Shown: positions 1 through 64,000 of the stretch, piece by piece | How positions within the stretch are numbered: position 1 is the first letter of the stretch | Layout: every line of letters begins with the position of its first letter | Source: Candidatus Methylomirabilota bacterium | GTDB lineage: Bacteria; Methylomirabilota; Methylomirabilia; Methylomirabilales; Methylomirabilaceae | Assembly: GCA_016207095.1 (NCBI GenBank) | Contig: JACQQF010000042.1 | Location: forward strand, 1 to 64,000 | Direction of reading: 5' to 3' | DNA length: 64,000 nt | Program-made: the position numbers and the translations under genes | The notes under the pieces: model-generated | Told to the model about the DNA's origin: nothing | The model's database searches: none | Seen by the model: the letters and a program-made list of their open reading frames with translations, nothing else

Positions 1-1044
1 GAAGGGGGACCGGGGTTCTGCCAGTTCGCCATCAATAACGCCTGTAACGCCGGTTGTGACTTCTGCAACTTCAATCTGGACAAGCTGCCCAGGAAAGACT
101 GGATCTTCGCCGGGCTGCCCGAGGCCAAGGACGCGATCGACATCCTGGGAAGGCACGGCGTCCGCTACCTTGTCATCACCGGCGGCGAGCCGATGCTCCA
201 CCGCCACCTCTTCGACATCATCCGACACGCGAAGGGCCGAGGGATGGTCGTCATCTTGGTCACCAATGGCTCCCGCCTTGACAGCGCGAACATCCACGCG
301 CTCAAGGAGAGCGGATTGTCGAGCATCCTGATCTCCATCGACGCCGCCTCGGTAAAGGAACACGAGGAGAATCGACGACTGCCCAAGGTCTGTGAGAAGA
401 TCAGGCAGGCGAACGGGCTGCTGAGGCAACTGAGGATTCAGAGTACCGCCTCGGTCACGATGAGCCGCCTCATCGACGACTACGCTCAGCTCCCTCCCTT
501 CTTGCGATCCCTCGGCTTCGATAACGTGACCTTCTCCTACCCCCTGACCACCCTTGGCTCGAGCTTTTTGGGTCACGCCAACTCTTCGCTCGTGAGCTAC
601 ACGACCGAGGAACTCCTGCACGTCTTCGACGAGGTGAAGAAGCTCAAGCGTCACATGCATGTCGTCAACCCGACCGCCTCGCTCGAAGAGATGCAGCGGT
701 TTCTCCGAAAAGAGCCCCAGCGCTTCGAATGCCTCGGCGGCTACAAGTATTTCTACCTCGACTGGAACTTTCTCCTCTGGCGGTGCCACTACTGGGAGGA
801 ACCGATCTGCTCGATATTTGACTTCGACGATTCGCGCCGCGTTCGGGACGGATGCACCAGGTGTATGATCGACTGCTACCGGGATGCCTCCGTCATGCAA
901 CATGTGGCCGTTTCGGTCAGCGACTCCGTCGCCCAGGCTCGACAGGGGATGTGGCGCAGCGCCGCCAGGAGTCTGTTCAATCGCAACAATCTCGCCTCCG
1001 TGAAGTCAGTCTTCGAGGGGCTAGGATGGATCAACCGGATTTGA
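1..1044 (+). CDS. Radical SAM protein, 5' end missing
   Basis: The reading frame is open from the first base of the window, so the true start lies upstream. Close to the left edge it encodes CNAGCDFC, a CX3CX2C radical SAM motif that binds the [4Fe-4S] cluster cleaving S-adenosylmethionine. This is followed by ITGGEP, the GGE motif that contacts the SAM amino group, and later by VTNGS and SILISIDA strands of the partial TIM barrel. The C-terminal part has further cysteines (ECLGG, WRCHYW, PICS, GCTRCMIDC), which suggest an auxiliary SPASM-like iron-sulfur site. The substrate cannot be told from the sequence. The next gene is a membrane glycosyltransferase, so a role in cell-surface or lipid chemistry is possible but unproven. 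Confidence 0.85.
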   Translation, partial: EGGPGFCQFAINNACNAGCDFCNFNLDKLPRKDWIFAGLPEAKDAIDILGRHGVRYLVITGGEPMLHRHLFDIIRHAKGRGMVVILVTNGSRLDSANIHALKESGLSSILISIDAASVKEHEENRRLPKVCEKIRQANGLLRQLRIQSTASVTMSRLIDDYAQLPPFLRSLGFDNVTFSYPLTTLGSSFLGHANSSLVSYTTEELLHVFDEVKKLKRHMHVVNPTASLEEMQRFLRKEPQRFECLGGYKYFYLDWNFLLWRCHYWEEPICSIFDFDDSRRVRDGCTRCMIDCYRDASVMQHVAVSVSDSVAQARQGMWRSAARSLFNRNNLASVKSVFEGLGWINRI

Positions 1045-1156
1045 AGGGAGACCCTGCCACCGCACTGTCCGCGAGCAATTCCACGCCGGCCAGTCGGCGC
1101 CCAGCCGCTTGATCAAGATCGTGAATCGATCTCCCTCCTCCCGCCCGCCCTTCGCG

Positions 1157-1252
1157 ATGCTCGATGCGCTAACTCACCCACTGTTGCTCATCGCCCTCGT
1201 CACGGCGGCTGCCGCTCCGTGGGGATGCACCTGGCGATCTGGGGCAGGCTGA
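1157..1252 (+). pseudogene. Fragment duplicating the 5' end of the CopD-like gene
   Basis: This stretch encodes MLDALTHPLLLIALVTAAA and then APWG before a stop. It nearly repeats the first 21 codons of the CopD-like gene at 3046. The DNA match is high over about 65 bases and then ends abruptly at the TGG codon. The remaining 10 codons are unrelated, and TGA follows. I read it as a relic of a duplicated or displaced gene start, with the glycosyltransferase gene now lying between the two copies. No ribosome binding site is evident, and a 31-residue product is unlikely to function. Confidence 0.6.
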
Positions 1253-1285
1253 AAGGCGCGCCGATTGAGATCGTCATTCCTTTAT

Positions 1286-2785
1286 ATGCGTAACCCCGCA
1301 GCGCTTTTTTGGACATTTGTCCTCTGCCACGGCATCGTTTGGACACTTACTCCAACTATAAGCCTGCCGAATGGGCTCCTCGACACCATGACGGTGCTCA
1401 GTTGGGGCAGTCATTGGCAATGGGGCTACGAGACGCATCCTCCCTTGGCGGCCTGGATTGCGGAGGTCTCTGCGCAGGTGACTGGCAAGGCTCTTTGGGG
1501 GGTGTATCTCTCGGGTCAACTTGTCATCTTGACCTGTTTCTGGGCGGTGTGGCGATTTGCACGTGATTTTGTGAGCCAGGAATACGCACTCCTGAGCGTA
1601 TTATTGCTTGAGGGCGTCTATTACTACAGTTACGAGACCCCCGCCTTTAACCACAACCTGGTACAGTTGGCGCTCTGGGCTTTGACCGTTCTCTGTCTGT
1701 GGCTCTCACTCAGCTCCGGGCGCATTGGCTATTGGCTGCTGTGTGGAGTGATGATCGGGCTTGGTTTTCTCAACAAATATGACATGATTTTTTTGCTTGT
1801 TCCATTTCTCGTTCTTATGCTGCTCAATGCTCAGGCGCGAAAACACCTTGGCAAACCAGGTCCTTACATTGCCGCGGTCGTTGCGGCAGCGGTCGTCGCG
1901 CCGCATGTATACTGGGTGCTCAAAAATGATTTTACGACAATTACCTACGCGCTGGCTCGTGCAACAAGTGGGAGAAGTAAAGGTCCTTTCCTCAATCACC
2001 TCGTTCATCCTCTCATATTCGCCTTCGGTCAGGCGCTGGTGCTTACGCCGGTGTTTATCATGATGGGCATGCTGGCCTCCAGGACACTAGTGAGAAAAGC
2101 GGAGGTCGCCGACCGAGGTCTTGCGCGAGAATTTCTCTTTACGGCAACACTTGGGCCGTTTCTGGCTTATCTCGTGGTTTCGGCAATCACGGGATTTTCC
2201 CTCACGATGCGATGGGGAACGCCATTGTGGTCCTTTGTCGGTGTTTTCATTCTCTATCATCTGCGACCCGCCTTAACCGACGCGGCCCTGCGTCGGTTTC
2301 GGTACGTCTTCTTAGGGTTTGCGGCCCTCTGGGTGATCACTTTCGTTGGTAATTATATCTTCGTCCCGGCGCTGACCGGACATGTCTGGCGTGGACATCT
2401 CCCCGGTCAGGCGATCGCCGATTACGTTACCACTCAGTGGGTCAGACGCTATGGAACCCCTTTGCCCATCGTCGGTGGAGACAGATGGTTAGCGGACAAT
2501 GTGGGTTTTTACTCGCCAGATCGTCCAGATGTGTACGCGGACCTAGATCCCAGGAAGAGCCCGTGGACGAATGACGAAGAGTTCAAACAGCGCGGGGGAG
2601 TCATCATCTGGACCTGGCACGCTCCCATAGATGGAACCGCCCTTCCGTATCGTTGGCGAACACGTTTTCCGGGCGCGTCCGTTCAGCCTGGGGCCTCCTT
2701 TGCCTGGCAAACCTCCGCAGCCATTCCGCCGTTGCAAATCGCATGGGCGCTTGTTCCGCCGGCTTCGTTTGGGTCTTCACCATAA
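1286..2785 (+). CDS. Membrane glycosyltransferase, PMT_2/GT39-like (ArnT-type fold)
   Basis: The product is a polytopic membrane protein of about 499 residues with roughly ten to twelve hydrophobic helices. The first periplasmic loop carries an acidic residue (LLDTMT) followed by W...GYETHPPLAAW, the pattern of the dolichyl-phosphate-mannose/ArnT-like PMT_2 family. These enzymes move sugars from polyprenyl-phosphate donors to lipids or proteins outside the membrane. A FLNKYD segment in a later loop also fits. ATG 1286 is preferred; a TTG at 1265 would add seven residues. A/T-rich codons (for example around 1780-1810) are commoner than in neighbouring genes. With the duplicated CopD start on both sides, this hints that the gene was inserted here. 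Donor and acceptor are unknown. Confidence 0.72.
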   Translation: MRNPAALFWTFVLCHGIVWTLTPTISLPNGLLDTMTVLSWGSHWQWGYETHPPLAAWIAEVSAQVTGKALWGVYLSGQLVILTCFWAVWRFARDFVSQEYALLSVLLLEGVYYYSYETPAFNHNLVQLALWALTVLCLWLSLSSGRIGYWLLCGVMIGLGFLNKYDMIFLLVPFLVLMLLNAQARKHLGKPGPYIAAVVAAAVVAPHVYWVLKNDFTTITYALARATSGRSKGPFLNHLVHPLIFAFGQALVLTPVFIMMGMLASRTLVRKAEVADRGLAREFLFTATLGPFLAYLVVSAITGFSLTMRWGTPLWSFVGVFILYHLRPALTDAALRRFRYVFLGFAALWVITFVGNYIFVPALTGHVWRGHLPGQAIADYVTTQWVRRYGTPLPIVGGDRWLADNVGFYSPDRPDVYADLDPRKSPWTNDEEFKQRGGVIIWTWHAPIDGTALPYRWRTRFPGASVQPGASFAWQTSAAIPPLQIAWALVPPASFGSSP

Positions 2786-3045
2786 CCGGTGAGATTCAAT
2801 CCCGTTGCCGCGATCTCATCTGATATTATCTTGCCTCCCGAGGCGCCTGAAATGTCTAAGATGTGCGAGCGCTACGTGCGTGATACGACGCGGGAGCCGA
2901 CGCCCGGTAGGCGGCCAGTGCGACTCAAAGCCGGGTCTCCTACCGCGCGGTGCCCAAGCAAGCAGGAGGCCGAACGGCTGGAGACCACACGATGTAGGCG
3001 TCACGCGAGCCGAGTGAACAGACCCGACACACACAACAGCCCGCC

Positions 3046-4722
3046 ATGCTCGATGCGCTGATTCGCCCGCTCTTGCTCATCGCCCTCGTGACGGCCGCCG
3101 CCGGTCCCTGGTTTGTCATTGCCGTCCTTCGCCCGGCCTTTGGCAGAAGCGGCCTCTCAACCGATGACCTCGACCCAATTGAGAGCCAAGTGGCCCGCGC
3201 TGGGATGACCGCCGCATGGATCGCCCTGGGCGCGAGCCTGCCCGAGCTCTATCTGCAGGTCGTGGATATCATGGGCGGCTCCATCTTGAGCGGGGTGGAG
3301 ACCCCCGTCGTCTGGCGACTGCTGACCCGGACAGCCACCGGCTGGGTGTGGATCGGCCGAACGGCCATGCTCGCGGCCCTGCTGTTCGCGCTCGGCACCC
3401 GTCGTGGGCTTGGTCGAACGGCGGGGCGCTCGCGGCCCTGGATCGGGATCCGCTGGTGGATCGCCCTAGCCCTGGCCGCAGCCGCGCTTGCCTCGCGCGC
3501 CCTCGCCAGCCACGCGTCGGCGTTGCCTTCGGGCTCTCCCACAGCCATAGCCGCCGACGCCCTGCATATTCTTTCCGCCGCCTCCTGGATTGGATTATTG
3601 ATCAATTTCCGCCTCCTGCTCAGCCAGCTACGCCACCTGGAGGCCGATACCGGACGCTCCATCCTCACGCCCATCGTCAACAGGATCACCCCGATCGCCC
3701 TCGCCAGCGCGGCGACTCTTGCCGCCACCGGCCTCTACAACGCGACGCGGAACCTGGATAGCCTGCACGCGGTCATTGCATCACCCTATGGCCTGACCCT
3801 GCTTGCAAAACTGCTCCTGCTGCTGCCGGTGCTCGCGGCCGGCTCGCTGAACTTCCTCGTGATCCGGCCCGCGCTGAAAGCCAGCCAGTCCTCGGAGAAG
3901 AGACCGCATGCGGATCGAGCCACCCCGGCGTACCGTCTCATGTCTCTGGTGGAGATCGAGGTCAGCGTTGGCGCGGCGATCCTGGGCCTGGCGGCCGTCC
4001 TGAGCGGCGTGCCGCCGGCCGTGGATGATCCGCATGGCACGCTCAGCGTGGCCAGGCTCTTCGACCTTTTCACCCCACGCCCGCCCCCTCTTTCCTCGCC
4101 AGGGCTGGGCGCTGGCCCCTGGCCCGCCCTCCAGCAAACGGCTGACGATTATGCCTACTCGGTCTTCAACCACACCTGGGCGGGGGCCGCCTTGATGCTG
4201 ATGGCGATCGGGTCGTTTCTGGAAGGGTGGCCGGGGCAGCGGTTCCGATGGGCGCGCGCCTGGCCGATAGTATTCGTCCTATTGGCGGCCTTCCTGTTCG
4301 TCCGGAACGACCCTGAGGCTTGGCCCTTCGGCCCCGTTGGATTCCTCGAGAGCATGCGCATCCCGGAGATGGTGCAGCACCGGCTTTCGGTCCTGTTACT
4401 CCTCGCCTTGGGATGGGTCGAGTATCTCGGCCGGAGCGGGCAGGTCGGGCAGTCGCGGTGGGCCTATATCTTTCCCACACTCTGCTTGGTGGGCGGCTTC
4501 ATGCTCCTCGGCCACAGTCACGACCTCGGCATCTCGGCCAGCGACACCCAGACGTACATCTATGTTCAGCATGCGGTCATGGGAACGCTTGCGCTTCTGG
4601 CCGGCCTGAGCCGGTGGTTCCAACTCCGACGAAATGAGGAGGGGCGGTGGTTGGGCCGTTTGTGGCCGCTGTTCGTCTTCTTACTCGGGCTCCAGATGTT
4701 CCTGTTCTATAAAGAGATGTAA
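3046..4722 (+). CDS. CopD-family copper resistance/transport membrane protein
   Basis: The protein has 558 residues and about twelve to thirteen predicted membrane helices. The N-terminal 330 residues resemble the CopD domain: helices near residues 5-25, 45-65, 105-120 and 135-155, conserved DALHILSAASWIG at about 167-180, and ATLAATGLYN at about 225-235. CopD-type proteins take part in copper uptake across the inner membrane. The C-terminal 190 residues form a second helical block with histidines (FNHTW, MVQHRLS, GHSHDLG, VQHAVMG) that could bind metal or heme; this part is longer than in classical CopD. No strong ribosome binding site is visible before ATG 3046. The first 21 codons are duplicated at 1157. 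Confidence 0.75.
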   Translation: MLDALIRPLLLIALVTAAAGPWFVIAVLRPAFGRSGLSTDDLDPIESQVARAGMTAAWIALGASLPELYLQVVDIMGGSILSGVETPVVWRLLTRTATGWVWIGRTAMLAALLFALGTRRGLGRTAGRSRPWIGIRWWIALALAAAALASRALASHASALPSGSPTAIAADALHILSAASWIGLLINFRLLLSQLRHLEADTGRSILTPIVNRITPIALASAATLAATGLYNATRNLDSLHAVIASPYGLTLLAKLLLLLPVLAAGSLNFLVIRPALKASQSSEKRPHADRATPAYRLMSLVEIEVSVGAAILGLAAVLSGVPPAVDDPHGTLSVARLFDLFTPRPPPLSSPGLGAGPWPALQQTADDYAYSVFNHTWAGAALMLMAIGSFLEGWPGQRFRWARAWPIVFVLLAAFLFVRNDPEAWPFGPVGFLESMRIPEMVQHRLSVLLLLALGWVEYLGRSGQVGQSRWAYIFPTLCLVGGFMLLGHSHDLGISASDTQTYIYVQHAVMGTLALLAGLSRWFQLRRNEEGRWLGRLWPLFVFLLGLQMFLFYKEM

Positions 4723-4733
4723 GGTCACGCGAT

Positions 4734-4770
4734 CCCTCTCCCCAACGGGGGAGAGGGTCAGGGTGAGGGG
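4734..4770. repeat. REP-like palindrome between CopD-like and HAD genes
   Basis: CCCTCTCCCC is followed by a four-base spacer (AACG) and GGGGAGAGGG, making a perfect 10-bp stem, then TCAGGGTGAGGGG. This form of extragenic palindrome is common in bacterial genomes. It lies 12 bases after the CopD-like stop and just before the HAD start, so it may also act as a transcript-end or mRNA-stability hairpin. I saw no second copy in the window. Confidence 0.7.
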
Positions 4771-4778
4771 AAGGATTG

Positions 4779-5450
4779 ATGGCCAGACGTCGGGTGAAGG
4801 GGATTGCCTTCGATATGTACGGCACCCTGGTGGATGTGGGGGCGGTCGCCGAGACGTGCAATGAGATCGCCCCTGATCCCATCGCCTTCAATGCGCACTG
4901 GCGTGCGAAGCAACTTGAGTACACGTTCCTCCTTAGCCTGATGGGGAGGTACCAGGATTTCTGGCGGGTGTCGGAGCAAGCCTTGGAGTTCACGACACGG
5001 CAATTCGGCCTCGACGTCAGCCCGGAGCAGCGGAGTCGCCTGATGGAGGCCTGGCTTCATCCGAGACCGTACCCCGAGGTGGCGACGGCGCTGTCGCGGC
5101 TGAAGGAGCGCTATGCGCTGGCCGTTCTCTCCAACGGCAGCCCAAAGATGCTGCGGACCGGGTTGGAGCGGACCCGCCTTCTGGAGCACTTCAGATGGGT
5201 GATCAGCGTGGATGCGATCAGACTCTACAAGCCGTCGCCGAGGGTCTATCAGCTTGCGGTGACCAAGATGAAGCTCGGAAAAGAGGAGATCCTCTTTGTC
5301 TCGTCTAACTCTTTCGACGTGGTGGGGGCCAAGAGCTTCGGGTTCAAGGTCTGTTGGATCAACCGGACGGGAGCGCCGCTGGACCCTCTCGGGCCCAAGC
5401 CTGACCTCGTGGTACGAACGATCGACGAGCTCAGCACGGAGCCGGAATAG
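4779..5450 (+). CDS. Haloacid dehalogenase, type II (HAD superfamily)
   Basis: The product is about 223 residues. It starts with GIAFDMYGTLVDV, HAD motif I, in which the first aspartate is the nucleophile. Motif II is LSNGS in the middle, followed by a conserved lysine in RLYKPSP (motif III). SSNSFDVVGAKSFGFKVCWINR is split across the region typical of L-2-haloacid dehalogenases, which hydrolyse the carbon-halogen bond of 2-haloacids. The substrate could equally be a small phosphate ester. ATG 4779 is chosen; a TTG directly before it gives the same frame. The gene follows a REP-like hairpin and has no obvious operon partner downstream. Confidence 0.85.
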   Translation: MARRRVKGIAFDMYGTLVDVGAVAETCNEIAPDPIAFNAHWRAKQLEYTFLLSLMGRYQDFWRVSEQALEFTTRQFGLDVSPEQRSRLMEAWLHPRPYPEVATALSRLKERYALAVLSNGSPKMLRTGLERTRLLEHFRWVISVDAIRLYKPSPRVYQLAVTKMKLGKEEILFVSSNSFDVVGAKSFGFKVCWINRTGAPLDPLGPKPDLVVRTIDELSTEPE

Positions 5451-5987
5451 TGGGACGTCCTCGTTGAAGGTGGCTGCGACGAGAACCCTGCAACCGGGCC
5501 ACTACCCGGAACTGAGATCACCGAAAGATGACACACCCGCTGTCCTGCCGAAGGTCGAGCAGGAGATCACGGCATAACCACACGAGCCGGATTCATTATC
5601 GTCGCCGGCCACCGACCGTCTAGTCCCTGTCGGAACTCCTTTCGGAAGTGTATCGGGACCTTTTCTATTTAACCGGCTGTCTGAAACCCTGCGTGGGTAG
5701 CTCGTGCCGTTCCAACTACTTACGCCAAAAAGGGTGAGGCTGGGGACAGCGATGATTCCTAGCAGGACACCTGTCGGCGATTAGTGCCGTTCCAACTTTT
5801 TGGGCAAAACGACATCTCTTGGCGATTAGCCGAAACGAGTTAGAACGGCATGAGCCACAACAAGGTGGAACGGCACTAGCGGTTCACTTGGGATCCTCCC
5901 CTCTGCCCCGGGCCCGCGCATCTCTGGATCGCCCCATCGGCCGGCAGAGGGGGAGGCTGGTCACGGCATCCGATGAGGAGACAAGGC
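5451..5987. other. Intergenic region of 537 bases
   Basis: No convincing gene is seen between the HAD gene and the DUF4139 gene. The centre, 5704-5880, is a nested pair of interspersed elements described separately. A ribosome binding site (GAGGAGACAAGGC) sits just before ATG 5988. The rest, 5451-5703, shows only short shadow frames. Confidence 0.6.
5704..5880 (+). repeat. R1 element copy A, interrupted by a second R1 copy
   Basis: The outer element starts GTGCCGTTCCAACTACTTACG at 5704 (first 20 bases shown in the family) and ends with GGTGGAACGGCAC before 5880. Its two ends are inverted repeats. Between about 5783 and 5849 lies a second, shorter element with the same start (GTGCCGTTCCAACT) and a related end (AGTTAGAACGGCAT). 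It breaks the outer copy after GGCGATTA. Comparison with the uninterrupted copies at 24618 and 55489 shows where the inner one entered. There is no transposase, so the elements must be moved in trans. Confidence 0.8.
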
Positions 5988-8054
5988 ATGAAACGTTTGG
6001 TTTGGCTGTTGAATGCGGTATTGCTGGTATCCATTGGCCTGGTCGCATCGGCTCAGGAACCTGCAAGTAAAGCTCCCCCCAAGGCGGCGTCCCCCCAGGC
6101 GCTGCCACTCACTGAGGTCGTGCTGTATTCCAGTGGTGTCGGCTACTTCCAGCGCGACGGGTCCATCGAGGGCCGGGGCGATGTAGAGCTGCGCTTCAAG
6201 GCGGACAACATCAACGATCTGCTCAAAAGCATGATTGTCCAGGACTTCGACGGCGGGCAGGTTACGACCGTGACCTACGACTCCCGCGACCCGATCACCA
6301 AGACGCTCAAGGGCTTTGCGGTGGACCTGACGACGCACCCCGGCCTGGGCCAACTGCTCGAGCAAATCCGTGGCGAGCGGATCGAGGTGGCCGCGCCGAA
6401 CCCCGTCCGCGGCGTGATCGTGGGTGTCGAGAAGAAACGAGAGAAGGTTGGCGACAAAGAGACAGCAGAGGTGGAGCACCTGACGCTCTTCACCACCGAG
6501 GGGCTCCGCTCCATCCCCTTGAACCTGGTCCAGCGGATCCAGATCGGCAACGAGCGCCTCAAGGCCGAGCTCCAGCAGGCGCTCGAGGTCTTGGCATCGA
6601 GCCACGACCTGCAGAAGAAGGCCGTGAAGCTCGAGTTCGACGGCCAAGGCCGCCGGCGCGTCCGAGTCGGCTACATCGTTGAGACGCCCGTCTGGAAGAC
6701 CAGCTATCGCCTCGCGCTCTCCGAGACCAAGCGGCCATTCCTGCAGGGGTGGGCGATCGTCGAGAACACCACCGACGAGGACTGGGCGAACGTGAGGTTG
6801 TCGCTGATTTCGGGCCGGCCGATCTCATTCCGGATGGACCTATACGAGCCACTCTATACCAAACGGCCGCTTGTCGTCTCCGAGCTGCATGAGTCGCTGC
6901 GGCCGCAGGTGTACGGACAGGCGATGGCGGAGGAGCGTGAGACGCCTCAGGAGGTCAGCGCGACGGAGCGAGGACCGGCGATGGCGCGCCTAATGGCCAA
7001 ACGAGCGATGGCGCCCAAGCCCTCGCCGGCACCGCCTCAACGCCCGGCCGAAGTCGAGCTGCAAGAAGGGGTCACCACGATCGCGCAGGCGACAGAGGCG
7101 GGCGAGCTGTTCCAATACACGATCGACAGACCGGTCTCGCTGGCGCGACAGAAATCGGCCTTGCTGCCCATTGTCACCGAGGAGATCGAGGGCACGAAGC
7201 TCTCGATCTACAACGAGCGGGTGCATGCCAAACATCCCCTGAACGGCTTTCGGCTGAAGAACTCCACACCTCTGCACCTGTTGCAGGGGCCGATCACCGT
7301 CTTCGATGGCGGCATCTATGCCGGGGATGCCAGGATAGAGGACCTTCCACCCGGCCAGGAGCGAATCATCAGCTATGCGCTTGACCTGAAGACCGACGTG
7401 GTTCCTCAATCCTCAAACGGCCGAGAGGATGTGGTCGCAGCCAGCCTGCGCAAGGGGACCCTGCTCGTCACCCGCAAGGCGGTCGAGGAGAAGACCTACC
7501 AGGTGACCAACAGGGACCAGAAGCCGAAGGTCGTGCTGATCGAGCACCCCTTCCGGTCGGACCGGCGGCTCGTCGCGCCAGCCGAAACCGCTGAGCTGAC
7601 GCGTGACGTGTATCGTTTCAACGTTCCCGTCGATGCCGGACGCGGAGCCCGATTGACCGTGCGCGAGGAGAAACAGCTCCAGGAAACTCTCCGGCTCATC
7701 GACTCGGGCCCCGAGACGATTGGGTTCTACGTGCAGGCCAAGCAGATCAGCCCCAGGGTGAAAGAGGCCCTCCAAAAGGTCGTCACCTTCCGCAACCGGG
7801 TTGATCAGACGGCTGCTCAGCGCGGTCGGCTCGAGCAGCGGATCAAAGAGATTACTCAAGAGCAGGCGCGCATCCGCGAAAACATGGCCCGACTGGCGCC
7901 GAACTCGGAACTGTATAACCGCTACGTGAGCAAGCTCGACCAGCAAGAGACCGAGATCGAGAAACTGCGCAAGGAGATCGAGGGCCTCAAGGCCACGGAG
8001 GACAGGCAGAAGCGAGAGCTGAACGACTACCTGCTGGCGCTGAACATCGATTGA
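5988..8054 (+). CDS. Secreted DUF4139 domain protein
   Basis: The product has 688 residues. An N-terminal signal peptide (RLVWLLNAVLLVSIGLVASAQ) marks it for export, and the rest appears periplasmic or surface-bound. The middle contains the DUF4139 pattern: VGYIVETPVWKTSYRL, then WAIVENTTDEDW and VRLSLISGRP. A C-terminal segment of about 100 residues is rich in E, K, R and Q and probably forms a coiled coil (from about residue 590). ATG 5988 is used because GAGGAG lies nine bases upstream; an earlier in-frame codon at 5973 would spoil the signal peptide. The biochemical role of DUF4139 proteins is not established. Other envelope genes follow on the same strand. Confidence 0.8.
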   Translation: MKRLVWLLNAVLLVSIGLVASAQEPASKAPPKAASPQALPLTEVVLYSSGVGYFQRDGSIEGRGDVELRFKADNINDLLKSMIVQDFDGGQVTTVTYDSRDPITKTLKGFAVDLTTHPGLGQLLEQIRGERIEVAAPNPVRGVIVGVEKKREKVGDKETAEVEHLTLFTTEGLRSIPLNLVQRIQIGNERLKAELQQALEVLASSHDLQKKAVKLEFDGQGRRRVRVGYIVETPVWKTSYRLALSETKRPFLQGWAIVENTTDEDWANVRLSLISGRPISFRMDLYEPLYTKRPLVVSELHESLRPQVYGQAMAEERETPQEVSATERGPAMARLMAKRAMAPKPSPAPPQRPAEVELQEGVTTIAQATEAGELFQYTIDRPVSLARQKSALLPIVTEEIEGTKLSIYNERVHAKHPLNGFRLKNSTPLHLLQGPITVFDGGIYAGDARIEDLPPGQERIISYALDLKTDVVPQSSNGREDVVAASLRKGTLLVTRKAVEEKTYQVTNRDQKPKVVLIEHPFRSDRRLVAPAETAELTRDVYRFNVPVDAGRGARLTVREEKQLQETLRLIDSGPETIGFYVQAKQISPRVKEALQKVVTFRNRVDQTAAQRGRLEQRIKEITQEQARIRENMARLAPNSELYNRYVSKLDQQETEIEKLRKEIEGLKATEDRQKRELNDYLLALNID

Positions 8055-8067
8055 CCGATTCGGAAGG

Positions 8068-8286
8068 AGGGTTATTGGGCTCCCGGCTGTCATCGCAGAC
8101 TTTGACGAGGCAATCGAGCTCAATCCTACGTACGCTCGGGCCTACGGGGACAGAGGTATCACGGGACTCGTCCAGGGCAAGGATGCCGAGGCGCAGCAGG
8201 ACTTCGCGCGGTGCTTCGACCTGGACCCCGGCATAAGGACGGCGCTCATCGAGAAGGCGAGGGCGAAACATGTGGGGAAGCCGTGA
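8068..8286 (+). pseudogene. Tetratricopeptide-repeat gene fragment
   Basis: From about 8086 the frame encodes AVIADFDEAIELNPTYARAY, then GDRGITGLVQGKDAEAQQDF and DLDPG, ending at TGA 8284-8286. This is one TPR motif plus part of another, with the usual FDEAIELNP and A-helix/B-helix spacing. No ATG, GTG or TTG start exists in the frame between the preceding stop and the TPR. A ribosome-binding-like AAGGAGG is followed only by GTT ATT. I therefore call it the 3' remnant of a TPR protein gene. Confidence 0.65.
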
Positions 8287-8294
8287 CATTAACT

Positions 8295-8323
8295 TTGACT
8301 CGAAATTGATTCTGTGATAGGTT
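8295..8323 (+). promoter_or_regulatory. Candidate sigma70 promoter for the envelope lipoprotein genes
   Basis: TTGACT at 8295-8300 and TAGGTT at 8318-8323 are separated by 17 bases. The pair lies about 100 bases before the start at 8426. A hairpin (CGCAGCC...GGCTGCG) lies in the predicted leader. This is a pattern match only. Confidence 0.4.
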
Positions 8324-8425
8324 CAACCGGTCTGTGTGGGCAATTCGCGAAAGAGTGCCGCGGGAGGGGTCGCAGCCGTTGAGGCTGCGGGATCATAAAG
8401 TATAGTGAAACGAGGGGGGGACGCG

Positions 8426-8785
8426 ATGAGGAAACACCGTGGTAGGGTTCGGGTGTCCTTCGCCATTGTCCTGATGAGTATTGCGGTAACGACGTGGAGT
8501 TGTAGCTGGGGGGTGCATCTGTGGCCCGAGCGGTACGATTGGGTGACGGGGGAACGGACCGCCCCGACCGCCGTAAGAGCGGCCAAGACAGCCCTGGCCG
8601 AGGCGAAGGCGGCGGGCGCGGAGAACGTCAAGGCTGCCCGCTATCCGTTTGCCAAGGCGAAGGAGTATCTCATCATCGCCGAACATGAGCTAGCAGGGCG
8701 GGACTACGCAGCCGCAGAGACGACGGCTGGAATCGCCAAGAAGGCGGCCGAGGAGGCGAAGGCGATCGCGCAGCGTGGCGGATAG
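8426..8785 (+). CDS. DUF4398-like small envelope protein
   Basis: The product has 119 residues. A basic, hydrophobic N-terminus (KHRGRVRVSFAIVLMSIAV) ends near TTWSCS, a possible signal peptide with a weak lipobox. The mature part is alanine-, lysine- and glutamate-rich and helical (ALAEAKAAGAENVKAARYPF), resembling DUF4398 lipoproteins. The phrase LAEAKAAGAE recurs in the following Pal gene, and the DNA there is nearly identical. ATG 8426 is preferred over GTG 8405 because GAGGGGGGG lies just upstream. The function is unknown; a role in organising the outer membrane is inferred from the Pal neighbour. Confidence 0.65.
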   Translation: MRKHRGRVRVSFAIVLMSIAVTTWSCSWGVHLWPERYDWVTGERTAPTAVRAAKTALAEAKAAGAENVKAARYPFAKAKEYLIIAEHELAGRDYAAAETTAGIAKKAAEEAKAIAQRGG

Positions 8786-8831
8786 GGACAAGTCGAGCTG
8801 GCCGATTGTGCGAACAGGAGGGAGTTCGAAC

Positions 8832-9560
8832 ATGGACCAAATGCCTGAAGTGAAACGGAATTCACGGCTCGCACTTATCTGCGCATTGGCCGCTCTTCTC
8901 ACTGCCGGCTGCGCGACCAACGCATCCTACCGCCCCGAGATCGACCGGATGAAGGGTGAGCTGGCCGAGGCGAAGGCGGCGGGGGCCGAGATAATCGCAG
9001 CGGAAGAATACGCGTCGGCCGAGGCCTGTCTCGATTGGTGGACCCACTGGGTGACCCAGTTCGATCACTTTGGGGATGTCACCATGGCCAACCTTCCTGC
9101 AAGGTGTCGGGCCGCCTTCGCGTCGCTGCGGAGCAAACTGGTTGGAAGGGTACCTGCTGAGGCGGTTGCCGGGCTGGCGGCGCCAAAGCCCGATGCGGCT
9201 GGGGCCGGCGCGAGAGGAGCCGAAAAAGAGTCAGTCCTGAAGGATGCCTTCTTCGACTTCGACAAGTCTTCAATCCGGCCGGACGCCAAACTAAACCTCG
9301 ATGAAAACGCCAAGTGGTTGAAGGCAAATCCAAAGGCCGCCTTCACCATCGAGGGTCACTGTGACGAGCGCGGGACCAGAGAGTACAACCTGGGTCTCGG
9401 CCAGCGCCGGGCCAAGGCTGCCAAGGACTATCTGGTCTCGGCCGGCATCGACGCCAAGCGGATCAAGATTATCAGCTACGGCAAAGAGCGGCCCTTCGTG
9501 TCCGGCCACGACGAATCGGCCTGGAAATGGAATCGCAGGGCCCACTTTGTCTTACAGTAG
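8832..9560 (+). CDS. pal: Peptidoglycan-associated lipoprotein (Pal/OmpA C-terminal domain)
   Basis: The product has 242 residues. A signal sequence ends in LLTAGC, a lipobox with cysteine 27, so it should be lipid-anchored. The N-terminal part carries the LAEAKAAGAE motif shared with the preceding gene. Residues about 135-242 form an OmpA-like domain: FFDFDKSSIRPDA, then IEGHCDERGTREYNLGLGQR and RIKIISYGKERP. The D and R residues of this domain bind meso-diaminopimelate in peptidoglycan. Pal proteins tether the outer membrane to the wall with Tol proteins, but no tol genes are visible here. The extra N-terminal domain makes it longer than the typical 170-residue Pal. Confidence 0.85.
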   Translation: MDQMPEVKRNSRLALICALAALLTAGCATNASYRPEIDRMKGELAEAKAAGAEIIAAEEYASAEACLDWWTHWVTQFDHFGDVTMANLPARCRAAFASLRSKLVGRVPAEAVAGLAAPKPDAAGAGARGAEKESVLKDAFFDFDKSSIRPDAKLNLDENAKWLKANPKAAFTIEGHCDERGTREYNLGLGQRRAKAAKDYLVSAGIDAKRIKIISYGKERPFVSGHDESAWKWNRRAHFVLQ

Positions 9561-9618
9561 CGAACCGGTAACACCGACCCTCTTCGCCCAGGGAGGGTGG
9601 GGGGCGTAACATGCGGAC

Positions 9619-9654
9619 AGCCGGCCTCGGCAGGAATATCTGCAGAGGCCGGCT
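9619..9654 (+). terminator. Hairpin after the pal gene
   Basis: AGCCGGCCTC at 9619-9628 pairs perfectly with GAGGCCGGCT at 9645-9654. It sits 60 bases after the pal stop. There is no clear T-run after it, so it may be a stabilising hairpin rather than a strong intrinsic terminator. Confidence 0.45.
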
Positions 9655-9856
9655 TCGTCCGTTCAGCGCATTGTCAAGCAGGCTGGATCTGACCACCGGT
9701 CTCCGCTTCGAGACCTGATCCGCATCACGATCTCGCTCATGGGGTTCTGCCACGCATACGTGATGTCACCCCGCTTCATCGGCCCGCGCGATAGACAGAC
9801 CGCCCCTTCTGTGACCGGCCGTTCGGCTCATCCGATCGGTCTGCGGTATTGCCGCG

Positions 9857-10117
9857 ATGGATGACCGAGTCGTATATACCACATACGACGAGATGCAGGC
9901 CGAACTCCTTCGCCTCCATCTGGAGCGCAATGGTGTCCCATGCTGGATCCGGTCCATGCGGGTCAGCGGGTATCAAGGGATCACCATCGGACCGCTGGGG
10001 GAGATCAGGTTGATAACCTCCGCACCCTATGCTGAAAAGGGGAAATGGTTGATCAGGCAGGCCGTGGCCGATGGATTTCTCTCCCGCTCGGAAGGCGACC
10101 TCGAGGAAGCGGGATGA
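9857..10117 (+). CDS. DUF2007-like putative signal-transducing protein
   Basis: The product has 86 residues. [19 protein letters not shown] and then GVPCWIRS match DUF2007, a small ferredoxin-like domain in which a short helix following 'VYT' precedes a second strand ending in the 'L...GI' region. These proteins are often annotated as signal-transducing, but the function is unproven. The stop TGA overlaps the ATG of rfaE2 by four bases (ATGA), so the two are translationally coupled. Confidence 0.65.
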
Positions 10118-10611
10118 CGGCTGACGCCACAAAGGTCAGGGGGCTGCTCGAGCTGGCCGAGATTGTTCGGGAACGGCGGGCGCTGGGACACCGGGTGGTC
10201 TTTACCAACGGCTGTTTCGATCTGCTGCACCGGGGACACACCCGCCTCCTGCAACAGGCCAGGGAGTTAGGTGACCTGCTGATTGTCGGCTTGAACAGTG
10301 ATGCCTCGGTTCGGCGCGTCAAGGGTCCGTCGCGGCCTGTGTTGTCCGAGGAAGAGCGCGCAGAGGTGCTCTCGGCGCTGGCCTCAGTGGACTACGTGGT
10401 GCTCTTCGATGAACCGGATCCGGGCTCCACGATCGCGGCCCTGCAGCCCGATGTGTTGGCCAAGGGCGCCGACTGGGCGAAGGACCAGATCGTGGGCCGG
10501 GAGACGGTGGAAGGGCGTGGTGGCCGAGTGGTGACGATCCCATTGGTGGAGGGATCATCCACCAGCGGCATCATCGACCGGATCCGGGAACAGGGACGGC
10601 GGCATGAGTAA
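10114..10611 (+). CDS. rfaE2: D-glycero-beta-D-manno-heptose 1-phosphate adenylyltransferase
   Basis: The product has 165 residues, the length of a stand-alone HldE C-terminal domain. [12 protein letters not shown] at 31-42 is the nucleotidyltransferase signature with the catalytic Hx[20 protein letters not shown] and the C-terminal [10 protein letters not shown] segment bind nucleotide. The enzyme makes ADP-heptose for the lipopolysaccharide inner core, which supports a Gram-negative cell. The ATG at 10114 is chosen because it overlaps the preceding gene's stop; an upstream in-frame start would overlap that gene by 73 bases. No kinase partner (hldA) is in the window. Confidence 0.9.
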
Positions 10612-10623
10612 TACGCAGCACCC

Positions 10624-13600
10624 ATGTTGATACGGTTAATGGAGCAATCGGAAGACCTGTTGGCCCGTCAGGCGGCGGAGATTGGGGCTCGCCTCCAGGG
10701 CGGAAACGACGCCGTGTCGCTCACCGGCCTCTTTGGGGCTTCGAAAGCGCCGATCCTCTCGGAGATCTCCCGTCAGACGGGGCGCTCCCTCCTGGTGTTG
10801 ACCTCCTCTTCAGCCGAGGCCGAATCGCTCGCGAAGGACCTCCAGTTTTTCTCCCGCGAGCCGGTCGGGTACCTGCCGGAGCGTGAGGAGGATCCCGAGA
10901 TACGATGGCAGCGGATCGCCTGCCTGGCAGGCCTGGCCGGCAAGGAGCTGCGGCTGGCGGTCGCCTCGATCCAGGCGGCCCTCGAGCGCCTCTCGCCTCC
11001 CGCGGCCCTGCTGGACGCGGCAATCACGCTGCGCGTGCACGGGCAGATCCCGCGGGACGAGCTGCTGCGCGCCCTGGACACGGGGGGCTACCGTCAGGCG
11101 AATCAGGTCACGGACCGTGGCGAGTACAGCCTGCGCGGAAACCTTCTCGACCTGTTCCCTCCCACAGGCGACGCTCCGGTCCGGGCCGAGTTTTTCGGCG
11201 ACGAGCTGCTTTCCCTGCGCGAGTTCAACCCGGCCACCCAGCGCTCCGTCCGTCCTCTGCAGGAGACGATCGCCCTGCCGGTCGTTGAGGTTCCGCTAAG
11301 GGCCGACGCGTGCGAGGCGGCCCTTCGCGCCCTTCGCGCGGCGGAGCAGACCCAGGGAGGCCAGGTTCCCTTCGAGATTACCAAGGCGCTCGAAGACCGG
11401 CGGGCGTTCCCGGGAATGGAGGCCTATCTCCCCTACTTCTTTCCGGACACCGCCGATCTCCTTCAGTACGTCGCGCCCGACGCCATCCTGGTCCTGGCAG
11501 ATCCGGGTGGCCTGGAGGCCCACGCGCGAGATTTCGCTGAACGGTGTCCGGCGTGCGGACTGCGGGGTGCGACGTCCAATGCCCCTCGCACCACGAGCGA
11601 ATGCGCCTGTACCCTGGCGATCAAAGCACCACTCTTCGACTGGACCGACCTCGAGGCGAAACTCTCCCTCAGGCCGCGAATCTTCCTGGAGGAGTTCTCG
11701 CGGACCAACAGCGACGACGCCCACTCAACCATCGCCTTCCAAGCGGGCACCATCCCAGCCTACCGGGGACGACTGGGAGAGTTGGCACGTGACCTGGAAG
11801 GGTGGCAACGCGAAGGGCGGAGGATCCAACTGGTCTGCCGGAGCGAGGCGCAGGGCCGTCGGCTTCAAGAAGTGCTCAAGGAGCACGGACTCGCAGGGTC
11901 GATCGGCCAAGCGATGGCTTCCTCCGGCGAGATCGCCATCCTTTCGGGTGAGTTGAGCGGCGGGTTTCACCTCCATCAATTCGGCCTGACGTATATCACC
12001 GATGGCGAGATCTTTGGACCACGCCACATCCCTCGGCGCCGGGCCAGGCCGAAGGAGGCATCGCCGTTCGCCTCCTTTCAGGAACTCGCGTACGGGGATT
12101 TCGTCGTTCACGCGGATCACGGGATCGGCAAATACAAGGGACTTCGGCAGCTTGCTGCCGGCGGGATGGAGGGTGACTACCTCCTCATCACCTATGCCGA
12201 TAATGCGAAGCTCTACGTCCCTGCGAGTAAACTGCAATTGGTCCACCGCTACCTGGGCGCCGATGGGGACCCGCCGGCGCTCGACCGGCTAGGCGGCACG
12301 TCCTGGGCCAGGGCCAAGGAGCGGGTCAAGGCCTCGATCCGCGAGATGGCTCAGGACCTGCTCACCTTATATGCCGCCAGGCAAGTCATCGGCGGCCACG
12401 CCTTCCCGCCCGATACCACCTGGCAGCGGGAGTTCGAGGCCGGCTTCCCCTACGAGGAGACCCCGGGGCAGCTCCAGGCGATCGCCGATGTCAGGGCCGA
12501 CATGGAGCGAGACCGGCCCATGGATCGTCTGATCTGCGGGGACGTCGGGTACGGCAAGACCGAGGTCGCGATGCGCGCCGCGTTCAAGGCGGCCATGGGA
12601 GGAAAGCAGGTAGCCGTACTGGTCCCGACCACTGTCCTGGCCCTGCAACACCTCCAGACCTTTTCCGAGCGGTTCAGCAGCGTTCCCATCAAGGTGGAGA
12701 TGCTCTCCCGCTTCCGCAGCAGGAAGGAGCAGGCCGCTGTGCTGCGCGGCGTTCGTGATGGGACGGTGGACATCGTCATCGGCACCCACCGCCTCCTGCA
12801 GAAGGATGTCAGTTTCCGGGACCTGGGTCTTCTCGTGGTGGACGAAGAGCACCTCTTTGGCGTCGCGGCCAAGGAACGCCTGAAGCAGCTCAGGCGACAG
12901 GTGGATGTCCTGATCCTGACCGCGACCCCGATCCCGAGGACCCTCCATATGTCGATGTTGGGGGTCCGGGATATCAGCACCATCGAGACGCCACCAGAAG
13001 ACCGCCTCTCGATCAAGACGACCGTCGCCCGGTTTGATCCGGCCCTCATCCAGGAGGCGATCCAGCAGGAGTTGGACCGCGGGGGTCAGGCCTTCTTCGT
13101 TCACAATCGTGTGGAGAGCATCCACACCATTGCCCGCCTGATCAAGCGCCTGGTCCCCCAGGCCAGGCTGGCCGTCGCCCACGGGGAACTGCCGGAAGCG
13201 CGCCTTGAACGGATCATGTGTGATTTCTACGCCGGCACGTTCAACGTCCTCCTGTGCACCACCATCATCGAATCCGGTCTGGACGTCGGCACCGCCAACA
13301 CCATCATCATCGACCGGGCCGACGCCCTCGGCTTGGCGCAGCTCTACCAACTCCGCGGGCGGGTCGGTCGCGACAGGCGCCGAGCGTTTGCCTACCTCCT
13401 GGTACCGGAGAATGCCGCGCTCACCGAGGTGGCAAAGAAACGGCTCCAGGTGATCGCGGAACTGACCGAACTTGGCTCCGGATTCAAGGTGGCGGCCAGG
13501 GATCTGGAAATCCGGGGGGCGGGCAACCTCCTGGGTCCGGAGCAGCACGGCCAGATCGCCGCTGTTGGATTCGATCTCTATTGCCGGCTGATCGAGTCAA

Positions 13601-14073
13601 CCATCAGGGAGTTGAAGGGCGAAGTGGCGGCCGAGTCGGTCGAGCCTTCCATGAAGCTGGAGGCGGAGGGCTATCTGCCGGAGGCCTACATCGAAGACCC
13701 CAACGTCAGGCTCCATTTGTACAAACGGCTGAACGCTCTCTCGGGGCCGGAAGAGGTCCCCGTGTTTCGAGAGGAATTGATCGATCGATTCGGCGAGCTC
13801 CCGCCACAGGCGGAGCGGCTGCTGACCGCAGTAGCCTTGCGGGTCGTGGCGCGGTCGCTGGCCATTCGTGAGGTTGATGCCAGGAGCGAGACGATCCGCC
13901 TCATCTTCAGTGACTCGCCACCCCTTGCCTCGGCAAAGGTGGCGGCCCTGTTCAGCGCAGAGGCTGGCCGTCTGCGCTACGTCCCCCCGGGCACCCTGGA
14001 GTACCGGGTGAATGGTGGTGACAGGATCACCCTTGTCCAGAGCCTTCTTGCGCGCTTGCAGGAGTGCCGATGA
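10624..14073 (+). CDS. mfd: Transcription-repair coupling factor Mfd
   Basis: The protein has 1149 residues, a normal Mfd length. The N-terminal UvrB-like modules (VLTSSSAEAESLAKDL, GEYSLRGNLLDLFPP) are followed by the RNA polymerase interaction domain (FVVHADHGIGKYKGL). The RecG-like helicase has Walker A GDVGYGKTE near residue 640, DEEH near 740 and TATPIPRTL. The TRCF domain is at the C-terminus. Mfd removes RNA polymerase stalled at lesions and recruits UvrA. Residues about 307-330 (CGLRGATSNAPRTTSE) look foreign to the family. The DNA there (GTGCGACGTCC, CCCTCGCAC) resembles the repeat found in the next genes. The stop overlaps the next start. Confidence 0.95.
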   Translation: MLIRLMEQSEDLLARQAAEIGARLQGGNDAVSLTGLFGASKAPILSEISRQTGRSLLVLTSSSAEAESLAKDLQFFSREPVGYLPEREEDPEIRWQRIACLAGLAGKELRLAVASIQAALERLSPPAALLDAAITLRVHGQIPRDELLRALDTGGYRQANQVTDRGEYSLRGNLLDLFPPTGDAPVRAEFFGDELLSLREFNPATQRSVRPLQETIALPVVEVPLRADACEAALRALRAAEQTQGGQVPFEITKALEDRRAFPGMEAYLPYFFPDTADLLQYVAPDAILVLADPGGLEAHARDFAERCPACGLRGATSNAPRTTSECACTLAIKAPLFDWTDLEAKLSLRPRIFLEEFSRTNSDDAHSTIAFQAGTIPAYRGRLGELARDLEGWQREGRRIQLVCRSEAQGRRLQEVLKEHGLAGSIGQAMASSGEIAILSGELSGGFHLHQFGLTYITDGEIFGPRHIPRRRARPKEASPFASFQELAYGDFVVHADHGIGKYKGLRQLAAGGMEGDYLLITYADNAKLYVPASKLQLVHRYLGADGDPPALDRLGGTSWARAKERVKASIREMAQDLLTLYAARQVIGGHAFPPDTTWQREFEAGFPYEETPGQLQAIADVRADMERDRPMDRLICGDVGYGKTEVAMRAAFKAAMGGKQVAVLVPTTVLALQHLQTFSERFSSVPIKVEMLSRFRSRKEQAAVLRGVRDGTVDIVIGTHRLLQKDVSFRDLGLLVVDEEHLFGVAAKERLKQLRRQVDVLILTATPIPRTLHMSMLGVRDISTIETPPEDRLSIKTTVARFDPALIQEAIQQELDRGGQAFFVHNRVESIHTIARLIKRLVPQARLAVAHGELPEARLERIMCDFYAGTFNVLLCTTIIESGLDVGTANTIIIDRADALGLAQLYQLRGRVGRDRRRAFAYLLVPENAALTEVAKKRLQVIAELTELGSGFKVAARDLEIRGAGNLLGPEQHGQIAAVGFDLYCRLIESTIRELKGEVAAESVEPSMKLEAEGYLPEAYIEDPNVRLHLYKRLNALSGPEEVPVFREELIDRFGELPPQAERLLTAVALRVVARSLAIREVDARSETIRLIFSDSPPLASAKVAALFSAEAGRLRYVPPGTLEYRVNGGDRITLVQSLLARLQECR

Positions 14074-15128
14074 ACGGGACAAAGTCCGGGGTGCGAAGTC
14101 CGGGGTGCGAAGTCCGGGGTGCTGGCAGAGCTCCCCTATACCCTAGACCCTATACCCTAAGACCTGCTCTGATCGCGGGATTGGCCATTCTCTGCGGGGC
14201 GTTAACAGGTTCCCCCTCAGAGGGGGTGATCGTCGATCGCGTCGTCGCCGTTGTCAACGAGGATGTGATCACGCTGACAGAGGTACAGGAGGAAGGGCTC
14301 CAGACCATCCGAAAGATTGTGCGGGAGACGCTAGGAGAGGAGCGAGAGCGGCGACTTCGGAGCACCGAGCGTCAGATCCTGGATGACCTGATTCTCAGGA
14401 GGCTGCAGCTACAGGAGGCGAAGCGGGAGAAGATCGAGGCGACCTCTCCGGAGGTCCGGTCGGCCATTGAAGAGTTGAAGAGGCGCAATGGGCTCACGAG
14501 CGATGAGGAGCTGCGGGCCGCCATGGTCGGCGAACTGCTCAACGAGGAGCAGTTTCGAAAGGGGATTGCGGAGCAGGTGACGTTGACAAAGCTGGTGGCC
14601 AGGCAGGTGCGCTCGAAGATCGCCGTCCTCGACGAGGAGATGAGGCGGTATTACGATCAACATCGGGAGCAGTTCAGGGAGATCCCGAAGTTCAGGATCC
14701 GCCATCTCCTCGTGACTGTTTCACAGCAGCCCACGCGGGAAGAGATTCTGCGGGCCAAGAGCCAAATTGAAGAGGCGCAGGCACTCATCAAGCTTGGGGC
14801 CAGGTTCTCCACGGTGGCCAAACAGTATTCCGAAGACCGGCTTGCGTCATCAAGCGGCGAGAGCTGGACGATGAAGCACGGGGAACTTGCGCCAGACATC
14901 GAACGGATCGCGCTCACCCTACCGATAGGGCAGGTCAGCGGGATCATCACAACACCGGCTGGCTTGCACCTGATCCAGGTGGAGGAGCGGGTGGCAGGCC
15001 AGATCCTCCCATTCGATCAGGTCAAGGAAGAGGTTCGCAATGTCCTCTTTAATCAGAAAGCCGAGGCCAAATTCAAGGAGTGGATCCAGGGCCTCAAGGT
15101 CAAGGCGAGCGTTGAAATGAAGATGTGA
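14070..15128 (+). CDS. SurA-like periplasmic peptidyl-prolyl isomerase (PpiC)
   Basis: The product has 352 residues. VDRVVAVVNEDVITLTEV, near residue 55, is the typical start of the SurA N-terminal chaperone domain. A parvulin domain (FRIRHLLVTV ... GESWTMKHGELAPDIE ... TTPAGLHLIQVEE) spans about 208-312. These chaperones help fold outer-membrane proteins. ATG 14070 overlaps the mfd stop. The N-terminus is odd: residues about 4-32 are encoded by three copies of a 14-bp repeat (AAGTCCGGGGTGCG) plus a TATACCCTAGACCC block. A hydrophobic signal segment (LIAGLAILCGALTG) still follows, at about 34-47. The insertion may therefore have lengthened the leader, or translation may begin later. Confidence 0.88.
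   Translation: MNGTKSGVRSPGCEVRGAGRAPLYPRPYTLRPALIAGLAILCGALTGSPSEGVIVDRVVAVVNEDVITLTEVQEEGLQTIRKIVRETLGEERERRLRSTERQILDDLILRRLQLQEAKREKIEATSPEVRSAIEELKRRNGLTSDEELRAAMVGELLNEEQFRKGIAEQVTLTKLVARQVRSKIAVLDEEMRRYYDQHREQFREIPKFRIRHLLVTVSQQPTREEILRAKSQIEEAQALIKLGARFSTVAKQYSEDRLASSSGESWTMKHGELAPDIERIALTLPIGQVSGIITTPAGLHLIQVEERVAGQILPFDQVKEEVRNVLFNQKAEAKFKEWIQGLKVKASVEMKM
14082..14163 (+). repeat. GTGCGAAGTCC tandem repeat inside the surA-like gene
   Basis: Three 14-bp units, AAGTCCGGGGTGCG with one final-base change, run from 14082 to 14123. After a short spacer comes CCCTATACCCTAGACCC and then TATACCCTAAGACC. The same kinds of block appear inside tsaD and near the stops of def and envC. Here they lie in frame within the coding sequence. 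Confidence 0.8.
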
Positions 15129-15149
15129 CGCCTAGTGTGCAAGGTGGGG

Positions 15150-15180
15150 GTGCGACGTCCGAGGTGCGAGGTCCGAATTA
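15150..15180. repeat. GTGCGAGGTCC repeat at the def stop
   Basis: GTGCGACGTCCGAGGTGCGA is followed by GGTCCGAATTA. It fills most of the gap between the convergent surA-like and def genes. It supplies the TAA stop (minus strand) of def at 15178-15180. Confidence 0.7.
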
Positions 15181-15693
15181 CGCTGAACCTTGCTCTTTGG
15201 CGGCCTTCTTCAGGCGTCGCTTGACCAGCTCCCGCTTGGCCGTGCTCAGGCGGTCGATGAAGAGGACGCCGTTCAAGTGGTCGATCTCATGCTGGAGGAT
15301 CCGGGCCAGCAGCCCGGACCCTTCCACAACGATCTCCTTCTCGTTCCGATCATACGCCTTCACGACGACACGCTTGAATCGCGGCACCTCTGCCTTGATG
15401 TTGGGGATGCATAGGCACCCCTCCTCATCCAGGTATTGCCCCTCGGCGGCAACGAGCTCGGGGTTGATAAGTGTCAGGGGCCGGGTCGGTTTGCGGTCGT
15501 CGTGAGGGTCAAGCACGATGATCTGCTTGAGCGCCCCGACCTGAGGGGCGGCCAACCCCACGCCGGGCGCAGCATACATCGTCTCCACCATGTCGTTGAT
15601 GAAGCGCTGGAGCTCGCCGTTTATCGAGGTGATAGGCAGTGACTTCTTCCGGATGATTGGCGATGGAAAGATCAAGATCGGCAGCTTTGCCAT
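15178..15693 (-). CDS. def: Peptide deformylase
   Basis: The product has 171 residues. All three family motifs are present: GVGLAAPQ at 44-51, EGCLC at 91-95 (cysteine 93 is a metal ligand; the usual serine of EGCLS is replaced by cysteine) and QHEIDHL around 134-140, with both histidines and the catalytic glutamate. It removes the formyl group from new proteins. The start MAKLPILIFPSP is chosen because all upstream in-frame residues lie in sequence that does not resemble the family. tsaD ends 11 bases upstream on the same strand, so the two are probably co-transcribed. Confidence 0.93.
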   Translation of the reverse strand: MAKLPILIFPSPIIRKKSLPITSINGELQRFINDMVETMYAAPGVGLAAPQVGALKQIIVLDPHDDRKPTRPLTLINPELVAAEGQYLDEEGCLCIPNIKAEVPRFKRVVVKAYDRNEKEIVVEGSGLLARILQHEIDHLNGVLFIDRLSTAKRELVKRRLKKAAKEQGSA

Positions 15694-15704
15694 GAAGGGT
15701 CCTT

Positions 15705-16802
15705 TTACATCAGGCCAAGATCCAGATCGGCATCCGCGTTCAGTGAGAGTGGGGCCCGCTCGCCCCGCAGCAGGCGAGGATAACCCGCAGCCGCGATCAT
15801 GGCGGCGTTGTCGGTACATAGTGATGGGGTGGGATAGTAGACCTCTATGCGCTCATCTGCCGCCCGTTGCGTGAGCTTCGACCGAAGCCTCCCATTGCAG
15901 GCCACGCCTCCCGCGACAACGATGCGGCTCGAGGCAGAGGCCTTCGCTGCCGCCAAGGTGACCCGAACGAGCGCATCCACCACGGCCTCCTGAAATCCGG
16001 CGCAAATGTCCGCCAGAAGAACAGGGTCTAGGGTAAAGGCTGTGGGCGTAGGGGCGCTGCTTGCTGCGCCCGCCTTGGGCAGGGCTTGCCCTGGCCCTAC
16101 CGCACCTCGCACCTCGCACCTCGCACCTCGCACGTAATTGACGACAGCGGTCTTCAGCCCGCTAAAGCTGAAATCGTACGCCCCCCCCTGTGGCAATGGC
16201 CTCGGGAAACGGATCGTATCAGGGTCTCCCTTGCGCGCCCGATCCTCAATCAATGGCCCGCCCGGATAGCCGAGGCCGAGGAACTTCGCCACCTTGTCAA
16301 AGGCTTCGCCCGCGGCGTCGTCCCTGGTGCGACCCAACAGGCGATACTGCCCTTGCGCCTCCGCCAGGTAGAGCTGGGTATGGCCTCCGGAGGCAATAAG
16401 CCCCGTGAAGGGGAAGATCAGATCCTCGTGCTCCAACAGGGCGGCATAGAGGTGGCCTTCCAGGTGGTTCACGCCGACCAGTGGGATATCGATGGCGTAG
16501 GCGACCGCCTTGCCGAAGGAGAGGCCGACCAGGAGCGAGCCGATGAGCCCCGGGCCCGCAGTGGCCGCGATTCCGTCAACATCGGCGAGCGTTGCTCCTG
16601 CCCTGGTGAGGGCCTCCCGGACCACAGGCCAGACAGCCTCTACGTGGCGGCGTGAGGCCAGCTCCGGAACGATCCCGCCGAAGGGGGCGTGGAGGGCCTC
16701 CTGCGAGGCGATGACAGAGGAACGGATTTGCCTCCCATCCATCAGGACTGCGGCAGCCGTCTCGTCGCACGAGGTTTCAATTCCAAGGGTCAGGTGGGCC
16801 AT
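15705..16802 (-). CDS. tsaD: tRNA N6-threonylcarbamoyladenosine synthase subunit TsaD with in-frame insertion
   Basis: The product has 365 residues against about 337 in E. coli. GIETSCDETAAAVL, HLEGH with metal-binding histidines 113 and 117, and GGHTQL at 139-144 mark the ASKHA fold of TsaD, which transfers the threonylcarbamoyl group to A37 of ANN-decoding tRNAs. After FSFSGLKTAVVNYV about 33 residues (225-258, GARCEVRGAVG...PTPTAFTLDP) are inserted before the conserved ADICAGFQEAVVDAL helix. This stretch is encoded by GTGCGAGGT tandem repeats and two hairpins. The frame is kept, so the enzyme probably tolerates a surface loop. Confidence 0.93.
   Translation of the reverse strand: MAHLTLGIETSCDETAAAVLMDGRQIRSSVIASQEALHAPFGGIVPELASRRHVEAVWPVVREALTRAGATLADVDGIAATAGPGLIGSLLVGLSFGKAVAYAIDIPLVGVNHLEGHLYAALLEHEDLIFPFTGLIASGGHTQLYLAEAQGQYRLLGRTRDDAAGEAFDKVAKFLGLGYPGGPLIEDRARKGDPDTIRFPRPLPQGGAYDFSFSGLKTAVVNYVRGARCEVRGAVGPGQALPKAGAASSAPTPTAFTLDPVLLADICAGFQEAVVDALVRVTLAAAKASASSRIVVAGGVACNGRLRSKLTQRAADERIEVYYPTPSLCTDNAAMIAAAGYPRLLRGERAPLSLNADADLDLGLM
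16029..16138 (-). repeat. Composite repeat insertion inside tsaD
   Basis: Read on the minus strand: four tandem GTGCGAG units, then GGGCCAGGGCAAGCCCTGCCC without its ends forming a hairpin, then GGGCGCAGCAAGCAGCGCCC forming a second hairpin, then TTTACCCTAGACCC. The same GTGCGAG and CCCTAGACCC blocks occur in the surA-like gene. The insertion adds about 33 codons to tsaD without breaking the frame. Confidence 0.8.
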
Positions 16803-16812
16803 CGCAGTGACG

Positions 16813-16873
16813 AGCAGTCAGCTATCAGCACTCAGCAATTAGCTGAAGGCTGACGGCTGATAGCTGAGTGCTT
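16813..16873. repeat. Palindromic TCAGCTATCAGC repeat upstream of tsaD
   Basis: GTCAGCTATCAGCACTCAGC is mirrored by GGCTGATAGCTGAGTGC, with a second weaker palindrome (CAATTAGCTGAAGGCTGACGG) between. It lies between the tsaD start and the ctpA stop. It is a different sequence family from the GTGCGAGGT repeats around it. Confidence 0.7.
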
Positions 16874-16876
16874 GGT

Positions 16877-18220
16877 TTAGCCAGCGTTCCCTTTGACGAC
16901 ACCCTTCTCCAGGATCCGACTTGCCTTGAGGATCTCCATGGCCCGTTTCAACTGGACATCGGTGCTGGGATCAGGCCCATCTCGCTTCCCGATCTGAAGG
17001 TGTGGATCCCCTTCCTCCTCGGAGATCTTCCGCTCCTGCCGCCCCTCTTGTCGCTCCTTCCCCACCTCACCCTCTTTCTCTTTCTCCACCTGGCCGCCCT
17101 GACCCTTCGCCACGGTGGGCCGCAGCGCCTCGACGATGATATCGGGGACGATCCCGGTGCCGTGAATTGAGCGTCCCTTCGGTGTGTAGTACTTCGCCGT
17201 GGTGAGCCGCAGGCCGGAGCCGTCGCTGAGCGGGATCACCGTCTGCACCGAACCTTTTCCAAAGGTCTTTGTCCCAAGCACGAGCGCCCGCTTCCAATCC
17301 TGCAGCGCGCCAGCCACGATCTCAGAGGCGCTGGCCGAGCCGCCATTGACCAGGACCACCATCGGGACCTTGGGGAACTGAGCCCCGTGTTCGGCCGAGA
17401 AGCGGAGATCCTGGTTCTTGATCCGCCCCTCGGTGTAGACGATGAGCTGCCCCTTGTCCAGGAACAGATCGCTCACCTGCACAGCCTGGTTGAGGAGACC
17501 GCCCGGGTCATTCCGAAGGTCCAACACCAGCGCTGATACACCATTCTTCTGAAATTGCTCGATCGCTTTCAGGAGGTCTTTCCCGGTCCGCTCTTGGAAC
17601 GAGCTGATCCGGATGTAGGCGATCCCGTCACCAAGGTCCTTCGCCCTCACGCTCTTCACCTCGATGACCTCACGAACCAGGGTCAGCTCAAAGGGGCCCG
17701 GGGATTCTTCCCGAAGGATGGTCAGGGTGACACTGGTGCCCTTCGGCCCCCTGAGCTTTTTCACCGCCTCTATAAGGGTCATGTCTTTCGTCGGGTTGCC
17801 GTCGATCTTCACGATTCGATCGCCGGGATGAACTCCGGCCCGGTCGGCGGGAGTCCCCTCGATCGGCGCAACCACCGTGAGCTGCCGGTCCTTGACCGTG
17901 ATCTCGATCCCCAGGCCGCCGAAAGAGCCATGGGTCTCGACCTGCATCTCCTTGAAGATATCGGGCGGCAAGAACGAGCTATGGGGATCGAGGGTCTCCA
18001 GCATCCCTTTGATTCCACCGTAGATCAGGTCGCGGGGCTTCGCCTCGTCTACATGATTGGCCTGAATCAACGAAAGGACCTCAGTGAAGACCTTCAGGTG
18101 CTCGTAGCTGGCCTCGATAGCCGTGACCTCATGACGGCCGCCGCCACTGATGATGAGCAGAGCCATGGTGAAACCCGCAACCATAGCCTTCCACCCTTTC
18201 CGGAAACGACCTAGAGACAT
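16877..18220 (-). CDS. ctpA: Carboxyl-terminal processing protease CtpA (S41)
   Basis: The product has 447 residues. A signal or anchor helix (AMVAGFTMALLIISGGG) directs it to the periplasm. A PDZ domain at about 100-190 includes GLGIEI and PADRAGVHPGDRIV. The S41 catalytic core has GGSASASE at 293-300, with the nucleophilic serine, and GTKTFGKGSVQ with lysine 322. The last 90 residues include a highly charged linker (QVEKEKEGEVGKERQEGRQE broken here). It trims C-termini of periplasmic proteins, often wall hydrolases. It lies downstream of ftsE, ftsX and envC on the same strand, which fits control of wall cleavage at division. Confidence 0.93.
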   Translation of the reverse strand: MSLGRFRKGWKAMVAGFTMALLIISGGGRHEVTAIEASYEHLKVFTEVLSLIQANHVDEAKPRDLIYGGIKGMLETLDPHSSFLPPDIFKEMQVETHGSFGGLGIEITVKDRQLTVVAPIEGTPADRAGVHPGDRIVKIDGNPTKDMTLIEAVKKLRGPKGTSVTLTILREESPGPFELTLVREVIEVKSVRAKDLGDGIAYIRISSFQERTGKDLLKAIEQFQKNGVSALVLDLRNDPGGLLNQAVQVSDLFLDKGQLIVYTEGRIKNQDLRFSAEHGAQFPKVPMVVLVNGGSASASEIVAGALQDWKRALVLGTKTFGKGSVQTVIPLSDGSGLRLTTAKYYTPKGRSIHGTGIVPDIIVEALRPTVAKGQGGQVEKEKEGEVGKERQEGRQERKISEEEGDPHLQIGKRDGPDPSTDVQLKRAMEILKASRILEKGVVKGNAG

Positions 18221-18240
18221 CCTTCATCCCTCCATATTAA

Positions 18241-18326
18241 GAGCGCGAGGTCCGAGGTGCGAAGTCCGAAGTGCAAGGGATGGGACGCTCCAACATCGGA
18301 CCCCGCACTTCGCACCTCGCACGTTA
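18241..18326. repeat. Inverted GTGCGAGGTCC repeat between envC and ctpA
   Basis: GCGCGAGGTCCGAGGTGCGA and AGTCCGAAGTGC on the left are mirrored by GGACCCCGCACTTCGCACC and TCGCAC on the right, so the transcript would fold into a long hairpin. The right end supplies the TAA stop of envC (minus strand). Confidence 0.75.
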
Positions 18327-19568
18327 GCTTGGGGCGAGCCAGGCCAGGGGGTCCTGGGGCCTGCCCCGATGTCGCACCTCGAAATAGAGCTGTGAGCCGG
18401 TCACCGAGCCGGTGTCACCAACCAACCCGACCGCCTGCCCTTTCACGACGCGATCTCCCAACTTAACGAGGATCTCGGCGGCGTGCGCATAGACGGTGTA
18501 GTACCCCTCTCCGTGGTCAAGCACGATCAGTTGCCCGTACCCCTTGAACCAGTCAGCGTACAGCACTGTTCCACCGGAGACCGCGACAATCTTCTGCCCA
18601 CGGGGCGCGTTGATCTCGATGCCACGGTTAAAGGTCACAGTCCTGTGGCGCGGGTGCTCCTGGCGACCGAACGAGGACCCCAGAGTGCCGGGAGTGGGCC
18701 ATGGCAGATGACCCTTGAGGGCGGCAAACGCCCCTCTTCCTTCCGACGGCGCGCGTGCCTGCTCCGGCTGGCGGGTGGGTCTTCTCGCGAGCTTCTGCCG
18801 CTCCTCGGACTGCAGTCGACCGATGAGCCCCTGGAGCTCGCGGGCAGCCGACTCCAGTTGGCGAATGGCAGCCAGGTGCGCCGTCTTCTGTTCCTGAACC
18901 TTGGCCAGCACCAGCCGTCTGGCACGCTGCTCCCGCAGGATCTCCTCGCGCTTTGCCGTGACGGCCTTCTGGTTGCTGACGAGCTCCGTCTTCGAACGTT
19001 CGAGTTCGGCCTTTTGCGTCTGAAGGGTCTCTAGCGCGGCCGTGTAGGTCGTCACCATCCGCTGATCCTGGTTGGCGATCACGGCGAGGTATTTCATGCG
19101 GCGGCCTGCCGCTGACAGGTCGTCCGAGGAAAACAGGGCGCGGACGTAGCCCAGCCGCCCATGCTTGTAGATGGCACGCACGCGCCTCCGAAAAAGCCCC
19201 CGCATCCGGTCGAGTTGCTTCTGCGTCAGCCCGATCTCTTTCTGGAGGTTCTGAAGCCGTTCCGTGCTGGTCCGGAGCTTGGCCTGAAGCCCCTTCAGTT
19301 CCCGCCCTTTCTGTTGGAGCTGTTGATCGATCCGATCCAACTCCTCGAAAAGGGACTGCTCCTTGCGCGCCACCTGCTTGACCTGCTGGCGCTCCCGGTC
19401 CAGCTCCTGCTTGACCTGATTGAGCTTTTCCCGCTTGTCGCGCAGGCGCGACGAGGCCCTTCGCTCCTTTTCGGCTGCCAGGCCCGACGAGTGGCCAAGA
19501 AGCAGCCCTGCCGTGAGGGCCATCGTTATCCAGATGGTGGCAGGCAGACGTGCGATCGTTCCGTTCAT
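18324..19568 (-). CDS. envC: Murein hydrolase activator EnvC (degenerate LytM domain)
   Basis: The product has 414 residues. A signal peptide comes first, then a long coiled coil at about 35-250 rich in K, E, Q and R. The C-terminal LytM/M23 domain at about 285-410 contains FNRGIEINAPRGQKIVAVSG and GSQLYFEVRHRG. Active M23 enzymes have HxGxD and HxH; here asparagine replaces the first histidine and LYFE lacks the HxH, as in E. coli EnvC. It should therefore activate amidases rather than cut the wall itself. The adjacent ftsEX genes encode its known membrane partner. The order ftsE-ftsX-envC-ctpA forms one minus-strand cluster. Confidence 0.92.
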   Translation of the reverse strand: MNGTIARLPATIWITMALTAGLLLGHSSGLAAEKERRASSRLRDKREKLNQVKQELDRERQQVKQVARKEQSLFEELDRIDQQLQQKGRELKGLQAKLRTSTERLQNLQKEIGLTQKQLDRMRGLFRRRVRAIYKHGRLGYVRALFSSDDLSAAGRRMKYLAVIANQDQRMVTTYTAALETLQTQKAELERSKTELVSNQKAVTAKREEILREQRARRLVLAKVQEQKTAHLAAIRQLESAARELQGLIGRLQSEERQKLARRPTRQPEQARAPSEGRGAFAALKGHLPWPTPGTLGSSFGRQEHPRHRTVTFNRGIEINAPRGQKIVAVSGGTVLYADWFKGYGQLIVLDHGEGYYTVYAHAAEILVKLGDRVVKGQAVGLVGDTGSVTGSQLYFEVRHRGRPQDPLAWLAPS

Positions 19569-19578
19569 TGGCTCATGA

Positions 19579-20475
19579 CTACGTCTTGAGGAAACGGCTG
19601 ACTGACAGCGAGCTCCCGATCGCGCCGATCAGCGCTCCCCCACCCACCAGGGCCGCCATCATCGAGGGTTCCAAAAACCCCCGGTCCGTCGCTATTGAGA
19701 ACAGCGGGGAAGCCAGCCTGGACGTTGCCGCAACATACCGATAGGCTGCAAACAGCATACCCAGGGCCAGCAGAGCGCCAAGGCTACCCTGCAACATCCC
19801 TTCAACCAGGAAGGGGGCGCGGATGTACGCCTTAGTAGCGCCGACAAGCCTCATGATCTCGATCTCCCCCGCCCTGGCATAGACCGCAAGTCGGATGGTG
19901 TTGGACACGATCAGCGCCGAGCCTAGCGTAAGGATTGAACCGATGATGATGCCGAGCGCCTTCATGAGGTACGCCGCATTGGAGATGCGCTCGATCCACT
20001 CCTGCCCATACTGAATGTCTTCCACCCCTTCGAGACGGGTGAGGAAGGCGCTGAGTCTTCTCAGGGCGTCAGGGCTTTGATAGCCTTCGCGGATCTTGAG
20101 CTGGAACGACGCGGGGAGCGGGTTATCCCCCAGCCCCTCAAGGAGGCTTTGCTGGTCCTTCAGTTCCTGCCGGAAGTTCGCCAGGGCTTCTTCTTTTGAG
20201 GTGAAGGTGATGGACCTGACGGCGGCCTCATTCTGGATCCGTTTCTCGAGAATCTCTAACTGCGTCTGGGTAATCCTATCCTCCAGAAAGACCGACAGGC
20301 GGAACTGCTCCCTCCACTTGGCGACGAGGGCGTTCAACTGCAGGACCAAGAGGAGAAAGATGCCGATGATGAGGAATGAGGTTGCGATGGTAGCGATCGA
20401 GGCCAGGCCGCCCCAGCCGGCGCGGACAAGATTCATCAGGGCGTGCGCGAAGATATGTTTCAGCTTTTCACGCAT
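19579..20475 (-). CDS. ftsX: Cell division protein FtsX
   Basis: The product has 298 residues with four membrane helices: about 22-48 and three after residue 170. A periplasmic loop lies between helix 1 and helix 2. It has the FtsX permease layout: LSVFLEDRITQTQLEIL in the extracytoplasmic loop and AYARAGEIEIMRLVGAT-type cytoplasmic residues (here VYARAGEIEIMRLVGATK). FtsX couples ATP hydrolysis by FtsE to EnvC outside the membrane. Its stop is 10 bases from the envC start, and ftsE lies immediately upstream. Confidence 0.93.
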   Translation of the reverse strand: MREKLKHIFAHALMNLVRAGWGGLASIATIATSFLIIGIFLLLVLQLNALVAKWREQFRLSVFLEDRITQTQLEILEKRIQNEAAVRSITFTSKEEALANFRQELKDQQSLLEGLGDNPLPASFQLKIREGYQSPDALRRLSAFLTRLEGVEDIQYGQEWIERISNAAYLMKALGIIIGSILTLGSALIVSNTIRLAVYARAGEIEIMRLVGATKAYIRAPFLVEGMLQGSLGALLALGMLFAAYRYVAATSRLASPLFSIATDRGFLEPSMMAALVGGGALIGAIGSSLSVSRFLKT

Positions 20476-20562
20476 GACCAGTCTGCTCCGCTCGTGAAAC
20501 GATCATCACGGGGGGCCGGGCGTCTTGGGAGTCGGGGAGCGACGCGGCGCGCCACCCCCCAC

Positions 20563-21225
20563 CTACGGCCATTCCTCGACGATCCGACCCTTCTTAAGGA
20601 AGACGGTTCGGCGGCCCGCTTCCTCCGCCAGCTTGAGATCGTGGGTGGCGACCAGGACAGTGGTCCCTCGCGAGTTGATCTCCAGAAGGAGCCGGGTGAC
20701 GTCCACTGCCAGTTCGGGATCCAGGTTCCCTGTCGGCTCATCGGCCAGCAGGATGAGCGGGTCGTTCATCAGCCCCCTGGCGATCGCCACCCGTTGCTGC
20801 TCGCCGCCCGACAGCTTGTAGGGTGGCATGTTGGCCTTGTGAGAGAGGCCCACCAGCTTCAACAGTTGAGCGACCCTGCGTCTGCCCTCCAGAGCCGGCA
20901 TGCCAACGACGCGGGTGACCAACGCCAGGTTGTCCTCAACGGTCCGGTCGCGAAGGAGCTTGAAATCCTGAAACACGATCCCCAGCATTCGCCTCAGATG
21001 CGGGACCGCTCTTGGTTTCATGCGGACGAGATTGCGGCCATTGACCAGGAGTTGACCCGAGGTGGGAAGCTCGTCGCGGAAGATCAGGCGGAGCAGCGTG
21101 CTTTTGCCGGCCCCGCTGGAGCCGGCCAGGAAGACAAACTCTCCTTTCTGAATGTGAAGGCTAACATCAACCAGGGCTTCCAGATCTTTCCCATATGTCT
21201 TGTAGACATGGTACATCTGGATCAT
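20563..21225 (-). CDS. ftsE: Cell division ATP-binding protein FtsE
   Basis: The product has 220 residues. MIQMYHVYKTYGKDLEALVD is a typical FtsE start. Walker A GSSGAGKST is at 35-43, followed by the Q-loop FQDFKLL, the signature LSGGEQQR and Walker B LLADEPTGNLD. It drives FtsX and thereby EnvC in septal wall splitting. The start at 21225 is chosen because the upstream 23 in-frame codons do not fit the family. An 87-base gap to ftsX contains no gene. Confidence 0.93.
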   Translation of the reverse strand: MIQMYHVYKTYGKDLEALVDVSLHIQKGEFVFLAGSSGAGKSTLLRLIFRDELPTSGQLLVNGRNLVRMKPRAVPHLRRMLGIVFQDFKLLRDRTVEDNLALVTRVVGMPALEGRRRVAQLLKLVGLSHKANMPPYKLSGGEQQRVAIARGLMNDPLILLADEPTGNLDPELAVDVTRLLLEINSRGTTVLVATHDLKLAEEAGRRTVFLKKGRIVEEWP

Positions 21226-21581
21226 GGCGTACCAGCCTTGGTCGACCTCCCTCTTTGTGCTTCTTTGCGGGCGATAGCACGCGAGGTCCAACACGGAACC
21301 CGCATGCGCATGCGGCCTAACATTAACTCCTTTTCAGCTTGATTGCAACTAGAAATCTGTGCGGGGCTTCGGCCAGCACATGCCAGAACGTCAATCCCGG
21401 CGGCGGAAAACATTGCACCGCTGACGCATCGGAGAGGTTCGGCGCAGCGGTCTACCCACGGCCCACGGATCGCGTCGCTCCCCGAGACAGCCGCACTTCC
21501 CCCACGCCTGAGAATTCGCTTGCTCTTCCGATCACCCTTACCTATGATGGCGCCGCCCGGAGGAGTCGCGGAGGGTGGTCA
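21226..21581. other. Divergent intergenic region of 356 bases
   Basis: This separates ftsE (minus) and the eIF2B-like gene (plus), so it must hold both promoters. I see CGCATGCGCATGCGG palindromes near 21300 and GGAGGGTGGTCA before ATG 21582, but no clear sigma70 boxes or gene. An open frame running into the eIF2B-like gene from 21339 has non-family sequence. Confidence 0.5.
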
Positions 21582-22586
21582 ATGACGTGGGAGCCGCTGC
21601 TTGACAAGCTAGCCAGTGATAGAACATCCGGGGCACAGGAGCTGACCCGCCTGGTCTCCTTGATCCTGTCACGGTATCTCCGAGGGGAGGCAGTCGGGGA
21701 GGGCTCCGCCGACCGCCTGCGCCTGTTCACCCGTCGCATCCTTGATGCCCAACCGGCCATGGCGCCAATTATCACCCTTCTGAATCAACTCTGGCTGAGG
21801 CTGGAGCAGATAGGCGGGCTCGGTGCGGCACGCTCGGCCATTGTGGCGGAGCTGGAGCAGATGACCCTAGAAACCGAACTGCGTCTGGATCGGCTCGCAG
21901 AGGTCTGTTCGGATCGGCTCCCCGAAGGGAGCACGATCCTCGCCCATTCGTATAGCTCGACCGTGCTTCGAGCGCTCCTGGCCGCGCACGAGGCGGGAAA
22001 AGGGATCCGTATTCTCTGCTCTGAGGGGAGGCCGGCCTTGGAGGGAGTTCGCTTGGCTGAGGCCCTCGCCGCAGCCGCCGCGCCGGTGCAGCTTTGCGCC
22101 GATGCCGCCCTCCCGGCCCTTGTGGCTGAGGCCGACCTCGTGTTGGTTGGCGCGGATGCGGTTGTCGAGACCGGGGCGATCAATAAGATCGGAACGTACC
22201 CGCTGGCCCTCGCGGCGAAGGCGATGGGGCGACCATTCTACATCGCCGCCTCGCTGAACAAACTGCTTCCGCCATCCCTCGAGCCGCTCCTACGAATCCC
22301 GGATCGCCCACCGGGCGAGATCTGGGAAGGAAAGCTTGAGAAGCTGAAGGTCTATAATCGATACTTTGAGGTCACCCCCCTCAGCATGATCACCGGGGTC
22401 ATCACAGAGGAGGGGCTCTGGTCGATACGAAAGCTTCGGCCGGCCCTGTCGAAAACGCCGGCCTCGGTGACCATGGCGCGACTGGCGCAGGAGGAGGCGG
22501 CCAACACGCATCTGTCGAGCATGGGGGCTCCAGGCGCCCCGACTCCCGCTGGCGATGATCGGCCAAGCCCTTCGATGGATTCCTAG
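21582..22586 (+). CDS. eIF-2B alpha/beta/delta-related protein
   Basis: The product has 334 residues. The C-terminal two thirds matches the initiation-factor-2B/MtnA/ribose-1,5-bisphosphate isomerase fold: ILAHSYSSTVLRALLAAHEAGK, ILCSEGRPALEGVRLAEAL, and LVLVGADAVVETGAINKIGTYPLAL with the GADA...N.G.G motif. In bacteria these proteins usually isomerise sugar phosphates rather than act in translation. The helical N-terminal 100 residues fit the family. GGAGGG before ATG 21582 decides the start. Its TAG stop shares the palindrome CTAG (22583-22586) with the stop of the convergent gene. Confidence 0.8.
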   Translation: MTWEPLLDKLASDRTSGAQELTRLVSLILSRYLRGEAVGEGSADRLRLFTRRILDAQPAMAPIITLLNQLWLRLEQIGGLGAARSAIVAELEQMTLETELRLDRLAEVCSDRLPEGSTILAHSYSSTVLRALLAAHEAGKGIRILCSEGRPALEGVRLAEALAAAAAPVQLCADAALPALVAEADLVLVGADAVVETGAINKIGTYPLALAAKAMGRPFYIAASLNKLLPPSLEPLLRIPDRPPGEIWEGKLEKLKVYNRYFEVTPLSMITGVITEEGLWSIRKLRPALSKTPASVTMARLAQEEAANTHLSSMGAPGAPTPAGDDRPSPSMDS

Positions 22587-23236
22587 TTCAGTCGGGCGAG
22601 ATCGCGGTTCAATAATCGAGTGATCCTCGCCAGCTGCATCTCCACGGTCCTGACTTCCAGGATCGATTGCCGCTCGTAGATCGTTAGGTCAGGGTAGTGC
22701 GCAGCCACCGCGTAGGCAAGGTCCCTCGGGCTTGCCAGAAGCTTGAGATGAGTCTGGAGTTCCGCCCCCAGGCCCGGCCGGAGGGCCAGGATCTTCTTGA
22801 GCCGCTCCACCATCGATGCAGCCTGGTTCCTCAATTCCGCTGAATCATCCCCCTCATCCTCCAGAAGCTCCACCAGCGCCCTCCTGTATGGAATCTCCTG
22901 GATATACGAGGTGACCCGAACCCTTCCGAGGCCGCGAACGACGATCTCGAAGTTGCCTGTCGGCAGCTTGACCGCGCGGGCGATCTGCCCGAACCCCCCG
23001 ACATCGTATGGGATCGGCTCCGGCGCGTGCTCCCAGCCCTGGCGGAGCAGGAAAATCCCGAGGTACCGATCAACCTGGAGGCAGTCGTGGACCATTCGTT
23101 TGTACCGTTCCTCGAAGATATGGAGTGGCAGGGCCATGTTCGGGAAGAGGGTCACGTTCGGCAGCGGGAAGATAGGGATCTCTCGCGGCGGCTGGGACTG
23201 GTCGATGAACTCAAACTGTGGCTCTTCAGGAGACAT
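22583..23236 (-). CDS. Lon-substrate-binding-domain (LON N-terminal) protein
   Basis: The product has 217 residues. IPIFPLPNVTLFPNMALPLH, then IFEERYKRMVHDCL, is the hallmark of the Lon protease N-terminal substrate-recognition domain. GFGQIARAVKLPTGNFEIVVRGLGRV follows as the second half of this beta-rich fold. The final 100 residues are helical. There is no AAA or protease domain, so it is a stand-alone LON domain protein that may bind unfolded substrates. It overlaps the 3' end of nfo by 11 bases. Confidence 0.88.
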   Translation of the reverse strand: MSPEEPQFEFIDQSQPPREIPIFPLPNVTLFPNMALPLHIFEERYKRMVHDCLQVDRYLGIFLLRQGWEHAPEPIPYDVGGFGQIARAVKLPTGNFEIVVRGLGRVRVTSYIQEIPYRRALVELLEDEGDDSAELRNQAASMVERLKKILALRPGLGAELQTHLKLLASPRDLAYAVAAHYPDLTIYERQSILEVRTVEMQLARITRLLNRDLARLN

Positions 23237-24128
23237 CGGGGCCTTCCGCTAAGCGTCGCAGGGTGTCGAGATTGCGGCGATCGGCTAACACGAAGTCGTC
23301 ATCCTTGGGGGTTTCGAGGATCATCGGGGTCCCCTTGAGACGCGGGTCCGAGAGGAGGCAGCGAAACGCCTCGAGGCCAATGGTGCCCTTGCCGATATGC
23401 TCGTGCCGATCCACGCGACACCCCAACGCCTTCTTAGAGTCGTTCAGATGAATGACCTTGAGATGCGGGATCCCCACGACCGTATCGAACGCGCCGATGA
23501 CATCGGCGTACCCGTCGTGGGTCCGGATGTCGTAGCCTGCCGCAAAGATATGGCAGGTGTCCAGGCATACCCCCGTCCGCTCCGGGAGACCGATCTGGTC
23601 AAGCAGGACGGCGATCTGCTCAAAGCTGTGCCCCAGACTGGTCCCCTGGCCCGCGGTGGTCTCGATGACCACTTGCACCTGGTAGCCTTTCGTCCGCTTC
23701 AGGAGTTCCCGGATGCTGTTCGCCACCTGTCGTAACCCGGTCTCCTCACCGGCTCCCACGTGGGCGCCGGGGTGCGTCACGAGATACGGGATGCCGAGCG
23801 TCTCGGCCCGCTCCAACTCCTCCAGGAAGGCCGCGATCGATTTCCGATGCAACCCCGGATCGGTCGAGGCGAGATTGATCAAGTATGAATCGTGCGCCAC
23901 AACGGGGGCGATTCCGGTGACCTGAAGGTTCGCCCGGTAGCGTTCGATTTCCTCGGGCGGCAGTGGTCTTGCCCGCCACTGGTTGCTGCTTTTTGTAAAG
24001 AGCTGCATCGTCTGGCAGCCGACCTCTCTGCCCCGCAACGGCGCCAGGTCGATGCCCCCCGCGATCGACATGTGAGCGCCAAGAAGGAGGTCCGCCCCGG
24101 CTCTCCGGTTCTGCGTTCGTGTCTTCAT
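23226..24128 (-). CDS. nfo: Endonuclease IV
   Basis: The product has 300 residues, near the usual 280-300. LLLGAHMSIAGGI opens the TIM barrel. VVAHDSYLINLASTD, YLVTHPGAHVGAG, IETTAGQGTSLGHSFEQ, GVCLDTCHIFAAGYD, HLNDSKKALGCRVDRHEHIGKG and ILETPKDD are the metal-binding segments, with histidines, aspartates and glutamates for three zinc ions. It cuts DNA 5' to abasic sites in base-excision repair. It overlaps the downstream LON-domain gene, so the two are probably one transcript. Confidence 0.95.
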   Translation of the reverse strand: MKTRTQNRRAGADLLLGAHMSIAGGIDLAPLRGREVGCQTMQLFTKSSNQWRARPLPPEEIERYRANLQVTGIAPVVAHDSYLINLASTDPGLHRKSIAAFLEELERAETLGIPYLVTHPGAHVGAGEETGLRQVANSIRELLKRTKGYQVQVVIETTAGQGTSLGHSFEQIAVLLDQIGLPERTGVCLDTCHIFAAGYDIRTHDGYADVIGAFDTVVGIPHLKVIHLNDSKKALGCRVDRHEHIGKGTIGLEAFRCLLSDPRLKGTPMILETPKDDDFVLADRRNLDTLRRLAEGPDVS

Positions 24129-24157
24129 CGGTCTGATTGTCGCAAAGGGGGACGATC

Positions 24158-24397
24158 CTAATGGAGCCTGAACCGCTCGGCAAGAAGCCTTCGGAGACGG
24201 GGTTGGTAGATCAGATCGAAGGCGAGCTCCTTCCCGGGAAAGAGCCGCAATGCGAACTGCCTCGTGGCGGTCACCATCTGAGAGGCCTCCTCGAACGAGA
24301 CATTGGTCTGGCTGATCACGCTCATCGTCAGACCGACCACCAGCCGAAGCTGCTTTAGGCGACGTTCCTCGTCCTTGAGTTCCTGAGCAGTCGCCAT
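24158..24397 (-). CDS. Small helical protein of unknown function
   Basis: The product has 79 residues. It is charged and helical (ELKDEERRLKQLRLVVGLTM ... RRLLAERFRLH), with no signal peptide or cysteine. It lies 29 bases upstream of nfo on the same strand and has an AGGAGG-like site before ATG (GTAAGGAGGTAGC on the minus strand), which supports translation. I do not recognise its family. FDLIYQPRLRRLLAER may be a conserved segment. Confidence 0.6.
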   Translation of the reverse strand: MATAQELKDEERRLKQLRLVVGLTMSVISQTNVSFEEASQMVTATRQFALRLFPGKELAFDLIYQPRLRRLLAERFRLH

Positions 24398-24792
24398 GCT
24401 ACCTCCTTACATGCCGCTGCCGCTATGATATCAAAGGGATCACTCGTTTCCAAGAATTTGCATTCAATGGCACGTCTCAGGAAGAAATGCCGTGGCCGGG
24501 GTGGCCGCAGCCCGAGAGAAGATCGTTGACTGCGAACACTGGGCTGCGTTAGCATAGGAGCCTGATCTTGCTAAAGAGACCCAGCGAGTCGAAATGTGGA
24601 CGCATCTAGAGTGGCTAGTGCCATTCCAACTATTTACGCCGAATGGTGAGGCTAGGGCAAGCGATAGTTTTTGGCAGGACACCCGTCGGCGATTAGCTGC
24701 GACAAGTTGGAACGGCACGAGAAGCAGAGTTCCCTCGTCCAGAGCGTATCGTGGTTGTCGAGTGGGACAGGGACTGACGTTGGAAAGCCAGC
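24398..24792. other. Intergenic region of 395 bases before the ubiquitin-like operon
   Basis: It holds an R1 repeat copy (24618-24718) and otherwise shows no gene. The operon promoter should lie here or inside the repeat. I found no clear sigma70 pair. Confidence 0.5.
24618..24718 (+). repeat. R1 element copy B
   Basis: It starts GTGCCATTCCAACTATTTAC and ends AAGTTGGAACGGCAC. It is 101 bp and uninterrupted, and its ends are inverted repeats. It shares GTGAGGCT, GCGATAGTT and GTCGGCGATTAGC with copy A. It lies 74 bases before the start of the AAA ATPase gene. Confidence 0.85.
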
Positions 24793-26571
24793 ATGAAGGC
24801 TGAGGATCAGCAGGAACGAAAGGTTAACGCTGGAGAACCGGACATCCCGCGCTGGGCTCGCGACCTGAAGGAGCGAATCGGCGCCCGGATGACCTCTGTC
24901 TTCATCCTTCACTTCAACGTCGCGGACGAGGTTCGGTTCGGCGATCAGTTTGTCTCCATTGAGAGCTTTCTGGGACGATGGCTCGCGGGCGATGACCGGA
25001 TGGTCGTGTACGACCGCTCGCACGGCCTTCGCTTTTCCCATCACGACACAGAGACGCTCTTTCGGAAGGTCACCGGCTTTACTCAGGAGGCCGAGGCGGC
25101 GAAACGCCGCGCCCTCACGGCCCTGGGCCAGGCCGTCCCGCCGGAGCGTGAGCTGCCGACCCATCCCACCAAGGTGCTCTCGCTCCTCGAGACAGCGATC
25201 CGCTCCGGCTGCTTCGGGACCAGGGAGGGGCCTGCGCTCCTGGTCCTGATCGGCTACGCCGAGACGCTCGTTCCCGATGCCGAACTGTCCTCCATGAGTG
25301 ATGACGATCGGACCAATCTTGTGACCTTCCTCCGCTGGGCCGCTGATCCCGAGATCCTGCGCTCCGGCGTGGCCGTCATTCTCACTGTGGGGAACCTGGC
25401 CGACCTGCACGCGCAACTCCGGGGTCCAGCCTCACGGGTGGAAACGATCGAGATCCCGCTTCCCACGCTCTCGGAGCGAGCAGAGTACATTCAACACCTC
25501 CAGGCGGCGAACGGATTCACGATGGAAATGTCTCCCGAGCGCCTTGCGCATGTCACGGCCGGCCTCTCTCGCCTGCACCTGAAGACCCTCTGCCGGCGCG
25601 CGAGCAGGCGTGATGTGCCCCTGACCTACACGGAGGTCACCGAACGCAAGCGGGAGATCCTCAAACGTGAGCTGCAGGGGATGATCGAGGTGGTGGAACC
25701 CGCTTTGGGACTGAATGTCATCGGCGGGATGGAGGCGGTGAAGACCTACCTGCGCCGCGTGGTTCAGGCGATCAGGGACGGAGATTACAAGCTGGTTCCG
25801 CGAGGCATCACCCTGTTGGGCCCACCCGGCGTGGGGAAGACCGCCCTTGCCGAGGCGCTGGCCAAGGAGTGCGGCTTCAACTTCGTCAAGATCGTCAATC
25901 CACGGGAGAAGTGGGTTGGGCAATCGGAGCGGAATTACTGGCGAATCCTGCAGGCGCTTCGCTCGATGACGCCGGTGGTCGTGTTGGAGGACGAGGCGGA
26001 CCAGAGCGAGCAGATGCGTGACGAGTACAGCGGTGACTCGGGCGTGGGCAATCGGATCAGGCAGATGCGATTCGCCTTCACCGGAGATCCGACGATTCAG
26101 GGACAGATCCTCTGGATCCGGATCAGCAACCGGCCGGACCGCCTGGACGCGGCTGAGAAGCGCTCCGGTCGAAGCAGCGAGCGAATCCCACTGCTGATGC
26201 CGGACGCGGCCGATAAGGCCCGCATCTTTGAGGTCATGCCCACGAAGCACGGGTTCCCCTGCGAGGTCACTGACTTCTCCCCCGCTGTCGAGCACTGCGA
26301 GCGGCGCCACCCGGGGCAGATCTCCGGGGCCGATATCGAGGAGATCACCTTCCGGGCCTATCGCCGGGCTCGATGGCGCGCGGCGCAGGCGATCGCGCTG
26401 GAGGATTACCGCTGGGCGATTGAGGACTTCATCCCATTTCAGGATCGTGAGTCGATTGAGGCGCAGGAGCGGGCCGCCCTCGCCCTCTGTTCCTCCCGGC
26501 AGTTCCTGCCGGAGGGGAAGCGGGACCTCCTGGACGTGCGGGAATCTGGCCCGAGCAGTGGAGCGACGTGA
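24793..26571 (+). CDS. AAA ATPase of the ubiquitin-like operon
   Basis: The product has 592 residues. The first 310 are an N-terminal region without a recognisable motif. An AAA module follows: Walker A GPPGVGKT at about 342-349, Walker B VVVLEDEAD near 395, and SNRPDRLDAAEKRSGRSSER, the FtsH/CDC48-class second-region-of-homology pattern (classically TNRPDxLDxALxRPGRFD), then a C-terminal helical lid. Such ATPases unfold or remodel proteins. No protease or membrane segment is present. It is the first gene of a five-gene operon: the next start is three bases after its stop. The partners suggest it acts on proteins marked or unmarked by the beta-grasp protein, but this is inference. Confidence 0.85.
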   Translation: MKAEDQQERKVNAGEPDIPRWARDLKERIGARMTSVFILHFNVADEVRFGDQFVSIESFLGRWLAGDDRMVVYDRSHGLRFSHHDTETLFRKVTGFTQEAEAAKRRALTALGQAVPPERELPTHPTKVLSLLETAIRSGCFGTREGPALLVLIGYAETLVPDAELSSMSDDDRTNLVTFLRWAADPEILRSGVAVILTVGNLADLHAQLRGPASRVETIEIPLPTLSERAEYIQHLQAANGFTMEMSPERLAHVTAGLSRLHLKTLCRRASRRDVPLTYTEVTERKREILKRELQGMIEVVEPALGLNVIGGMEAVKTYLRRVVQAIRDGDYKLVPRGITLLGPPGVGKTALAEALAKECGFNFVKIVNPREKWVGQSERNYWRILQALRSMTPVVVLEDEADQSEQMRDEYSGDSGVGNRIRQMRFAFTGDPTIQGQILWIRISNRPDRLDAAEKRSGRSSERIPLLMPDAADKARIFEVMPTKHGFPCEVTDFSPAVEHCERRHPGQISGADIEEITFRAYRRARWRAAQAIALEDYRWAIEDFIPFQDRESIEAQERAALALCSSRQFLPEGKRDLLDVRESGPSSGAT

Positions 26572-26574
26572 GGC

Positions 26575-27378
26575 ATGTCCGATCCCGAAGAGACCATAGA
26601 GATCAAGGGAAAGTCCGTCCGCCTCTTTCGGTCGTCCTCCGACGACGCCCCCACAATCGATCGGCAGGTCAGCCTTCGCGATTTCCTACTGGAGATCAGC
26701 GCCTTCGCGCCTCGACGGTTCCTGGAACACATCCCCTTGCTGCCGCCGGGCACCCGATGGGCCATCGTCCGGGGACCTTCTCTGATCATCACCGTCGAGC
26801 ACCCGCCCCAGGCGCGCCTGGTCAGTTGGAGTGAGAAGGCCCTGGACGAGCCGGGCAACTACCGCCGCACCCGACTGGCCCTCCCCTACACGGTGTACCT
26901 GCTGCTCTTCCACCACGGCTCCTTTGAGGAAATGCGGCTCTTCTACAGAAACGCGCCATTGGCCTCGGAGGAAGACGCTTTGTGTATGCCCAATCTCTGG
27001 AACATCTCGGCCAGTGAAAGCCCGTTGGCCAAGTGCCGGGTGTGCCTTCGGGGCCGCCCGGTCTTCGATGACCTGACGGTGGCCGGCCAGGCCCAGGCTG
27101 CCATCGAGTTCTTCTGGGGCGCCGGGTTCAACCTGGACATCGAAAGCAACTGCTTCCGCCGTGCCGCCACGCTGGACGGCCGCATCGCGACGCTTGAGGC
27201 CTGGGAGACGGCCACTATAGCCGACCCCCTTTTTCCGCTTGCGGTCCCATGGGAGGAGGCCGGGCTGAGCCTTCGCAAGGCCGGCGAACACCTGCTGGAT
27301 TGGCGGGGCGCGGCGCGCCCTCTAGAGGACACGTCAGATCTCGCCGATCTCCTCTATCGGTTGAGAGATCTCACCTGA
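26575..27378 (+). CDS. E2-like / PRTRC-protein-B-like protein
   Basis: The product has 267 residues. The central strands (RWAIVRGPSLIITVEHPP ... LVSWSE) followed by RLALPYTVYLLLFHHG, LFYRNAPLASEEDALCMPNL and WNISASES resemble the predicted prokaryotic E2 family D/PRTRC system protein B fold. Cysteines 137 (LCMPNL), 154 and 157 (CRVC) are candidates for thioester or metal chemistry; I cannot tell which, if any, is catalytic. It is wedged between the AAA and JAB genes, with ATGA overlap to the latter. Assignment rests mainly on this context, and a non-enzymatic adaptor is possible. Confidence 0.6.
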   Translation: MSDPEETIEIKGKSVRLFRSSSDDAPTIDRQVSLRDFLLEISAFAPRRFLEHIPLLPPGTRWAIVRGPSLIITVEHPPQARLVSWSEKALDEPGNYRRTRLALPYTVYLLLFHHGSFEEMRLFYRNAPLASEEDALCMPNLWNISASESPLAKCRVCLRGRPVFDDLTVAGQAQAAIEFFWGAGFNLDIESNCFRRAATLDGRIATLEAWETATIADPLFPLAVPWEEAGLSLRKAGEHLLDWRGAARPLEDTSDLADLLYRLRDLT

Positions 27379-28049
27379 TGTTCCCGGTCTATTTAAAAGA
27401 GGACCACTTCGAGGAGCCGGATGATCCGATTTACTATCTGGTGACGCGCGACGGCCTGTTCCAGGTGAAGCGGAATCCTCTGTTCCACGCCAGGACAAAG
27501 GTCCGGGGCTTGAGCTGGCTGATGTCGGAACACGAGGCGGCGCGCCTACAACTCCCCCCCCTTTCTGGCGCTATCCTTGTCGAGATCGTGGCCTTCTTCC
27601 GGGAGGTCTTTCAAGCCCATCGCGCGGAAGCGGTGGTCCTGTTGTACTTCAATCAACAAGAGGGGCGCTACGAGCTGAAGATCCCGAAGCAACAGGTGGC
27701 GGGCGGGCACTGCAGCTACGAGATCGGCCCGACCCCAGCCGGATGGCTGCGAGTGGGCACGATTCACAGCCACGCCTCGGCCGATGCGTTTCATTCCGAG
27801 CTGGACGACGAGGACGAGCGGCATGACGACGGCCTGCATATGACCATCGGCAATCTCGATGGTGAGGCGAGCGTGGTCTGCTCCCTTGTCGTTGACGGGC
27901 GTCGCTTCACCCTCAAGCCGTCCGAGGTTTTCGATGGCGAACTCCTGGACTCCACGGGCGTGAGGCTCCCCAAGGGGTCGCTGCAGGTCGTGGACCTCGA
28001 GACCGTCCCTCGTGACAGCGATGCCGAGGGGCGCCCATCGTCCGTCTGA
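27378..28049 (+). CDS. JAB/JAMM-domain isopeptidase-like protein (PRTRC-A-like)
   Basis: The product has 223 residues. GTIHSHASADAFHSELDDED has the exact JAMM pattern H-x-H-x7-S-x2-D (histidines 130 and 132, serine 140, aspartate 143). The upstream glutamate could be residue 84 (AEAVVLLYF). JAMM enzymes are zinc proteases that remove ubiquitin-like tags or process their C-termini. The N-terminal 60 residues are family-specific. ATG 27378 is chosen because it overlaps the E2-like stop; upstream in-frame codons lie in that gene. The product probably cleaves the operon's beta-grasp protein. Confidence 0.85.
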   Translation: MFPVYLKEDHFEEPDDPIYYLVTRDGLFQVKRNPLFHARTKVRGLSWLMSEHEAARLQLPPLSGAILVEIVAFFREVFQAHRAEAVVLLYFNQQEGRYELKIPKQQVAGGHCSYEIGPTPAGWLRVGTIHSHASADAFHSELDDEDERHDDGLHMTIGNLDGEASVVCSLVVDGRRFTLKPSEVFDGELLDSTGVRLPKGSLQVVDLETVPRDSDAEGRPSSV

Positions 28050-28064
28050 GGGGATCGCGACGCG

Positions 28065-28778
28065 ATGCCTGGCAGGATCGACATTAAACTGATCGGGATC
28101 GGCGGGATCGGCTGCGCTTTAGCGCCGTTCCTGGCCCGATACCTCCAATCGGAGCGACAGCTCACAGGAGAAGAGGTTCGCATTACCCTGGTGGATGGCG
28201 ACGCCTTTGAGAGCAAGAACGCTGCCCGCCAGAGTTTCGAGTCCATCGGAAACAAAGCCAAGGTGAAAGCGTCCGAGCTGGCTCTGGGCTTCCCTGACCT
28301 CTCTTTCCGCGCCATTCCGGAATTCGTCACGGCCGCGAACCTGTCCGACTTGGTGAAGGCCGGCGACCTAGTCTTCCTCGCGGTGGACAATCACGCCACC
28401 CGGCGTGCGGTCAGCCGCCGCTGCGAGGAGCTGTCCGAGGTGGTTTTGATCTCGGGGGGCAATGACTTCACCGATGGCAATGTTCAGATCTATGTCCGCC
28501 AGGGTGACCGGGATATCACCTTGCCCCTGACCCGCTTCCACCCGGAGATCGCTGATCCGAAAGACAAATCGCCCGCGGAGATGTCGTGCGAGGAGCTGGC
28601 GGCAGATGCGGCGCCCCAGCTCCTTTTCACGAACCTCGGCGTGGCCTGCGCGATGCTGAACGCCTTTTACGCCTGGCGGTCGGGGCGGCTCCGCTATGGC
28701 GAGGTCTACGTGGATATCGTGGAGGGGCGAGCGCAACCCGTCGCCCGCGCTCCTCGTGACGGAGAGAACGACTTATGA
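28065..28778 (+). CDS. E1-like ThiF/PRTRC-ThiF adenylyltransferase
   Basis: The product has 237 residues. GIGGIG at 11-16 is the Rossmann nucleotide loop, VDGDAFESKNAARQ at 43-56 holds the aspartate, asparagine and arginine that bind ATP, and NKAKVKA carries the conserved lysine. DLVFLAVDNHATRRAV follows. Cysteine 175 (AEMSCEELAAD) lies where PRTRC-type ThiF proteins have a conserved SCEEL-like motif and is the candidate thioester cysteine. It would adenylate the C-terminus of the beta-grasp protein encoded by the next gene. The two genes overlap by four bases. Confidence 0.88.
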   Translation: MPGRIDIKLIGIGGIGCALAPFLARYLQSERQLTGEEVRITLVDGDAFESKNAARQSFESIGNKAKVKASELALGFPDLSFRAIPEFVTAANLSDLVKAGDLVFLAVDNHATRRAVSRRCEELSEVVLISGGNDFTDGNVQIYVRQGDRDITLPLTRFHPEIADPKDKSPAEMSCEELAADAAPQLLFTNLGVACAMLNAFYAWRSGRLRYGEVYVDIVEGRAQPVARAPRDGENDL

Positions 28779-29047
28779 GCGACGCTCAAGTGAAGGGAAC
28801 CACCAGGACAAAGGTGGCAGGCCAGTCCAAGACCCAGAACCAGGTCCGGGTCCTGTATGGCGTGCATTCGTTGGAGGCTGATCTCGCCGGCCGGACGGTG
28901 GCCGACGTCCGCCAGGCCCTCCGCCAAGCCCTCAATATCAGCCCGCAGGCGGTGGCCGTGGTGGACGGCCGCGAGGTGGAAGAGGGCGTCATCCTGTTGG
29001 CCGGGCAGCAACTGGAGTTCGTCAGACTCGCCGGCGAGAAGGGCTGA
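28775..29047 (+). CDS. Ubiquitin-like beta-grasp protein
   Basis: The product has 90 residues. About 22 flexible residues are followed by VRVLYGVHSLEADLAGRTVA, RQALRQALNISPQAVAVVDG and REVEEGVILLAGQQLEFVRL, the strand-helix-strand order of a ThiS/MoaD/ubiquitin fold. It ends in LAGEKG with a C-terminal glycine, so it could be activated directly without trimming, although it lacks the usual GG. It resembles PRTRC system protein C. ATG 28775 overlaps the E1-like stop. This is the presumed modifier of the operon. Confidence 0.8.
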   Translation: MSDAQVKGTTRTKVAGQSKTQNQVRVLYGVHSLEADLAGRTVADVRQALRQALNISPQAVAVVDGREVEEGVILLAGQQLEFVRLAGEKG

Positions 29048-29116
29048 TCCGGCTCAACTCCCCCGTTCCCGCCTTATCCCCGTAGGCTGTCATTCACCCT
29101 CGGTCCTGGCCGTTTC

Positions 29117-29857
29117 ATGGCTCTTCGAGGGCCTTGCCCACGAATTGCCGGGATCGACACTAGAGAGAACCAAGTGGACACTACAGTCTTGAAATGGATT
29201 GAGCGCGTCCGACACGAGTTACAGCCGCTCAATGAAAAGATCTTGAATCACCCATATCTTCAGGCCCTCAACGCAGGGCGGATCGAACGTGAGCGGCTCC
29301 GGATCTTCGCCGTCCAGCAATCCTACATCATCGGGAGCGACCTTCGTAGCGTAGCCCAGATAGTGGCGCGGGCAAGCTCGGAGGGCAGCCGGGAATTCTT
29401 CCTCGAGCTCCTTGAGGGAGAGCGGGCCGCCCTGAAGGCCCTGGAACTCTTCAGTGCGGGGGTTGCCGCTGCGCCGGGAACTCCCGTCTCGGATGAGCCG
29501 CTTCCTGGCGCGTTTGCCTACTGTGCCTTCGTCGCTTGGCTGAGCCTGTACGCCTCTGAGGCCGAGTTTGCCGGCGCGCTCCTCATCAATCTGCCGGTCT
29601 GGGGAGCCAACTGCGGCCGGATGGCGGACGCGCTTCGAAGCAGATACGGGTTTTCCGAAGCAGAGGTCGCCTTTTTTACGATGTTTGCGAGCGCCCCGGC
29701 GGGCTTCGAAGAGCGCGCCGCGATGGTCATCACTCAGGGCCTAGCCCACGGGGTCGCCCAAACCAAGATCCGCCAAGCGGCCTCGTTGCTCCAAGGGTAT
29801 GAACTCCTCTTTTGGGATACGATGGCCCAGGCATCCAGGCTCACCACATCAAAGTGA
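29117..29857 (+). CDS. TenA/PqqC-like heme-oxygenase-fold protein
   Basis: The product has up to 246 residues and is all-helical. The pattern HPYLQALNAGRIERERLRIF, AVQQSYIIGSDLRS, then VNLPVWGANCGRMADALR-like helices (here INLPVWGANCGRMADAL) matches the PqqC/TenA family, which includes thiaminases, PQQ synthase and diiron oxygenases. The substrate is not readable. The first ATG is 29117, but GTG 29174, which follows AGAGAGAACCAA, gives the family-like start and may be correct. It follows the ubiquitin-like operon after 69 bases; a functional link is unproven. Confidence 0.75.
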   Translation: MALRGPCPRIAGIDTRENQVDTTVLKWIERVRHELQPLNEKILNHPYLQALNAGRIERERLRIFAVQQSYIIGSDLRSVAQIVARASSEGSREFFLELLEGERAALKALELFSAGVAAAPGTPVSDEPLPGAFAYCAFVAWLSLYASEAEFAGALLINLPVWGANCGRMADALRSRYGFSEAEVAFFTMFASAPAGFEERAAMVITQGLAHGVAQTKIRQAASLLQGYELLFWDTMAQASRLTTSK

Positions 29858-29969
29858 CAGGTACGGTTAGCGACGAACTGGCGCCACGGCGATCTCCTCG
29901 TAGGCGACATTGAGTGCGGCTATACTCTAATAAAGAGTGTGATTCCACTCCGTCCCTGAGAAGACGACG

Positions 29970-31025
29970 ATGCCACAGACAATGACCCTTGCTGACATCT
30001 TGACGCGACTCACGCGGGAGGGGGAGCTGTATGAAAAGCTCCACGACCAGCGGCTGCGTTGCTATGCGTGCGGTCACCGCTGCGTGATTCCCGAGGGGCG
30101 GCCAGGGGTCTGCAAGGTCCGATTCAATAAGGGTGGCGTGCTGTACGTGCCGGCCGGTTATGTGGGCGTCCTGCAATGTGACCCGGTGGAAAAGAAGCCA
30201 TTCTTCCACACCCTCCCGGGATCACTGGCCCTGAGCTTCGGCATGCTCGGATGTGACCTAAAATGTGGCTACTGCCAGAATTGGCGAACTTCGCAAGCGA
30301 TTCGAGACCCTAATGCGGTGAGTCCGCCTGAATTGGTGTCGCCGGACTACCTCGTTGGCGCGGCTGAGCACTATGACGCGCCGATCATCGCCAGCACCTA
30401 TAATGAGCCGCTGATCACCAGCGAGTGGGCCGTTGAGGTCTTCCGTCTCGCCAAGGAGCGGGGCTTGAAGACCGCTTACATCAGCAACGGCAACGGCACG
30501 CCCCAGGTGATGGACTACCTCAAACCCTGGGTGGATCTGTACAAGGTTGACCTGAAAGGGTTCAACGACCTGAACTACCGGAAGCTGGGTGGGGTGCTGC
30601 AAAATGTCCTGGACACTATCAAACTGCTCGTCGAGAAGCGGTTCTGGGTCGAGATCGTGACGCTCGTGGTACCGGGGTTCAACGACTCAGATGCGGAGCT
30701 GACCCAGATCGCAGAGTTCCTGGCCTCAGTCTCCGTCGATCTCCCCTGGCATGTCACGGCCTTCCACCAAGATTACAAGATGCGGGATCGGGACGACACA
30801 GCAGCCACCAGTCTGATCAAAGCGGCCGAGATTGGGAGGCGGGCCGGCCTCCGCTACGTCTATGCCGGCAATCTACCCGGTCGTGTCGGGACGCTCGAGA
30901 ACACCTACTGCCCCTCCTGCCAAGCCCTCCTCATTGAACGGTACGGCTATACCATTCTGAAGAACGTGCTCGAGAACGGCGCCTGCCCAGACTGTCACAC
31001 CCCGATCCCCGGCGTCTGGCACTAG
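29970..31025 (+). CDS. amrS: AmmeMemoRadiSam system radical SAM enzyme AmrS
   Basis: The product has 351 residues. An N-terminal cysteine cluster (LRCYACGHRCVIPEGRPGVC) precedes GCDLKCGYCQNW at 94-105, the radical SAM CX3CX2C with cysteines 95, 99 and 102. IASTYNEPLITSEWAVEVF and the C-terminal CPSC...CPDCHTPIPG pairs are typical of AmrS, related to pyruvate-formate-lyase activating enzymes. The usual partners (AMMECR1, Memo) are not adjacent. The TAG stop is the junction with the R2 repeat copy. Confidence 0.9.
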   Translation: MPQTMTLADILTRLTREGELYEKLHDQRLRCYACGHRCVIPEGRPGVCKVRFNKGGVLYVPAGYVGVLQCDPVEKKPFFHTLPGSLALSFGMLGCDLKCGYCQNWRTSQAIRDPNAVSPPELVSPDYLVGAAEHYDAPIIASTYNEPLITSEWAVEVFRLAKERGLKTAYISNGNGTPQVMDYLKPWVDLYKVDLKGFNDLNYRKLGGVLQNVLDTIKLLVEKRFWVEIVTLVVPGFNDSDAELTQIAEFLASVSVDLPWHVTAFHQDYKMRDRDDTAATSLIKAAEIGRRAGLRYVYAGNLPGRVGTLENTYCPSCQALLIERYGYTILKNVLENGACPDCHTPIPGVWH

Positions 31026-31155
31026 TGCCGGTCCAAGGAACTTCGCCTAGTGGCGTTGCTGGCCCCCGGGGCGCTCCCTGCGACGTACCTGGAAATGTAA
31101 GCCTCGGTCGGCCCCGGAGGCCGCGCCTTGCTATGCTGGTTCCTTGGCCCGGCAG
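31025..31155 (+). repeat. R2 element copy A
   Basis: It is about 131 bp. It starts GTGCCGGTCCAAGGAACTTC and ends CCTTGGCCCGGCA, an imperfect inverted repeat of the start. CGCCTAG, GTTGCTGGCCCCCGGG, CCCTGCGACGTACCTG and GCCGCGCCTTGCTATGCT are shared with the copy at 57429. Its first base completes the TAG stop of amrS. Confidence 0.85.
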
Positions 31156-31290
31156 TGGTGCGGGTCAATATAGCGATAAATAGGTGGACGCGTACCAGTA
31201 CTGACGCTAACCCAATACCTCCCACACGTTCTGCAGTGTCATACTCAACTCATTCCGCCTCCCATAGAGACTCTACCTCCTATAATTCCC

Positions 31291-31318
31291 TTGCAATAGA
31301 CCTTCCCTGACGTAGAAT
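31291..31318 (+). promoter_or_regulatory. Candidate promoter of the ABC exporter operon
   Basis: TTGCAA at 31291-31296 and TAGAAT at 31313-31318 have a 16-base spacer. The predicted transcript start is about 31325, with a strong AAGGAGG at 31352-31358 and the likely ATT start at 31366. Confidence 0.5.
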
Positions 31319-31365
31319 TATTTGATTTACTGGACCGGGACACGTTTCGGACAAGGAGGCGTGAC

Positions 31366-33141
31366 ATTTTCGAGAAATTTGCCAGGATTCGACCCTATGT
31401 CCACCGGCATCGACGGCTTCTATTTGTTGGCCTCGCTACGTTGGTCGTCACTGACGTATGCGGCTTGGCCATCCCGTGGTTGACGAAGGACGCCCTGGAC
31501 ACATTTCTTGCCGTTGAAAGACGCGATATCGCCCTGTGGAAGTACCCTGCCATGATCGTGGTGGCCGCCTGCTTCCAGGGACTCTTTCGCTATTTCTGGC
31601 GGACCCACATCTTCGGATTTTCACGAAACATCGAATGGGACTTCAGGAACGCCATCTTTTCTCACCTCCAGCGACTGCCACTGACCTACTTCCAGCACAC
31701 CAAAACGGGCGACCTGATGTCGCGGTTGACCAACGACATGGTCTCCTTCCGCGAGATGGTGGGTGTGGGCGCCATGGCGACCATCGACGCCGTCATCGTG
31801 ATCTCCACCAGCGTGATCCTGATGGTGGTCATCGATCCATGGTTAACGCTGTGGAGCTTGCTCCCGTTGCCAGGTATCACTGCCCTCGTGCTCTTCTTCG
31901 GCAACCGGATCTTCGAACGGTATCGCGATGTCCAGCGGCATCTGAGCACCCTCAGCACCTACGTTCAGGAGAGCCTTGCCGGCATTCGGGTTGTGCAGGC
32001 GTACGTTCAGGAGGAAAATCAAAAGGCGGGCTTCGGGGGACTCAGTAAGGAGTACCTGGTCAAGAACCTCGATCTGGTCAAGCTCTGGGGATACGTCTGG
32101 CCGCTCATGAGCGTCCTGTCCGGCCTGGCTGCCACAGTCGTCCTGTGGCTAGGCGGACGAAAGGTCGCCCTGGGAGCGATGACCCTCGGGGAGCTGGTCG
32201 GCTTTTACGGCTACCTGGCCATGCTATCCTGGCCCGTCATGGCGTTGGGCTACGTCATTAATCTCTACCAGCGGGGCTCGGCCGCCCTCGCGCGCCTTCT
32301 GGAGATCCTCGATTCGCCGGTCGCTTCGGGATACCAGGAGCCCGGCACCGCACAGCTCTCCACGGTTCGCGGGGAGATCGAATTCCGCGACCTCTCCTTT
32401 CGATATGCGCCCGAGGCGCCGTTGGTCCTTCACGAGATTGACCTCAAGATACCGGCCGGCACCTGGTGTGGGCTCGTGGGCGAAACCGGCGCCGGGAAGA
32501 GCACGCTGGTCAACCTCCTGCCGCGGCTCTTCGAGGCGCCATCGGGAACCATCTTCATCGACGGCATCGAGCTGCGACACCTTCCACTGCAGGCCCTGAA
32601 GCGCGCGATCGGCTTCGTGTCCCAGGATATCTTCCTCTTCTCCGACACGATCAGGGAGAATATCCTGTTCGGCAGCAGCAACTCGACCCCCGAGGAGCTG
32701 GAGATGGCGGCCGACCTCGCCCAACTCCTTCCGAGCATCCAGGAGTTCTCGCACCAATTTGACACCATACTGGGGGAGCGGGGAGTCCGACTGTCCGGCG
32801 GCCAGAAACAGCGAACGGCCGTGGCCCGCGCCATCATCAAGAACCCGCCCATCCTGATCCTCGACGATGCCTTCTCAAGCGTTGACACCGAGACCGAAGA
32901 GCGGATCCTCGGGCAGTTGAAAGGCCTCATGCGCGGACGAACCGCGATCCTGATCTCCCATCGGATTTCAACGATCAAGGAGGCTGATCAGATCGTCTAT
33001 CTTCAAGATGGTCGAATCGCCGAACGCGGCAGTCATGAGGAGCTTCTGGCCCGGAAGGGTCACTACTACCGTCTGTATCGCCGGCAGCTCCTGACCCGGG
33101 AGCTCGAGGCGCTGGGTGACAATGGGGGCGCCACGCCATGA
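31366..33141 (+). CDS. ABC exporter half-transporter with degenerate Walker B; probable ATT start
   Basis: The product has about 591 residues. Six membrane helices span about 20-300, followed by an ATPase domain with Walker A GETGAGKST near 372, signature LSGGQKQR near 477 and Walker B ILILDDAFSSVD, where aspartate replaces the catalytic glutamate. This marks the degenerate site of a heterodimeric exporter of the TM287/288 type. The first ATG/GTG/TTG start in the frame, TTG 31441, would delete most of helix 1. AAGGAGG at 31352-31358 with a seven-base spacer points instead to the rare start codon ATT 31366. The partner gene overlaps its stop by four bases. The substrate is unknown. Confidence 0.85.
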   Translation: MFEKFARIRPYVHRHRRLLFVGLATLVVTDVCGLAIPWLTKDALDTFLAVERRDIALWKYPAMIVVAACFQGLFRYFWRTHIFGFSRNIEWDFRNAIFSHLQRLPLTYFQHTKTGDLMSRLTNDMVSFREMVGVGAMATIDAVIVISTSVILMVVIDPWLTLWSLLPLPGITALVLFFGNRIFERYRDVQRHLSTLSTYVQESLAGIRVVQAYVQEENQKAGFGGLSKEYLVKNLDLVKLWGYVWPLMSVLSGLAATVVLWLGGRKVALGAMTLGELVGFYGYLAMLSWPVMALGYVINLYQRGSAALARLLEILDSPVASGYQEPGTAQLSTVRGEIEFRDLSFRYAPEAPLVLHEIDLKIPAGTWCGLVGETGAGKSTLVNLLPRLFEAPSGTIFIDGIELRHLPLQALKRAIGFVSQDIFLFSDTIRENILFGSSNSTPEELEMAADLAQLLPSIQEFSHQFDTILGERGVRLSGGQKQRTAVARAIIKNPPILILDDAFSSVDTETEERILGQLKGLMRGRTAILISHRISTIKEADQIVYLQDGRIAERGSHEELLARKGHYYRLYRRQLLTRELEALGDNGGATP

Positions 33142-34919
33142 AGGAACCGCAGGACCATCACGACGAAGAGGTTCTGGGAAAGGCGTACGATGCCCGCTTG
33201 ATGCGTCGGCTTCTGACGTACCTCCGACCCTACCGGTTCTGGGTTGTGATCTCCTTCCTGCTCCTGTTCCTGACCACCGGGATGCAACTGCTCGGGCCGT
33301 ACATCACCAAGGTCGCCATCGACACCTACATCGCGGCTCACGACCTAGGTGGCCTCAACCTGGCGGTCCTGGCCTACCTGGCGACGGTCTTATTGGGCTT
33401 TCTCTCCCAGTATGCCCAGAGCTACACGATGCAGTACACCGGACAGTGGGCCATGCACGACCTCCGGACACAGCTCTTCAAGCACTTGGGGCGGCAGGAC
33501 CTGGCCTTCTTCGACAAGAATCCGGTCGGCCGCCTGATGACAAGGGTCATCAACGATGTGGAGACCCTGAACGAGCTGTTCGGATCGGGGGTGGTCGCGT
33601 TGCTGGGCGACCTGCTCACGCTGGTTGGGGTCGCGGCCGCCATGTTCGCACTCGACTGGCGCCTGGCGCTGATATCCTTCGTCACGTTTCCCTTCATGCT
33701 CCGCGCGACAGCCGCCTATCGCAAGCGGGCGCGGGAAAACTACCGCGAGAGCCGAAGGATTCTGGCCAGGATGAATGCGTACCTCCAAGAGAACATCTCC
33801 GGGATGGCCACCGTTCAGGCTTTCGGCCAGGAGGCGCGCCACTTCCGCACATTCAAAGAGATCAACACCCAGCACCGCGACGCCCTGCTGAAGAGCATCC
33901 ATTACAATGCTGTCTTCTTTCCGTCGATCGAACTCTTCAGCGCCATCACCGTTGGCCTCGTGCTGTGGTACGGGGGCTCCCTGATCCTCGACGAACGGGT
34001 CCTCCCTGGGGTCGTGATCGCCTTCATCCAGTATATCCATCGCCTCTTCACGCCGATTCGTGACCTGGCCGAGAAATACAACATCCTGCAGGCGGCGATG
34101 GCTTCCAGCGAACGGGTCTTCAAGCTCCTTGATGTGCGGGAGTCGCTCACCGATCCCGCCGCGCCGATTCACCCGTCACCCCTGAGGGGCGAGATCGAAT
34201 TCAAGGATGTCTGGCTCTCCTACCTGCCGGGCGAGCCGGTTCTCAAGGGGATCTCCTTCCGGGTGGCGCCGGGAGAGAAGGTCGCCTTGGTGGGCGCCAC
34301 CGGCGCCGGGAAAACCTCGATCATCTCCGCCCTGTGCCGATTCTATGACGTGGAACGGGGCAGCATCTGCATCGATGGGATCGACGTGCGAGAATGGGAC
34401 AAGCGAAGCTTGCGTCGCCACCTCGGGTTGGTGCTGCAGGATGTCTTTCTCTTCTCCGGGGATATCGCCCGGAATATCAGCCTGGGTGATCCCACTATCA
34501 CACAAGAGCGGGTGGCTGAAGCGGCTCACCGTGTTCACGCTCAGGGCTTTATCGACCGGCTGCCAGGTGGACTTCAAGCCGTCGTCCAGGAGCGCGGCTC
34601 GACCCTCTCCCAGGGGGAACGCCAGCTTCTCTCCTTCGCCAGGGCACTGGCCTTCGACACACCGATCCTGATCCTGGACGAGGCAACCAGCTCCGTGGAC
34701 ACGGCAACGGAATTACTGATCCAGGACGCCTTAAGGGAATTGCTCCTCGGGCGCACTGCGCTGATCATCGCCCACCGCCTTTCGACCATTCAGTTCGCGG
34801 ACCGGATCATCGTCCTACACAAGGGACGGATCCGCGAAGTAGGCACCCACCAGGAACTGCTGGCCCTCGACGGGCTCTATTCGCGCCTCTACGAGCTCCA
34901 GTACCAGCCCATGGCCTAG
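33138..34919 (+). CDS. ABC exporter half-transporter with consensus ATPase site
   Basis: The product has 593 residues: six membrane helices at about 30-320, then an ATPase domain with Walker A GATGAGKTS near 387, signature LSQGERQLLSFARAL and Walker B ILILDEATSSVD with the catalytic glutamate. With the preceding gene it makes a heterodimer with one active and one degenerate ATP site. Such pumps export lipids, peptides or drugs. The start ATG overlaps the first gene's stop (ATGA), so production of both is coupled. Confidence 0.9.
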   Translation: MKEPQDHHDEEVLGKAYDARLMRRLLTYLRPYRFWVVISFLLLFLTTGMQLLGPYITKVAIDTYIAAHDLGGLNLAVLAYLATVLLGFLSQYAQSYTMQYTGQWAMHDLRTQLFKHLGRQDLAFFDKNPVGRLMTRVINDVETLNELFGSGVVALLGDLLTLVGVAAAMFALDWRLALISFVTFPFMLRATAAYRKRARENYRESRRILARMNAYLQENISGMATVQAFGQEARHFRTFKEINTQHRDALLKSIHYNAVFFPSIELFSAITVGLVLWYGGSLILDERVLPGVVIAFIQYIHRLFTPIRDLAEKYNILQAAMASSERVFKLLDVRESLTDPAAPIHPSPLRGEIEFKDVWLSYLPGEPVLKGISFRVAPGEKVALVGATGAGKTSIISALCRFYDVERGSICIDGIDVREWDKRSLRRHLGLVLQDVFLFSGDIARNISLGDPTITQERVAEAAHRVHAQGFIDRLPGGLQAVVQERGSTLSQGERQLLSFARALAFDTPILILDEATSSVDTATELLIQDALRELLLGRTALIIAHRLSTIQFADRIIVLHKGRIREVGTHQELLALDGLYSRLYELQYQPMA

Positions 34920-35092
34920 TTCCGGTTCTCTAATCGTAGAACAGGTTTCCCGCCTGCAAAGCCACAACATGAAGTTCCCCCTCGCGCCAGGTGATACGTC
35001 CGAGCAGGCGCTTGGGCTCCACCTCCCACCTTACACCAATCAAAGCCCCCCTCCTTTCACATCTCGCGAACCTTTTGGCCAATAGTCTGTGT

Positions 35093-35108
35093 TGTGAAAG
35101 CCTTCACG
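35093..35108 (+). promoter_or_regulatory. Crp/Fnr-type operator, class II position
   Basis: TGTGAAAGCCTTCACG is TGTGA-N6-TCACG. Its centre is about 41.5 bases before the start predicted from the -10 box TATATT at 35130-35135, which is the class II activator position. The downstream gene is the small membrane protein at 35166. Confidence 0.65.
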
Positions 35109-35165
35109 GAAACCTTCTGGCGTCCGTCCTATATTCAGGGTGGACAATGAGAGGAGGTGAACACC

Positions 35166-35390
35166 ATGGAAGGCTTGGTTCTTGAGACACAGTTCTTCAA
35201 TCCGACCATCGCTGCGGTCGGTTTGGCGGTCCTTCTGGCGGTCGCCATCGGTGGTCTCCTTTTCGGCTACATCGCTGATGAGGAGGCGAATGGCAGGCGC
35301 ATCGACTGGCTTGAAGAGCCGCTAGCCATGCCGGGCGACCCGGGACGCCCTCAATCGGCCGAAGGGGCAAAGCTTGCTAAAGCAGCCTAA
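35166..35390 (+). CDS. Small single-helix membrane protein
   Basis: The product has 74 residues. One hydrophobic helix (IAAVGLAVLLAVAIGGLLFG) spans about 16-36, with a short N-terminal tail and a charged C-terminal tail (YIADEEANGRRIDWLEEP). GAGGAGGTGA at 35151-35160 precedes ATG 35166 by five bases. A Crp/Fnr-type operator lies upstream and a hairpin lies after the stop, so it is a single regulated gene. I do not recognise the family; subunits of respiratory complexes often look like this. Confidence 0.7.
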   Translation: MEGLVLETQFFNPTIAAVGLAVLLAVAIGGLLFGYIADEEANGRRIDWLEEPLAMPGDPGRPQSAEGAKLAKAA

Positions 35391-35408
35391 CCGCTTCCGC
35401 CTGCGGGG

Positions 35409-35440
35409 CCAGGGGTTGACATCCACCGCTCAACCCCTGG
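35409..35440 (+). terminator. Hairpin after the small membrane protein gene
   Basis: CCAGGGGTTGA at 35409-35419 pairs with TCAACCCCTGG at 35430-35440, an 11-bp perfect stem with a 10-base loop. It is followed by TCCCGCTGTCTTGT, a weak T-containing tail. Confidence 0.6.
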
Positions 35441-35521
35441 TCCCGCTGTCTTGTGGTGTCGATAGTCCTCGGCGCGGCACCTAGAGAAGTCGAGTGTCGA
35501 GGAACTCCCCCATGAAGCCGA

Positions 35522-35878
35522 TCACAACCCGAGGTTCTCCAACAGTTCCTTGAGGACCGCGGCGTTGTTATGCTCCTCATCCCGCGCCGCGAAGAGGAGC
35601 GTGATCGTTTCGTGTTTTGCCCGCTCGGCCAGCCTCCGAAGATCCTCTATCTTGTTCCTTACCACAAGCTCGTGCCGGTAGCGGCTCGTAAACGCATCCC
35701 ACTTCTTCGGATCACGGTGAAACCATTTGCGCAGGGCCGGGGTCGGGGCGAGATCCCATCGCCACTCGTCTACCCCTGTTCCGATCCTTTTAACCCCCTG
35801 AGGCCAGACTCGATCAATGAGGATCCGGACTCCATCTGTCAGTTCAGGAGGGTCATACACGCTCTTGATCCTGATCAC
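35522..35878 (-). CDS. DUF488 family protein
   Basis: The product has 118 residues. IRIKSVYDPPELTDGVRILI, then DRVWPQGV, and a C-terminal ITLLFAARDEEHNNAAVLKE match DUF488, a small domain of unknown function. W39-PxG and the arginine-rich middle are typical. Length is normal. The gene is separated from the upstream transporter by a terminator (35921-35952). A truncated relative lies at about 38727-38853. Confidence 0.85.
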   Translation of the reverse strand: MIRIKSVYDPPELTDGVRILIDRVWPQGVKRIGTGVDEWRWDLAPTPALRKWFHRDPKKWDAFTSRYRHELVVRNKIEDLRRLAERAKHETITLLFAARDEEHNNAAVLKELLENLGL

Positions 35879-35912
35879 GTAACACCCGGCTCATGGTCCA
35901 ACCATCCTAAAC

Positions 35913-35952
35913 AAAGAAAAGAGAGGCCATCGTTTCTCCTCGATGGCCTCTC
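35913..35952 (-). terminator. Intrinsic terminator of the OFA transporter gene
   Basis: GAGAGGCCATCG at 35921-35932 and CGATGGCCTCTC at 35941-35952 form a perfect 12-bp stem with an eight-base loop. Read on the minus strand it is followed by TTTTCTTTG. Confidence 0.85.
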
Positions 35953-35976
35953 CTGTTTCGGCTCCCTTAATGGAGG

Positions 35977-37227
35977 CTATGCCTTCGCACGCGCCTCCTG
36001 CTGCACCTGAGGTATTGCTGGACGCTTCGCCATCAGCTCGGCAACCAGCGCAACTGCGCAGATGGCACCCGCGGTGTAAAAGGCGTACGTATAGTTCCCG
36101 TAGAGGTCGAACATCCTCCCCCCAATCCTCGGTCCGATGATGCCCGCCACCCCCCACGCGGTGAACAGCAGCCCGTAGTTGACGCCCGCATTCTTGGTTC
36201 CCCAAAAGTCGGAGGCCGTCGAGGCGTTCACCGAGAGTTGGGTGCCGTAGCACCAGTAGGCGACGAACACCATCAGGTACAAGAACACGGGGACAGCGGC
36301 AACGCCGCCCGTGTGGGGCAGGATAAACATGGACACAGCCGCGATCGCGATCATCAGGCGCAAGACGTTAAGGCGGCCGAGGGCGTCGGACATCCAGCCT
36401 GAAAGGATCCGGCCGGAGGCATTCCCGACAGCGCCGATGAAGATGGCGGTGGTCGCCAGCGCCAGCGGGACGCCCTTGCTGCGCGCGAACGGGACCAGTT
36501 GGCTGATCACCATGAGGCCCGCCGACGTGCCGAGGGCATAGGCGATCCACATCCAGTAGAACGAGGTCGTCTTCACTACCTCGCCAGGGGTGAAATCATA
36601 GGTCGTTCCCGCGGCCTTGGCGGCCGGGGCCGGGGTCCATCCCGCCGGCCTGTAGCCTGGCGGCGGATTCTTGAGCAGGAACGCCGCGACGATGCCCATC
36701 ACGAAGAAGATGATCCCGAAGACCGTGAAGGTGGTCCGCCACCCGTAGGTCGGGATAAGCCAGTTGCCTCCGAGCGGGCCGAAAATGGCGGACCCGCCGC
36801 CATACCCCGCGACCGCGAGCCCGACCGCCAAGCCCCGCCGATCGGGGAACCACTTGGCCATGACGGGGATCGGCGTCGCGTAGCCGAAGCCTTGGCCGGT
36901 TGCGGCTACCACGCCCAGCCAGAAGAACATCCAGGTCTGAGTAGTGGTATAGGCGCACATGAAGAACCCGAGGGCGTTCGCCACGGCGCCAATGACCGAG
37001 ATCTTGAAGGGCCCCAGCTTGTCCTGGAGTCGCCCGGCCAGAATGAACGTCAGCCCGAACACAAAGACCAAGATGGTGAACACCATCGAGGTGTCGGCCC
37101 GCTTCCACCCGAACTCCTTCTCGAGCGGCGCGACGAAGATGCTCCACGCATAGACCGCGCCGAGGGCGAGGTTCATCGACAGTCCGCCCGCGATGCGCCA
37201 CCACCGGTTCATCATCCGCTCTTCCAT
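35977..37227 (-). CDS. MFS transporter, oxalate/formate antiporter (OFA) family
   Basis: The product has 416 residues with twelve membrane helices in two sets of six. LALGAVYAWSIFVAPLEKEF, then GWKRADTSMVFTI and GRLQDKLGPF (the MFS loop 2-3 motif), and GFGYATPIPVMAKWFPDRRG and GLAVAGYGGGSAIFGPLG match the OFA family of carboxylate transporters. Substrates could be formate, oxalate or another monocarboxylate; a formate dehydrogenase and a tartronate-semialdehyde reductase are in the same window. Upstream is a Crp/Fnr-type site centred 111 bases before ATG, and a terminator follows the gene. Confidence 0.88.
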   Translation of the reverse strand: MEERMMNRWWRIAGGLSMNLALGAVYAWSIFVAPLEKEFGWKRADTSMVFTILVFVFGLTFILAGRLQDKLGPFKISVIGAVANALGFFMCAYTTTQTWMFFWLGVVAATGQGFGYATPIPVMAKWFPDRRGLAVGLAVAGYGGGSAIFGPLGGNWLIPTYGWRTTFTVFGIIFFVMGIVAAFLLKNPPPGYRPAGWTPAPAAKAAGTTYDFTPGEVVKTTSFYWMWIAYALGTSAGLMVISQLVPFARSKGVPLALATTAIFIGAVGNASGRILSGWMSDALGRLNVLRLMIAIAAVSMFILPHTGGVAAVPVFLYLMVFVAYWCYGTQLSVNASTASDFWGTKNAGVNYGLLFTAWGVAGIIGPRIGGRMFDLYGNYTYAFYTAGAICAVALVAELMAKRPAIPQVQQEARAKA

Positions 37228-37330
37228 CGCCCCTCCTCCTCATGTTGCCCGCGGGTCTCCGCGGAAGGTTTCACAGACTGACCCCCTAGCCTAATGGCCT
37301 ATCTCATAACTCGGTCGCGGAGCAATGTTC

Positions 37331-37346
37331 TGTGAAACCTTTCACG
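37331..37346. promoter_or_regulatory. Crp/Fnr-type operator upstream of the OFA transporter
   Basis: TGTGAAACCTTTCACG is TGTGA-N6-TCACG. On the minus strand a -10-like TTATGA lies at 37304-37309, about 32 bases from the operator centre, which again gives a class II position. A half-site (TGTGAAACCTT) lies nearer the gene at 37265-37275. Confidence 0.6.
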
Positions 37347-37399
37347 CTTTTCAAAAAAAATGAACCCGTTCTCACTTTGACGAGAAATCGAGCGTCATC

Positions 37400-37415
37400 T
37401 GTGAAAGCTCTTACA
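37400..37415 (+). promoter_or_regulatory. Crp/Fnr-type operator upstream of the 135-residue membrane protein
   Basis: TGTGAAAGCTCTTACA is TGTGA-N6-TTACA, an imperfect palindrome. A -10-like TATTCT at 37437-37442 puts its centre at about -41.5. Confidence 0.6.
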
Positions 37416-37508
37416 GAAAGGGCATGGCGTCATGTTTATTCTCTAGTTGGGAAATCCTGAGGATGTTGACGATGCCGCAACTGAACAGATCTCGAGAGGA
37501 GGGGTCTT

Positions 37509-37916
37509 ATGAAAGATCAACCGGAAGAGAAGCTCTTTTCGATGGGCCAGTGGCTGCTCATCACGATTGTCTTCTCCGTATATGCCATCATTCTCCTCTC
37601 GCTGGATCCGGAATGGGTCCTGTGGGCCGGGTCGATGAGCGCGGGTTCTCTCTACGTCCCGGATCCGCCTCCGCCTCTCTTTGACGATCCGCGGAAAGCC
37701 CTTCAGATAGCGTCTAATTTATGTCTCGGTCTCGTAGGGCTCCTTGGTTTGGTGTGCCTCGTGGGCTTCTTGGGCGAGGTGAAGTTCGGGTGGCGGTCTA
37801 GGTTGAAGGCTCGATGGGCGGAGTGGAGGTCTCAGAGCGTGCGCGGAGGCGCAGAACTCGGAGACATCGGAGCAGAGGGCCATTTCCAGGAAGTTGATCG
37901 CGATCCGGGGCGGTGA
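37509..37916 (+). CDS. Two-helix membrane protein of unknown function
   Basis: The product has 135 residues. Two hydrophobic segments, WLLITIVFSVYAIILLSL near 16-33 and NLCLGLVGLLGLVCLVGFLG near 70-89, flank a proline-rich loop (YVPDPPPPLFDDP). GAGAGGAGGGG lies before ATG 37509. The Crp/Fnr-type operator and the regulator gene two bases downstream suggest a common unit. I do not recognise its family. Confidence 0.65.
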   Translation: MKDQPEEKLFSMGQWLLITIVFSVYAIILLSLDPEWVLWAGSMSAGSLYVPDPPPPLFDDPRKALQIASNLCLGLVGLLGLVCLVGFLGEVKFGWRSRLKARWAEWRSQSVRGGAELGDIGAEGHFQEVDRDPGR

Positions 37917-37917
37917 T

Positions 37918-38679
37918 ATGATGAAATTACAGGGCCGGGTCCTCTCGGGCCTCCGGGAGGAGCGTGACAGTGTGTCGGTGGCCTACGTGACAGCTACTGG
38001 GTTGTTCGAGGGGGTTTCGGAAGAAGAAGGCCGGAGGATCGCTCGCGTTTGCTTCGATAGGGCCCAACCGAAGGGCACAACAATATTCTCGGAGGGTGAC
38101 CCGAGTGATTCGCTCTATGTCGTCAAGCAGGGGCTTGTGAAGCTCACGTCGATCTCTGAGAAGGGAACGGAGACCATTCTCGATTTCCTCAAGCCAGGGG
38201 AGATTTTCGGGGAGCTCCTCCTCACCGAGAAGGTGAGAGCTTTCACGGCAACCGCGAACGAAGATACCGTCGTGACTGCCGTGCCGCAGGAGCGCTTCCT
38301 GGAGCTATTGTCACTGGTCCCCACCATCAGCCGGAATTTCATCAGGATCCTGTCGAAACGATTGGTGAAGGTGGGAAAGGGGGTGGCCGATTCCAGTCAT
38401 TCCTGGTCCTACCACAGACTCGCCAGGACGCTTCTTTATCTTGGCGAAAAGTACGGCGAGGAGACTCCTGCTGGCACCTTAATCAGATTGCGCCTGACTC
38501 ATGAAGATCTGGCAAATCTGATCGGGGCCACCCGGGAGACCGTCACAACCCAGCTCAACAAGTTCGAAAGGATGGGGCTGCTGAACCGGCGGGGCCGGAG
38601 TCTCATTATCATTCGACACCGCCTCAGCGAATTCATCAGCTCTGAGGAACTGCGATTGAGCAAGTCCCAAGTTGAATGA
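37918..38679 (+). CDS. Crp/Fnr family transcriptional regulator
   Basis: The product has 253 residues from ATG 37918, or 252 from the adjacent ATG 37921. The cyclic-nucleotide-type sensor domain at about 30-150 includes GTTIFSEGDPSDSLYVVKQG and KPGEIFGELLL. The C-terminal winged helix has LTHEDLANLIGATRETVTTQ. The recognition helix keeps the R-E pair that in Crp contacts TGTGA. There is no N-terminal FNR cysteine cluster (only C44 is near), so it is probably not an iron-sulfur oxygen sensor; the ligand is unknown. The nearby TGTGA-N6-TCACG sites are its likely targets. Confidence 0.9.
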   Translation: MMKLQGRVLSGLREERDSVSVAYVTATGLFEGVSEEEGRRIARVCFDRAQPKGTTIFSEGDPSDSLYVVKQGLVKLTSISEKGTETILDFLKPGEIFGELLLTEKVRAFTATANEDTVVTAVPQERFLELLSLVPTISRNFIRILSKRLVKVGKGVADSSHSWSYHRLARTLLYLGEKYGEETPAGTLIRLRLTHEDLANLIGATRETVTTQLNKFERMGLLNRRGRSLIIIRHRLSEFISSEELRLSKSQVE

Positions 38680-38726
38680 GGATATATCGTTTGAACAACG
38701 GCGCTGTCGCGGGAAGAGTGTTTCTT

Positions 38727-38853
38727 CTCCCGGTCGCACCACATGGACCCCCGCCTCCTCCTTCCCTACACCCCTGGGCCAGAGTCTATCTACGAGAACC
38801 CGGAATCTATCTGACGCATCCGGTGGGTCATACACCCTGTTAGCTCTGATCAT
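38727..38853 (-). pseudogene. Truncated DUF488 gene remnant
   Basis: MIRANRVYDPPDASDRFRVL, then VDRLWPRGVGKEEAGV, aligns with the first 35 residues of the DUF488 protein at 35522. The similarity then stops and the frame runs antisense into the regulator gene. It is a 5' fragment with no C-terminal half, so I call it a pseudogene. Confidence 0.7.
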
Positions 38854-39003
38854 GTTCCCCTCCGTTGCGCGCAAACCGCTACGGCCACCTTCGTGGCTGT
38901 CCTTACTCCGGACCGCTCGCCCTCCGGCAACTCGTTTAATCTGTCGATGATATACGGCGACAGGGCCGTCCTCTCCCTATCGCCCCACTAGAGTCATTCG
39001 CGG

Positions 39004-39150
39004 CTATCGCCCGAAGCGCGAAAGCACGCCGTACTGGATCTGGCCCAATGAAGGCCTCGCGCTCGGCTCTTCTTTGAGCCTTCCAAACTTCCTCTCCGCG
39101 TTCGTGAGGTCCTGCTCGCCCATGCCCTCCACCACAAAACACTCTATCAT
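39004..39150 (-). CDS. Possible 48-residue protein or gene remnant
   Basis: MIECFVVEGMGEQDLTNAER, then KFGRLKEEPSARPSLGQIQY and GVLSRFGR, reads like coding sequence. No ribosome binding site is clear and I recognise no family. The region 38680-39268 holds only this frame and the DUF488 remnant, and looks like a gene graveyard. Confidence 0.3.
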   Translation of the reverse strand: MIECFVVEGMGEQDLTNAERKFGRLKEEPSARPSLGQIQYGVLSRFGR

Positions 39151-39268
39151 GCCTCATACAGTCATCAGGAAAGCGCCGACCTGTGAAGAGCAAAGGACTT
39201 ATCGGTGGCTGGGCGCGCAGCCTGCGGCCGGGAAGATTGATGTAGGAGGATCCGACAGATGGGAGCGG

Positions 39269-39997
39269 TTATTCCACCTTCGCGATGGACGACGCTGAGA
39301 GCAAGCTGACGAGGAGCTTGAGCGCATTGTCGAGATAGGCGGGGTCTTTCGATTCGAGGGTAAGCCTGACCCGATACTCCGGGTTATTCAGCGCAGGATA
39401 CGAGCCAAGGAGGAGGGCGGGGTACTCGCGCATGACGGCGTTCAGGTGCTCGGCGATGGCCCCCTCCCCGTCGGTAACGAACACCGTCTTAAGGAAGAAC
39501 GGAGCATCGCGAAACCTCTCCTTGATGCCGTTGAACTTCTGAATGAGTATCTCCGGGACCCCTGGAAAGATGTAGATGTTCTTGACAAGCACCACAGGGA
39601 AGACAAGGTCCGGCTGGCCCAGCAGCTCTGCACCCTCCGGCACCTGTGCCAACCGCAGCCGGGCGCTGTTCACATTCCCCGGATACAATTCCTTCACCAC
39701 CCGCTCGAGATCGGGATGGATAACCACCCGTCGGCCTAACCCCTTGGCGATTCCCTCGACGGTCACATCGTCGTGCGTCGGCCCGACGCCACCCGTTGTG
39801 AAGACGATATCATAGGCTTCCGAAAACGTTGACGACTCTTCCGCAATGGTATCCACCTCATCAGGGATCGCCGAGACCCGCCTGACCTCGACGCCCAGCG
39901 CGCGCAGCTCCCGACACAGATACGGAGAGTTGGCGTCTTGGACCTTCCCTGAGAGGATCTCGTTCCCGATGATCAGAATACCGGCTGTCGTGGTCAT
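39269..39997 (-). CDS. CinA-like / molybdopterin-binding domain protein
   Basis: The product has 242 residues. GILIIGNEILSGKVQDANSP and FTTGGVGPTHDDVTVEGIAK are the MoCF/CinA N-terminal motifs, with GGxGPTxDD. The last 70 residues form a small alpha/beta domain. There is no C-terminal nicotinamide-nucleotide amidase domain, so it is the short form. CinA proteins hydrolyse ADP-ribose or damaged pyridine nucleotides; the short form may instead be linked to molybdenum cofactor. The gene is divergent from the peroxiredoxin gene. Confidence 0.85.
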   Translation of the reverse strand: MTTTAGILIIGNEILSGKVQDANSPYLCRELRALGVEVRRVSAIPDEVDTIAEESSTFSEAYDIVFTTGGVGPTHDDVTVEGIAKGLGRRVVIHPDLERVVKELYPGNVNSARLRLAQVPEGAELLGQPDLVFPVVLVKNIYIFPGVPEILIQKFNGIKERFRDAPFFLKTVFVTDGEGAIAEHLNAVMREYPALLLGSYPALNNPEYRVRLTLESKDPAYLDNALKLLVSLLSASSIAKVE

Positions 39998-40142
39998 GAT
40001 GTGAGTCTGCTCGGGGCGGCGACCGTCCGCCGAAGGGCCATATCATACTGTCTTCGAAGCCGCTTGGCAATCGGCTTTTTGCGATGATTGTGGTGGATTG
40101 CGGTCAAGCCTGCGATATACTGGTGGTCGGGGAGGGCTCCTG

Positions 40143-40628
40143 TTGCCGCGAGAAAACCGTGTCCTTCACATTGGAGATCCGGCGCCTGACTTTCGCCTTC
40201 GCCTGTCAGACGGTCGGGAGGTTCGGCTATCAGATTACCGAGGTCGTCAGCACATCCTGCTTTTTTTCCTCCGAGGGACCTGGTGACCCAACTGTCGGAA
40301 GCAGCTCGGTGGGCTGCAGGATCATCTCGCGATCTTTCAGGAGATGGGCGCCTCGGCGTTCGGGATCCTTGCGCAACGGCCGGAGAAGGTGCAGACCTTC
40401 ATGACCGGCCAGCGCCTCGCACTTCCGATCCTGATCGATGCCGACCGAGCCATTACCAAACTGTACGGAGTCTATCACCCCTTCGGGCTCGATGCGCTCA
40501 ACACTGCCAGGCCTTCGACGTTCCTCATCGATCGGGATGGAACAGTGCGTTTCATGTATGTCGGGGAGGGGCAGGCCGATCGCCCGGACCCGGAGACGAT
40601 CGTTGCCGAGCTGCGTAAACTCAACTGA
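40143..40628 (+). CDS. Peroxiredoxin-like selenoprotein (in-frame TGA read as Sec)
   Basis: The frame from TTG 40143 (GGAGGG seven bases upstream) to TGA 40626-40628 encodes 161 residues with one internal TGA at 40284-40286. Before it: IGDPAPDFRLRLSDGREVRL and LLFFLRGTW. After it: PNCRKQLGGLQDHLAIFQEM and PSTFLIDRDGTVRFMYVGEG. This is a complete thioredoxin-fold AhpC/TSA domain. The TGA is exactly where relatives have the first cysteine of W-C-P-x-C, giving U48-P-N-C51. A hairpin with a GGU loop starts 14 bases later. A sequencing error (TGC or TGT to TGA) or a dead gene are the alternatives. selA, selB and tRNA-Sec are not in this window. Confidence 0.75.
40287..40320 (+). promoter_or_regulatory. 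Candidate bacterial SECIS hairpin
   Basis: GCAGC at 40301-40305 and GCTGC at 40313-40317 form a perfect stem with loop TCGGTGG. The GGT is at positions 25-27 counting from the T of TGA. In E. coli fdhF the conserved GU of the loop is at about 23-24. The fit supports Sec insertion by SelB. Confidence 0.6.
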
Positions 40629-40708
40629 AGGCTCGGTCTTACACCGTGTTGATTCCCGGTCGAAAAGACCTGAGCCGTAACCTGCGAAGACGTGTGTGGG
40701 CATCGCCG

Positions 40709-41617
40709 CTACGCCGAGCCCTGACGAGCCTCCACCCCTGCCAGGCGCTCCAGCACCGTGACGACCGCCTGAGTGCCGCACTCGCCCTTCCCGTCTACGA
40801 CCGCGGCCCGATAGAGCTGCGCCACCAGCGCCGTGAGCGGTAGCGATAGCGCCAATTCCTCGGCCATCTCCAGGATGAGGCGCAGGTCTTTGAGCTGGAG
40901 CGTGATCATGAACCCCGGAGCGAAATCGCCTTTGACGATCCGCGGCCCCAAGTTGGCGAGCTGCCAGGAGCCAGCCGCTCCGCCCTTGACCGCCTCGATG
41001 GTCTTGAGCAGGTCGGCGCCGGCCTTGGCGCCAAACACCAGCGCCTCGGCCACTCCGCTCAGGGTGACAGCAACCAGGACCTGATTCACGAGTTTGGTCA
41101 CCTGCCCGGCGCCGCTAGGACCCATGTAGGTGATGCTCTTGCCCATGACCTCGAAGATCGGGAGGACGCGCCGGAAGGCATCCTCCTCACCCCCCACCAT
41201 AATGGCCAGGGTCCCCTGGATCGCACCCCACGAGCCCCCGCTGACAGGGGCGTCCATGTAGGCCACCCCTCGGGTCGCCAGTTGCTGCGCGATGGCCCGC
41301 TCCACTCGCGGAGAAACGGTGCTCATGTCGATGACCACGCCGCCGGGACGGACCCCTTCGATGATGCCCTGGGGTCCCAGGACCACCTGCTCGACATCAG
41401 GGGAGTCGGGCACCATGGTGATGACCATCGGCGCCTGGCGGGCAACCGCGGCAGGGCAGTCGGCCCACAGGGCGCCCTCAGCCAGCAGTCCGTTTGCCTT
41501 GCGCCTCGTGCGAGTATACACCACCAATCCGAAGCCCGCCTTCAGGAGGTTGCGCGCCATCGGCTGCCCCATGATCCCGAGACCGATGAACCCGACTACC
41601 GGCTTGCCATGAGCCAT
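40709..41617 (-). CDS. 2-hydroxy-3-oxopropionate (tartronate semialdehyde) reductase family
   Basis: The product has 302 residues. VGFIGLGIMGQPMARNLLKA near 8-27 is the NAD(P)-binding GxGxMG motif. DAPVSGGSWGAIQGTLAIMV is the substrate loop, and GQVTKLVNQ has the catalytic lysine of beta-hydroxyacid dehydrogenases. It could reduce tartronate semialdehyde to glycerate or act on another beta-hydroxy acid. ATG 41617 follows AAGGAG on the minus strand; an upstream in-frame start adds eight residues. The OFA transporter and the CitE-MaoC fusion nearby also concern small organic acids. Confidence 0.88.
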   Translation of the reverse strand: MAHGKPVVGFIGLGIMGQPMARNLLKAGFGLVVYTRTRRKANGLLAEGALWADCPAAVARQAPMVITMVPDSPDVEQVVLGPQGIIEGVRPGGVVIDMSTVSPRVERAIAQQLATRGVAYMDAPVSGGSWGAIQGTLAIMVGGEEDAFRRVLPIFEVMGKSITYMGPSGAGQVTKLVNQVLVAVTLSGVAEALVFGAKAGADLLKTIEAVKGGAAGSWQLANLGPRIVKGDFAPGFMITLQLKDLRLILEMAEELALSLPLTALVAQLYRAAVVDGKGECGTQAVVTVLERLAGVEARQGSA

Positions 41618-41696
41618 AGGCCACTCCTTGTTGACTTGCACTCACCATCGTCAGATGCTACGATTCTCCTCATGTGCTCCGCGAGGGAGACCGAAA

Positions 41697-42137
41697 ATGG
41701 CTGAGGCCACGTTGGTATCGCCCACGCTGCTCCTCGCATTACTGCGCTTCGCCCAGGCGCTGACTCAGTACCCGATTCCTGAGACGCTCCCTACCGTCCA
41801 CCTCGTTCCCCAGAGCGTTCTTCAGGAAAAGGCACGAGAGTTTTGCAACGGCCGCTGTCGCGTCTTCGGGTGGTACGCGCTAGGCGAGGAGATCTACTTC
41901 GACGAATCGCAGGACCTCGAGCATGACGCATGGGCCCAGTCCAAGCTCCTGCACGAACTCGTCCACTGGCTCCAGCACCATGCCTCCCCCGTGAACGACT
42001 GTCCCACCAAACTCAAGCGCGAGGCCGAGGCCTACCGGGTCCAGGACACCTTCCTCACCAGGCGCTCCCTTTCACCCACGTGGGGGGCGAGGCTCCTGCG
42101 GAACGCGACCTGCTCCGACGCCAGCCCAGCCCAGTAA
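41697..42137 (+). CDS. Small HExxH protein (putative zinc hydrolase)
   Basis: The product has 146 residues. LLHELVHWLQHH at about 85-96 is a zinc-metalloprotease-type HExxH motif, with a glutamate in KREAEAYRVQ about 20 residues later as a possible third ligand. Four cysteines (FCNGRC, DCPTK, TCSDA) are outside this motif. A weak hydrophobic N-terminus could be a signal. GAGGGAGACC precedes ATG 41697. Similar proteins are annotated DUF6647 or hypothetical; the function is unknown. Confidence 0.7.
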   Translation: MAEATLVSPTLLLALLRFAQALTQYPIPETLPTVHLVPQSVLQEKAREFCNGRCRVFGWYALGEEIYFDESQDLEHDAWAQSKLLHELVHWLQHHASPVNDCPTKLKREAEAYRVQDTFLTRRSLSPTWGARLLRNATCSDASPAQ

Positions 42138-42287
42138 CACCGGTCCGTTGCTCAGCAGAGTCACGGGCCTCACCTACCCATTTGCCGTGATCGGATAACG
42201 CCCATCGCAAAGCCCTGCCCCCCTTGACTGTCTCTGCTCCGCGGACGGAATCACGATCATGTGGTGTGCAGAGATAATGTATTCTTC

Positions 42288-42743
42288 TCAGGTGATGTTA
42301 GGGGGGCTTCCCACTCTGGCCTCTAAGACAGCCAGCCGCTCCTTCAGGGCTTTCTCTTGCTGCCAGCGCGCTGTCACATCGCGGAGGATGGCCACCGCGC
42401 CGTGAAGGTCGCCTGTCGCATCGCGTACGAGGGCGATGCTGAATTCGAGGGAGATCCGCGAGCCATCCTTGCGAATGCCCGGCACCGCGAGCAGCTCGCG
42501 TCCGTACCGGGTGACGCCGGTGGCCATCACCTCGCGATACCCATCCCAGTGACGTCCTCGCAGCTTATCCGGGATAATCAGATCCAAGGATTGCCCCAGG
42601 ACCTCGTCGGCTTTGTAGCCAAACATAACCTCGGCCCCTGAATTCCATAGACGAATGATCCCGTCCCGATCCGCAAAGATGATGGCATCCTGGGTTCCTT
42701 CCACAATCTGTCGGCACAGCCACTCAGGTGTATAGGTTTCCAT
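42288..42743 (-). CDS. PAS domain protein
   Basis: The product has 151 residues. A single PAS domain fills it: AIIFADRDGIIRLWNSGAEV, MFGYKADEVLGQSLDLIIPD, then FSIALVRDATGDLHGAVAIL and RDVTARW. A short coiled tail (KALKERLAVLEARV) follows. There is no kinase, GGDEF or other output domain, so it would work through partner proteins. Neighbouring genes give no clue to its signal. Confidence 0.88.
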   Translation of the reverse strand: METYTPEWLCRQIVEGTQDAIIFADRDGIIRLWNSGAEVMFGYKADEVLGQSLDLIIPDKLRGRHWDGYREVMATGVTRYGRELLAVPGIRKDGSRISLEFSIALVRDATGDLHGAVAILRDVTARWQQEKALKERLAVLEARVGSPPNIT

Positions 42744-42786
42744 TCACAGGCTCCTTCCCGAGCTGCGGGTGTGGTGCGGGCGGTGC

Positions 42787-42899
42787 GATCGCCGCCGCTT
42801 GGCGGCCTGCGTGCAGGCCAGGCCGCCGCCGATGAACAGGTACTTGGTGGACTTCTGGAGCAGGGGCTGGCTCCGTGGGATGAACTGCGGCCGGGGCTT
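42787..42899 (-). pseudogene. Fragment of an FAD-dependent oxidoreductase gene
   Basis: Read on the minus strand, the codons following the fusion-gene stop give KSTKYLFIGGGLACTQAAKR. This matches the N-terminal FAD-binding strand GxGGG/A of pyridine nucleotide-disulfide oxidoreductases. No start codon precedes it, and the frame degenerates after RRRSH. I call it a remnant with moderate confidence. Confidence 0.45.
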
Positions 42900-45800
42900 C
42901 TACTCCATCAGCTTGACGACTTGGCCGCGCAGGACAAGCTCGCCGCTCTGATTGCGCGCCTTGATCTCTATCGGGACGATCGGTTGGCCTTTGCCCTTCT
43001 GGGACCGTCTGATCTGGTCGTGCAACGGCGCGGTGGCCGTCATGGTCAGCACGTCGCCGTCCTGAATCGGCTCTCCGAGCTCCTTGAGCGTGACACTCAG
43101 CAGCAGGTGGCCCGGCGCGCTCTCTGCAGAGGCCATCGCCATCGTTCCCAAGGCGAGCAAGCGACTTATGTGATCGGAGTTCAGCCCTCCAAAGAGCGCC
43201 CTCGTCGCCCTGACCAACTCTTCGGTGATGGTCTTGGAGAACGTCTGCTGGCGGGGGCTGGCAGGGTCGGTAAAGTCATAGATCGTGGTCGGGATTGACG
43301 CGGAAACAGTTCGCGCCCACTCCTTGAGCCATGTCATATCGCCGTGGCCCGGCGAGATCGCGTCCTGGGTCAGCGCCATCAATCTAATCGTCGCGGCGCC
43401 TTCGCACACAGTTTTTCCATCCTGATTAACGGCCTTCATGTGAAGCTTGGCCCTGGCATGGTCAAGAAGCTGATCGACCTCGACCACTGGCGTCAGGGTG
43501 TCGAAGAAATAGACGGGCGCTTTGAACTCTGCCTCGAGCGACTCCAGCCTGTATCCCGGCAAAAGCTGGCCAAAGGTGGCCACGAGATGGGATACCGTCA
43601 ACAGGCCGTGCGCCACTAACCCCTTAAACCGGGATCCCTCAGCGTATGCCTTGTCCAAGTGATATCGGTTCCGGTCGCCCGAGGCCTTGGCGAACCCCCG
43701 TACCATCCAATCACGGACGTTCACCGCGTAGCCCGTTAGTCGCTGGCCCGGAAAGAGCGCCGTCCCGACCTGCTCGGTGCCACCTGGTCTGAGGGCCAGC
43801 AGTAGCCGCTCGCGCGCAGTAATGTAGCGTGCGGCCTCCTCGGCAGTAAGCCGCTTGGCCTTCAACGCGCGTTCCAACTGCCGATAGTAGATCCGCGCAG
43901 TCGCCGCATCGACCAACTCCGGTTGATTGGTCACTGGGTCGTTGTACGCCACCGCTCCTAGGTTGCGCTCCTGGTCTGCGGTGGCATAAAGTTCCAGAAT
44001 CTCGAGCGCCCGCTCTACGCAGTTGACCCACCGTGTCCTGTAGGCGCCCCAGCCGGCGTCGGCCGGCCCGGGCGGCCGCTCACCGGCTCGGGGGGGGTTC
44101 ATGATCTCGGCGACTCGCCCCGCCTGTTCCATAGTCACCAGCTTCCCATGGAATCCCAGGTTGGCGACAAAGAGCGTCTCGGCCTCTAACTGGGCGGAGT
44201 CGCTCATGCCATCGATGGCATCGATGTCGGCCTGGGCGGTGGCGGCGATGAGCGCGGAGTGGTAGTAGTAGTACCCCTTGGTGCTCGGATCAGTCGGATC
44301 CTCCTTGAGCTGCCCTTGTGGGAGATCTAGAAACAGCCACATCATCCGGCGGCTGGCCGTCGCAATGGCGTGAGCGTCGCGCTCGAGTGTTTCCGGATTG
44401 CTGAGGCGCGCACCCAACGCGATGGTGCCAGCGGGCAGACCCAGCTCAACCTCGAGCTCCGTCAACAGACCATCGGCCCGGCGAACCAGGGCAGGTTGCT
44501 CCACAGAAGGGAGGATGAGCGCACGCACCACGTCTCGGAGCGGACGCACCAGCTCCGTGAGGTCCCGCTCAACCTGGGGCTGATGGAGACTGACCTGAAG
44601 GGCGATCACTTTCGCGGAATGGCCCGCCTGGTTCAGCGCCCCAGCCAACTCACGCCGCGCGTCGAGCCGGTTGGCCCCGAGCAACTGATCGCCGTTCATG
44701 ATGATCATATCGGCAGCCGAGGCAAGGGCGCGCCGGACTGCGCCCAGGTCGTGACCATCGACAGTGACCACCGAACGCGCGAGGGTGATGGGGCGTGGGA
44801 CAAACACCTTCGGCGGCAAGACCGGCTTCTGCTCCATCGCCAGTTGTTTGAGAAGCTCCAGATCGAACGGCGCTAATTCCGAGTAGGTCAGTCGCTTGCG
44901 GACAACCGGAGGGAACTCGCCGTCATGCCGAGCGATCCCCTCGATATGTGCCGGATGGACGCTCCACTTTCGGTGGATGCCGACAGCGATCGCCCGGACG
45001 GTGTCTACCTGCGTGTCATCCGCGTTCAACTTCACGGTGATCCCCGTCCCCGCCACCTTGCCGGTCGCTCGCGCGGCCTTCACCAACCTGAGCAGCGGGT
45101 ATCGCATGTAGGTGTACTGCTCCTGCTGGACGACGCTGCGGCCGCCGGTCGCGGCGGTGTAATCCACGATGCCGAGGTTCCCCTCCTCTACCTCCGGAGC
45201 GGCGGCCAGGATCTGCTCCACCGACAGGATAGCGCTCGGTAGTTCGGTGAGAATAAATATCTTGTGGCGACCCGGCACCCAGCCTCGGTCCTGTTGAATC
45301 GTCCGAAGGATCCGCGCGGCCACGCGCACATCGTCGGGCCCCTCCACCTTGGGCATGTAGATCCCGTCGATGAGATCGCCGATCTCGCGGATGACGTGGT
45401 AATAATCGCCCGCAGTCCATTTCGTGCGCAGGTTGTTCGGTCTGATCAGGATCATCTGATCGTCGGGAAACCGTCCCTTGAGCTGGAACCGGTCACCGGC
45501 AGCGACGAACTGCTGCTCGAGCTGGTCTGCCTTGCCCTGCGGCATCGCATGCGCCTTCAGGAACTCCAGCTCACCCTTCGTGAGCGCCTGGCCTCGGAAG
45601 GCCCTGATCAGGAGGACGATTACCTTTCGGGCAACCTCCTTGCGGGTCGTCGCGACCGCATCCTCCAGGTCGAGAAGCAGGATATGGGCTCCCGACTGCG
45701 CCGCCTTGAGCATGAAGGTCCAGTTATCGCCCGGGAAGACGTGCTCGATGGTCCGGGGCTTGTACTCCCACGCCAAGCACAGGATCGCCTCATCTCGGGT

Positions 45801-45956
45801 CGCGGCCGGATTGACCCGCTGCATGGCGTTCCACCGCTCCACTACCTCGGCCTCCGCCTGCGCCGCCTCCCCCCCAAAGGATGCGACGACCTCGCTCCAA
45901 GCCTGGTTCTGCGCTTCCGTCGCACGTCCTGGGGTATCGTCTCGATGCACAGCCAT
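42900..45956 (-). CDS. CitE-CitE-MaoC-MaoC four-domain fusion protein
   Basis: The product has 1018 residues. Domain 1 (about 55-330) is HpcH/HpaI-CitE type: GAHILLLDLEDAV, DGIYMPKVEGPDDV and FILTELPSAILSV. Domain 2 (about 385-630) is a second, more degenerate CitE-like barrel (GLPAGTIALGARLSNPETLE, AIDGMSDSAQLEAETLF). Domain 3 (about 740-860) is a MaoC hotdog (ASGDRNRYHLDKAYAEGSRF, then KGLVAHGLLT). Domain 4 (about 880-1018) is a second, degenerate hotdog (EELVRATRALFGGLNSDHIS). Together they could join acyl-CoA hydration and C-C bond formation or cleavage, as in malyl-CoA or mesaconyl-CoA chemistry. GGGAGG before ATG 45956 fixes the start. Confidence 0.85.
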   Translation of the reverse strand: MAVHRDDTPGRATEAQNQAWSEVVASFGGEAAQAEAEVVERWNAMQRVNPAATRDEAILCLAWEYKPRTIEHVFPGDNWTFMLKAAQSGAHILLLDLEDAVATTRKEVARKVIVLLIRAFRGQALTKGELEFLKAHAMPQGKADQLEQQFVAAGDRFQLKGRFPDDQMILIRPNNLRTKWTAGDYYHVIREIGDLIDGIYMPKVEGPDDVRVAARILRTIQQDRGWVPGRHKIFILTELPSAILSVEQILAAAPEVEEGNLGIVDYTAATGGRSVVQQEQYTYMRYPLLRLVKAARATGKVAGTGITVKLNADDTQVDTVRAIAVGIHRKWSVHPAHIEGIARHDGEFPPVVRKRLTYSELAPFDLELLKQLAMEQKPVLPPKVFVPRPITLARSVVTVDGHDLGAVRRALASAADMIIMNGDQLLGANRLDARRELAGALNQAGHSAKVIALQVSLHQPQVERDLTELVRPLRDVVRALILPSVEQPALVRRADGLLTELEVELGLPAGTIALGARLSNPETLERDAHAIATASRRMMWLFLDLPQGQLKEDPTDPSTKGYYYYHSALIAATAQADIDAIDGMSDSAQLEAETLFVANLGFHGKLVTMEQAGRVAEIMNPPRAGERPPGPADAGWGAYRTRWVNCVERALEILELYATADQERNLGAVAYNDPVTNQPELVDAATARIYYRQLERALKAKRLTAEEAARYITARERLLLALRPGGTEQVGTALFPGQRLTGYAVNVRDWMVRGFAKASGDRNRYHLDKAYAEGSRFKGLVAHGLLTVSHLVATFGQLLPGYRLESLEAEFKAPVYFFDTLTPVVEVDQLLDHARAKLHMKAVNQDGKTVCEGAATIRLMALTQDAISPGHGDMTWLKEWARTVSASIPTTIYDFTDPASPRQQTFSKTITEELVRATRALFGGLNSDHISRLLALGTMAMASAESAPGHLLLSVTLKELGEPIQDGDVLTMTATAPLHDQIRRSQKGKGQPIVPIEIKARNQSGELVLRGQVVKLME

Positions 45957-45982
45957 ATCGTAGCCTCCCAATATCTCTAGCC

Positions 45983-46564
45983 TCAAATGGAGGTCACCAT
46001 GAATAACCGGTCTGTCAGATCCTTGCTCGTTTCCAATCCTCCGCCGAAGGTCCGGAGCAGGGCAAGCAGGACAGCGAGGATAAGAACCTGCACGATCCAG
46101 CCGATCAGGCAGACCCCCACCGCTCTGAGGGTACCGGTGTAGTCCAGGGCCTGTCTGACTGCGATCACCATCGCCACCAGCATCCAGATCGACGCCACCA
46201 GGAAGACCGGCCCGGTCAGTCCGGGAATGACGCCCAGCACCCGGATCACCCCTGGCGCGCTGGAAAAACCTGTTGTGCGTAACAGCTCACCATAGTCCGC
46301 CTGTGTCTGAGGTTCGGGAAGGAATCGCGTCCCGATCCAGTAGGTGAGAAAGGCCCAGATGTACCATCCGGCAAGCGCCGCTATGGTGCCGAAGAGGAAC
46401 CCTCCAACCCCTCCGTGGGCGAAGGCACCGAACCCCGCGGCCACGCTCGCCAGGACCACGACCGCCGTGGCCTGTCCCAACGCCCCCCGATCGGCCTCGA
46501 CCTCTTCATAGAGGCTCGCATCGAGCTTGGCGGCCCGGATCATCCGATCGCCCAGACTACCCAT
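45983..46564 (-). CDS. YIP1-like integral membrane protein
   Basis: The product has 193 residues. Five hydrophobic helices follow a soluble N-terminus (SLGDRMIRAAKLDASLYEEV). The pattern FLTYWIGTRFLPEPQTQADY, then ELLRTTGFSSAPGVIRVLG, is typical of bacterial Yip1-domain proteins. ATG 46564 is preferred; the longer frame from 46615 lacks a ribosome binding site. It lies 26 bases upstream of the fusion gene on the same strand. Function unknown. Confidence 0.75.
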   Translation of the reverse strand: MGSLGDRMIRAAKLDASLYEEVEADRGALGQATAVVVLASVAAGFGAFAHGGVGGFLFGTIAALAGWYIWAFLTYWIGTRFLPEPQTQADYGELLRTTGFSSAPGVIRVLGVIPGLTGPVFLVASIWMLVAMVIAVRQALDYTGTLRAVGVCLIGWIVQVLILAVLLALLRTFGGGLETSKDLTDRLFMVTSI

Positions 46565-46611
46565 CACCGCACCTCTTCTACCCGTGCTGGATCCACCCCA
46601 TGAGTGCCTTC

Positions 46612-47100
46612 TCACCGACCCATCGTAACACAGGGCAGTACGTGGCGAGCGCGGGATTCCTTTTCGACGCCGGTCTTAGGATCCCTGCCGAAGGTGAGGA
46701 AGACGCTCGTCACCATCGGGGACACACCAGCAGAGTCGGTCGTCCATGAGACGATCGCCTGTAACCCCGGGACAGCGGGGGGTGTCTTCAGGACATTGGT
46801 CAGGCGGAGCGACGTGTATTGGTGGGGACCCAGCGATCCCCTGAAGCCGGACGGATACTTCCCCGACGCGAGACCGGCTACGAGAGTGCCGTCCGACTGA
46901 TAGATATCAATCTTCTCTATGGTGATGGTGCCCTTACTGGCCAAGTTCCGAAAGCTGATGTTGGAATAGGTGATCTCCGCCCCCTCAAGACGAGTGGCAT
47001 AATACAGTGAGCAACCCGACTTCCCCCCTGCGGCCTGCGCGAGATCACAGGCGCCCAAGAGGAAGGCTGCAATGAAGAGACCTGTCGCAATGCGGTTCAT
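46612..47100 (-). CDS. Secreted protein of unknown function
   Basis: The product has 162 residues. A signal peptide (RIATGLFIAAFLLGACDLAQA) ends before GGKSGCSLYY. The mature part is beta-rich with two cysteines, in SGCSLYY and near the C-terminus (HVLPC), that could form a disulfide bond. TAAGGAGGTG lies before ATG 47100 on the minus strand, which decides the start. I do not recognise the family. Confidence 0.65.
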   Translation of the reverse strand: MNRIATGLFIAAFLLGACDLAQAAGGKSGCSLYYATRLEGAEITYSNISFRNLASKGTITIEKIDIYQSDGTLVAGLASGKYPSGFRGSLGPHQYTSLRLTNVLKTPPAVPGLQAIVSWTTDSAGVSPMVTSVFLTFGRDPKTGVEKESRARHVLPCVTMGR

Positions 47101-47364
47101 GACGTTACACCTCCTTAGCAATCGAACCTTGAAGTCGCGTCGATCACCCGGCCGATCTTGATCGAACGTGAGCACCCTCTCCGATTCGGGGAAGGACCTG
47201 ATAAAGGTACCGGAGCTTCTCGGAAAAAGCAATAGCCTTGCCGGGCGCGAGGGGAAGACGTGTCATGCGTTAGATGCGAAAGCGAGGGATGAGCAGTCAG
47301 TCGCACGTCAGACGGAAGTCACAAATCAACTCATGCCGACAGGCGCTCCGCAACGGTAAAGCAG

Positions 47365-48189
47365 TTAGCGCGGACGCGAGGTTATCGAGGAAGTTCTCGA
47401 TTGGGTTTCATTCGCCGCGCTCTGTTCCAGACCGGTGGCTCCCTGGCAGATCCGATCATACCACCCCGGATGATGTGTTCTCGCCCACTCAGCATCCACC
47501 ACGCCGAACAGCATTCCCCGGAGCGACTCTCTTGTCCGAGGATGGACAGTCGCCAAGGCGATGTGGCCCAGCAGAGGTGGCAGCATAATCACCGTGAAGA
47601 GATAGTGGAACCTTCGAGACCAGCCAACGACCGTCCCGACGATCGGCTGTCCACCGGAAGCAGAACCTGGCCACTGCCAGGCGACCCACAGAATGACGCC
47701 CGTGACAAGAAAGAGCACGGCGGTCATGGCGACGAACAGCGCGTTCAATTTCTGCCCGGCGTTGAACCTTCCGACACCTCTCATCTCGCATGGCAGGCCG
47801 CCTAACCACCTCGGTAGCTGACGCAACCACGACCACTCCTGTCTGACGATCACAAAGAGGTCGGACCCGACGGTCGCAAGCGCCCCTCGATCGCCAAGCA
47901 TCAGGACAAGGACTGGACTGAGCACCCAGACGGCGCCGCAGACCAGATGCAATCGCAGGCCGATCTCTGTGGAGTAACCACTGATCCACGAGCGAAGGAC
48001 CGGAAAGCTGATCGGGAGACCGCTCAGCAGGAGTCCGAGAAGTGGAATGGCGAAGGCCCAATGGAAGAGCCGTTCGGTCGCGCCGAATCGGACGACCTCA
48101 CGCGCACCGTGTGCGGGAAAGTTCTGTGGGGGGGGACCTGCGGTCCCCGCGGAATCGACCTCAGAATGCTCTCCTCCATCTCTCAACAT
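47365..48189 (-). CDS. Formate dehydrogenase cytochrome b subunit (FdnI/FdhC-like)
   Basis: The product has 274 residues with four membrane helices. Histidines in RLFHWAFAIPLLGLLLSG, RLHLVCGAVWVLSP and RRFHYLFTVIMLPPLLGH are candidate heme b ligands, and HPRTRESLRGMLFGVVDAEW is the typical C-terminal loop of FdnI-type subunits. It passes electrons from formate dehydrogenase to quinone. It is the last gene of the formate dehydrogenase region, 28 bases beyond the 102-residue protein gene. No strong ribosome binding site is visible. It is unusual beside an NrfD-type subunit. Confidence 0.85.
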   Translation of the reverse strand: MLRDGGEHSEVDSAGTAGPPPQNFPAHGAREVVRFGATERLFHWAFAIPLLGLLLSGLPISFPVLRSWISGYSTEIGLRLHLVCGAVWVLSPVLVLMLGDRGALATVGSDLFVIVRQEWSWLRQLPRWLGGLPCEMRGVGRFNAGQKLNALFVAMTAVLFLVTGVILWVAWQWPGSASGGQPIVGTVVGWSRRFHYLFTVIMLPPLLGHIALATVHPRTRESLRGMLFGVVDAEWARTHHPGWYDRICQGATGLEQSAANETQSRTSSITSRPR

Positions 48190-48216
48190 CGATGGTTCTT
48201 GAGACTACTAGCCAGG

Positions 48217-48525
48217 TTACGCGGTGGGAAGGGGATGCTGCTCAGGAGGGGGCGTCTGACTCGAGTCTGGTTCAACCCTCTTTTGGTAGTTCTCGATATA
48301 TTGATCGATTGCAGCTAGCGCTTCAGCCCTCTCACCTCGCTCGATGAGGGCCATGACCTGCGCGCGTGACGCGCCGTCGATCATCGCCTTCCCGGTCATA
48401 GGGTCATAGAACTTCGCGACCTCTCGCAATAGCCGATTTACTTCGATCGGGTCGTCGAGTTCGCGCTTGGCCTGCTTGAGGAGCTTGACGACGGTCAGTT
48501 CGTCAATGACCTTCTTTCGCGCCAC
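48217..48525 (-). CDS. Small soluble protein between fdhE and cytochrome b
   Basis: The product has 102 residues. It is charged and helical (MARKKVIDELTVVKLLKQAK ... AQVMALIERGERAEALAAID), ending in a disordered proline-rich tail. It lies 17 bases after fdhE on the same strand and before the cytochrome b gene, so it probably belongs to the formate dehydrogenase unit. Family not recognised. Confidence 0.65.
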   Translation of the reverse strand: MARKKVIDELTVVKLLKQAKRELDDPIEVNRLLREVAKFYDPMTGKAMIDGASRAQVMALIERGERAEALAAIDQYIENYQKRVEPDSSQTPPPEQHPLPTA

Positions 48526-48542
48526 GGTTCCCCCCCCACAGC

Positions 48543-49388
48543 CTAGTGGTAGCCGCGCTCCATTGCCGCCAGATCCAAGTGAGGGGAGGCCAGCACCTCA
48601 ACCTCCGGGATGAGGCCGATGAACTCCTTGTTATCCACGAGCTTCAGATAACGGCGACAGACGTCACACACCTCCAGCTTGGACTGCAGATGGTTTTCGA
48701 TGATAAGCGTCTGCAGGCGATTGTGATCTTTGTTCTCACAAAAGGGACAGCCAAGGCGACGGACAGGCCAGGCCCATCCGCAGAAGCCGCAATGCAGGTA
48801 CCGGGAGGCAGCCAGCTCCTGCCCACGCAGCTCGGCGAACTTGGGCTCCGATCCGCAAATAGGACACGTCGGCTTAAGCCACCTGTCGTTATCCAAGAAC
48901 GATCCCACAGTTTTCGCCCACGCCTGGATGCCCGGGCGGACACTCGCCTCTGCCAGGGTGTTCAATAGTTCTGGGTCGAGAGCCAGTTGGTCCGCGATAG
49001 CGAACGCATACCCCTCCTCGGAGACCGTCCCATGAAGCAGTTCCTGGAGGTGGAGGGTTCCCGATCCCAGCGCCGACTCGATCTCCTCGACTCCTGCGCG
49101 CACCGAATCTCCCCGCTCCTTCGCCAGCCGGCAGAGGCTCCAAAGGAGTGCTCCAGCAGAGACAAGGTCGAGCGGGAACTCTTCACGTGACAGCAGCGAC
49201 TTCCCCTTCCCGATCCGATCTCGCAAATGTGCCTCGTCGGTAGGGATCGGCCCCAGCTTCACCGTTGTCGCGTGTTGCTCCTTCAAGAGTCTTTCGTAAA
49301 AGCCAAGCAACTCCGACAGCGCGGGCTGCCTCGTCCGGGCCTTCTCAAAAGCGGCAGCAATATCTTCCCAAGAGTGATCCTTCAGCAT
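48543..49388 (-). CDS. fdhE: Formate dehydrogenase accessory protein FdhE
   Basis: The product has 281 residues. Four CxxC motifs lie in the C-terminal half: CPIC, CGFC, CPFC and CDVC, the rubredoxin-like iron-binding sites of FdhE. CGFCGWAWPVRRLGCPFCEN is typical. FdhE is needed for maturation of membrane formate dehydrogenases. A GTG at 49394 is three codons... of alternative start; ATG 49388, nine bases after AGGAG, is chosen. A terminator upstream separates it from the 91-residue protein gene, so it has its own promoter or depends on read-through. Confidence 0.92.
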   Translation of the reverse strand: MLKDHSWEDIAAAFEKARTRQPALSELLGFYERLLKEQHATTVKLGPIPTDEAHLRDRIGKGKSLLSREEFPLDLVSAGALLWSLCRLAKERGDSVRAGVEEIESALGSGTLHLQELLHGTVSEEGYAFAIADQLALDPELLNTLAEASVRPGIQAWAKTVGSFLDNDRWLKPTCPICGSEPKFAELRGQELAASRYLHCGFCGWAWPVRRLGCPFCENKDHNRLQTLIIENHLQSKLEVCDVCRRYLKLVDNKEFIGLIPEVEVLASPHLDLAAMERGYH

Positions 49389-49410
49389 CAGCACCTACTC
49401 CTGTGGCGCC

Positions 49411-49447
49411 AAAAAAATGGGGTCGTTAGCGCCTCGGCCACGACCCC
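49411..49447 (-). terminator. Intrinsic terminator before fdhE
   Basis: On the minus strand GGGGTCGT pairs with ACGACCCC around a 13-base loop and is followed by A and seven T. It lies between the 91-residue protein gene and fdhE, ending the catalytic-subunit transcript. Confidence 0.8.
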
Positions 49448-49472
49448 TTCCCGAACTACCTAACACCTGCTC

Positions 49473-49748
49473 TTACATCTCTGGGCTTTCCAGCATTCTC
49501 CAGGCAGGCCTCATCAGGACGATCTTCGACGCCAACAGCTTTCCGTCCTCAGCCGTGGTGCACTCGCTTCGGATATAGTCGCCCGCCTGGAGTCCCCCGA
49601 GCGCAAGGGGCTCCTCTTCCCCAAGAATGTGGGTTCCTCCGCCACAACACAGCGTACAGAACGACTCGTCGTCCTCCTTGAGTCGGACGTGTCCTTCCCC
49701 AAGATCGACCTGTGTCACCATGCCCATCACCTGACGGCTGGTCTGCAT
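49473..49748 (-). CDS. Small cysteine-containing protein of the formate dehydrogenase operon
   Basis: The product has 91 residues. VMGMVTQVDLGEGHVRLKED, then FCTLCCGGGTHILGEEE, suggests a small beta-barrel with a CxxCC loop that could bind metal. GGGAGGGAAAGCG before ATG 49748 decides the start. The gene is 94 bases after the NrfD gene and is followed by a terminator, so it closes the structural operon. I do not recognise the family. Confidence 0.65.
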   Translation of the reverse strand: MQTSRQVMGMVTQVDLGEGHVRLKEDDESFCTLCCGGGTHILGEEEPLALGGLQAGDYIRSECTTAEDGKLLASKIVLMRPAWRMLESPEM

Positions 49749-49842
49749 CGCTTTCCCTCCCATTCCTTCTCACACGGGGTCACGCCAGCGAGCCCCCCTC
49801 GAGCGATCATCACTTTCAATGGATCTGGGGAACGGTAGCGAC

Positions 49843-50778
49843 TTACCCCTGACCTACTGCAAACATCACATATTTGGTCAGGAACCCTCCAACCAAAATC
49901 AACAGGGACGCCACTGCAACCATCCCCCGGCCCTGGCGATACCCCTGGAAGAACCCGTCCCGAACCTCCAGGATGAGCGGCGCTAAGAGGCCGATGCCCA
50001 CTGCACCGACCCAGAAGGCCAGACTATACGAGCCGCTGGTCAGCAGCCCGGCACGGCTGGCGCTCCAGAACGGTCCCCTAGCCACCGCCATGAACACCGC
50101 GATCAGCGCCAGCGCCTGGAGCACGACGGCGATCGTGTAGGCCCGCCGCACCTTCGCCAGGCTCCCGCTCACCTCCGGGCCGCGTAGGCTCAGTATGAGC
50201 GCTATGGTCGCCATGCCGGTGGAAGCGCCGATCGCGAGAAAGAGCGCACCCAGCGGCCGTGCGTTCCTCCAGAACGGCTGGGCCGTGGCAGACAACAATT
50301 GGCCCGGATACGCGGCGACGAAAAACGCCAGTGCGACGCCGATTGCCCCGAAGGCCCCCCGAACTGGTGCGAGGTTGATGGTCCCGCCCTTATCTTCCAG
50401 GTAGAGTGTCAGGGCAACGATGAACGCGCACACGCCGAAGCCCAGGAGCGCCCACGCCCCCATGTTCATTGGAGAGTAGGGTTTGATGTGAAACGGACCG
50501 ATGTTAATGGCGCTCATGCCGATGGTTGTGGCGGCCTTCGGGACCATCAGCATGTGCAGGAACCGGGACGGCATCCCCAGGTCGATGATCAGGAAGAGCG
50601 GCCCGGGAAGCATAGCCAGGAGGGCCAGGTAGGTCCCGACCTTCGTCACCACACGATCCTTCCTGCTCCCGAAGATGTCGGCGACACCGGCGGCCATAAA
50701 GGCACCGCCGGCGAGACCCACCAGAAAGAAGTAGATATCGATCAGCAGCGGCCAGTGAGGGCTCTGTAAGTTCGGCAT
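49843..50778 (-). CDS. NrfD-type membrane subunit of formate dehydrogenase
   Basis: The product has 311 residues with about eight to nine membrane helices. IDIYFFLVGLAGGAFMAAGV is the NrfD/PsrC start, and LGMPSRFLHMLMVP and GPLFLIIDLG are typical quinone-side segments. Such subunits carry no heme and exchange electrons with quinone through the adjacent iron-sulfur subunit. It starts two bases after the iron-sulfur subunit gene stop, which indicates one complex. Confidence 0.9.
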   Translation of the reverse strand: MPNLQSPHWPLLIDIYFFLVGLAGGAFMAAGVADIFGSRKDRVVTKVGTYLALLAMLPGPLFLIIDLGMPSRFLHMLMVPKAATTIGMSAINIGPFHIKPYSPMNMGAWALLGFGVCAFIVALTLYLEDKGGTINLAPVRGAFGAIGVALAFFVAAYPGQLLSATAQPFWRNARPLGALFLAIGASTGMATIALILSLRGPEVSGSLAKVRRAYTIAVVLQALALIAVFMAVARGPFWSASRAGLLTSGSYSLAFWVGAVGIGLLAPLILEVRDGFFQGYRQGRGMVAVASLLILVGGFLTKYVMFAVGQG

Positions 50779-50780
50779 GG

Positions 50781-51563
50781 CTACTCCTCCCCTCCATTAT
50801 CGCCGCCGCCTCGCTGCCGGAACGCGACGATCGCGCCCAACCCCACCAGGATGGCGGTGCCCGCGCTCAGGCCGGCGTCCTTAAAGATCGGCTTCTGGGG
50901 CAGCCTGGGTTCGACGGGCAGTCCGTAGACCTCAGGCTTATCCATCAGGAGGAAGAAGGCATTCAGGCCACCCAGAGGGCCGTTCTCATCCTCACCGTAG
51001 AGATTGGCCTCTTTGACCCCCTGCGCGCGCAGGGCGGCCAGCCGCTTTTTCGCCTTGGCGGCCAACTCGTCCCGATAGCCGAACTCGATCGACTTGGTGG
51101 GGCAGGTCTTGGCGCAGGCGGTCTGCATCCCCTCCGAGGTCCGATCGACACAGAAACTACACTTGTTGACCCGCCCCGTTCCGTGGTTGAAGGCGACGAC
51201 ACCGAAGGGACAGGCCGACACACAGTAGCGACAGCCGTTGCAGATATCCTGGCTGATGTCCACGGTGCCGAACGGCGTGCGGTAGATGGCGCCAGTCGGG
51301 CAGGCCTCCAGGCAGCCTGCGTTGTTGCAGTGCTTGCAGACATCGCTCATGAGGAGCCACTTGGGCTCGTTCCGCTCGTCCTTTTTCTCGATGAACTTGA
51401 CGTGGCGCCAGGTCTTGTCGGTGAAGTGGGATTGCGCTTGGTAGCCTCCCGTCCACACGGGCGTCTCCGCCGGAAGCTGGTTCCACTGCTTGCACGCCAC
51501 CTCACAGGCGCGGCAGCCGATACAGACCGAGGTGTCCGTGAACATCGCAAGGGTTCTGGCCAT
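50781..51563 (-). CDS. Formate dehydrogenase iron-sulfur subunit
   Basis: The product has 260 residues. Four 4Fe-4S motifs are present: CIGCRACEVACKQW, CKHCNNAGCLEACP, CNGCRYCVSACPFG and the split CSFCVDR...CAKTCP set. A C-terminal helix (GTAILVGLGAIVAF) anchors it in the membrane. It carries electrons from the catalytic subunit to the NrfD subunit. One base separates it from the catalytic gene. Confidence 0.93.
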   Translation of the reverse strand: MARTLAMFTDTSVCIGCRACEVACKQWNQLPAETPVWTGGYQAQSHFTDKTWRHVKFIEKKDERNEPKWLLMSDVCKHCNNAGCLEACPTGAIYRTPFGTVDISQDICNGCRYCVSACPFGVVAFNHGTGRVNKCSFCVDRTSEGMQTACAKTCPTKSIEFGYRDELAAKAKKRLAALRAQGVKEANLYGEDENGPLGGLNAFFLLMDKPEVYGLPVEPRLPQKPIFKDAGLSAGTAILVGLGAIVAFRQRGGGDNGGEE

Positions 51564-51564
51564 T

Positions 51565-54500
51565 TTACACCTCCCCCTTCTTCACGTCGCAGAGGAGCGC
51601 CTTGCTCTCCTGGATATACGTGGTGGGATCGCCGATGCTGGCGACCAAGTCGTTCGTGACGTCGCCGATGGCGGCCGGCATGACGCCCAACCAGCCCCAA
51701 TGCCAGGGAATCCCCATATGGTGGACTTTCTTCCCGTTGATGATGAACGTCTGGAACCGCTCGGTCACCATGGCCCGGAGGTGGATCTTGCCCCGCGGGG
51801 TGCTGACGGTGATCATGTCGCCGTTCGCAATCCCCCGCTCCGCCGCCAGCTCGTGGCTGATCTCGGCAAAGTGGCCCGAGAACATCGCCGACAACCACGG
51901 GACATGGCGCGACATGCCGGCCGCGTGGTGCTCGGTCAGGCGATAGGTGGTGAGGACGATCGGGTACCGGTCCGGTTTGCCCAGCTTGTTCAGGTCCCCG
52001 ATGTCCCAGACCTTGGCCACCGGGTTGTTCTGGGTCTTGGACAGCAGGTTGACCGTGGGCGACTCGAACGGCTCATAGTGCTCGGGGAAGGGTCCGTCGT
52101 TGAGGGGGCCAAACAACGCCCCCTTACCATCGGCCCGCATGATGAAAGCATCGAGCCCTCCGATTCCCTTCAGAGGCCCCTCCTTCAGCTTCGGCGCATC
52201 GGGGGCCATATCGGGCTTAAAGTCCGGCACGTCATTGCCCACCCACTTCTTTTGCTCTGGATCCCACCAGATCAGTTTCTTCTTCTCGCTCCACGGCTTC
52301 CCCGACGGATCGGCCGAGCAACGGTTATACAGAATGCGACGGTTAGCCGGCCAGACAAAGCCCCAGTTGTGGTTCATGTAGTCGCCAGGAGCAGTTGCCT
52401 TCTCGCGCCGGGCGGCCAGGTTTTTCCCCTCCTCGGGATAGACCCCGGAATAGATCCAGTTGCCGCACGCGGTCGAACCGTCGTCTTTGATGGCGGCGAA
52501 GCCCGGAAGATGCTGGCCTTTCTTGAAGACCACCTTACCTTCCTTGTCCAGGATGTCGCGGGTCGCGTACCCGTTGACCTCCTTCAGGACCAGCTCCATC
52601 TTCGGCTCGCGCTTCCGGTCTTTCGGGTCGTGCTGGTAGTCCCAGACCATGTCCAGGATCGGACGGTCCTTCTTGGCCTTGGAGACAGCGTACAGCTTCT
52701 TCAGGCGCAGGCCAAGGTCGTAGATGAAGGCGGCATCCGACCTGGCGTCTCCCGGTGGCTCCACCGCCCTGTCGTGCCACTGAAGCAACCGCATCGTATT
52801 CGTGAGCGATCCATCCTTTTCGGCCGCGGGAGCGCCCGGTAGCAAGAACACCTCGGTCTTCACGGTCTTCGGATCGATCGACTTGTCCTTCTCGTGGACC
52901 CCCTTCTGACGCCAGAAAGCGGCTGTCTCGGTTTCGAACAGGTCCTGGACCACCATCCAGTCGAGCTTGGCAAAGCCGAGCCGCCCCATGCCGGCATTGG
53001 GGCTATCCACGCCGGGGTTCTGTCCAATACAGATAAACCCTTTGACCTTCCCCTTCAGCATGGCGACCAGCATATGCTGATGGGAATAATCGTCGGCGCT
53101 CGCCCGTTTAGGAACGTAATCATACGCCCAGTCGTTCTCCTTGGTGGCGGCATCGCCATACCAAGCCTTCAGAAGGCTGATCAGGAACTTCGGCTTGTTA
53201 ACCCAGTAGCTGCTCTTCGGGGTCTCCTTTTCGACGTAATCTTTGAACGTTGGATGTGGGTCTCTCAGCGGCTGGGCCATATACCCCGGAAGGATATGGT
53301 AGAGGGTAGACATATCTGTGGCGCCCTGGACATTGCTGTGGCCGCGCAGGGCGGAAATACCGCCGCCGGGTCGGCCGATATTGCCAAGGATCAGTTGAAG
53401 CATGCAGAGGGAGCGAATCTGCTGGACTCCATTGCTCGACTGGTTGAGCTGGAGCGCGTAACCTATGTTCCCGGTCTTGTCCCGCCCGCTATTCGAGCAG
53501 AACAGATCGGCCACCTGGAGGAACTTGGCTTTGGGCAGGCCACAGACCCGTTCCACCATCTCCGGGGTATAGCGGCTGTAGTGGCGCTTCAGGAGTTGGA
53601 AGACGCAGTTGGGGTCATTCATGGTGGGGTCCCGCTTGACGTTCCCGTCTGCGTCAAGCTGGTACTTCCAAGTCGCTCTGTTGTAGCTCCGCTTCGCTTT
53701 TTCATACCCGGTGAATAGCCCGGCCAAGTCGGTCGGTGTCTTGAAGTTCGGGTCGATCAGAAACGGGGCGTTCGTGAACGCCACGACATAATCATGGAAG
53801 TACTTCTTGCGCTGGATGGCGTAGTTGATCAGGCCCCCGAAATACACGATGTTCGTGCCGGACCGGATTGGCGCCCAGATATCCGCAGTGGCCGAGGTGC
53901 GAGTGTAGCGAGGATCGACGTGGATGATCTTCGCCCCGCGCTCCTTGGCCTTCATGACCCACTTGTAACTGACCGGGTGGCACTCCGCCCAGTTCGAGGT
54001 GGGCATAACGACATCGGCAAACTGGACATCGATCAGATTCGTTGTCATCGCGCCGCGACCGAATGTGGTGCCGAGGGCCGGAACAGTGGCCGAATGGCAG
54101 ATCCTGGCTGAGTTCTCAAGGTAGACAACACCCATGGATCTGGCCAGCTTGGCGATGAGATAGTTTTCCTCGTTGTCCAGCACCGAGGAGCCCAGGACCG
54201 CGAGGCCATCACAGCGATTCACAGTGATTCCCTTTTCCTGCTCCACAAAGGTCGCGTCGCGCGTCTTCTTGACCAGTTGGGCGATCCGATCCATCATCCA
54301 GTCGAGCGGTTTCTCCTCCCACTTGTCGCTGCCTGGCGCCCTGTAAAGCGGCTTGGTAATTCGGGTCTCGTTGATCGAAAGCTGGAACGTCGAAGAGCCT
54401 TTCGGGCAGAGCGCGCCCTCCGTATGCGGGCAATCCGGATCGCCCTCGATGTCGATGATCTTGTTATTGGCCACGTAGATGAGCTGGGCGCACCCTACCG

Positions 54501-54669
54501 CGCAATAGGGGCAGACTCCCGGAACTGCTTTGGCGTTCTTGATGCGAAGTGAAGTGGCGGCCGCCTGCACCGGCTTCAGGTCAAACCCGAGGCCGGCGAG
54601 ACTCCCCACAACTGCGCCGCCCGTCGTAGCCCCCGAGACTTTCAGGAAATCACGCCTGGAGACTGCCAT
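51565..54669 (-). CDS. Molybdopterin formate dehydrogenase catalytic subunit, Cys type
   Basis: The product has 1034 residues. SRRDFLKVSG at the N-terminus is a twin-arginine signal, so it acts in the periplasm. GVCPYCAVGCAQLIYV, with LCPKGSS later, binds the N-terminal [4Fe-4S] cluster. Cysteine 191 in RICHSATVPALGTTFGRG replaces the selenocysteine of the E. coli enzymes at the metal ligand position. The C-terminal molybdopterin-dinucleotide domain has RLTEHHAAGMSRHVPWLS. It oxidises formate to CO2. AGGAG eight bases before ATG fixes the start. The structural genes that follow form its complex. Confidence 0.93.
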   Translation of the reverse strand: MAVSRRDFLKVSGATTGGAVVGSLAGLGFDLKPVQAAATSLRIKNAKAVPGVCPYCAVGCAQLIYVANNKIIDIEGDPDCPHTEGALCPKGSSTFQLSINETRITKPLYRAPGSDKWEEKPLDWMMDRIAQLVKKTRDATFVEQEKGITVNRCDGLAVLGSSVLDNEENYLIAKLARSMGVVYLENSARICHSATVPALGTTFGRGAMTTNLIDVQFADVVMPTSNWAECHPVSYKWVMKAKERGAKIIHVDPRYTRTSATADIWAPIRSGTNIVYFGGLINYAIQRKKYFHDYVVAFTNAPFLIDPNFKTPTDLAGLFTGYEKAKRSYNRATWKYQLDADGNVKRDPTMNDPNCVFQLLKRHYSRYTPEMVERVCGLPKAKFLQVADLFCSNSGRDKTGNIGYALQLNQSSNGVQQIRSLCMLQLILGNIGRPGGGISALRGHSNVQGATDMSTLYHILPGYMAQPLRDPHPTFKDYVEKETPKSSYWVNKPKFLISLLKAWYGDAATKENDWAYDYVPKRASADDYSHQHMLVAMLKGKVKGFICIGQNPGVDSPNAGMGRLGFAKLDWMVVQDLFETETAAFWRQKGVHEKDKSIDPKTVKTEVFLLPGAPAAEKDGSLTNTMRLLQWHDRAVEPPGDARSDAAFIYDLGLRLKKLYAVSKAKKDRPILDMVWDYQHDPKDRKREPKMELVLKEVNGYATRDILDKEGKVVFKKGQHLPGFAAIKDDGSTACGNWIYSGVYPEEGKNLAARREKATAPGDYMNHNWGFVWPANRRILYNRCSADPSGKPWSEKKKLIWWDPEQKKWVGNDVPDFKPDMAPDAPKLKEGPLKGIGGLDAFIMRADGKGALFGPLNDGPFPEHYEPFESPTVNLLSKTQNNPVAKVWDIGDLNKLGKPDRYPIVLTTYRLTEHHAAGMSRHVPWLSAMFSGHFAEISHELAAERGIANGDMITVSTPRGKIHLRAMVTERFQTFIINGKKVHHMGIPWHWGWLGVMPAAIGDVTNDLVASIGDPTTYIQESKALLCDVKKGEV

Positions 54670-55011
54670 CTCCGAACTCCTTTCTATTCTGTCCGCACAC
54701 TGTGAGCGGGGAGGTGGACTCTTTCGTTTATGGAGCCTTACACTTCAAATATCAGATTCAAATGCCGTTTTACCGAGGATTCCGTTTCCCACTATACCGG
54801 CAGCACTCAACCCGTTTATATGGTCAACAAAAGGGATGCAGTTCCAATAAAGGAAGGAAAAGAAAGGAATATAGCTGAACCTAGCAGGAATGGATGGTGT
54901 CATTCTCCCGAATCTTGAGCTAAGTTGTCAAGAAAAAAATTCAAACGAATGCGATGATGAGCGACTCAACACCATCTTACAGACCGAAGGTTCTCAAACA
55001 ATGTTTGGGGC
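54670..55011. other. Intergenic region of 342 bases upstream of formate dehydrogenase
   Basis: It is richer in A/T than the surroundings (especially 54720-54880) and should hold the formate dehydrogenase promoter. I see no gene, no TGTGA-N6-TCACA operator and no convincing -24/-12 box. Confidence 0.5.
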
Positions 55012-55401
55012 CTACCGCTGGGGAGCTATTTTTGTTTGCTGCGCCTGTCCGAGATCACTCTGCAGGGTTCCTTCGGCTGTCTCCTCAGCCTGGAGGTTAG
55101 AGATATCCATCACCTTGGCCTCTGCCTCTTCCTCTGCAGAAACGCCAAGCGGCGTCAGCCTTTCCAGATCCAGCACGACCCGGTCATCCCGCCCTTGGTG
55201 CGAACTCTCTAACGCTTCAGAGCCTCCCTTCTTCGAGATTCGCCCGAGGATCAGTCCCATCAAGAAGGCCACGATGCTCACACCAACGAACGCCGGGACT
55301 GGGAGGGAGACAGACGATGTCCGCAGGAAATCAGCGAGCGCGAAGATCAGGTCGAGCGCCTGCCCGATCAACGCCTGGACTGTCTGTAGCGCCTCTCTCA
55401 T
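55012..55401 (-). CDS. Single-helix membrane protein of unknown function
   Basis: The product has 129 residues. An N-terminal helical segment is followed by a membrane helix (VPAFVGVSIVAFLMGLILG) near 35-53 and an acidic cytoplasmic tail (EEEAEAKVMDISNLQAEETA). No motif is recognised. It lies upstream of the formate dehydrogenase genes but is separated by 342 bases. Confidence 0.55.
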   Translation of the reverse strand: MREALQTVQALIGQALDLIFALADFLRTSSVSLPVPAFVGVSIVAFLMGLILGRISKKGGSEALESSHQGRDDRVVLDLERLTPLGVSAEEEAEAKVMDISNLQAEETAEGTLQSDLGQAQQTKIAPQR

Positions 55402-55843
55402 TCCATCTTCACAAGCGAAGCGTCAGATCGCGCCATTGGTCGGATACTCCCATAGAATCCACCTGGTTCTGCGATCATCTGTTACGTAGTGCCGTTCCAA
55501 CTATTTACGCCTAAATGGTAAGGCCGGGGAAAGCGATAGTTCTTAGCACGACACCTGTCGACAGTTAGCCGCAACAAGTTGGAACGGCACTAGCAGGCCT
55601 CTCAACAGCTCGGAAATAAGGGGGACAAGAGTTGGGGCAAGAGAAGCAAGACAAGCAGAAGATGGACTTCATGACCCTGCTGGTTCCCGGCTCCTGAAAG
55701 ACTGTTCAGATATCATACACCACGATCAGAGGCGATGATAACCAAGTCAGCAACCCAGCAGTCAGAGCTCGGCGCGCGACTGCGGGCCCCTCAGGCCAGG
55801 TAAAGGACCCGAGCGCCGACGAATCGGAATCCCGGTCGATCGC
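55402..55843. other. Intergenic region of 442 bases
   Basis: It contains R1 repeat copy C (55489-55590). The remaining parts show no supported gene or RNA. Confidence 0.5.
55489..55590 (+). repeat. R1 element copy C
   Basis: It starts GTGCCGTTCCAACTATTTAC and ends AAGTTGGAACGGCAC, 102 bp. TA lies on both sides (GTA before, TAG after), a possible TA target duplication. Internal blocks GCGATAGTTCTTAGC and GTTAGCCGCAACAAG match copies A and B. Confidence 0.85.
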
Positions 55844-56170
55844 CTACTTGCTCTTGATCACCAGGGCCGACTGAACCTCCCGGACTCCCGGGACCTCTCG
55901 GGCCAAGGCGACCGCCCGATCGGCCTGGGTTTGAGAGTTGACAAACCCCGACAGGACCACCCGACTGCGGAAGGTTTCCACTGACACCGCGAACCCGCTC
56001 ACCACGGGATCCCCCAGAAGTTTCGTCTTTATCTTGGTTGTGATGGCGGCGTCATCGAAATACTCCCCGGTGCTCTCGCGGGTGGCCGTGGGGGCGCACG
56101 CCTGGAGCACGAACCCAGTGACCGTCAGGACGGCAACAAGGAATACCATGAGTCGTCTCACCTGGCGCAT
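55844..56170 (-). CDS. BON domain lipoprotein
   Basis: The product has 108 residues. The signal ends near FVLQAC, a lipobox-like cysteine at 25. One BON domain follows: DDAAITTKIKTKLLGDPVVS and VETFRSRVVLSGFVNSQTQA, then LAREVPGVREVQS. BON domains bind phospholipids and help maintain the envelope, for example OsmY. The gene appears to be monocistronic. Confidence 0.88.
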   Translation of the reverse strand: MRQVRRLMVFLVAVLTVTGFVLQACAPTATRESTGEYFDDAAITTKIKTKLLGDPVVSGFAVSVETFRSRVVLSGFVNSQTQADRAVALAREVPGVREVQSALVIKSK

Positions 56171-56382
56171 TCTTGCCTCCTTTCCTAGACCAGCTAGAAC
56201 CGACCTTCATCGTTCGACGGCTGGGCATGGTGCCTCGTCAAAGAGGCGCAAACGTCCACGGGCGGCACAGGGCTAATACATCAGGGAGGTTGTACAAGAC
56301 GCTGTGATGCGGAGCCACTATACCAGAAAGGGCTAGGGCAAGGAAGCGGTTTGTGCTATGATGCGTCCGCTTTGAGGAGCCG

Positions 56383-57429
56383 ATGCGCATGCGTGAGTTG
56401 TTTCGTCCGTTCTTGGGATTGACGATTGGAGATCCGGCGGGGATTGGTCCGGAGATCGTGGCCAAGACCCTGACCCAGGAGGAGGTGAGGGTCGCCTGCC
56501 GTCCGCTCGTCATTGGCGAGGCCGGGATCATGCGGCGGGCGATCCGCCTCTGCCACCTGGACCTGCCCGTGCGGGCCATCGCCTCACCGGCCGAGGCGAC
56601 CGGAGACCCCGGTGTGCTGGAAGTACTCGACCTGAAAAACATCGACGCAGCGAGTTGTCCACCAGGCGTCCTTTCCCCCCAGTGCGGGCGGGCCGCGGTC
56701 GAGTACCTCTACAAGGCGATCGACCTCGCGATGGCGCGGGAACTTGACGGTGTCGTCACGGCCCCCATCAACAAGGAGGCCATGGTCCAGGCAGGGTTCA
56801 AGTACGAGGGGCACACCGAGCTATTCGCCCAGCGGACCGGTACCAAGGACTACGCGATGATGCTGGTGGTCGGTCGAATGCGGGTCATCCATGTCTCCGC
56901 GCACGCGTCGCTTCGCAGCGCCTGCGAGAAAGTGAAAAGGGGGCGGATCCTGACGACCATCCGACTGGCGCACAAGGCGCTGCGCGATGTGGGATCGCGG
57001 AAAAAGCGGATCGCTGTCGCCGGGCTGAACCCTCATGCCGGAGAGGGCGGCCTATTCGGCCGGGAAGAGATCGATGAAATCGCGCCGGCAATCGAGGCCG
57101 CGAGGGCCGAGGGGCTCGAGGCCAGCGGCCCCTACTCGCCCGATACCCTCTTCTACCGCCTCAAGGGCGGCGAATTCGACGCCGTGGTCGCTATGTACCA
57201 CGATCAGGGGCATATCCCGCTGAAGCTGATCGGCTTCGATCGGGGGGTCAACGTCACCGTGGGCCTCCCGATCATCCGCACCTCGGTCGATCACGGCACC
57301 GCCTTGGACATCGCGGGCACCGGCACAGCGAATCCACGCAGCATGGTGGAGGCGATCTTGCTGGCCGGCAAGTTCGCCCAAGGTCACCGCAAGGCAGCCA
57401 GTTTTACCGCGCCCCGCCCCCAGAAGTAG
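56383..57429 (+). CDS. pdxA: 4-hydroxythreonine-4-phosphate dehydrogenase
   Basis: The product has 348 residues. GLTIGDPAGIGPEIVAKTL, VTAPINKEAMVQAGFKYEGH, HVSAHASLRSAC and MYHDQGHIPLKLIGFDRGVN contain the metal-binding histidines of PdxA. GLPIIRTSVDHGTALDIAGT is the C-terminal motif. It makes 3-amino-1-hydroxyacetone phosphate in vitamin B6 synthesis. GAGGAG fits ATG 56389 (nine bases) better than 56383 (three bases). The TAG stop is the junction with R2 copy B. Confidence 0.95.
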   Translation: MRMRELFRPFLGLTIGDPAGIGPEIVAKTLTQEEVRVACRPLVIGEAGIMRRAIRLCHLDLPVRAIASPAEATGDPGVLEVLDLKNIDAASCPPGVLSPQCGRAAVEYLYKAIDLAMARELDGVVTAPINKEAMVQAGFKYEGHTELFAQRTGTKDYAMMLVVGRMRVIHVSAHASLRSACEKVKRGRILTTIRLAHKALRDVGSRKKRIAVAGLNPHAGEGGLFGREEIDEIAPAIEAARAEGLEASGPYSPDTLFYRLKGGEFDAVVAMYHDQGHIPLKLIGFDRGVNVTVGLPIIRTSVDHGTALDIAGTGTANPRSMVEAILLAGKFAQGHRKAASFTAPRPQK

Positions 57430-57574
57430 TGCCGGTCCAATTAACATCGCCTAGCGGTGTTGCTGGCCCCCGGGACCTCCCTGCGACGTACCTGATAACG
57501 TACGCCGGGTACCCGCGCAGTGGGTGCGGCCCGCGGGGGCCGCGCCTTGCTATGCTCGCTCCTTGGCCCGGCAC
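57429..57574 (+). repeat. R2 element copy B
   Basis: It is 146 bp. It starts GTGCCGGTCCAATTAACATC and ends CCTTGGCCCGGCAC, an imperfect inverted repeat. The blocks GTTGCTGGCCCCCGGG, CCCTGCGACGTACCTG and GCCGCGCCTTGCTATGCT match copy A; an extra 15 bases lie in the centre. Its first base completes the TAG stop of pdxA. Confidence 0.85.
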
Positions 57575-57646
57575 GGTGTGCCCATGAACCTAGGGCGAAA
57601 TGGTTGGAGGAGCACTAGCCACCGCGCCATCTCACTACCCAACGCG

Positions 57647-58201
57647 TCAGTAGGTCGGAGGCATCATGCGCATGCCGGGGCCCATCATCCCCTTTCCTGG
57701 TTCACTCATCCTTGCATCGTGGCCAAGCCGCTCAAGTTTTCTCTGCTGTTCCGGGGTGAGCAAGGTTTTACCGGACTCGATGGTCTTGATTCGAGCCAGG
57801 CGCAGATCGGCACGCAGGAGAGCGACCTTCTTTGTCGAGGCCTCAACGTTGATCAGATCGACCTTTTCCTGCTCCAGCAACCCCTTTAGCTCCAGCTCAG
57901 CCACATCGATCTCCGAAGTGCGCTTGATCGCCTCTTTCTCGAAGTTTGCCCGCAATCCCCTCAGCGAACGCTCCTGATCACTGGTTAATGCAAGCTGGTC
58001 CTTCCAGTGGAGCATCATGCTGATCAGCGGTCCCTGGTGGCCGCCGCGCCCATGACCCCAGGAGCCGCGCATTCCCATGCCCCGCATTACCCCCGGACCG
58101 CCGCAGCCCTCGTCGGCCGACGCCATCTGGTTCAACGCGGACGGAACGGCCGATCCCAGAACACCAGCCATGACCAGCACGGCTGTCACAATCTGTCGCA
58201 T
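57647..58201 (-). CDS. Spy/CpxP-like periplasmic protein
   Basis: The product has 184 residues. A signal peptide is followed by a glycine-, methionine- and histidine-rich stretch (RGMGMRGSWGHGRGGHQG) that could bind metal. Residues 65-155 are helical, with LALTSDQERSLRGL and LLTPEQQRKLERLGHDA, two LTxxQ-like motifs of Spy/CpxP/ZraP. A second methionine-rich tail closes it. These proteins act as metal-responsive periplasmic chaperones. Confidence 0.8.
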   Translation of the reverse strand: MRQIVTAVLVMAGVLGSAVPSALNQMASADEGCGGPGVMRGMGMRGSWGHGRGGHQGPLISMMLHWKDQLALTSDQERSLRGLRANFEKEAIKRTSEIDVAELELKGLLEQEKVDLINVEASTKKVALLRADLRLARIKTIESGKTLLTPEQQRKLERLGHDARMSEPGKGMMGPGMRMMPPTY

Positions 58202-58357
58202 AGTTCTTACCCCCGTATGAGCTGGCTCTCGACACCCGAAGGCCCCATGCCCCCATGGATGCCGAAGGCCTAATTGAGCGCCTTCCTACGATCTGACACG
58301 CGGCACCCTGGAGACGTTTAGCGAGAGATGCGCAGTCCTTTCTGCGACCGGCCTCCG

Positions 58358-59497
58358 TTAGGGCCCTCTCTCGAACAGGCCTTTCAGTCCCCTGCCAAGC
58401 TGCTGCGCCGTATCCCCCAGCGCCTCTGCGCCTTTTTGTCCGAGCCCAACGACGCCACCACCGACACCCTTCACGCTGACGCCAAGCTGCTCGGCCAGTC
58501 CCGTGGCCATGGCCGTGACGAAGGACTGCTGGAGCCTAAAACGGGGGTCGTTCAGATCGCCTTCAACCAGGAATGCGAGCTCGATCTTTCCGTCCCGGCT
58601 TTTCAGCAGGTTCAGGACCCCCTGTCGCGGTAGGCCCATGAAGCTGTTCACCAGGCCTGGAGCGGAGCGAAGTTGGAGGTCCGACATGGTGGCCTTCCCC
58701 GGCGCATGGACCTTTCTCTTGCGAACCTGAAAATCGAGGTCCATGTCGAGACGCCCACGATCCACCTTGACCTCCTGTACCCTGAGCAGATAGGGAGTGA
58801 ACAGGGTCAAATCAATCGATCGGAGGTTTGCCTTGACGGAGGCGTCTTGGGTGATCGGCTCGACCCAACCGGACAGCCGAACCCGGCCGTCTGCCTGTCT
58901 CCCACGGAGCAGGCCCTCAAATTCCAAAGGGCTCTTTTCCGGCGCAAGCGGGATCGCAAGCTGCTGCACAGCCGCCTCGACCTTCTCCAGGCGAAGACGA
59001 ACAGGACGGTGGGGGACCGACAGGTCGGTCAGGTCGATCCGAGCGTCATGGACGCGGAGCTGTGAAATCGCCACCTGTGGTCCCTGTTTTCCCCCCGCCT
59101 CTCCCGCTCCCGGGGCGGGCAACGGCAGGGGGAGCTCCACCTTTCCGTTTGCCTTAAGCGTAATTGCGACGATCGGCCGCTCAAGTTCGACGCTCGAGAG
59201 GCGGATCTGGCCGGTGGGCAGGCTACGCAGGCTCGGGGTGACGATGATCCGCTCGACGCTTAAGGGATCAAGGCCGCTCTTACCTTTACCCTTGATTCTG
59301 AGATTTGTTATCGTGACATCCCTGAAGCCGATCTCGACCCCGTCCATAACGGCGTCCGGCCCAAGCGCCGCCAGGAGGCGCGTCTGGATCGTCCGCGCCA
59401 GGAATCTGTAGGCGACGATCGCGCCGCCGGTGAACAGCACAAGGCATACGCCGAGGGAGATCAGAACCTTCGCCATGCGGCTCATAGTCATGGCCAC
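58358..59497 (-). CDS. AsmA/DUF748-like envelope protein
   Basis: The product has 379 residues. An N-terminal membrane helix (KVLISLGVCLVLFTGGAIVA) leads to a beta-rich periplasmic domain with repeating strands: DVTITNLRIKGKGKSGLDPL, IRLSSVELERPIVAITLKAN, and LQQLAIPLAPEKSPLEFEGL-like segments. A glycine-rich C-terminal tail follows. The pattern matches DUF748/AsmA-like proteins thought to shuttle lipids or assist outer-membrane assembly. The start could be ATG 59482 instead. The next minus-strand gene upstream is four bases away. Confidence 0.7.
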   Translation of the reverse strand: MAMTMSRMAKVLISLGVCLVLFTGGAIVAYRFLARTIQTRLLAALGPDAVMDGVEIGFRDVTITNLRIKGKGKSGLDPLSVERIIVTPSLRSLPTGQIRLSSVELERPIVAITLKANGKVELPLPLPAPGAGEAGGKQGPQVAISQLRVHDARIDLTDLSVPHRPVRLRLEKVEAAVQQLAIPLAPEKSPLEFEGLLRGRQADGRVRLSGWVEPITQDASVKANLRSIDLTLFTPYLLRVQEVKVDRGRLDMDLDFQVRKRKVHAPGKATMSDLQLRSAPGLVNSFMGLPRQGVLNLLKSRDGKIELAFLVEGDLNDPRFRLQQSFVTAMATGLAEQLGVSVKGVGGGVVGLGQKGAEALGDTAQQLGRGLKGLFERGP

Positions 59498-59500
59498 CCC

Positions 59501-59758
59501 TCACCGCTTGCGCCAGACCGACTGCATCCCCGGAATGGGATTCCCAGTCTCATTGTAGGCCGGGCAGAGCTCGATCAGGTATCCCTCCTGTTCGAGCTGT
59601 GAGGCAACGGTTGCTGCATCTTTGACGCGGACGCCCGCCGGCCTCGCCTCGGACGTGAAGGCATTCGTGACAAAATCATACCCCTCCTCGAGCACGCGCC
59701 TGATTGACGGATCCCTCGACGCCATGAGCTCGATGAATGCCATTCGGCCAAAATCCAC
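59501..59758 (-). CDS. Small protein of unknown function
   Basis: The product has 85 residues. It is mostly helical (MAFIELMASRDPSIRRVLEE), then VKDAATVASQLEQEGYLIEL, and has no signal or motif I recognise. It starts 13 bases after the cyclophilin gene's stop and ends four bases before the AsmA-like gene start, so it is part of that transcript. Confidence 0.6.
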   Translation of the reverse strand: MDFGRMAFIELMASRDPSIRRVLEEGYDFVTNAFTSEARPAGVRVKDAATVASQLEQEGYLIELCPAYNETGNPIPGMQSVWRKR

Positions 59759-59770
59759 GCCAGCGATCTC

Positions 59771-60295
59771 CTATCGGCTTGTGCGCGAGACTACCACCTC
59801 GGTCAGGACGATGTCTGTGAGCGGTTTGTCGCGCGCATCGCGGGGTGCGTTCCCGATCGCCTCGACCACCTCCTGCCCCTTGACCACCTCGCCGAAGACC
59901 GAGTGCTTGCCATCCAGCCATGGAGTGGCTTGATGGATGATGAAAAACTGGCTGCCGTTGCTGTTGGGGCCGGCATTCGCCATGGAGAGAATGCCGGGCT
60001 TATCGTGGCGGAGTTCGGGGTGAAATTCGTCCGGAAATCGGTACCCTGGGCCGCCGCTCCCAATGCCGAGCGGGTCACCGCCCTGGATCATGAAGTTCGG
60101 AATCACCCGGTGAAAGATCGTGCCGTTATAGAGCGGCCGCTTCACCTGCTGTCCGCTCTTCGGATCGGACCAGGCCTTGGTGCCCGTGGCGAGCTCGACG
60201 AAGTTGGCCACGGTCTTCGGCGCCCTATCCTCGAAGAGGTGGATGACAATCTCCCCCATACTGGTCTTCATGGTCGCGTACAGCGCTTCAGCCAT
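59771..60295 (-). CDS. Peptidyl-prolyl isomerase, cyclophilin type
   Basis: The product has 174 residues. FHRVIPNFMIQGGDPLGIGS and SMANAGPNSNGSQFFI, then PWLDGKHSVFGEVVKG, hold the cyclophilin active-site arginine, phenylalanine, methionine, glutamine and histidine. There is no signal peptide, so it acts in the cytoplasm. ATG 60295 is chosen because upstream in-frame codons lie within the phosphatase gene. The two genes overlap by eight bases. Confidence 0.93.
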   Translation of the reverse strand: MAEALYATMKTSMGEIVIHLFEDRAPKTVANFVELATGTKAWSDPKSGQQVKRPLYNGTIFHRVIPNFMIQGGDPLGIGSGGPGYRFPDEFHPELRHDKPGILSMANAGPNSNGSQFFIIHQATPWLDGKHSVFGEVVKGQEVVEAIGNAPRDARDKPLTDIVLTEVVVSRTSR

Positions 60296-60776
60296 GACGG
60301 TCTCCTTGGACGTGTGGTGTGACCTCAACACGGAGGGCGGCAAAGTCAAAGATGATCTGCTCTTGAACCAACGTGTCAATGGATGGCGGGCGCTTGGCCC
60401 TCACGAGGCGGATCGCTTCTTCGGCGCTCATTCCTTGGTGTACGAGGGCGCAGGCCAGCATGGTGCCGGTCCGCCCCTGCCCCGCATAGCAGTGGACGAC
60501 AACACCGCCATTCTGATCGGCATCATCCAAGAATATCAGGAACGCCTCGATCTGCTGGATCGTTGGAGCGCAGAAATCCGGAACCGGCAGATGAAGGTAG
60601 CGGAGCCCGAAGCCGCTCACCATCCCTTCATCCAGCGGCCTCTCGGTCATGGAGACGATCGCGCCGATCCCCCGGACCATCAGGAAGGCAAGGTCTTCCT
60701 CCAAAGGACTCGAGCGTCCTGGGCGCGCCATCCCGGCCAGCCTCCCCTCAATCACGAAGCTGAAATTATCCGGCAT
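60288..60776 (-). CDS. Dual-specificity/tyrosine phosphatase
   Basis: The product has 162 residues. VVHCYAGQGRTGTM carries the CX5R signature, with the nucleophile cysteine 96 and arginine 102, and aspartate 67 (PVPDFCAP) is the general acid. FSFVIEGRLAGMARPGR and IVSMTERPL are typical of the small bacterial and archaeal dual-specificity family. The substrate could be a phosphotyrosine protein or a phosphoinositide. It overlaps the cyclophilin gene. Confidence 0.9.
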   Translation of the reverse strand: MPDNFSFVIEGRLAGMARPGRSSPLEEDLAFLMVRGIGAIVSMTERPLDEGMVSGFGLRYLHLPVPDFCAPTIQQIEAFLIFLDDADQNGGVVVHCYAGQGRTGTMLACALVHQGMSAEEAIRLVRAKRPPSIDTLVQEQIIFDFAALRVEVTPHVQGDRHG

Positions 60777-60855
60777 CGATCCTCCTTCTCAGGGTATCAA
60801 ATCAACAGGACTTTCCCGGCCGTGCATAAGGCCGTAGCCAATAGTGCCGGCACTC

Positions 60856-60956
60856 GTGCCGTTCCAACTTGTTGTAGCGAATGGCGACCGGTATGCAGCA
60901 CATAGATGTCATTCGCCTCAGCCTCACTGCGTCGGCGTAAGTAGTTGGAACGGCAC
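60856..60956 (-). repeat. R1 element copy D
   Basis: Reverse orientation: the plus strand starts GTGCCGTTCCAACTTGTTGT and ends AGTAGTTGGAACGGCAC. It is 101 bp. The last base of the copy overlaps the stop codon of the RNase Z-like gene (60956-60958). Confidence 0.85.
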
Positions 60957-61963
60957 TAGCGGACCGGTCCGCCGAACGCCTCTGCCGCCTCGCGATAGAG
61001 GGCCTCGGCGCACTCCTGATACCTGGGTGAAAAATGAAACAACGCCAGCTCTCTCACGTTGGCTTCGGCCGCGAGAAGTCCCGCCTGTCGAGCCGTCAAG
61101 TGGTGTCGCTCGGTGGCCAGATGCCGATCCTGCTCCAGGTAAACCGCCTCACAGAAGAGGATGTCCGCGTCGCGGGCCAGGGAGGTGATCTTGTGCCTAT
61201 TGTCGCGCGAATACAGGGTGTCGGTGACATAGGCGAGCCTCTGACCGCTCGTGATGGTCGCAATCGTATGCCTCAGATCGCCGAGCGTGATCGTCCGAAC
61301 ACACTCGCCGTGCTCATCCGCGCACGAGGCGCGGATCATCGTCTCGTCGGGAGCGCCTGCGCGGAGCAGCCGTTTGAATTCGGTCAGCCAAGGTCCGGTC
61401 GTCAGGCCGAGACGCTTCACACGGTCGGCGTCGACATTGATGCGCTGCACTTCGGTGATCGCGAAGGCCAGGCAGGGGATCTTATGATCGAGGTGCACGG
61501 CCTCGACCCGGAACAACGGATCGTCGAGCAGCACGCCACGGAACACCGATGGCGGCAGCAGATCGATCCGCTCGAACCGAGCGCCACATGGGAAGCGGGC
61601 TGTGATGACCTTCTCCGGGCTGACCTCGTGGACCTCGAACGCGAGGGTGTATCCCTCCACCAGATTCCAGGTGTAGCCGGAAAGCTTCCCCTCGACGTTG
61701 GCGATGATCCCCGGGGGCCCGAAGAGACGGATCGCCCGATCGCGGCCGAGCGCAATCCGCAACAGGTGGTCGAATCCAATGAAGTGATCGACGTGGGTGT
61801 GAGAGACAAAGACATCGGTGACCTTCAGCAGGTCGGCGGGCGACTGCGCCATAAGGTCACCAAGGTCCACCAGGAGCGAACGGCGCTCCCATCGAAGCCG
61901 CACGAGGAGGCCTGGGTCCCCGAAGATCCCGTTGAGCAGCCTTGGTTGAAAGACGTTCGTCAT
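60956..61963 (-). CDS. RNase Z-like metallo-beta-lactamase hydrolase
   Basis: The product has 335 residues. VFVSHTHVDHFIGFDHLLRI has the HxHxDH motif, with histidines 55, 57, 60 and aspartate 59. LAYVTDTLYSRDN and LALFHFSPRYQE give the later metal-binding aspartate and histidine of the RNase Z type. True RNase Z trims the 3' end of tRNA precursors; other members cut different phosphodiesters. ATG 61963 (MTNVFQPRLLNG) is chosen over a start 60 bases upstream. The TAG stop lies at the edge of repeat copy D. Confidence 0.88.
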   Translation of the reverse strand: MTNVFQPRLLNGIFGDPGLLVRLRWERRSLLVDLGDLMAQSPADLLKVTDVFVSHTHVDHFIGFDHLLRIALGRDRAIRLFGPPGIIANVEGKLSGYTWNLVEGYTLAFEVHEVSPEKVITARFPCGARFERIDLLPPSVFRGVLLDDPLFRVEAVHLDHKIPCLAFAITEVQRINVDADRVKRLGLTTGPWLTEFKRLLRAGAPDETMIRASCADEHGECVRTITLGDLRHTIATITSGQRLAYVTDTLYSRDNRHKITSLARDADILFCEAVYLEQDRHLATERHHLTARQAGLLAAEANVRELALFHFSPRYQECAEALYREAAEAFGGPVR

Positions 61964-62027
61964 ACCAGGAACGCGCGGGCAGGCAAACATCAGGACGAGG
62001 GAGGCCAGCCTGGTACCTGTCACACAA

Positions 62028-62050
62028 GCGACCCCAAGGCGTGGGGTCGC
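62028..62050 (-). terminator. Hairpin after the GYD gene
   Basis: On the minus strand GCGACCCC pairs with GGGGTCGC (8 bp, 7-base loop) and is followed by TTGTGTG. It is 36 bases after the GYD gene stop. Confidence 0.6.
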
Positions 62051-62085
62051 CCTCCCATCGGTGTCGACGTCTGGTGTACGGCGTC

Positions 62086-62376
62086 CTACCTCCCCTTCAC
62101 CTTTTTGGTAAAGGTCTCGACCGGGAGAGCCGGAAGCGTCATGATCTGAACTGTCCCGCGGGAGCCGAGTTCCATCGAGACCTTGGCGATGGTCTCGTTG
62201 TCCGGCGCCTCGACCACATTGACGAAGTCATACGGCCCGAGGACCGCGTATTGCGCGATGACCTTTGCCCCGAGCGATTCGATCTCCTTGTTCACCTCCC
62301 GGATCCGGCCAGGGTTGGCCTTCACCGTCTTCCGACCCTCGTCTGTAAGCGTGCTCAGCATGATGTACGTGGCCAT
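62086..62376 (-). CDS. GYD domain protein
   Basis: The product has 96 residues. YIMLSTLTDEGRKTVKANPG and LGAKVIAQYAVLGPYDFVNV, then VEAPDNETIAKVSMELGSRG, match the GYD domain, a ferredoxin-like fold with the GPYD turn. The function of the family is not known. Upstream GGAGGGCGCGGCG lies before ATG on the minus strand. A hairpin follows the stop. Confidence 0.9.
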   Translation of the reverse strand: MATYIMLSTLTDEGRKTVKANPGRIREVNKEIESLGAKVIAQYAVLGPYDFVNVVEAPDNETIAKVSMELGSRGTVQIMTLPALPVETFTKKVKGR

Positions 62377-62802
62377 CGCCGCGCCCTCCTTATGGAAATG
62401 CAGGTTTTTCTTACCCTATCACCGTTGTCATACAGGGTCAAGCACATTGGGGCGCGTGGCGCGCCTTCTTTTTGCCGCAAGGATGTGGAACGTTGTCCCA
62501 TTCGATGTCGATCGGCAACCGGCTAGGGTGTGGGATTGGAGGCAACCTCAGTTCCTTGCAGGGTTGTTGCCAGCATGACCACCATAGAGGGTGGCGAGTC
62601 AAGGCTCTGGCGGCAGGCGGATGCGCTGTTGCTCTTGACCCTATCTCTGCTGGCTTGGGGACCTGGAGCCGGACTGGGGCGGCTTCTGGAGGAACTGCAG
62701 ATCTGAGATCGTGACGCGAGTGGTCATCCTAGGAGCTCCCTTGTTCTAATAGCCCTTGTCCCCATGGAGGGCTTCAGACCAGTCATCCTTCCCATCGCAG
62801 GG
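62377..62802. other. Intergenic region of 426 bases
   Basis: The only possible coding stretch is 62575-62706 on the plus strand, 43 residues with a hydrophobic run (ALLLLTLSLLAWGPGAGLG). It has no recognised family and I do not call it a gene. Confidence 0.4.
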
Positions 62803-63264
62803 TCATGGCTCGAGATGGTCTTCTCTTCGGACTCCAAGAATGGCACCGCTGATACGGCGACGCCCCAGCAACCGCAACCATGTGGAAAAGTGTCGCACGT
62901 TTTCGGTGACGAGCACTGCTCCTGTCCCGAACGCAGACACGAGGATCAGGACGTCGGCAACGTGACTCCGCGGATTCAAGAACCCGTGCCGCCGAGCATA
63001 CAGATTCAAGAGCTGTCCGGCCAGCGCCCACTCCTCGTGCCCCGGCGTCACTACGTAGCCGCTGGCGGTGAAGGCCTGATTCAGCCCATCCAGCAGCCGT
63101 TTGTCGGTGGGTGATCGCGCCCCGGCGTACAGCTCCTGAAGGACGACTGAAGAGAGTCGGTTCCTGCCCTTACGCGTTTGAGCCTCGATCAGACTTCTAT
63201 ATGCTTCTCGTCGAAAGTACGGGATATAGATCGAGGTGTCGAACACAACGGGCCGCGATCTCAC
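62803..63264 (-). CDS. PIN-domain toxin, VapC-like
   Basis: The product has 153 residues. VVFDTSIYIPYF near the start (aspartate 9), LQELYAGA (glutamate 44), ADVLILVSA (aspartate 104) and TENVRHF give the acidic residues that bind magnesium in PIN-domain ribonucleases. VapC toxins usually cut tRNA or rRNA. The companion gene just upstream encodes the likely antitoxin, with only two bases between them. Confidence 0.85.
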   Translation of the reverse strand: MRSRPVVFDTSIYIPYFRREAYRSLIEAQTRKGRNRLSSVVLQELYAGARSPTDKRLLDGLNQAFTASGYVVTPGHEEWALAGQLLNLYARRHGFLNPRSHVADVLILVSAFGTGAVLVTENVRHFSTWLRLLGRRRISGAILGVRREDHLEP

Positions 63265-63266
63265 CG

Positions 63267-63521
63267 CTACGCCCGGCGGCGAGCCGCGTGGAGCGGCTTC
63301 CGCCTGGAACCAGCGCTTCTCTCAAACAGGTCGACAAGCCCCCCCCGCTTCGCAATCCGGTCCGCTGCGGAGGCGAGCCTTTCCGCCAGCAAACGGTCTT
63401 CGACGGCGATCCGGACGGCTTCAGATTCGCTGCTTACATTCAAGAGCCTTTGAAGTTGCTGAATACTCACCGGACTGACTACCAGGTTCTTCCGAGTGTG
63501 ACCTTTCTTATTCTGCCCCAT
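63267..63521 (-). CDS. VapB-like antitoxin
   Basis: The product has 84 residues. The N-terminal half (KNLVVSPVSIQQLQRLLNVS, then SESEAVRIAVEDRLL) fits a ribbon-helix-helix DNA-binding domain. The C-terminal part is basic and would wrap the toxin. It comes first in a two-gene operon with the PIN toxin, the usual VapBC order. Confidence 0.75.
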   Translation of the reverse strand: MGQNKKGHTRKNLVVSPVSIQQLQRLLNVSSESEAVRIAVEDRLLAERLASAADRIAKRGGLVDLFERSAGSRRKPLHAARRRA

Positions 63522-63624
63522 GCTCGGCCTCCACAGTTGTGTACTGTTCTAGAGTATATATACACACTATTTCAGTCGGAGTCAACTGAGCCAGAGAGCA
63601 GTGGCTTTATCACGAGGGCGATGA

Positions 63625-64000
63625 TCAGGAGAGCGGGTAGCGCAGGGTGGCTTGCGCAGACTCTTCGGGCCAGATGACCCGCTTCCTGCCATCCTGCCAC
63701 TGAATCAAGAGCGGCTGGTGGCCGACCTGCCGGCCGGTCGTGGGGTCCAGTCGGAACCGCCCGAACAGGGTCGTGAGGTCAATAGCGCGCGCAGCAGCAA
63801 GGAGACGCTCATCCTCGAGGCTTCCGGCCACACGGAAGCACTCCATGAAGACGACGCCGGCAGCGAAGGCCTGGACGGCCGGATAGTCAGGATGATGCTG
63901 GAAGCGCGCCCGGTATTCGGAGAGAAACCACGCCAGGTCGGGTCCAACGATGTTGTGGTACTTCACCCCCGGCTCCCATTGGCTCGGGGCGATCACCCCC
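63625..64000 (-). CDS. ABC-type substrate-binding protein, 5' end outside the window
   Basis: Only the C-terminal 125 or so residues are present. IAPSQWEPGVKYHNIVGPDL, AWFLSEYRARFQHHPDYPAV and QAFAAGVVFMECF are typical of the periplasmic binding protein type I (LivJ-like) fold for branched-chain amino acids, urea or similar ligands. The frame is open to the right edge, and a GTG at 63994-63996 is probably internal. No transporter genes are visible here. Confidence 0.8.
   Translation of the reverse strand, partial: GVIAPSQWEPGVKYHNIVGPDLAWFLSEYRARFQHHPDYPAVQAFAAGVVFMECFRVAGSLEDERLLAAARAIDLTTLFGRFRLDPTTGRQVGHQPLLIQWQDGRKRVIWPEESAQATLRYPLS

Follow-up and report, generated by a model that had tools for sequence, protein, structure and literature searches.

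A five-gene cassette in a genome of Methylomirabilota (NC10) probably encodes a reversible ubiquitin-like conjugation system of the Prok-E2_D/PRTRC-like kind, near type 6d of Iyer et al., with a Cdc48/p97-type AAA unfoldase as a regular partner in this lineage. Bacterial Ubl operons were already known, but the excerpted text of Iyer et al. 2006 (PMC1779556) regards how they connect to ATP-dependent proteolytic machines as less clear. In the present case, co-occurrence ties the genes for the E1, E2, JAMM protease and ubiquitin-like protein (UBL) to a Cdc48-type unfoldase, within one operon in NC10 and with the genes scattered in Deltaproteobacteria. Relatives usually carry both the motor and the tagging genes or neither, a pattern suggestive of a bacterial equivalent of the ubiquitin-Cdc48 pathway.

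The cassette and its tagging components

ORF calling in the window (the whole 64,000-nucleotide stretch analysed) places five ORFs on the + strand at positions 24793-29047 (Table 1). A preliminary description had claimed five same-strand genes that either overlap or are separated by no more than 15 bases, which holds because the intergenic distances, in gene order, are +3, -1, +15 and -4 bp. Its gene assignments and its view of the locus as a ubiquitin-like cassette were supported, and the gene set recurs in relatives in a neighbourhood survey, so the lack of conservation that it had named as a ground for rejection did not occur. The first identifiable gene to the left is AP_endonuc_2 and that to the right TENA_THI-4 (TenA/PqqC-like), and the named neighbours are housekeeping genes (FtsEX, LON domain, endonuclease IV, TenA-like, radical SAM and ABC). 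The mechanical ORF start of the JAMM gene lies at 27249, upstream of the start given in the table.

Table 1. Genes of the cassette, with positions in the window
Product	Length (aa)	Position	Strand	Basis
Cdc48/p97-class AAA ATPase	592	24793..26571	+	Pfam PF00004, 1.2e-20
E2-like protein	267	26575..27378	+	candidate catalytic Cys157 after N140-L-W-N143; profile link to PRTRC_B
JAMM/JAB metalloprotease, PRTRC_A-like N-terminal part	223	27378..28049	+	Pfam Prok-JAB, 3.7e-5
E1/ThiF-like adenylating enzyme, single domain	237	28065..28778	+	Pfam ThiF PF00899, 6.2e-19
Ubiquitin-like beta-grasp protein (UBL)	90	28775..29047	+	AF2 model and Foldseek

The JAMM residues H130, H132, S140 and D143 stand where they had been claimed, and the pattern HxHx7SxxD starting at H130 occurs in one of the 345 window ORFs of at least 60 aa. 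Together with E84, all five residues are kept in 33/33 aligned relatives. The Prok-JAB match (24.0 bits) falls just below the 25-bit cut-off, and the sole NCBIfam match is to PRTRC_A (1.2e-9, 38.0 against a cut-off of 101.8 bits). In the N-terminal part, W47 is found in 17/33 relatives and R39 in 8/33; the excerpts of PMC1779556 describe for the type 6d JAB an N-terminal alpha+beta domain with a conserved Arg and Trp.

For the E1, both the GIGGIG loop (residues 11-16) and C175 are present as described, and D44, R55, K64, D108 and the candidate thioester Cys175 are kept in 34/34 relatives. Its best NCBIfam match is PRTRC_ThiF (4.5e-19, 68.7 against a cut-off of 144.75 bits). In the E1 tree these proteins form a clade separate from PRTRC, the split having support of 100/99, within which the NC10 rows group by family. 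A close E1 on a plasmid or named-phage record was sought and rejected, the best identity being 33.3% among nine plasmid records and 27.9% among two named-phage records with an E1 match.

The 90-residue protein had been read as a beta-grasp protein ending in glycine, and the predicted structure agrees: in Foldseek the AF2 model, which is of low confidence over the N-terminal residues ~1-20, has ubiquitin as its best match (prob 1.00, E 5e-4, TMt 0.61), with NEDD8 also at prob 1.00, and it also resembles the molybdopterin-synthase subunit and Urm1 folds. By sequence the likeness to SAMP2 is weak (E 0.21), nothing convincing was found in Pfam, NCBIfam or PADLOC, and there is one weak PHROGs match (6.4e-4) of unknown function. 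The C-terminus reads G87-x-K89-G90 (GEKG), and GxKG is present in all 32 UBLs of relatives with a complete end, a count that omits one UBL cut by a contig end; 12/32 end at this motif and 20/32 extend beyond it, by 23 residues in L066. No UBL turned up in searches of G032 and of the Parcubacteria genome G101.

The 267-residue protein appears from sequence comparison to be E2-like, although this is the weakest of the four Ubl/JAB/E1/E2 assignments and the fold is not proved. In its favour, Cys157 is invariant in 19/19 relatives, and also in 14/14 in another alignment, and hhalign links the profile to PRTRC_B with Cys opposite Cys (E 9.4e-5, prob 58.9). Against it, a structure search with the AF2 model (pLDDT 81.9) gave no PDB match at E<=1e-3; six of the 50 PDB matches listed come from E2-containing entries, all of them weak (prob 0.13-0.30, TMt 0.26-0.41). 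Nothing convincing was found in Pfam, NCBIfam or PADLOC, with no Prok-E2_D (PF14460) match for the window protein, and weak Prok-E2_D matches were seen for 4/12 related E2s scanned, all below the 25-bit cut-off (L049 9.8e-5, L070 0.0068, L050 0.0096, L071 0.014).

The AAA ATPase and its co-occurrence with the tagging genes

The first gene had been placed in an FtsH/CDC48 class, which narrows to CDC48/p97 (NCBIfam TIGR01243, 3.5e-26, against 2.1e-16 for FtsH). Among proteins of solved structure its best matches are VCP-like ATPase and p97. Its C-terminal module carries a Walker A (G343-T350), pore-loop W374, a Walker B (D400-E401), N446 and R457/R460, all invariant in 6 orthologues, and the pore-loop KWVG aligned with VCP-like ATPase/p97. 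The module aligns with VCP-like ATPase at Walker A/B, the pore Trp and the Arg fingers. The window protein differs from Cdc48/p97 and the archaeal VCP-like ATPase in having one Walker A, with none in the N-terminal half, which may be a degenerate first AAA module. It also scores well under the TIGR01243 cut-off (91.7 vs 802.65 bits), a family defined by two nucleotide-binding modules.

Among 95 NC10 genomes, counted as raw co-occurrence with shared ancestry not corrected for, the E1 was found in 16, the AAA in 18 and the E2 in 17. All 16 E1 genomes have the AAA and 15 of them the E2, which supports the connection between ATPase and Ubl genes proposed earlier; presence and absence agree within a genus (3/15) and within family f5 (3/7). 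Two NC10 metagenome-assembled genomes, G033 and G019 (68% and 70% complete), have the AAA and E2 with no E1 detected, and in G019 the genes downstream of AAA-E2-JAB are not an E1. The same AAA is present in all three Deltaproteobacteria genomes searched, where it and a UBL lie apart from JAB-E1, and in two of them the AAA, E2 and UBL lie within ~7.5 kb. In KSB1 a different, proteasomal-type AAA adjoins UBL-E2-JAB-E1; an E1 search of this phylum returned 1/82 genomes, the one already known.

No such AAA was found within the available flanks of seven viral loci, nor at E<=1e-20 in six core-bearing bacterial genomes, including KSB1, Omnitrophota and two Patescibacteria, and the AAA is therefore not required by every such system. 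Four pattern matches for the AAA in viral contigs were not relatives. Proteins of ~860 aa on viral contigs had raised the suspicion of a fusion between AAA and E2, which was rejected because the two proteins scanned showed a weak Prok-E2_D match near the N-terminus and no AAA.

These distributions bear on whether the AAA acts on conjugates at all. It could be a genetic partner with a role of its own, such as the remodelling of an E1/E2/JAB complex or work on another substrate class, and the viral, Patescibacteria and Omnitrophota loci that have the core without it, like the two NC10 genomes just described, are consistent with this. We regard this as unlikely, in view of its presence in every E1-bearing NC10 genome and in all three Deltaproteobacteria despite their scattered genes, and of the different AAA that adjoins the KSB1 cassette.

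Comparison with known systems

PRTRC cassettes are the nearest named relatives. The reference cassettes (Aromatoleum plasmid 1 and Methylomonas pUP202) contain ParB, E, C, F, B, A and ThiF, and the adjacent E2(B)-JAB(A)-E1(ThiF) order is common to both systems, E2 and B align Cys-to-Cys, and UBL and PRTRC C both end in KG (two PRTRC C proteins end in TKG). UBL and PRTRC C are weakly related in hhalign (E 0.098, prob 0.6). Membership in PRTRC was nevertheless rejected on cut-offs and gene set: the JAB and E1 scores given above lie far below the PRTRC cut-offs and the E1 clade is separate; as the preliminary description had stated, ParB and PRTRC E and F are not among the cassette genes, whereas an AAA is. 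The UBL gene is last rather than upstream, and the flanking genes are housekeeping ones.

Type 6d of Iyer, Burroughs and Aravind 2006, as described in the excerpts of PMC1779556, shares a Ub-like protein, JAB, E1 and E2-like protein with Cys. Those excerpts also list an alpha-helical protein, which is not in the window cassette, and a His, absolutely conserved, on the C-terminal side of the E2 Cys; here, in an alignment of 19 E2s, no column that is invariant or reaches 90% holds a His. The term 'AAA' has no occurrence in the examined text of that paper. No description of an AAA-linked Ubl cassette of this kind was found in the literature searched, although an earlier mention may exist.

Cassettes on viral contigs (IMG/VR L070-L076) and in Patescibacteria (L049, L050) resemble the window cassette in their E2-JAB-E1-UBL order (7/7 viral loci and L049) and in E1 proteins 39-50% identical to that of the window. 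They differ in that the E2 domain lies inside proteins of 342-880 aa. A second ThiF gene is downstream in 6/7 viral loci, and L050 has two E2-JAB-E1 sets with no UBL found.

Bub and CBASS Cap2-Cap3 follow the same bacterial E1-E2-Ubl-JAB logic as the window cassette. A further example is BilABCD, for which the excerpts of PMC11354881 describe a BilD with inactive and active adenylation domains and a BilA with two Ubl domains, in contrast to the single-domain E1, single Ubl and additional AAA found here. Neither an E1-E2 fusion nor a two-part E1, as in Bil or CBASS, is present; the single ThiF domain and the E2 are encoded by separate genes.

The preliminary description had suggested proteostasis or phage defence, and nothing found favours defence over another role. 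We give rather little weight to a role in anti-phage defence of the Bil, Bub or CBASS Cap2/Cap3 type. Known bacterial E1/E2/JAB operons are defensive, the cassette is patchy within a genus, its core occurs on viral contigs, the E1 (E1-E2, 8.3e-6) and AAA (IetA, 3.6e-11) have PADLOC matches, and a TIR-like PADLOC match (7e-7) lies 9 kb off. Against this, the named neighbours are housekeeping genes, the E1 tree follows NC10 families, and PADLOC matches are limited to 3/10 further window ORFs scanned, namely the TIR-like one, an LmuB-like one (2.8e-6) and an ABC transporter (mad3, 8e-30) that is probably generic. A sulfur-carrier (ThiS/MoaD-like) pathway, in which E1 and UBL make a thiocarboxylate and the JAB trims the UBL, is improbable despite the single-domain ThiF and the fold and SAMP2 likenesses of the UBL, given the E2-like protein with its invariant Cys, the AAA unfoldase, a UBL ending in KG and not GG, and a cassette without a sulfur, Mo or thiamine gene (the TenA/PqqC-like gene comes after it).

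Proposed pathway and precursor forms

In the favoured conjugation system, the E1 would adenylate the C-terminal glycine of the UBL and load it onto Cys175, the UBL would pass to Cys157 of the E2 in a thioester relay, and the E2 would join it to substrate amines. Tagged proteins might then be threaded through the AAA pore by the W374 loop, leading to extraction from complexes or unfolding, and the JAMM protease would strip the UBL from substrates and cut tailed or fused UBL precursors after GxKG. Coupling to a proteasome was rejected, since PF00227 matches a single protein of the genome, HslV (278.1 vs 137 bits), whose gene neighbours that of HslU (680.8 vs 362.45 bits); for the same reason, substrates are likely to be segregated or remodelled, or else passed on to a housekeeping protease. 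The cassette thus offers a testable minimal model of ubiquitin-like tagging coupled to unfolding where the sole proteasome-family protein is HslV.

More tentatively, and at somewhat less than an even chance in our view, the genes could make up a complete ubiquitin-Cdc48-like pathway in bacteria, one that works without any 20S proteasome. A single E1, JAMM and UBL would serve two E2s, a dedicated AAA segregase would unfold tagged proteins, and the UBL would be made as a tailed or fused precursor in some relatives; such a pathway might predate or parallel the eukaryotic one, its core also occurring in putative large phages. The several E2s, the tails that UBL precursors naturally carry and the single fusion of a UBL to another protein are specific and cheap experimental handles.

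The genome that contains the window encodes its second E2 at G000:C7 26607-27464. A 459-aa protein of that locus was considered as part of the system and weakened as a candidate: it occurs in 20/95 NC10 genomes, comprising 12/16 E1 genomes, both extra AAA genomes and 6 with neither. The same E2 has a 112-aa protein encoded beside it, and in G018 a GEKG junction links the UBL to a second domain with 60% identity over 100 residues to this protein. By analogy, the tailed and fused UBLs resemble ubiquitin precursors.

Association of the AAA ATPase with the putative tagging genes

Amongst 95 Methylomirabilota (NC10) genomes surveyed at cut-offs of E<=1e-20 for E1 and E2 and E<=1e-60 for the AAA ATPase, E1 was found in 16, AAA in 18 and E2 in 17. 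All 16 genomes with E1 also carry the AAA gene and 15 of the 16 carry E2, the exception being G027, which is 9% contaminated. AAA without a detected E1 was seen in G033 (68% complete) and G019 (70% complete), both having E2; in G019, AAA-E2-JAB is followed by genes other than E1 up to the contig end. Within the genus of the window's genome, 3 of 15 genomes have all three parts and 12 have none, and in family f5 the corresponding numbers are three and four of seven. Fisher p values, uncorrected for phylogeny, are 2.8e-16 (95 genomes), 0.002 (genus) and 0.029 (f5).

Positions of the cassette and of related or neighbouring features
Feature	Location	Strand	Remarks
Cassette: AAA ATPase, E2-like protein, JAMM (JAB) protease, E1, ubiquitin-like protein (UBL)	window 24793-29047	+	Intergenic distances +3, -1, +15, -4 bp
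Dispersed repeat, ~108 bp	window 24613-24724		Ends ~70 bp upstream of AAA start
TIR effector match	window 37894-38676		PADLOC, 7e-7; 9 kb off cassette
Second E2-family gene	G000:C7:26607-27464 (= L138 8608-9465)		Window's genome
Further ThiF-like stretch	G000:C65:8410-8928		In 447-aa frame; 30% identity to window's E1
Fused UBL	L102 528-1196 (G018:C95)		In frame through GEKG to further domain
Reverse transcriptase gene	Omnitrophota L048 4958-5830		RVT_1 2.5e-21; just upstream of E2-JAB-E1-UBL cassette

In 14 of the 16 E1 genomes the AAA gene, complete or truncated at a contig end, immediately precedes E2 or JAB on the same contig as E1; in G018 and G031, AAA and E1 are on separate contigs, near contig ends. 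The five-gene order of the window is complete in 6 of the 16 (G000, which is the window's genome; G011, G002, G029, G020 and G016). In f5, UBL is located elsewhere in the genome in two cases, and a search of the f5 genome G032 found none. Four f4 and two f3 genomes have the cassette without E2, which is elsewhere in five of these six, the f3 pair having an E2-UBL-E2 cluster. A second AAA gene is convergent beside UBL in four f4 loci (L060, L061, L065, L067) and one gene away from UBL in an f3 locus (L059); it was PAN-like in both of two scanned.

Four Deltaproteobacteria loci yielded JAB and E1 but no other part, and a fifth, L047, has a partial E1 only. In all three Deltaproteobacteria genomes searched, AAA (E about 1e-217) and UBL are present away from JAB-E1; E2 was sought in two of the three, and in two genomes a stretch of about 7.5 kb contains AAA, E2 and UBL, which do not form a single operon there. 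As these genomes have AAA and UBL apart from JAB-E1, they speak for a functional link of AAA to the tagging genes beyond operon hitch-hiking.

Relation to other ubiquitin-like systems

As a Ubl-AAA locus, L051/L106 of a KSB1 genome is more extensive than the window cassette: next to UBL-E2-JAB-E1 it holds another kind of AAA, which bears proteasomal OB domains, and it includes one extra ThiF, one extra JAB (PF01398) and a further, weak AAA. The core cassette was also found in Omnitrophota and Buchananbacteria, as well as in Parcubacteria at locus L050, where E2-JAB-E1 occurs twice and a search for UBL found none. No window-type AAA was detected at E<=1e-20 in six non-NC10 bacterial genomes with the core. 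All seven viral loci have the order E2-JAB-E1-UBL, with no window-type AAA within the available flanking sequence. In IMG/VR contigs L070-L074 and L076, E2 domains are inside proteins of 848-880 aa, with JAB, E1, UBL and a second ThiF-like protein; large downstream genes resemble, by eye only, parts of RNA polymerase beta-prime.

In the E1 tree, 28 rows of the window type split at 100/99, with long branches flagged there, from E1s of the PRTRC cassette and of Bacillota/Rubrobacter plasmids and phages. NC10 E1s group by family (93/94 for NC10 as a whole) and their closest neighbours in the tree are those of Deltaproteobacteria (85/88), a pattern suggestive of long residence accompanied by loss. 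The nearest described operon class is type 6d of Iyer et al. (PMC1779556), which differs from the window cassette in having a conserved His after the E2 Cys and an alpha-helical partner protein. The literature searched, incomplete in coverage, contained no description of the AAA-linked form.

Predicted properties of the five proteins

The AAA ATPase (592 aa) is of the CDC48 class with a single Walker A. Six orthologues all retain Walker A, Walker B, the KWVG loop (W374), N446 and R457/R460, and these positions line up with VCP-like ATPase; pore-loop and finger labels for these residues follow p97 anatomy. The N-terminal half may be a degenerate first module, as some matches start at residues 205-217, ahead of the active module.

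The 267-aa protein is likely to be E2-like. Alone it had no convincing match in database searches, and Prok-E2_D was matched in a Pfam scan by 4 of 12 related E2s, all below cut-off. Its Cys157 is conserved without exception (14/14 and 19/19 in two comparisons) among relatives from NC10, KSB1, Omnitrophota, Patescibacteria and viral contigs; the count was 36/39 in an HMM alignment built automatically, but the exceptions L051, L073 and L075, which are within the 19, do carry Cys there. On hhalign comparison with two PRTRC B proteins (E 9.4e-5, probability 58.9) the cysteines are opposed. The AF2 model (pLDDT 81.9, pTM 0.71) has a run of beta-strands and then helices. Foldseek gave no PDB match at 1e-3, with 6 of 50 listed rows from E2-containing entries; five viral models matched at E<=1e-3 (best 2.4e-11), four of them named as uncharacterised phage proteins.

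The second E2 gene of the window's genome adjoins genes for alpha/beta hydrolase, 112-aa, 459-aa and TPR proteins. The 112-aa protein may be part of the system, since its family recurs beside the E2-UBL-E2 cluster in G033 (49% identity) and fused to UBL in G018; the 459-aa family is tied to it less specifically. Extra or alternative single E2s were seen in eight genomes, and E2-E2 pairs with UBL between them in three. Several E2s per E1 are typical of true conjugation systems, and their presence here may bear on such conjugation.

In the E1 (237 aa; ThiF match 6.2e-19), G11, G13, G14, D44, D46, R55, K64, D108, N109, H110, R113 and Cys175 are identical in 34/34 aligned sequences. Cys175 is a candidate thioester site, being the only one of four cysteines invariant among 22 E1s. 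The JAMM protease (223 aa) retains Glu84, His130, His132, Ser140 and Asp143 in 33/33 aligned sequences, and HxHx7SxxD is present in just one of 345 window ORFs; residues 20-177 align with PRTRC_A at 1.2e-9, below the family cut-off.

Ubiquitin (prob 1.00, E 5e-4) is the top match to the AF2 model of the UBL (90 aa; pLDDT 76.9), followed by a molybdopterin-synthase subunit, NEDD8, Urm1 and others (prob 1.00, E above 1e-3). Each of the 32 UBLs whose end is complete contains GxKG, which is terminal in 12, followed by 1-23 residues in 19 and by a protein fusion in one; two PRTRC C proteins likewise end in TKG. The fused domain has 60% identity over 100 residues to the 112-aa protein of the window's genome; the fusion, seen in one MAG, could be an assembly error. 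Ubiquitin precursors fused to ribosomal proteins are known, which the fusion would resemble. Such tails and fusion make precursor processing a plausible job for the JAMM protease; the window's UBL stops at the glycine, so that trimming is unneeded. Chains through the folded core seem unlikely, as the lysines (7, 13, 19, 89) are confined to the low-confidence start and tail.

Possible role and genomic surroundings

Segregase-type remodelling of UBL-tagged proteins is the favoured role, since the sole PF00227 match in the window's genome is HslV (beside HslU), the named neighbours are housekeeping genes and the 3 of 10 further window ORFs matched by PADLOC give no clear sign of a defence island. 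Tagged proteins might also be degraded by a housekeeping protease. A defence function is conceivable, the same neighbours and PADLOC results weighing against it.

The window belongs to a Methylomirabilota (NC10) genome, as the two closest named relatives of its E1 come from MAGs of Candidatus Methylomirabilis oxygeniifera (88% identity) and Candidatus Methylomirabilota (85%). The cassette interval is variable, as the flanking endonuclease IV and radical SAM genes, which share a contig in 6 of 12 cassette-free genus mates, are separated there by ~2-15 kb holding other content.

The repeat preceding the AAA gene can fold as an imperfect palindrome (DNA fold z -2.8), and the repeat search gave no inverted pair. 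Among the matches listed, the window's genome has at least about 20 more copies, complete or partial, with many in G002 and G011 and a single weak copy each in G014 and G007.
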